21,731 bases of DNA, taken from IMG/VR virus record IMGVR_UViG_3300017719_000258, positions 1 through 21,731 of that record, one strand, 5' to 3'. This DNA comes from a virus. The stretch's first letter is position 1; every line of letters starts with the position of its first letter. The translations under genes and the position numbers were made by a program. Positions 1-21,731 of this stretch are shown here, in pieces. The notes below the pieces were generated by a model, which searched no databases, had not been told where the DNA came from, and worked only from the letters and a program-made list of their open reading frames with translations.

Positions 1-3000
1 AAGTAGTTGCGGCACTTGAACTGTATCCTGCTCGAATTAGCTGAACATCGTTTACTGTGTTCGCATTCATTAGAGAGCTAGTTACGCCCGAGTGTAAGTT
101 TACTTCTATTTTTGATTGAGGAGCAGTAGTGCCGATACCAACGTTGCCTGTATACCGAATTCTCATTGCTTCGGTCATGTTATTGGTAGAGAATGCCATA
201 TCATCTGTAGAAGTGTACTCTATTGCACCCCTACTTGTGTCTAAGCTATCACCAAACTGCAGTACAGCAGACGAAGTATTACTTCCTGCTTGAATTATTA
301 CTTTTGCTTCTCCGCTTGCATGTTTTACATGAAGATTTGAAGCAGGAGCAGTAGTGCCGATACCTATATTTCCGTTTTCTAATATAGTTTGTCTAACATT
401 TCCATTGTTAGTGGCGAATTTCATATCACCATCATCATTTTGTATTCTAATTCTACCTGTAGCTCCTCCACTATTATAGTCCATTACAATAGTGGTTGGG
501 TTGGTATCTGTGCCTAAAATCCTTAACTGAGAGTTATCTGCTCCAGAAATATCAAGCTTAAAATTTGGAGAAGTAGTGCCAATACCTACATTACCACCTG
601 TTAAAATATACAAGTAATCTTCTGTTCCACCTGCTCCTAGTGATAAAGCATGATTGGAAGCTGCTCTCATTTTAAATTTATTATTAGTATTCCAACTAAT
701 TAAACCAGCGGACCCATTATTATATGTTGTTGTATCACCAAAATCAGTAGTGCCCTCAATTTCTAGCTTATAGTTAGGAGAAGTAGTGCCGATACCAACG
801 TTGCCCGTTTTATCAACCAGCATATGAACATCAGTGCCGTTCATAATTCTGAAGTCAGCTCTACCAGTTCCCTCAAAGTCTCTTATTAAATCAAAGAAAT
901 GGTCTTGGTTTTCATCACTATCTTGATGTGCAGTAATCTTATTATAGGTGTCACTTACATCAATTTGTATTGCTTGATTGGCATCTCGACCAACTGCAAA
1001 AACTCCTGTTCCGTCGCCTGTATATGCTAAAATATGTTTGTTTGACTCCCAAGCATCGTCCCCAAAACTGTACGTCCAGGTAGCATCTTCGTTACTCCCG
1101 CAATCTACTGTAAGTCCTGCACCATTTGCTGCACTTCCGTTTGTTGAGCCGCTCGCAAGAGTAATATTCTTATCGTCTACGGTAAGAGTAGTAGAGTTGA
1201 TTGTAGTAGTTGTGCCGTCAACTTGCAGATTACCCGCGATTACTACGGTTCCGGTATCATCTCCGTGTGCTGCTGGGTCGATTGTAAAGGTAGCAGGTCC
1301 TCGAAGATATCCAGTAGTTGTAATGTTACCAGAAGAGATTGTGCCAGTATTAACTTGACCAGACAGGTAAAGGTCTTTGAAGCGTGCATTTGTATTTCCA
1401 AGGTCAATTGCATTATCTCGGGCGTTTCCTGAAGCAGTAGCAGGGTAAATTTTATCACTAGCATCTACAAAGCGAAGTCTTGTATCGTCTGTTCCAATAA
1501 ATAGGTCTGCGTCTTTGGCGCCAATACTACCTACTGTTGCTCCGTTCTTTCGTATAAGAACTACATCGCCGTCTGTAGATATTCTATTAAAAATAGCGGC
1601 AGCATTCTCAGAGCGAGAAGCCCACATATAGCCATCGGATAACCCGGAGCCAGTAACTGAAGAGCTATTTCCCGCATAAGCTGTAGCACCTACTAATAAG
1701 TTACCTCCGGAATTAAATCTAGCATATTCAGTTTCTGTCGTTCCATTATCACCACTAAATCGAATGGCACCATTAGAGGTACCATTTCTCGACTTAATTA
1801 TGATGGCATCACTAAGTTGACGTATTTCTCCTATAGTGTTCGTTCCGTCTGAATCATTAAGGTACAAACGAGGAACACTTCCGGTTATCCAAGTACCTCC
1901 TGATAAGTAAAGGTCTTTGAAGCGTGCGGCTGAAGCGCCTAAATCTGTAGTGGCATCTTCACTAGCACCGGAACTATCAGAAGGTCTAATTGCCGCGTTA
2001 TCAAATCGGAATCCAGAGCCAGAGCCGTAATTATTATGAATGTAAAAACGACCGAGATTACTACCAATACTGCCTACTGCCGAGTTGTCCTTGCGGAACT
2101 CTGCAATCGTCCCGTCGGAAGTTTTGCGATTAAAATAAGCGGCCGCTGTTCCATCTGTTGTTGCGACTAGTTCTCCGGTGTTTTTAAGCTCAGCACCTAC
2201 AGTATTTGTAGCGTCTTGAGAGGTTTTACCAACCAGCAGGTGACCGCCATTGGTGATACGTACGGCCTCCGCAGAACCTATGTTAAACGCAAGATCCAAG
2301 GGTGTAGTGCTAGCGTTCCCTGCTCTGCTATAGATTCTATTTACAGAATCATTAGGCAAAAACAGCATAGCTCCGTTGCCTGTCGTAGTTTCAAAAGTAG
2401 ACGTGCCTTTAACGTGGAGCGTTCTATTAGGCGAAATCGTGCCCAGCCCTAACCGCTCCGCAGAAGCATCCCAGAAGAACCTCGGAGTCGTGCCCGTATC
2501 TTCGTAGAAGCTGATATCGCCTGTAGAATTATCAATTTGTAAACGACGGGTAAAGGTATCTTCTGCATCATTTGCAGTGTGGTATTGGAAGGAGCCTCCA
2601 GCAATACGTAGTCGAGTATTTAAATCAGTAGTGTCCGACTCAACAAAAGTTAGTTTGGGTGCCGCTGAAGTAATTTTTGCAACACCATTAACAGTCAAAC
2701 CGTCGCTGACCACATTACCAGTTACGTCGATGCCTGTGGAGGTTGTGGCTAGTTTGGCGGCGTTGTTATGATAGATCGTAACTGCACCGTCCTCTATACC
2801 TTCTAAAAATCTTTCATTGGTTGTCTTTGAGCGCAAGGATAAATTTGTAGCCCGAATACGTAAGTCACCCGTGCCGCCTTCGTCAATATAGCTATTAGAC
2901 CCATCATGATAGATTTGAAGATCATTTCCGTCTCCAATAACAATGCGCACGTTATCCGCCAGATTTAAGTTTCCGGTGAAATCAAGTCCTGAACTAGAAG

Positions 3001-3166
3001 TTGCGTCTCCTCCAATTTCTACAATGGATTCTGTACCGCCCACACTTTTCTTGATGTACATTTTGCCATCATAAGTGTTAAGAGCTACTTCGCCGAGGGC
3101 GAGTTGAGACGTAGTTGGGACAGCGTTCTGAGTTCCAGAACGCTTGAGTTTAATCGTTTGCGCCAT
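1..3166 (-). CDS. Long modular tail fibre protein (partial, C-terminus outside window)
   Basis: The frame opens at an ATG at 3166 behind a strong GGAGGAG ribosome site and has no stop down to base 1, giving at least 1055 residues. It is probably a trimeric receptor-binding fibre. The first 45 or so residues (MAQTIKLKRS..., then LALGEVALNTYDGKMYIK) resemble the N-terminal domain of phage tropism determinants and match the start of the next gene upstream, so this is probably the virion-attachment end. A NDLQIYHDGSNSYI motif follows. After it come two 180-residue modules ending in ARFKDLYLSG, a hinge-like stretch near residues 644-672 (VDGTTTTINSTTLTVDDKN), and four roughly 70-75-residue GN(V/I)GIGTT(S/A)P repeats that run to the edge. 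Fibres of this type often end in an S74-like self-cleaving chaperone domain, but that part is not visible here. The fibre call is confident; the receptor is unknown. Confidence 0.88.
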   Translation of the reverse strand, partial: MAQTIKLKRSGTQNAVPTTSQLALGEVALNTYDGKMYIKKSVGGTESIVEIGGDATSSSGLDFTGNLNLADNVRIVIGDGNDLQIYHDGSNSYIDEGGTGDLRIRATNLSLRSKTTNERFLEGIEDGAVTIYHNNAAKLATTSTGIDVTGNVVSDGLTVNGVAKITSAAPKLTFVESDTTDLNTRLRIAGGSFQYHTANDAEDTFTRRLQIDNSTGDISFYEDTGTTPRFFWDASAERLGLGTISPNRTLHVKGTSTFETTTGNGAMLFLPNDSVNRIYSRAGNASTTPLDLAFNIGSAEAVRITNGGHLLVGKTSQDATNTVGAELKNTGELVATTDGTAAAYFNRKTSDGTIAEFRKDNSAVGSIGSNLGRFYIHNNYGSGSGFRFDNAAIRPSDSSGASEDATTDLGASAARFKDLYLSGGTWITGSVPRLYLNDSDGTNTIGEIRQLSDAIIIKSRNGTSNGAIRFSGDNGTTETEYARFNSGGNLLVGATAYAGNSSSVTGSGLSDGYMWASRSENAAAIFNRISTDGDVVLIRKNGATVGSIGAKDADLFIGTDDTRLRFVDASDKIYPATASGNARDNAIDLGNTNARFKDLYLSGQVNTGTISSGNITTTGYLRGPATFTIDPAAHGDDTGTVVIAGNLQVDGTTTTINSTTLTVDDKNITLASGSTNGSAANGAGLTVDCGSNEDATWTYSFGDDAWESNKHILAYTGDGTGVFAVGRDANQAIQIDVSDTYNKITAHQDSDENQDHFFDLIRDFEGTGRADFRIMNGTDVHMLVDKTGNVGIGTTSPNYKLEIEGTTDFGDTTTYNNGSAGLISWNTNNKFKMRAASNHALSLGAGGTEDYLYILTGGNVGIGTTSPNFKLDISGADNSQLRILGTDTNPTTIVMDYNSGGATGRIRIQNDDGDMKFATNNGNVRQTILENGNIGIGTTAPASNLHVKHASGEAKVIIQAGSNTSSAVLQFGDSLDTSRGAIEYTSTDDMAFSTNNMTEAMRIRYTGNVGIGTTAPQSKIEVNLHSGVTSSLMNANTVNDVQLIRAGYSSSAATT
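119..805 (-). repeat. Four GNVGIGTTSP-type repeats in the fibre
   Basis: The 10-residue motif GN(V/I)GIGTT(S/A)P is encoded at 776-805, 566-595, 344-373 and 119-148. The spacing is 210, 222 and 225 bases, or 70, 74 and 75 residues. A degenerate relative (RLGLGTISPNRTLHV) lies near 2429-2458. Each motif starts a beta-rich unit continuing with a (Y/F)KL(E/D)I-like strand. The spans between motifs differ in sequence, so this is a repeated protein fold rather than a recent DNA duplication. Confidence 0.85.
1367..1927 (-). repeat. 180-residue fibre module, boundary repeat
   Basis: A perfect 21-base direct repeat occupies 1367-1387 and 1907-1927, exactly 540 bases apart. It encodes the ARFKDLYLSG boundary of two successive modules. 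Each module also carries NLLVG or LLVG, FNR, (S/T)DG, RK and VGSIG in the same order. The 21-base identity is greater than in the flanks, so the boundary may be a recombination joint between fibre modules. Confidence 0.75.
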
Positions 3167-3213
3167 GTGGCTCCTCCATAACTATGCGTATTTACGCGAG
3201 AGGTGAGTATTTT

Positions 3214-4677
3214 TTAGAATGATCCGCCGTCGAGTGCGTTTGTCCAAGCAGGGGTGCCAGTTGAATCGACAGAAAGAAGTTGTCCTACGCTATTACTGGA
3301 ATCATATGCTCCTACAGCAGTAACAAGAAGTCCTCCAGCGCCGTTTCCATAGATGACACCTTTTGAAGTAAAGGTTCCTCTACCTGTACCGCCATGTGCG
3401 ACTGCGAGATCTGTATCGAGAGCAAGTGAGCCAAACTTTGCAGCACCCGCTGTACCTGAAATCACATTTGAAGTATTTGTTGCGTCAGGAATAAATGTAA
3501 ACTGTTGAGCACTGTCATCATAACCAAAGAAGCCGAGCTTAGCAGCGGTACCATTGTGCCAACGGAACTCCACACCGCGATCGAGGTCGTCATCAGTTGT
3601 TGGAGCTGTGTCTCCTCCTAGAGTAAGAAGAGGATCGTCAAGAGTAACAGTTTCGGAATTAACAGTAGTAGTTGTGCCATTTACTGTAAGGTTTCCGGTA
3701 ATTGTTGCATTGCCGTCAACCGAAATATTTGTTGAAGTAATATCGTCAGAAGTAAGAGTACCATTTACACTAACATTGTTAAACGTTACATTCGAAGTTG
3801 TAGCAACATCCTGGCCGATAGAGAAAGCTACCTGATTGTTACTAACTGCTGTAGTTACGCCTGTGCCACCATCAAAGTGAAGAGTTTCTTGTAATACAAC
3901 AGTATCCGAACCCGTATCACCAGTAATAACAAAGTCTGCTGTAAATTCTGCTGCTTGAGTTAAACGACCTTGTGCGTCTACTGTAAATTGAGCGAGTTGA
4001 GTAGCAGAACCGTACTGTCCAGCAGTAACTGCCGTGTTGTCAAGATCAATTTTTACATTGTCGTCAGTAACAGCAGTAGTAAGAGCAGTACCTCCTTCAA
4101 AGTTAAGAGTCTCAGAAAGAAGCGCTACACCATCAGAACCGCTATCGCCTGTAATATTGAGAGTTGTTGCGATTGTGACTTCGCTTGCAGCTGTTAATCG
4201 TCCTTTTGCGTCTACTGTAAATGTCGGAATTGAAGTTGTTCCGCCATATGAGCCTGCAGTTACAGAAGTATCTATAAGGCTAATTGTATGCCCGATACCT
4301 TCGCCGGTAGCAGCACCTGTAGTTGCAATTTGACCTGCAGTACCTATAAGAGTTGCAACATAGTTACCTACAGTATGAGTACCTAAATCGACACTGTTAT
4401 TTTGTTGAGCAACGTTGACTGTCCAAACGCCAGTACCTGAGTTATAGCTACCTGTGCCTGCTACGTCACCTGTAATTGCAAGTGCGTTCGTTGTTACTAG
4501 GTCATCAATAATATCAGTATGATATTGACCCCCAATAACAAGAATATCTCCAGTACCGCCGCCGGGCTGACCAATAAAGAGCTTTTTACTACTTTGTGAA
4601 TACGCTAATTCACCCGGCTGTAGTGAGCTGGGTGCCGCCGTGCTAGTACTGCGTTTGATCTTAATTGTTTGAGCCAT
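3214..4677 (-). CDS. Tail fibre / receptor-binding protein paralogue, 487 aa
   Basis: This is a complete fibre-like protein. Its first 10 residues, MAQTIKIKRS, match the next fibre downstream (MAQTIKLKRS), and the homology continues through PGELAYSQSSKKLFIG, so the two probably share an attachment domain. Residues 136-211 and 213-285 form two tandem beta-rich repeats (TSVTAGSYG...FTVDAKGRLT and TAVTAGQYG...FTVDAQGRLT). Residues 328-355 (VNGTTTTVNSETVTLDD) repeat a hinge motif also found in the large fibre. The protein ends in ALDGGSF, close to the LDAGAF end of the gene just upstream. The start has GGAG about 8 bases before the ATG. It lies between a 136-aa structural gene (20-base gap) and the long fibre (47-base gap). 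It could be a short side fibre or an adaptor carrying the long fibre; the sequence does not decide. Confidence 0.87.
   Translation of the reverse strand: MAQTIKIKRSTSTAAPSSLQPGELAYSQSSKKLFIGQPGGGTGDILVIGGQYHTDIIDDLVTTNALAITGDVAGTGSYNSGTGVWTVNVAQQNNSVDLGTHTVGNYVATLIGTAGQIATTGAATGEGIGHTISLIDTSVTAGSYGGTTSIPTFTVDAKGRLTAASEVTIATTLNITGDSGSDGVALLSETLNFEGGTALTTAVTDDNVKIDLDNTAVTAGQYGSATQLAQFTVDAQGRLTQAAEFTADFVITGDTGSDTVVLQETLHFDGGTGVTTAVSNNQVAFSIGQDVATTSNVTFNNVSVNGTLTSDDITSTNISVDGNATITGNLTVNGTTTTVNSETVTLDDPLLTLGGDTAPTTDDDLDRGVEFRWHNGTAAKLGFFGYDDSAQQFTFIPDATNTSNVISGTAGAAKFGSLALDTDLAVAHGGTGRGTFTSKGVIYGNGAGGLLVTAVGAYDSSNSVGQLLSVDSTGTPAWTNALDGGSF
3823..4272 (-). repeat. Tandem about 75-residue repeats in the 487-aa fibre
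   Basis: Residues 136-211 and 213-285 align along their full length. Shared landmarks are VTAG(S/Q)YG, FTVDA(K/Q)GRLT, ITGD(S/T)GSD, ETL(N/H)F(E/D)GGT and TTAV. The copies are clearly diverged, so the duplication is old and the unit is probably a structural beta domain of the shaft. Confidence 0.8.
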
Positions 4678-4697
4678 TTAAAAACTCCGATTTGCCT

Positions 4698-5108
4698 TTA
4701 AAAGGCTCCTGCATCTAGCGTATCTGAATCTGGTGAGTCGTCTCCTATCATTATAGGTACAAACTCAAAGTTTCCTTCGCTAGTTTCGCGGTATACTTTT
4801 AGTTGATTATCATTTGTGTCATACCAAGTGTCTCCTTCTTCTACATTTGAGCCAGTTGGTGCGTCATCGGAACGAAAGTCTTGGTCTGCGAGCTGCTGAA
4901 GAGCATCTTGCAAGTTATTTGCAGTTACTGTACCGTGAGGTACAAAAGCAATTCCCGCAGCCGTACTTGTTACGGAAGGAATCGCTAAATTATTTATTTC
5001 TATAGTATTAACGTCTTCTGTTATTGAGACTTGAACTTTTCCACTCTCAGTAACAGAAACCTCTGTTACATCTTCAGAAATATCTATTGTTACTCCGGAA
5101 ACTGACAT
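4698..5108 (-). CDS. Small tail-fibre-associated structural protein, 136 aa
   Basis: This acidic protein probably belongs to the fibre assembly. Its N-terminal half is rich in short alternating beta-strand patterns (VTIDISEDVTEVSVTESGKV). The middle holds a short helical segment (NNLQDALQQLADQDF, about residues 64-78). The C-terminal part carries GDTWYDTNDNQLKVYRE, a motif common in phage tail fibre and tail needle proteins, and ends in LDAGAF. The ATG overlaps the stop of the upstream 113-aa gene in a TAATG arrangement, so the two are probably made together. The gene belongs to the transcript started by the promoter at 5469-5497. No enzymatic motif is visible. An adaptor between the tail tip and the following fibre is one possibility; the exact role is unknown. 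Confidence 0.72.
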   Translation of the reverse strand: MSVSGVTIDISEDVTEVSVTESGKVQVSITEDVNTIEINNLAIPSVTSTAAGIAFVPHGTVTANNLQDALQQLADQDFRSDDAPTGSNVEEGDTWYDTNDNQLKVYRETSEGNFEFVPIMIGDDSPDSDTLDAGAF

Positions 5109-5449
5109 TATCGTGTTACTTCTTGGTTAAGTGTAACCTCTCCCTGTAGTAGGCGTTTAACAGTACCATTTCCAGTAGTAAATATTTCTAAATCATAGTA
5201 ATATCGTCCTGCAGAAATACCGGAAGAAGCGGAGTTAGGAAGCTCCATTTTTAGTACTCCACCTGTAGCATCAGGTATTGTACAAGTAAAGCTGGCAGCA
5301 GCGTCTCCAGAAGCATCTTTTTTAGTGCGCAATTGTGCTCTCGCTGAATAGTTAGTGAGGTCTTTAATTGAACCGGATTGCTTTACGACTAAGTCTATGA
5401 CAAAGTCTGATCCTTGGTCAATAACTAGATTATATGTTGCCGCTGCCAT
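5108..5449 (-). CDS. Small virion protein, BppU-N-like, 113 aa
   Basis: This is the first gene of the fibre transcript. Its start has AGGAG about 7 bases before the ATG, on a predicted leader of only about a dozen bases. The pattern is that of a small immunoglobulin-like beta domain: YNLVIDQGSDFVIDLVVKQ, then LTNYSARAQLRTKK (about residues 31-44), then ISAGRYYYDLEIFTTGNGTVKRLLQGEVTLNQEVTR. This layout resembles the N-terminal domain of upper baseplate proteins (BppU) and small proteins found beside tail fibres in marine phages. It probably sits in the tail tip or at a fibre base. The family resemblance comes from memory of the pattern, not from a search, and another small structural role is possible. 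Confidence 0.7.
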   Translation of the reverse strand: MAAATYNLVIDQGSDFVIDLVVKQSGSIKDLTNYSARAQLRTKKDASGDAAASFTCTIPDATGGVLKMELPNSASSGISAGRYYYDLEIFTTGNGTVKRLLQGEVTLNQEVTR

Positions 5450-5468
5450 TTCTTTCTCCTATTGTGGA

Positions 5469-5516
5469 ATTATAGCCCACAGGACATATTATGTCAAGAT
5501 TTATTTTTTGGAGGTA
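5469..5516 (-). promoter_or_regulatory. Perfect sigma70-type promoter for the fibre genes
   Basis: On the minus strand TTGACA (5492-5497) and TATAAT (5469-5474) are separated by exactly 17 bases. An A/T-rich block upstream (to 5516, touching the J stop codon) looks like an UP element and matches 24 of 26 bases of the block at 18015-18040. The expected start lies near 5462, about a dozen bases before the ATG of the 113-aa gene, so the leader is very short but still holds AGGAG. Confidence 0.88.
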
Positions 5517-8500
5517 TTACGTACCGAGGTATCCAATTTTAACTCGCAAAACTGGAGTCGAAGCATTATCATAAATTTCTATCTTTGCTCCTGTTGTATT
5601 GCCGTTTTCATCAGTGTCTGTCATACGAATACCCCCTCCTGTGGTACTGGCAATTAAAAGCTCATTTGAAGTTATACTGTTTGCTGCAATTTCACTAGCT
5701 CCTATTGATCCATCAACTATTAGGTCTCCTGATATGAACGAAGCAGCAGCAGTCCAAGTACCATTACTACTAGCCGACTGAGCAACAGTGCACTTCCAAC
5801 CGTAGGAAGGGGTAGCGGTATTATTTGTACTTACTACCGCAATGTCACCTACTATAGCATAGCGCCCTAAGGCAGCAAGGACTCGCGCATTAGTAACTAA
5901 AGTTACATCACTAGCGGCAGTAGCAGTATTTATATCAAGATTAAAGAAGGCAACGCCGGGGTCTCCATCATCCCCGGGACTTCCATTATCTCCTCTCGCA
6001 GCAATTAATGTAGTTAGAACCGTAGTTGTACTGTCTGTAAAAGTAATTGTGGTTTTGTTCCACATATAAGGTAGAGCTTCAGTTAAAGCCCCTGCATCAC
6101 TAAAAGTTGAGTACCAAGTACTTGTAGGAGCAGTAGTAGCGCTAGAACCCCGCTGGTACTCTTCTCCAATTGATGAGATACCTACTCCGTCTTCTACAAA
6201 TTGAGTTATTAAAGTTACAGCGCTATCATCAAAAGTGCTGTTCGATCTGGAGTTTCTGTTAAAGTTCCAAAGATACTGATTTGTAGATGTAGGAGTCTGA
6301 GGACTTGTAGTCCAATTTGTATCAATTGTAGTTCCACTAGAATATCTTCCAGGCGCTGTAGTGCTGTTAGTAAGTCTATAGTACTCTGTAGTGCCCGTGT
6401 AGCTTACTCCAGGGCTTCCAGGGTCCCCAGGGCTTCCATCAGTTCTTTGCGCGTATATAACGGCAGTGCTTGTAGTGTCTGCAGCCGCTGCATCATCTCC
6501 AGGCGTACTTGCATACAGTACAACTATAACCCAAATTTTTTGTCCGTCTGCGGTTAAGGAAGGAGGAGACTTATTCCAGTTAGAAGGAGCTGTATAGTCG
6601 TTATTAGTAAAGTTATACGTAGGAGCAGTAAAAGAAGGAGCGTTTCCTGTAGTAGCATTTGAGTAAAAATATACTTCTGCTACTGCATTACCATCTACTC
6701 TGTAGGGAGTGCCCCAACTCCATTGATTAGTAGTTGTGTTTAACTGGCCTTTTACAGCCCATAAGGGGTCTGTGCCTGTGGGCGGATTGTCTGTCCAAGT
6801 AGCGGGGGAAGAAGTACCATCTGTAGGTATGCCTCCTGTACCTGTAGCTGTAGGAGCCGTGGCCTTACGAGTAAATACCAAATTAATACTAGATCCAGCA
6901 ACACCTGCAGGCCCTTCAAGCGTAGTATCTATAGAAATTAAAGACTTAAATGTGGAGCTTGTCCCGTCCGCAGATTTTGTTGTTTCTGCTACGATTGTAT
7001 CTGCTTGGAAATCAATTAGTAAAGTATTGTACTCGTGAGCAGACCCTGATATAGCAGTATCAAAAGATCTGTCGATACGTAAATGAGTATCATTTACAAC
7101 GTGTGTAACAACAGCGGCTTGTGTAGTATTAAATTTAATTATTTGCCCTGCAACGTATTCTCCGTCAAAATTAGTAGAACTACCAGTTACTTTATTTGAA
7201 CCTTTAGCTACTGATACAGTCCCTGCTCCAGAGTCAAAGTCATTATTTGCAATAACATCTTTCCAATAGGGAGTTTTAAAAGCAGGGTTATCTACAAACT
7301 TGATAGCCTTTAAGGCTTGGGCACTAGAATCAAAAAGAATAAAATTAGTGTCTCCGTCCGCAATAGTGGAATCTACAGTGTCTACCGCAGCTACAGTATT
7401 GTTATATACTGAAGTAGGGCTACCCGCGGCCGCAAATAAAACAGTGGAACCTTCAAAATCTAAATTAAAATTACTATCTAATAGTAGCTTTGAGGCACTT
7501 GTGCCTCCAACTGGCAAACCTTGTTTGCTTCTAGCACACTTTATAGGAAACTTATCTTGTACTTTTATCTGTGCAGGGGTCATACTAGATCTACGACCCA
7601 CAGTATCAATTGTTCTTACTGATACTTTAAGTTTTTGATCTGGAACGTTCTCTAGTAAAATTTCTGTAGTATCTGCTGCTACCGTAATAGGGCTTTCTTG
7701 TGTTACAATATTATGAAAAATTTCAAAGGATCGAACATTAATTGCAAGACTTCCGTCCTCGTCCACCGGAAAGTCCCATACAACTCGAACTTCATTGCCT
7801 GCTTTTAAAGGGTCCGGCGCTTCGAACAAATACAAGTTCGCAGGAGGATATATCTCTCCATCAGCATAGTAACTTGGTGTAATACTTCTCTCAATTACTA
7901 AACTAAACTCATCATTTTCGATTGCATCATTTTTTTCTTGAAAATATTGAATTGCGGTAATAGAATATGTTTGCTTATCGTCCTCGGTAATACCAACAAT
8001 CTTATACTCTTTTTCCGATCCGTCAATGCGAGTTCCGTCACTATTTTCTATAAGCAACATCCATATCGCACCGGCGGGAGGAGCCGAAGGAAAAGCATCG
8101 ATAGAGGCAACAGTTAAAGTACTAGTAGTACCAGCACTATTTGTAATAGTTTCTTGGATTATTTTAGTATTTTTATGCCCTGTAGCACCGCCGTCTTCAA
8201 GGTCAGGGTCTTCAAATACTAGGCTTAATTTGTACACTTTACCTGATTGAATAGTAACATTCCTATCTAGAACAATACTCGTAGTACTAGAACTATTACT
8301 AACTCTGCCGCTATATGCAATATTATACTCATCGGCATCTTGTACTTTAATTACATCTCCTGGAGCTAAAAAAGAAGCATTAATAGATGTTGAAAATCCT
8401 AATATTTCTGTTTGGTTAATTGCTGTCCAGAGCTTCCATCTACCAAAACGTATAGCTTGTCCTTCTGAAGTACACCCAAATGCAACTGCCTTCTCTCTAA

Positions 8501-10544
8501 CAATAGTACCTGTTTTAGCAATGTTTTCTCTATCTTCTATAAGTAGTGGCTCTAATCTATAGTTTGCCTCTGGGTTTGTCCACATAACGGTAAGTTGATT
8601 AGGACGGACTTTTTTACTAGATGTTTGGTACTCGAACTGACCATTGATAACGTTACTTTTTGTAAAGGTATACACAGGGTCCGAAGGGCTATCCTGAACT
8701 GCAGTAATTTTTCCATCTTGCCAGTAAAGTATCCCCACAAATACAGTAGCAAAGTCTTTTAGCACTTTGTATACGTCAGTATGCTTTGTTAGATAAATAT
8801 TTGCTCTGTACCTAGGCTCTGTACCTCCTTTAAAATCATCTACCCGTTCATCACAATACCTTGCAATCCTATACAAAGCATACTTATCTATGTCTGATTC
8901 TTTTACATAGTCTCCTATTCCATAGCGATTGTTTGTTACAATGTCATAAAAAATCCACGCAGGATTGTCGGTGTATTCTGGGACAGATTTAAAATTACCG
9001 TTCCATAGTCCATTGTATAAATCAGAAACGTCAGGATTTGTGGCCGCAGAATTCTCCCTAGTAGTATAATTACTAGGAATTTTTACTTTTAAACCTCTGC
9101 AATGATATGTTCTTACAGGCATTGCTTGGTAATCTTTAGATGAAAAGTCTACTTTTGCTAAAGCAGTAAATGGATAATTTAAACTTTCACTGATATGAGA
9201 TTGCACAGAACTGATAGTAGCTTGTGCTTGCATTTTGTTGTTTGCTCCGCCTTCTTGACCCGTTGCATCAATTTGTCGTCCATCAAAACGAGTTAAACGA
9301 GTAATTTTAACTTTAAAATCTGTAAAAGGGCGGTACTGTTCTAACTGTATAATTTCTTGGAAAGATACAGGAGAAGGGAACTTTCCTCCGTGAACACGAT
9401 CAGCAATATGAATTGCTGTTTGGTCTGTGCCATTAATAATAGGTATAAACTCAATTTTATATCTAGCACCGGCTTCTCGAGTTTCCCCTTCTTGCCCTGT
9501 AGAAGAAAGACTGGAATAGCTAATCTGAATTCTAACCGCATCTACTTCTTCTAGCTGAGCAGCAGTTAAGTTAAACCCTGCAGAAGCACTGCCCTGTAAT
9601 ACCGGGGGACTAGCAGCAATTCCTGTTGTTTGGGAATTCCCATCAATAAATTCTAAAGATTGTGGGCTAAAACTAGCATTTGGAATACTTGTTCCATTTG
9701 TACCGTACATGGAGCTTATGGGAGGCTGATTAAGAGTGCCTGCTCTGAATTCTATATTTGCTTTTGCAAACTTGCCCGTGTTAGGGTCTCGAGCATAAAC
9801 ATCATCGTCTCCAAAATCATAGTAAAAAGCGTTTGACAAATCTGCATCATAAGTGCCAGAACCATATTCCCAGTTACCTACTAAATACGGAGTTACTGTG
9901 GCTGTTTGCACTTGAATAGTATAATCTATCTCTAATATTACAGTTTGACTTGTTTGCTGTGACCTAAAGTTTTCTAAATTAGCTGTATCTGCATTCATAG
10001 GCACAAAACTAGCTGCTGTACCACTTGTACGAGAAACTATATAGCCAGGAATACTTAAATTTAACGCATCAATTTTTAATCGTGCGGCTTCCATCCCTCC
10101 ATTACGAATCATTTTATCTGTAAAAAAACTTGACAAAGTTGTTAGAGGCACTGATTGACGTCCATTATCATCAGTAGTAACACTACCTACACTTAATATA
10201 GTAGTAGTATCCACTGCTCGCACAGAAAGAACTCGCATAGATTGTTCTGGCTGCCCTTGAGGAATAGTAGGGTTAAATGTTATAGTACTGGCGCCATTTG
10301 TTAAGGTTACTTGTAATTGATTAATTGCTGCACTAATTCCACTGGACACTTGGGGAAACATACTATCATCATCTAAATATACGCCCGCGCCTCCTCCTAC
10401 AAGACCTTGTATAGGACCTTCCGAAATAACGTCTGTAACTGATATTCTTTGCTGACGAGAGGCTACTCCACTGACCGCACGGTTCTGTGAAGCAATATTA
10501 TTAGATTGATCTGCAAAAAATTGTGGTGTGCTTTCAAAAATCAT
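5517..10544 (-). CDS. J: Tail tip / host specificity protein, lambda gpJ-like, 1675 aa
   Basis: This is the central tip protein that contacts the host and caps the tape measure end of the tube. The N-terminus is typical of gpJ (VTDVISEGPIQGLVGG, residues 37-51, then GVYLDDD), and the conserved core runs to about residue 890. A fibronectin type III-like domain follows at about 898-995 (PPANLYLFEAPDP...VRVVWDFPVD). The C-terminal third is unusual. It has short collagen-like stretches (GPAGVAG near 1211, GSPGDPGSPG near 1370, GDNGSPGDDGDPG near 1518) around repeated W/Y-rich modules, and a terminal DGSIGASEIAANSITSNEL segment. At 1675 residues it is much longer than lambda J (1132). It follows gene I by 12 bases with a weak AGAG ribosome site. 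The J call is firm; the receptor is unknown. Confidence 0.95.
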   Translation of the reverse strand: MIFESTPQFFADQSNNIASQNRAVSGVASRQQRISVTDVISEGPIQGLVGGGAGVYLDDDSMFPQVSSGISAAINQLQVTLTNGASTITFNPTIPQGQPEQSMRVLSVRAVDTTTILSVGSVTTDDNGRQSVPLTTLSSFFTDKMIRNGGMEAARLKIDALNLSIPGYIVSRTSGTAASFVPMNADTANLENFRSQQTSQTVILEIDYTIQVQTATVTPYLVGNWEYGSGTYDADLSNAFYYDFGDDDVYARDPNTGKFAKANIEFRAGTLNQPPISSMYGTNGTSIPNASFSPQSLEFIDGNSQTTGIAASPPVLQGSASAGFNLTAAQLEEVDAVRIQISYSSLSSTGQEGETREAGARYKIEFIPIINGTDQTAIHIADRVHGGKFPSPVSFQEIIQLEQYRPFTDFKVKITRLTRFDGRQIDATGQEGGANNKMQAQATISSVQSHISESLNYPFTALAKVDFSSKDYQAMPVRTYHCRGLKVKIPSNYTTRENSAATNPDVSDLYNGLWNGNFKSVPEYTDNPAWIFYDIVTNNRYGIGDYVKESDIDKYALYRIARYCDERVDDFKGGTEPRYRANIYLTKHTDVYKVLKDFATVFVGILYWQDGKITAVQDSPSDPVYTFTKSNVINGQFEYQTSSKKVRPNQLTVMWTNPEANYRLEPLLIEDRENIAKTGTIVREKAVAFGCTSEGQAIRFGRWKLWTAINQTEILGFSTSINASFLAPGDVIKVQDADEYNIAYSGRVSNSSSTTSIVLDRNVTIQSGKVYKLSLVFEDPDLEDGGATGHKNTKIIQETITNSAGTTSTLTVASIDAFPSAPPAGAIWMLLIENSDGTRIDGSEKEYKIVGITEDDKQTYSITAIQYFQEKNDAIENDEFSLVIERSITPSYYADGEIYPPANLYLFEAPDPLKAGNEVRVVWDFPVDEDGSLAINVRSFEIFHNIVTQESPITVAADTTEILLENVPDQKLKVSVRTIDTVGRRSSMTPAQIKVQDKFPIKCARSKQGLPVGGTSASKLLLDSNFNLDFEGSTVLFAAAGSPTSVYNNTVAAVDTVDSTIADGDTNFILFDSSAQALKAIKFVDNPAFKTPYWKDVIANNDFDSGAGTVSVAKGSNKVTGSSTNFDGEYVAGQIIKFNTTQAAVVTHVVNDTHLRIDRSFDTAISGSAHEYNTLLIDFQADTIVAETTKSADGTSSTFKSLISIDTTLEGPAGVAGSSINLVFTRKATAPTATGTGGIPTDGTSSPATWTDNPPTGTDPLWAVKGQLNTTTNQWSWGTPYRVDGNAVAEVYFYSNATTGNAPSFTAPTYNFTNNDYTAPSNWNKSPPSLTADGQKIWVIVVLYASTPGDDAAAADTTSTAVIYAQRTDGSPGDPGSPGVSYTGTTEYYRLTNSTTAPGRYSSGTTIDTNWTTSPQTPTSTNQYLWNFNRNSRSNSTFDDSAVTLITQFVEDGVGISSIGEEYQRGSSATTAPTSTWYSTFSDAGALTEALPYMWNKTTITFTDSTTTVLTTLIAARGDNGSPGDDGDPGVAFFNLDINTATAASDVTLVTNARVLAALGRYAIVGDIAVVSTNNTATPSYGWKCTVAQSASSNGTWTAAASFISGDLIVDGSIGASEIAANSITSNELLIASTTGGGIRMTDTDENGNTTGAKIEIYDNASTPVLRVKIGYLGT
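5997..6887 (-). repeat. Repeated about 60-residue modules in the J C-terminal region
   Basis: Residues about 1387-1449 and 1463-1515 are two recognisable copies with the pattern EY(Y)R.(T/G)(N/S)S.TTAP, then a TxW or STW turn, then YLWN or YMWN, then a Thr-rich strand. Two more diverged copies seem to lie at about 1220-1280 and 1286-1346. Collagen-like Gly-X-Y stretches lie before the first copy, before the third and after the last. Such modules may form an extended receptor-facing arm. Confidence 0.6.
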
Positions 10545-10556
10545 TAGTTATCTCTT

Positions 10557-11276
10557 TTAATTACCTGTTTCTATCTCAGGAATAAAGGCAGGAATCCCTT
10601 GAAGATGCCCTTCCGGAGTGGTTTGTTGAAAGTTAAAATCTGTAAGTCCTTCAAACATAAAATCTGGAAACATTCCACTTACTTGGGTATTTTCATTCAT
10701 TACTTCAAAACTAACTGGTCTTCCTGGTACGCGCAATTCTCCATATAACAAAGGCACTGGATCTCCTTCTTGTATATTAGTAGCGGCTCCATCAAACAAA
10801 TAAGATTTTGGCCCTGTTTTATCTGTAGCAGGATCAGGCAGCATTAATTGTTGTATTCCTGAAAGAGCTAAATTAACCGCCATACCTCCCAATACTTGAC
10901 CATAAGTAAGAGTTCCTCCTTTAACAATAGTAGTAGCAAGATATGCTTGGTGAGGTCCCGGAATTAACATAAATGCAACAATAGCTAAAGCTGCTAGTAG
11001 TTTTCCTCCTCCTGACTTTGATCCAGCAGGGACCGGAGTTACAAATAAATCTCCTTCTTCTAAGGCGTCTAACCCCTCTTCTTGAGCAATACTCCTATCT
11101 GCGATTTCACAGCGAAAAGATACCCCTTTTTCAGCACACTCAATCATATGCTGCTTTAGGCTAGGGTCATTTGCATGTAGTAGTCTAAACAAGTCACTCA
11201 AAGTGGGTACATTTAATAATAGCTTTTCCCCAAACCTATCAGCGAGCTCGCCTTGTAAATACACATTACGATTCAT
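10557..11276 (-). CDS. I: Tail tip assembly protein, lambda gpI-like, 239 aa
   Basis: In lambda, I acts with J, L and K to build the tip complex before tube polymerisation. The first 85 residues look like the compact ubiquitin-like start of gpI proteins (MNRNVYLQGELADRFGEKL...). A glycine-rich hydrophobic segment follows at about 88-107 (SGGGKLLAALAIVAFMLIPG), then a second Gly/Ala-rich stretch (about 120-140), then GDPVPLLYGELRVPGRPVSF (171-190), a conserved motif of this family. It overlaps the end of gene K by 11 bases and is followed 12 bases later by J, so it sits exactly where gpI is expected. The hydrophobic stretch may aid membrane interaction, but that is inference. Confidence 0.9.
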   Translation of the reverse strand: MNRNVYLQGELADRFGEKLLLNVPTLSDLFRLLHANDPSLKQHMIECAEKGVSFRCEIADRSIAQEEGLDALEEGDLFVTPVPAGSKSGGGKLLAALAIVAFMLIPGPHQAYLATTIVKGGTLTYGQVLGGMAVNLALSGIQQLMLPDPATDKTGPKSYLFDGAATNIQEGDPVPLLYGELRVPGRPVSFEVMNENTQVSGMFPDFMFEGLTDFNFQQTTPEGHLQGIPAFIPEIETGN

Positions 11277-11970
11277 ATCTATATATACCTGTTAAATGCT
11301 GTATCCAAAAAGGATACAAATTTTCTTTGCAGGAAAGTCTTTTCTCTGCATGATGAAACATTAAATCATTCCCTAAGTAAACTCCACAATGATTACCTAC
11401 ATCAGTTGTAACTGAAAATACTAATAAGTCATTAGGTTGAGGATCTACTACTTTTTTAAACCCCCAAGTTGATATATACTCTTCAGTAAAATAATCTAAT
11501 TCTTTTTTCCACCAATCATCTTCATACAAGTCCCTATTAGGAAGATTAACCCCTATCGAACTATAATAATCTCTTGCAGCTTCGAAACAGTCACTAACTC
11601 CAAATTCATACTCTCTTCCTGATAATGACTTCTTTTGTAATGTAGGCTCTACTATACATAAGTCCATTTCTGGAAAACTAAACACATAATAGGGTATTCC
11701 TAATGCATTACAGCAATTTATATCATGTTCTGAAGGAGTAGACTCTCCATCAGGGTGGCTGTGTACAATGCCTACTATATCAAATTTTTGTTTTATTTTA
11801 AAGAACTCTCGGGAACATATGATAAATTCTTCTTCGCCTTTTGCTTTATTTTCGCAAGGTATCCACTGAAGCTTTCCTTTTTTCACCCCTAGTATACCAC
11901 AGCCTTCCCTTGGGTATTCGTTTTCGAAGTGCTCTTCGATGCTGTATAACCAATTACTTAAATTTGTCAC
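11266..11970 (-). CDS. K: Tail tip peptidase, lambda gpK-like (JAMM + NlpC/P60)
   Basis: This is a two-domain predicted hydrolase. The N-terminal JAMM/MPN metallopeptidase domain keeps all expected zinc-site residues: Glu22 in PREGCGILG, and His70, His72 and Asp83 in HSHPDGESTPSEHD. The C-terminal NlpC/P60 domain has the nucleophile Cys128 (SDCFEAARDYY), His194 (NHCGVYLG) and further histidines at 206-207. Both domains therefore look active, which fits a role in tip processing and local peptidoglycan cleavage during infection. Start choice: the frame can be extended to a TTG at 12000, but a GTG at 11970 with GGAGGG 10 bases upstream is better supported and starts MTNLSNWLY. With that start it overlaps the end of gene L by 17 bases and the start of I by 11. 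If the TTG is used the protein is 244 residues instead of 234. Confidence 0.92.
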   Translation of the reverse strand: MTNLSNWLYSIEEHFENEYPREGCGILGVKKGKLQWIPCENKAKGEEEFIICSREFFKIKQKFDIVGIVHSHPDGESTPSEHDINCCNALGIPYYVFSFPEMDLCIVEPTLQKKSLSGREYEFGVSDCFEAARDYYSSIGVNLPNRDLYEDDWWKKELDYFTEEYISTWGFKKVVDPQPNDLLVFSVTTDVGNHCGVYLGNDLMFHHAEKRLSCKENLYPFWIQHLTGIYRYES

Positions 11971-13069
11971 TTCCAGGGAACCCTCCAAAAGGCAATACAA
12001 TATCGTTCTTTTGCTCTATAGATGCTTGAGAGTTAGCTTGATCGGCAATAGCTTTATAACCAAATCTAGCTTTACAGCCTGCTAAAGTTTTAGAGCAAAT
12101 ATCTACTCTTTTCCAAAATAAAGAACCTTCTATAGGAGATTTTCCAGTAGAACTCTTTAACGCCTTCCAAATGTTACCGCCAGACTTTACATAAGCACCT
12201 ACAGAGTACGCAGTTGATGAGCTGTATGTTGAGTATTGATTTGCTTCTCTCCAGTACTGGGTATTTCGAGCAGGAGTATTTCCACTATTGTTTGCAACTT
12301 TACTTTGATACGTAGTATTATTGTAAGTTACAAAAACATTTTGGGCATACGTAGTACTATTACTCCAGCTGCTTGTACTTACATTTGTTACAAGCGGATT
12401 ATCATAAATATCGAAAAAAGCAGCCTGTGCTCTATCGTTTTGATCAATTATAGAACTATCTGAAGGAAATATACAACCTCCACACCCCTGTTTTTCTCTA
12501 CCTTGATAAATCCAAGAACAATACTTGCCTACCACAAACCTACCGGGCAACTTTACTCCTTCTAGATCAAAAGGCGCTGCTAGCTCAAAAGTTATAAGAG
12601 TATTTGTACGAGTTGATATTCTATCAATAATATACGTTGCTTCTGGAAACTCAAAAGGACTACTAGCGTCATCTCCTCCTACTAAATATTTTGCAAAAGT
12701 TCTTCGTCTTCGCAACTTTGTTCCAACTAAGTCTTCAAATGTAAAATCCTCATCATCAAGAGAGCTCCTAAGAAGATTTGTTACATTTGCAATTGTAAGA
12801 GTGGGTCTGTTTCCTGGGCCATCTGAAGTACTTTCTACCCCCGACATTTCCATTGGTATGGCAGTATACTCATTTGCTTCAGAATTATTATTCTTATTAG
12901 CCTCTCCGTGAGGATGAAATTTAAGCGTGCTTAAGTTTTCTTCTACCCCAGGGTGAAAGAATAAAGTAGGGTTGTTATCCGAAGGGTCTAGAATTAATTC
13001 AAATAGCTCTACAAGAGGGCTGGATTGTGATTGTACTAGATCACTTGTTATAATATCATTAGTAGCCAT
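11954..13069 (-). CDS. L: Minor tail tip protein, lambda gpL-like, with inserted repeats, 371 aa
   Basis: Lambda gpL is a 232-residue tip protein that binds an iron-sulphur cluster through four cysteines. Here the same cysteine set is visible (Cys184, Cys196, Cys199, Cys325, Cys332), along with family landmarks such as KLPGRFVVGKYCSW, QGCGGC, CSKTLAGCKARFG and the terminal LPFGGFPG. The protein is about 140 residues longer. Much of the excess is a block at residues 228-323, placed between the GCGGC cysteines and CSKTLAGC. That block holds two repeats resembling small chitin/carbohydrate-binding modules. It starts by a TAATG overlap with gene M and ends just inside gene K, the lambda order M-L-K. 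The gpL call is firm; cluster binding is by homology, and the binding role of the insert is inference. Confidence 0.92.
   Translation of the reverse strand: MATNDIITSDLVQSQSSPLVELFELILDPSDNNPTLFFHPGVEENLSTLKFHPHGEANKNNNSEANEYTAIPMEMSGVESTSDGPGNRPTLTIANVTNLLRSSLDDEDFTFEDLVGTKLRRRRTFAKYLVGGDDASSPFEFPEATYIIDRISTRTNTLITFELAAPFDLEGVKLPGRFVVGKYCSWIYQGREKQGCGGCIFPSDSSIIDQNDRAQAAFFDIYDNPLVTNVSTSSWSNSTTYAQNVFVTYNNTTYQSKVANNSGNTPARNTQYWREANQYSTYSSSTAYSVGAYVKSGGNIWKALKSSTGKSPIEGSLFWKRVDICSKTLAGCKARFGYKAIADQANSQASIEQKNDIVLPFGGFPGSDKFK
12101..12388 (-). repeat. Two carbohydrate-binding-like repeats inserted in L
   Basis: Residues 235-275 and 279-323 share a W/Y...TTY or STAY, (V/G).Y...G/N, (Y/W)(Q/K)(S/A), P...W spacing, ending at Trp273 and Trp319. 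This aromatic pattern is typical of CBM5/12-like modules, in which exposed Trp and Tyr bind polysaccharide. Lambda gpL has no such block. Confidence 0.62.
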
Positions 13070-13446
13070 TAGCTTTCATATACTCTTTTAAAAGTTGCCT
13101 CAACCATAGAGAAATCGTCATTTACAAAAGTAAGTGCATAATCTTGACAAATTACTTTTATTGTTTTCTCTCCTCCACTCGCATTTGTATCTGGATATGT
13201 ATAATTAAATGCAGTTACACCTTTTTTATCTTCAAAAAAAGCCATAATATCATCTGCATTGTCGTCTGTTCTGTTATTAAATCGAAGTACAAAAGTTTGA
13301 TTAATACTGTTAATACCATCCGCTAATCTTTGCTCATAGCCATCGCCAAAAGCTGAGGTAAGTACTCTAGGGCTGTGGTTATGTTTTAACATTCTGTCTG
13401 GAATAGCTTGAGTGCTACCATCTAATAAAGTAAATCCGATTGCCAT
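13069..13446 (-). CDS. M: Minor tail protein, lambda gpM-like, 125 aa
   Basis: This is a small tip protein that in lambda joins the J-I-L-K complex around the tape measure end and forms the link to the tube. The segment FGDGYEQRLADGINSINQTF (residues 34-53) is a strong landmark for this family, and the length matches (lambda M is 109). The last third (DYALTFVNDDFSMVEATFKRVYE) fits the beta-rich fold shared with tube proteins. It is coupled on both sides by TAATG overlaps, to the tape measure gene before it and L after it, the position expected from lambda. No odd features seen. Confidence 0.92.
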   Translation of the reverse strand: MAIGFTLLDGSTQAIPDRMLKHNHSPRVLTSAFGDGYEQRLADGINSINQTFVLRFNNRTDDNADDIMAFFEDKKGVTAFNYTYPDTNASGGEKTIKVICQDYALTFVNDDFSMVEATFKRVYES

Positions 13447-16400
13447 TATGATGCTCCGTATGGACTTAAGATTCCGCCCGCTCTCTTTTGATTCATTAGT
13501 TCTTGTTGTACTGCTCCAGCAATAGCTCGTCCAAGATTTTGTCCGCCCTGATCGCCTTCAACTTCAGTAGTTGCACCGCCTTCATTATTTACATTAACAC
13601 TTACTGAAATATTATTCTGCTGTCCTGCTCCGCCTTTCATCTCTACAGGAATTTGCTTTCCGTTAGGCAGAGGTACCACTGCTTCTGTGCCGTGCAGGAT
13701 TGCAGGGTAGCCCGCCTCTCGGCCTTTTGCAATACCTCCGGCTGAATAGCCTTCTAATATTGCACCACTTCTTGCTGTAGCACCGAACTTAGCTCCTACA
13801 AAGGCACTTGCAATCTGTCCGAGGGCTCCCATGACAATTCCTCCCGCACCTCCACCGCCTAGACTTGCCAGTAATGAACCAATACCAGAAGCAAAAGTTT
13901 GACCTACTTGATCCATTGTTATACTTAAGCCTTTAGTTGAATCATTTAAATTTACACTAGTATCATTTAGTTGTTCAGTATGATTTATATAATCTTGAGT
14001 TTTCTCAACTTGTTGTTGCTCGGTTCTTTGTTGCTTTGTATTAGTTATAGGACTATCTATCACAACACCGTCTACAGAAGTTCCTGTTCCTGTTCCTGTA
14101 GGAACACTTTTTGTTAGATCTTCTACAATTTTTACTTTTAAAGGAATTAATGATTGGTCTAAAGCTATAGGCAGAGGGGTATTCTCTAATTTGGTAAGTA
14201 AAGAATTGACTCTATTATTTAATTCGGTTGAAGGAGTTGATGTTGTATCAATTATTTCTCCGTCTTGGGTTTTAATTTTTTCTGCCACAGTAGGATCTTT
14301 TATTTCTTGTTTTACTAAACGTACAAATTCTGCTCCTGCCTCTCCCAAAGCTACTTTGTATTTTACCGCGCCGGCTGTTGAGGCTGTTTCAATAGCTTCT
14401 CTCATTAACTCGTCCGGAGTTTTCTTTTTTTGTATGTTCAGTATACTACGAATACCTCCCATCATAGATTCTGTAAGTTGGTTTGCTAACTCGTCCGCAA
14501 CGCTTTCTGCTGCACTTTTTAACATTTTTAAAACAGCGTCTTTGCCGCTTTTTTCTTCTCCTTTGAGCAATGCTGCAATATTACTTTGCATACCCGTTTC
14601 TAAGCCTTGCAATCCTGCCTGGCCTAAACGGTTCATTACATCTTCTTGCTCTTGCAGTATATCTCGCTGATTCATAAGCAAGCCCAACTGGCCTGCAAGT
14701 AAATCAACTCTTGCTTGATCTTTTTCAAGTATATTCCCATCTCCTACAAGTAAAGAAAGCTCTGCAGTCTTTTCGACAATATCTGCATCCATATCTGATA
14801 TTGCCTTTTTTGCAGTAGCTCTTTCATTTATAAGTGAAGTGCCGAATCTAGTGGCATTTTGAAATTCAAACTCATTACGTAGTTTATCTAAATCTGCTTG
14901 TGTTTCTACTTGATGCAGAAGTCTTAATACTGCTAGTCTTTCTATAAGTGTTTTTGTTGTTTTTGAGTACTCTTTGGTACCCTCAATAAGATTTCCTAAC
15001 ATATCCGTACGTAATGCTGTTGCACGAATTTCATCCTCAGTAACTTCTAGCAAATCAGTAGCTTTAGTTTTATAATTTGTAATACTTGTGGTTAGCTGAG
15101 TAAATGCTAAATTCGAGGAGTTAAAACTTTCATTAAAGGCCACTAGATTTTGGTGCTGAAGCTGGAATTCTTCGCCTAGTTCAGTTACTGCATTAGTATA
15201 ATTTTTTAACTGATTGGTATCAAAGTTTTCTGAGTTTAATAAGCCAATAAAGTTTTTAAGAGGAGCAGTCATCCCTACGCCTAACCCTTCTATATTAAAG
15301 ACTGCCTCTATTTCTTGTGCTAGTCTTTTTGCGGAAGCTACGCCTTCCTCTGTGTTTAAAAGATTCAATATATCAGAGTTTGCAAATCCTGAAACTATTC
15401 CTTTTTCTGCTTTTACAGTCGCTGCTGTTTCTGCAATTTGTACAAATTCAGTTAGCCTTGGTATGACGTTACTCATGAAGTTTGTTAGTGTCTTCATACT
15501 CGTCATAGTACCCCCCACAACTTTACTGCCCATGTTTTCGGATACTTTTTCTAAGTGTCCGTTAATTCCGTCAGCTGTTCTTCCAAACTCAGTAGCCATA
15601 GTTTTTAATCCTTCTACGGCTTCTGCTGTCATATTAGCTATTTCTTTGATCTGTTCTTCAAGAGGGTTAAACTTTTTATAAATAGACTTTGCAACATCTC
15701 CAATTATCAATAAGAAGGTAAATGCACTAAATGCACTATTTATAGCGTTACCGATTTTAGTCATGGCGGCAGTAGTAAACCTAGTTAAAGCGGCCATTGT
15801 TGTTCGCCAGATTACTTTTACTTTTTGTGTCTGTACACGAATATGAGCAGTAAGACCTGACCAACCTCTTTTGCTTCTTTGCCAAAAAGTTTCTTTTATT
15901 CCTAAAATATCTCGTAAAGACTTTTTGTAAACTAACTTTTGATGTGCAGTAAGTTGGTTATAAACTCCTTTTTCTTGCTCTGCAAAACGTAACAAAGTTG
16001 CAGCCTGTCTTTTACTTAATTTTTCTTGGTTACGTAGCCTATCAATGCCACTTCCTTTTTCTGCTTTTACATTTTTTAAAGCGCCCCGAACACTTTCTGT
16101 AGGGTTAGATGCTTTTTTTAACTCATCTAAGTCTTCTTTGGCATTCTTTAAAGCATTTGAGGCTTCTCTTGAAGCGTCTTGTGCTGCGTCTACAAAAGAA
16201 TCAAAGGAAGGCATCATACTTTTTGTAACACTTACAGCAAATAAAGCAATTACAGCAATAAACGCTTTAATATTATTTGCAAGAAAATTAGCAATTCCTT
16301 CTACAGGGCCAGATAAGAATGTTGATACAACATTGAATACGTCACTAAAAGCTACCCCTAATTTTTTTACGGCGTTGTCGTTTACTTTAATAGCCTCACT

Positions 16401-17117
16401 TGTAGCAATGAACTTTTCTTCTAACTGAGTTTGTACTTCGAGAGCAACAGCTTGTTTCTGCTCTAACAACGATAAAGACTTAGCAGTTTTGCCTACTTGA
16501 GCTGCAAACTTTTTCTTTGCATCTTCTAGTCGAAGAGTGATACCTAATTCATCTAGTAGTTCTGGTTCTGCTTTTGTTACACCACGAACAAGTCGATCAA
16601 AAGAGTCTGCTACGTCTCTTCCTAAAATTTTTGATACGGCGGAGGCGCCTTCAGCTAAGTCAGTAAGCTGTTTGGGAGTAAGTCCAGAAGCTACACCAAT
16701 AGCAGCAGCTTGAGACGCTTCTTGAAATTCCAGCATTCCCTCTGTTGCGGAGCGAATATCATTTGAAAGTGTTTTAAGAGCAGTACCTGTACTAGAAGCA
16801 TAGGCTACTTGAGAATCTTGTAAAACTCGTAAATCCCCTACTTTTTTGAAGAACTCAAACGCGGCGCTAACAGCAAATGCGGTTGCGGCTAAAGTTGCAT
16901 AAACACCAACTAAACCTCCAACACCTTGTGCCATTTTTGAGAAGTTTTTAGTTCCGTTTGCAGAAGCTTGCGCAGCCCCTTTAAGATTACGATCAGCAGT
17001 ATGAGCACTCTTGCCTACATTATCTAATTGCACGCCGAGCTTGGCCGCATCAACGGATACTTTTTTCATTTGTCCGTTAACAACTACATCTATTAAAACT
17101 GTATTTTTCTTTGCCAT
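13446..17117 (-). CDS. H: Tape measure protein, lambda gpH-like, 1223 aa
   Basis: This protein sets tail length and is ejected into the host envelope ahead of the DNA. The N-terminus has an amphipathic start and a hydrophobic segment at about 67-90 (GGLVGVYATLAATAFAVSAA). A second hydrophobic segment lies at about 281-300 (IKAFIAVIALFAVSV) and a third near 450-475 (AFTFLLIIGD). Long helical regions rich in Leu, Glu and Lys lie between. The C-terminus carries the conserved end of the family: AGYPAILHGTEAVVPLPNGK, Asn-rich SVSVNVNN, and QKRAGGILSPYG. Lambda H is 853 residues, so this tail should be clearly longer than lambda's, assuming the usual proportionality. It begins by TAATG overlap with the GT frame and ends by TAATG overlap with M. 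The hydrophobic stretches may serve membrane passage. Confidence 0.95.
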   Translation of the reverse strand: MAKKNTVLIDVVVNGQMKKVSVDAAKLGVQLDNVGKSAHTADRNLKGAAQASANGTKNFSKMAQGVGGLVGVYATLAATAFAVSAAFEFFKKVGDLRVLQDSQVAYASSTGTALKTLSNDIRSATEGMLEFQEASQAAAIGVASGLTPKQLTDLAEGASAVSKILGRDVADSFDRLVRGVTKAEPELLDELGITLRLEDAKKKFAAQVGKTAKSLSLLEQKQAVALEVQTQLEEKFIATSEAIKVNDNAVKKLGVAFSDVFNVVSTFLSGPVEGIANFLANNIKAFIAVIALFAVSVTKSMMPSFDSFVDAAQDASREASNALKNAKEDLDELKKASNPTESVRGALKNVKAEKGSGIDRLRNQEKLSKRQAATLLRFAEQEKGVYNQLTAHQKLVYKKSLRDILGIKETFWQRSKRGWSGLTAHIRVQTQKVKVIWRTTMAALTRFTTAAMTKIGNAINSAFSAFTFLLIIGDVAKSIYKKFNPLEEQIKEIANMTAEAVEGLKTMATEFGRTADGINGHLEKVSENMGSKVVGGTMTSMKTLTNFMSNVIPRLTEFVQIAETAATVKAEKGIVSGFANSDILNLLNTEEGVASAKRLAQEIEAVFNIEGLGVGMTAPLKNFIGLLNSENFDTNQLKNYTNAVTELGEEFQLQHQNLVAFNESFNSSNLAFTQLTTSITNYKTKATDLLEVTEDEIRATALRTDMLGNLIEGTKEYSKTTKTLIERLAVLRLLHQVETQADLDKLRNEFEFQNATRFGTSLINERATAKKAISDMDADIVEKTAELSLLVGDGNILEKDQARVDLLAGQLGLLMNQRDILQEQEDVMNRLGQAGLQGLETGMQSNIAALLKGEEKSGKDAVLKMLKSAAESVADELANQLTESMMGGIRSILNIQKKKTPDELMREAIETASTAGAVKYKVALGEAGAEFVRLVKQEIKDPTVAEKIKTQDGEIIDTTSTPSTELNNRVNSLLTKLENTPLPIALDQSLIPLKVKIVEDLTKSVPTGTGTGTSVDGVVIDSPITNTKQQRTEQQQVEKTQDYINHTEQLNDTSVNLNDSTKGLSITMDQVGQTFASGIGSLLASLGGGGAGGIVMGALGQIASAFVGAKFGATARSGAILEGYSAGGIAKGREAGYPAILHGTEAVVPLPNGKQIPVEMKGGAGQQNNISVSVNVNNEGGATTEVEGDQGGQNLGRAIAGAVQQELMNQKRAGGILSPYGAS

Positions 17118-17955
17118 TAGCCTTTTACATTATGGGTGAAGTTTTTTCCGCCCCTTGCCTTTGATCGCGTTTCTTCGGCTTTTCGTTTTCGTTCTGCTTC
17201 TTCTGCTCTACTACTTACTATAATATTTTCATAGAGTTTCATAAAGTATAAAGTAATTCTAGGCTCTTCTACTTCGTACAACTTAAAAAAGTAATCTATA
17301 CCGTCCCAATATTTTCCCATGTATGTGCCACTCATGCCTTCATAGTGATCTGGCAGTAAGCTGAACATAAAAAATGCCGTCTGTACTTCAGACGGAAAGT
17401 CCGAAGTATCCAGCGGCATCTTGGTGGGGTCAGGCTCTTGTCCGAGTTGTTCGCAGACAGCCAGATACTTATCTATAGTAAACTTAGAGGTTGACTCTTT
17501 TACTAAACGGGTAAGTAGAGCTTCTATATGCTCTACTTGTTCCCAGTAAAATTTTCAAGGTCACCTACTGTTTCAGTAACCCAAGTGTCAAACACATTAG
17601 AGTTTTTCATAAGTAACTCTGCATTATCTGTTGTGTAAGGAAGTTCATCTTCAGGATCATACGCCGAGACATCCACCAATAGAAGCTCTTCTAGGTACGA
17701 AAATTTCAGGCCAGACCATGACTTAATTACTGCCTTACAGTATTCTGTTAAAAACTTTTCTTCGTCTAATATTTCTTCAGGTTGACGAGTTTTCTTATCA
17801 AATTTTGTGCTTACGCATTTTTTTCGTAGCTTTACTAGTTCTTCTCGTGCCAGATAGCATAGAGAAACTTTCATGCCGGAATAGCCGGGAAAGTCTAGTG
17901 ATACGGTCTTACTTGGAGTCATTAGACTCGCTAAAGAAATAGGTGAATCGCTCAT
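17117..17955 (-). CDS. GT: Tail assembly chaperone GT, made by -1 frameshift
   Basis: The G frame and the downstream frame join into one product of about 279 residues if ribosomes slip back one base at A AAT TTT (17548-17554). Residues 1-136 come from G and end LENF. The new frame then continues YWEQVEHIEALLTRLVKEST...EQLGQEPDPTKMPLDTSDF and has no stop before 17117. Lambda GT is made the same way and keeps the tape measure soluble while recruiting tube subunits through the T part. An apparent 100-residue gene starting at the ATG at 17419 has no ribosome site and lies inside this continuous frame, so it is better read as the T part. The T end is rich in charged residues (EEAERKRKAEETRSKARGGK) and overlaps the tape measure start by TAATG. 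Confidence 0.9.
17513..17554 (-). promoter_or_regulatory. -1 programmed frameshift signal (slippery site and hairpin)
   Basis: The heptamer AAATTTT at 17554-17548 is in the correct G-frame register (A AAT TTT), so both tRNAs can re-pair after slipping. It is followed by a 9-base spacer and then a perfect 9-bp hairpin. AAGTAGAGC (17538-17530) pairs with GCTCTACTT (17521-17513) around an 8-base loop. The G stop codon TAG lies within the 5' arm of the stem. All parts match known stimulators of -1 frameshifting. Confidence 0.9.
17533..17955 (-). CDS. G: Tail assembly chaperone G, 140 aa
   Basis: This is the unshifted product of the chaperone pair. In lambda, G coats the tape measure protein and is the more abundant of the two proteins. 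The start is an ATG with AAGGAT 7 bases upstream. The gene is the first of the transcript from the promoter at 17993-18021. The sequence is mostly helical and acidic toward the end (SYLEELLLVDVSAYDPEDEL, then DTWVTETVGDLENFTGNK), ending at TAG inside the frameshift hairpin. Length is as in lambda (also 140). Assignment rests on position between the tube and tape measure genes and on the frameshift, more than on sequence motifs. Confidence 0.88.
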   Translation of the reverse strand: MSDSPISLASLMTPSKTVSLDFPGYSGMKVSLCYLAREELVKLRKKCVSTKFDKKTRQPEEILDEEKFLTEYCKAVIKSWSGLKFSYLEELLLVDVSAYDPEDELPYTTDNAELLMKNSNVFDTWVTETVGDLENFTGNK

Positions 17956-17992
17956 TTTTTATCCTTGTGAGAGTGTAAATTTATATCTTGTA

Positions 17993-18040
17993 ATTATAGG
18001 TTATGAGAGGTGAGATGTCAAGATTTATTTTTAAGAGGTA
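17993..18040 (-). promoter_or_regulatory. Perfect sigma70-type promoter for the G-to-J tail genes
   Basis: On the minus strand TTGACA (18016-18021) and TATAAT (17993-17998) are separated by exactly 17 bases. The A/T-rich block upstream (to 18040) matches 24 of 26 bases of the block at 5491-5516, while the spacers differ. Expected transcription start is near 17986, about 30 bases before the G start codon. It lies directly after the tube terminator, so the tail genes below are restarted independently. Confidence 0.9.
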
Positions 18041-18043
18041 ACG

Positions 18044-18067
18044 AAAAAAGGGGCCGGAGCCCCTTAA
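18044..18067 (-). terminator. Intrinsic terminator after the tail tube gene
   Basis: A 7-bp GC-rich stem, AAGGGGC (18048-18054 as read on plus) with GCCCCTT (18059-18065), closes a 4-base loop. On the minus strand it is followed at once by six T residues (18044-18049, partly in the stem). The loop on the transcript is UCCG. It lies 17 bases after the tube stop codon and just before the promoter at 17993-18021. Confidence 0.93.
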
Positions 18068-18083
18068 AGAATAATCTTTATTA

Positions 18084-19208
18084 TTATTCTCCGACGTACT
18101 TAATAAGTAGTTCGTCAGTTCCATCAATTGTACTAGGCAACGCGTGGAAGTTAGTCTCTATTGAAATAACGTCATCAATTGAGTGAGTAGGTACTTCTAA
18201 GTGACATTGTGCCATATTTAGCTCAACACGAGGAGTTGCGGTTGCTCCTCCAATTTTAAATATTAAAGTAAAATCGTTTGTAATCTTAGTTGTATCTTCA
18301 ATAATATTTTCAAAAAGCTCAGCACTTGAGTCGTCTTCTGCATTTAAGTAACACGTAAAGTTACCTGATACAGAACGAGTTCCCGTTACGTGCCCCAAAG
18401 GCTGGTTAACTACTCCTAGAGTCTCTGGAGTTAAGAAGGTAATATTATTTGAAATAGTAATGTTTCCTCCTGTTAAAACTAAATTATACGTTGCAGGATG
18501 ACCTCCTCCCATAGTAGTCGTAGCTGCTAAGCTAGTTAGCCTATTACGAATAAAATTATCCGTATCTGTAGCTAATGAGCCTTCAGTAATAGTGGCTGTG
18601 GGGGCAGTATCTTCTGTAATAAGCTTACCAAAACCAGACCAATTAATAGTAGCAATACCATCAATATCAAAATCAATAGAAGCTTCATTTACAACGCAGC
18701 CATCAATCTTATAAGTAGTTTTTGTCCCAGAGCCTGCTCCGCCCATTACAAAAAAGATTTCTACTGATTTTGTGCCGTCTGCTCCTTCTGCTAACGTTGT
18801 TTTATTTGAGTTTGCAAAAGTGATATCAAGATCTGATGTATCGGCACTAAATCCAGTAAAAGTATGTGATGCATATGCAGCATTTCCAACCATCATTGCC
18901 CAAAGAACTTCTTCTACTGCGTGGTGAGTATTTTGCGTATCGTCTGCGGCACCTGCGCCTGAGCCCGCTGATTTAAATGGGCGCATATAAGTTGAAAAAC
19001 TCCATTCTGCAGGTGCATAGGAGTCTGTAAACATTTGACGACCTCGACGGCTATTGCCTGCGGTGTCCGCCATTTCATTCAGAGTAATTTCTGATGCATT
19101 TGTTGCTTGCGAAAAAGAGAATCCGTCAAGAACAGGCATTTCCCAAACTGCACTGTCTATCTTAACGAATACCTTAGTATCGCGACTAAAATATAATGTA
19201 TCTGCCAT
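18084..19208 (-). CDS. Major tail tube protein, 374 aa
   Basis: This subunit forms the tail tube around the tape measure. The start has AGGAG about 8 bases before the ATG. N-terminal landmarks (YFSRDTKVFVKIDSAVWEMPVLDGFSFSQATNASEITLNEMAD, residues about 6-48) fit a tail tube fold in which an early strand pair and the long loop stack subunits. RRGRQMFTDSYAPAEWSFST follows. The C-terminal half is Thr/Ser/Gly-rich and beta-like. At 374 residues it is larger than lambda V (246), so an extra surface domain at the C-terminal end is likely. It is followed by its own strong terminator, consistent with a highly expressed structural gene. The 62-base gap before it shows no convincing promoter. The assignment rests on position and pattern and is fairly confident. 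Confidence 0.87.
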   Translation of the reverse strand: MADTLYFSRDTKVFVKIDSAVWEMPVLDGFSFSQATNASEITLNEMADTAGNSRRGRQMFTDSYAPAEWSFSTYMRPFKSAGSGAGAADDTQNTHHAVEEVLWAMMVGNAAYASHTFTGFSADTSDLDITFANSNKTTLAEGADGTKSVEIFFVMGGAGSGTKTTYKIDGCVVNEASIDFDIDGIATINWSGFGKLITEDTAPTATITEGSLATDTDNFIRNRLTSLAATTTMGGGHPATYNLVLTGGNITISNNITFLTPETLGVVNQPLGHVTGTRSVSGNFTCYLNAEDDSSAELFENIIEDTTKITNDFTLIFKIGGATATPRVELNMAQCHLEVPTHSIDDVISIETNFHALPSTIDGTDELLIKYVGE

Positions 19209-19270
19209 AGTTTATCTCCTATGTATATTGAAAGGACTAAGACGTGAACGTTTGTTCTTGCCAGCCGTTT

Positions 19271-19732
19271 CTAGTAACGAACCTCTAGAAGAATTTCTCC
19301 TACACCCAGTGGTTCCAATACTCCTTCATCAGTATCAATGCTAATAATACTAATTTGATGTGTGTGATGAGTAACTCCTCGTCTATCTTCATACTCTAAA
19401 CGAGAGTTTGTCTCTATAACTGTTTCTATATCCTCAAGAAGCTCTTCTAAAGCTTCTACTGAATCTTCTGCCTGAACATATACTCGAACTGTTACTGCTA
19501 GAAATCTGTCCTTATACCCTCCTGCTTGGTAAAGTCTACTTTCACTTCCTGCATTTAAGTGTATGGAAGGAAATTCATTTACTTCGTCCCAAAATTTTAA
19601 CCTTGGGTGCACGTTACCGTACATATTAGTATTAAACTCGCCGTTTCCGTCTATTTCTTTTAATTTTTCAACTAATGCATTAGTTATACCAAGTCTTCTA
19701 GTTGAGTATGCTCTATTAGTATCTTCTGTCAT
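19271..19732 (-). CDS. Tail terminator protein, lambda gpU-like, 153 aa
   Basis: It probably caps the tube end after it reaches its length and binds the connector. The size is close to lambda U (131). The order (neck protein, this gene, then tube) is the one expected. Landmarks include ITNALVEKLKEIDGNGEFNT (helix, residues 16-35), FPSIHLNAGSES (about 54-65), and a final EDSVEALEELLEDIETVIE helix followed by ISIISIDTDEGVLEPLGVGEILLEVRY. The last strand and the helix-rich centre match gpU-type terminators. It starts in a TAATG overlap with the upstream gene. No enzymatic motifs. The alternative is a tail completion protein of another type. Confidence 0.8.
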   Translation of the reverse strand: MTEDTNRAYSTRRLGITNALVEKLKEIDGNGEFNTNMYGNVHPRLKFWDEVNEFPSIHLNAGSESRLYQAGGYKDRFLAVTVRVYVQAEDSVEALEELLEDIETVIETNSRLEYEDRRGVTHHTHQISIISIDTDEGVLEPLGVGEILLEVRY

Positions 19733-21042
19733 TATACTCTCCTAGTGTAGAACCTTCCAGTAGCTAATTCAGCTGCTACATCCCTTATAGACTTATCGAT
19801 AAGTCTACGTGGATCTCTATCTGTAGAAGCCCATGCTCCGCCTGCTCCTACTTCAAAAACTCTATAAGGATTTTCTTGATATGTATATCCTATACTAGGA
19901 AACCCTTGTGGAGTTTTTACAATGTCAGTAATTCTTACTGAGGATGCAAAAGTCCCTGTTCTATTTTGAAGTGCAGGATATTTCATGTTTTTAAGTACCT
20001 GCCTGTTAAGCTTAGAATCTAAAAGAGTCATTAAAGCTACATAGCTTTGTTGGCCTTTACTAGCAGGGCCAGTAATATGTTTACCAATTCCAGAGTCTCG
20101 TAAAACTCGTACTTTCTTTTTAGACTTTGTAGGCTTTGAGCGCTTTGATTTACTGGTCTCTTTTACTTGTTTTCTACGCTTGCCTATTGTCCGCTTGTTT
20201 TTTTGTTTTGTGCCTGAAATACTATCTAAAGTTACTTCTGCAATTGCATCATCAAGAGGGGTTGACCCCGGCATAGTAGCTAGCTCTTTTAGTTCTCTTC
20301 GTAAAGTTTCAATAGCTGCTTTTTCAATCTCTTTTTGAGTTTGATTATCAATAGTAGACTGCCACGTCAAAACAGGAATATATTTTTTACGTAATCTTCC
20401 GGTTTTAGTAAGTAATTGATCATGTTGTACACTAATTCCTAGTGTGTTTTTTGTACGATCGACAACTTCTTGTATTCGTGCATCTCCTCCCGCTTGCTGT
20501 AATATTCTGTCAGTTTGCAGGGTTGTAACACTTGAAGCAGCAAGACCTCTGCCGTCTTCTGAGTGCCCCAGCTGAGCTCCTTCAGTATCCCCCATACCGC
20601 CTAATTTTGAAAATTCTGTTTCGCTTCCTTTACTAAAGTGACGTTCTACTATTTGCCTTAATATTGCTGTTTTGTTGGCAGTTTTAGTACCTGCTTTTGC
20701 AGTGCGTATTGTTTCGTACGAAGATATAATGTAGCATCTTTCAGTAGGTTTTAATACTATACCCTTTTTTGCCTCTACTAGCTCATTGAACCGCCTTGTA
20801 GATTTTACGTTTTTTGATTGCGTTTTTAACCAAGTATCCCAATCAGTCCATATTTTTGTCTGCACTGATACGGGCATTGAAGGAAATACGCTGCCCAGCA
20901 CTCTCATGAAAACCATTTGATCAATCACAAGTAACTGCCCCGACTGTCGAACTATTGATTTTCTAGACTCTCTAGCTCCGCCCCCTTCTGCTGCACGTTT
21001 CATCTCGTCCAGCATTTTTTGTGCTAGTCTACCTGTTGCCAT
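19732..21042 (-). CDS. Neck-type structural protein of unknown role, 436 aa
   Basis: I recognise no clear family for the whole protein. Residues 1-130 are helical and basic. Residues 279-313 form a strongly basic tract (KQKNKRTIGKRRKQVKETSK then SKRSKPTKSKKK), which could contact DNA or bridge to a neighbour. The C-terminal 100 residues (NRTGTFASSVRITDIV, then GFPSIGYTYQENPYRVFEVG, then RDPRRLIDKSIRDVAAELATGRFYTRR) look like a phage neck protein of HK97 gp10 type. The gene lies between the connector and the tail terminator and is joined to both by TAATG overlaps. A head-closure or neck role is therefore likely for the C-terminal part. The long N-terminal extension and lysine tract are unusual for the position. 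Low confidence in the exact function. Confidence 0.65.
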   Translation of the reverse strand: MATGRLAQKMLDEMKRAAEGGGARESRKSIVRQSGQLLVIDQMVFMRVLGSVFPSMPVSVQTKIWTDWDTWLKTQSKNVKSTRRFNELVEAKKGIVLKPTERCYIISSYETIRTAKAGTKTANKTAILRQIVERHFSKGSETEFSKLGGMGDTEGAQLGHSEDGRGLAASSVTTLQTDRILQQAGGDARIQEVVDRTKNTLGISVQHDQLLTKTGRLRKKYIPVLTWQSTIDNQTQKEIEKAAIETLRRELKELATMPGSTPLDDAIAEVTLDSISGTKQKNKRTIGKRRKQVKETSKSKRSKPTKSKKKVRVLRDSGIGKHITGPASKGQQSYVALMTLLDSKLNRQVLKNMKYPALQNRTGTFASSVRITDIVKTPQGFPSIGYTYQENPYRVFEVGAGGAWASTDRDPRRLIDKSIRDVAAELATGRFYTRRV

Positions 21043-21614
21043 TAAAAGTTTTTATATAGGTCCAGAACACGTTTAATGTGATCTGGAAAGCCTCGCCCCT
21101 CTCCGGTGCCTTGATTCTCAATAGTAGCGCCAGAAATAGTCCGTCGCTGAGTGTGCTCATCTTTCATATAGTACTTAATTAAATCTACTACTGCAAGTCT
21201 CAAATCAGTAGGACATACTGAATATCCTGCTTTATATGTAACTTTTACGGACCCCGCACCACGAGGCCAGTTTTTATAGGTAGATCCCGTTACGTACAGT
21301 ACACTATCCGTCGTTGCATCAAGATAATAGTCTGTAGTTGGCACGGTGGTGTAACTTTCCGTAACGGAATCTCTTTTTTCTACAGAAACAATAGTATTTA
21401 CTGGAGACTCTGTAAGCTGTACAATATGAGTGTCCCAGTCCATATTAACTGTCTCTACTTTGTTAGTAGTGTAAAAATCTACAATACTGTTTCCACAATA
21501 AGTTTTTACTAATTGACTCACAGAATCAATAAGCTGATTTATACGAAAGTCGTCCTTAGGGTTAGTAAGTCCTTCAATCTGTTTATAATCTGCAAGAGTA
21601 ATTAAATTTGCCAT
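21042..21614 (-). CDS. Head-tail connector, HK97 gp6-like, 190 aa
   Basis: This ring-forming adaptor sits under the portal and links it to the neck. The family pattern is clear: an N-terminal helix (ITLADYKQIEG, about residues 5-15), FRINQLIDSVSQLVKTYCGN (23-42), a beta-rich centre with LTESPVNTIVSVEKRD (68-83), then WPRGAGSVKVTYKAGYSVCP (115-134), and a helix DLRLAVVDLIKYYMKDE (136-152) before the C-terminal arm ending HIKRVLDLYKNF. It starts after a stem-loop terminator and has no recognisable ribosome site (only TTACTAATTGATTTATT before the ATG). It ends in a TAATG overlap with the next gene. Confidence 0.88.
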   Translation of the reverse strand: MANLITLADYKQIEGLTNPKDDFRINQLIDSVSQLVKTYCGNSIVDFYTTNKVETVNMDWDTHIVQLTESPVNTIVSVEKRDSVTESYTTVPTTDYYLDATTDSVLYVTGSTYKNWPRGAGSVKVTYKAGYSVCPTDLRLAVVDLIKYYMKDEHTQRRTISGATIENQGTGEGRGFPDHIKRVLDLYKNF

Positions 21615-21630
21615 AATAAATCAATTAGTA

Positions 21631-21660
21631 AAAACTTGGGGAGGAAACCCTCCCCAGTTT
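21631..21660 (-). terminator. Intrinsic terminator after the upstream head gene
   Basis: On the minus strand GGGGAGG pairs with CCTCCCC around a 4-base loop. The stem can extend through AAACT pairing with AGTTT past one bulged A, and TTTTT follows. It lies 13 bases after the stop of the partial gene at 21674 and before the connector gene. No promoter is seen after it, so the connector genes probably depend on readthrough. Confidence 0.78.
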
Positions 21661-21673
21661 ATTTATCTAGCTA

Positions 21674-21731
21674 TTAAGAGCCCGCTTGGACTAGCTTAAC
21701 AACAGATACGTCAGTAGTACCGTTATTAGCA
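21674..21731 (-). CDS. C-terminal end of an upstream head gene, possibly major capsid protein
   Basis: Only the last 18 full codons are in the window (ANNGTTDVSVVKLVQAGS, then TAA). It sits directly before a strong terminator and the head-tail connector gene, which is where the major capsid protein lies in HK97- and lambda-like genomes. A beta-rich end is consistent with this, but so few residues prove nothing about identity. Another head or decoration protein is equally possible. Confidence 0.45.
   Translation of the reverse strand, partial: ANNGTTDVSVVKLVQAGS

Follow-up and report, generated by a model that had tools for sequence, protein, structure and literature searches.

A Candidate Programmed -1 Frameshift Signal Joining the Tail Assembly Chaperone Genes G and T in a Group of Marine Phages

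A site near the 3' end of the G-like gene in an uncultured marine tailed phage (IMG/VR virus record IMGVR_UViG_3300017719_000258) is, with a probability that we put at about 95%, a programmed -1 frameshift signal from which two tail assembly chaperones, G and a G-T fusion, would be made. The assignment was reached by comparing sequences across the window, by which we mean the whole 21,731-nt stretch analyzed, and its relatives. We infer from these comparisons that slippage takes place, that it is of low rate and that the products act as chaperones. The features of the junction and its surroundings are listed in Table 1.

Table 1. Features of the G/T junction and neighboring tail genes in the window
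Feature	Positions	Strand	Basis or remark
Major tail (tube) protein, upstream neighbor	18084..19208	-	PF18906, PHROG 3575
G-like tail assembly chaperone, 140 aa, ends TAG	17533..17955	-	ORF; PHROG 313, E 1e-10
TGA closing the T (-1) frame	17555..17557	-	Directly 5' of the heptamer
Candidate slippery heptamer A AAT TTT	17548..17554	-	In G frame, near the G 3' end
Spacer ACTGGGAAC, 9 nt	17539..17547	-	Between heptamer and stem
Hairpin	17513..17538	-	Fold, synonymous-recoding null, covariation
G stop codon TAG	17533..17535	-	Sits in the 5' arm of the stem; TAG/TAA in relatives
T region, -1 frame, PHROG 3914	17117..17548	-	143 codons plus TAA (17119-17117)
100-codon sub-frame from internal ATG	17117..17419	-	Judged part of T
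Putative tape measure protein, 1223 aa	13446..17117	-	Size and position only

On the minus strand the 3' end of G reads GAA AAT TTT ACT GGG AAC AAG TAG, with the heptamer in phase. Downstream, the arms AAGTAGAGC (17538-17530) and GCTCTACTT (17521-17513) form a perfect 9-bp hairpin with an 8-nt loop. Because the -1 frame is closed by the TGA, a slip can occur only after that codon and before the G stop, an interval of approximately 20 nt in which A AAT TTT is the sole X XXY YYZ heptamer (a two-tRNA slip site). The predicted G-T fusion is 279 aa in length, with the junction peptide LENFYWEQVEH passing from G to T after LENF. A preliminary description made from these letters had proposed the heptamer, the 9-base spacer and the 9-bp hairpin containing the G stop, all of which were recovered base for base, and the sequence bears out its statement that the -1 frame is open for 143 codons. 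Alignments with the relatives begin at the earliest codons of T.

Of the 6,930 codon positions in the window, 42 (0.6%) hold an in-frame X XXY YYZ site. A perfect hairpin of at least 9 bp with a 4-12 nt loop was counted twice in its 21.7 kb, compared with 1.3 expected under codon shuffling. Since both elements are rare in the window, their combination is not expected by chance. The 81-nt region folded with z = -3.7 against dinucleotide shuffles and with z = -4.85 when T was recoded synonymously.

In the proposed mechanism, most ribosomes would terminate at the TAG, yielding the 140-aa chaperone. In a minority, slowed by the hairpin beginning 9 nt downstream, the tRNA-Asn and tRNA-Phe would slip back one base on A AAU UUU into the T frame, giving G-T. 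By analogy with lambda, G and G-T would be present in an unequal, many-to-one ratio; as for gpG/gpGT, the tape measure protein would be coated by the G part, and recruitment of the tail tube protein would fall to the T part. Consistent with this mechanism, the fusion proteins align gap-free across the junction between clades.

The neighborhood is that of a tail module, in the order tail tube, G, T and tape measure. The start of the putative tape measure gene overlaps the T stop (TAATG), and no family match naming that ORF as a tape measure protein was obtained. The PHROGs assigned to G and T are both tail assembly chaperones, and a Pfam search gave no family for either protein. When G was modeled with AlphaFold (mean pLDDT 80.6), Foldseek matched the result to models of T5-like tape measure chaperones (E 3e-12 to 7e-11), with weaker hits to other tail assembly chaperones; the top matches of the G model in the PDB, YqbN (3klu, Z 5.7) and HK97 (2ob9, Z 4.8), were below a trustworthy level, so that the likeness to 2ob9 is no more than suggestive. 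The tail module as a whole (window 10557-13446 and 17117-19208) is mosaic, in that the tube and G/T are nearest to those of T5-like phages and the downstream tail-tip genes M, L, K (JAB plus NlpC/P60) and I are lambda-like (PF05939, PF05100, PHROG 32). Past its L domain, the gpL-like protein (window 11954-13069) has a carbohydrate-binding module, CBM_5_12, spanning residues 235-273.

A search of IMG/VR with the G or T protein yielded 158 loci holding both. The comparison set comprised 89 distinct sequences, namely the window and 88 IMG/VR relatives, which share ancestry and are not independent, so that counts made on them overstate the evidence. The T frame was -1 relative to G and open in 89/89 sequences; the stop that closes it lay 19-61 nt before the G stop, and none of the 89 sequences had a T-frame stop between the heptamer and the position corresponding to 17419. 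The codons GAA AAT TTT were identical in 88/89. The sole marine exception, locus L019 (2990-3053), reads GAT TTT TTT, which places T TTT TTT, again of the X XXY YYZ form, in the same phase. This replacement heptamer would preserve the slip.

Codon choice at the site was compared with that elsewhere in G. The slip-site Asn was encoded by AAT in 88/88 sequences, versus 50% AAT for Asn elsewhere in G, and the Asn codons lying 17 and 24 codons upstream varied freely between AAT and AAC. The slip-site Phe was TTT in 89/89, versus 85% elsewhere in G. Third codon positions were frozen only at GAA AAT TTT, and this contrast with the neighboring codons is independent of the kinship of the relatives. 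Some 9 nt ahead of the heptamer stands a Shine-Dalgarno-like sequence, GTAGGTGA, which we do not claim as an upstream stimulator, since conserved Val-Gly-Asp codons of ordinary codon use explain it.

The stem was evaluated in each sequence against synonymous recoding of T, with codon usage taken from the remainder of T. It exceeded this null at p<=0.05 in 77/89 sequences, with a median z of -3.0, while control positions along G and T gave median z values of -0.6 to +0.5 under the same recoding. The remaining 12/89, with p>0.05, make up the dozen or so relatives whose stems are weak or displaced. Covariation was counted on a 79-row ungapped alignment containing 72 distinct rows. In the main register of the stem named here, 77.6% of cells paired, versus 33-46% when the register was slid by 1-3 columns, and 64 cells carried double changes, compared with 18.6 after shuffling. 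The change of the stop from TAG to TAA was matched by a change of its partner from C to U, converting G-C to A-U at the third stop base. The outer pairs of the main stem formed in only 55-60% of rows, and other relatives had a stem of different register or length. RNAalifold returned no single consensus structure for the 79-row alignment, because stem register and length differ among relatives. The preliminary description had expected an alignment of related phages to conserve heptamer and stem; the one heptamer that departs is a functional equivalent, and the stem is kept through covariation.

An alternative explanation for the open T frame is that T is a separate 100-aa gene, translated from ATG 17419 by reinitiation or weak internal initiation, with the heptamer incidental. 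The ATG is invariant (89/89), and homologous T genes are annotated as their own CDS in cultured T5-like phages. However, the invariant Met lies within the conserved motif PDPxKMPL and so can be structural, and the ATG is 114 nt past the G stop. Ahead of it, Shine-Dalgarno matches do not exceed 3 nt in any of the 89 sequences, whereas G starts in the relatives mostly have a 5-nt match. The 43 T codons upstream of this ATG are conserved as protein; within them, codons 8-43 have nonsynonymous/synonymous ratios of 0.63 and 0.38, like the remainder of T (0.62). A separate T would also leave the invariant heptamer and the covarying stem unexplained, and a conserved ribosome site at 17419 combined with loss of the heptamer was not found among the 89 sequences. 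We therefore regard a separate T gene as very improbable, and agree with the earlier claim that the 100-residue frame at 17419 is not an independent gene, given the missing Shine-Dalgarno sequence and the constraint on the upstream T codons. Occasional minor internal initiation at this ATG may occur. For annotation, the 100-residue ORF should be merged into T.

Two further readings keep the elements of the junction and assign them another role, and we give each of them hardly any credence. Transcriptional rather than ribosomal slippage could act on the A4T4 run, as bacterial RNA polymerase can slip on long A/T runs, but the runs described are of 8-9 bases (PMC3711429), while those at the junction are only four bases each (AAAA and TTTT); an RNA stem 9 nt away and an X XXY YYZ motif phased for -1 fit ribosomal slippage instead. 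Alternatively, the hairpin, spanning the G stop, might act chiefly on translation or on the mRNA, for instance by coupling to the tape measure gene, with the slip as a by-product. The location of the G stop within the stem in most relatives is compatible with such a role, but in ten sequences whose G stop lies 9 nt later a different stem still persists downstream of the heptamer, and the heptamer itself is invariant. A programmed ribosomal -1 frameshift remains the preferred reading of the junction.

T5-like phages (Demerecviridae, e.g. T5.143/T5.142) encode G, T and tail tube proteins homologous to those of the window and, as in the window, their T frame is open from the end of G. A classifier run over the T5-like relatives separated three junction solutions. 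Marine sequences have A AAT TTT with T in the -1 frame, and freshwater sequences have either A AAT TTT or G GGA AAC, also with T at -1. In cultured T5-like phages, by contrast, T lies in the +1/-2 frame of G, and the junction reads ACT/ACC/AAC TTT CGT/CGA in 28/28 distinct overlaps, with UUU CGU/CGA invariant at the aligned Phe codon. This arrangement was absent from the window and from its marine and freshwater relatives, in all of which T is -1. Among the freshwater IMG/VR loci (L190-L214), A AAT TTT is followed, after a 9-nt spacer, by a 9-bp stem that spans the G stop, while G GGA AAC often has barely any stem, or none, downstream; it looks as though the stem makes up for a weaker heptamer.

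The fusions of the -1 and +1 sets align at the same Phe with no gap at the junction, in an alignment that presupposes the shift site, and a single branch parts the two sets (100/96) in a tree of which several branches are long. The overlap of G and T is just 11 nt in two T5-like loci (L218, L219). Influenza PA-X has its +1 site at UUU_CGU, and the tRNA involved forms better pairs with UUC (PMC3498833). We infer that ribosomes also shift at UUU_C in T5, with +1 favored over -2, because a move from UUU to UUC re-pairs fully and a -2 shift puts tRNA-Phe on CUU. The predicted T5 fusion peptide would end in ...TVFHLDTFVAQK if the shift is +1 and in ...TVFHLDTFFVAQK if it is -2, and free T would start MTKQQY. 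We lean toward the view that a homologous G-T fusion is reached by shifts of opposite sign at the same Phe, -1 on A AAU UUU or G GGA AAC and +1 on UUU_CGU/A in T5 and its cultured relatives. On this comparison, the fusion seems to have been retained when the direction of the shift changed.

Annotation of these phages is uneven. In T5 (L161, AY543070, approximately 11990-12080) and the related loci L162-L163 and L215-L225, T is +1/-2 of G and is mostly annotated as separate. T5 and Sugarland have been described as having no predicted frameshift signal (PMC6256483), and that report was the only one recovered in a literature search for a published T5 frameshift. Salmonella phage Shivani (L228 8208-9039, KP143763) is unlike the other T5-like records in carrying a two-piece joined CDS, annotated as a tape measure chaperone, the span and length of which (277 aa) imply a -2 reading. 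In-frame TAG codons have left the late genes of Aeromonas phage AhSzq-1 (NC_047949; L221 1500-1885, L227:12795-12869) annotated as fragments. Its G reads through TAG, with Gln or a different residue at that codon, and the phage encodes a tRNA whose anticodon is CTA, so that TAG probably has a sense meaning in these genes. Its junction is also TTT CGA.

These comparisons bring a large unannotated group of marine phages, with full comparative support, under the expression scheme known from lambda G/GT. They also offer a testable case in which selection kept the fusion through changes in the heptamer, in the stem and, apparently, in the direction of the slip, and they suggest that a frameshift has probably been overlooked in the classical laboratory phage T5.

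The frameshift of lambda G/GT was reportedly established by Levin in 1993 and by Xu, Hendrix and Duda in 2004, 2013 and 2014. By far the best reading of the window site is a frameshift of this lambda kind. As in lambda, the gene order is maintained, the direction is -1, an X XXY YYZ heptamer lies near the 3' end of G, T lacks a start of its own, and a G-like chaperone precedes the tape measure gene. Unlike lambda, in which the heptamer is G GGA AAG, the window has A AAT TTT, and a stable conserved hairpin encloses the G stop; moreover, the nearest sequence relatives of its G and T are T5-like and not lambda. The tail assembly chaperone frameshift of lambda is reviewed in PMC5009743.

The description of the junction as a distinct sequence solution holds insofar as the heptamer differs from that of lambda, but the heptamer is a conventional X XXY YYZ motif and not a new kind of signal. 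A literature search for this heptamer in phages found none, within a reach that stopped short of the heptamer tables of Xu 2004, 2013 and 2014. A AAU UUU has been reported as a conventional heptamer in the umbraviruses GRV and E-TBTV (PMC4737148), whose sites share with the window both the heptamer and a downstream structure near the stop; unlike the window, these are plant RNA viruses that use eukaryotic ribosomes and place the signal in different genes.
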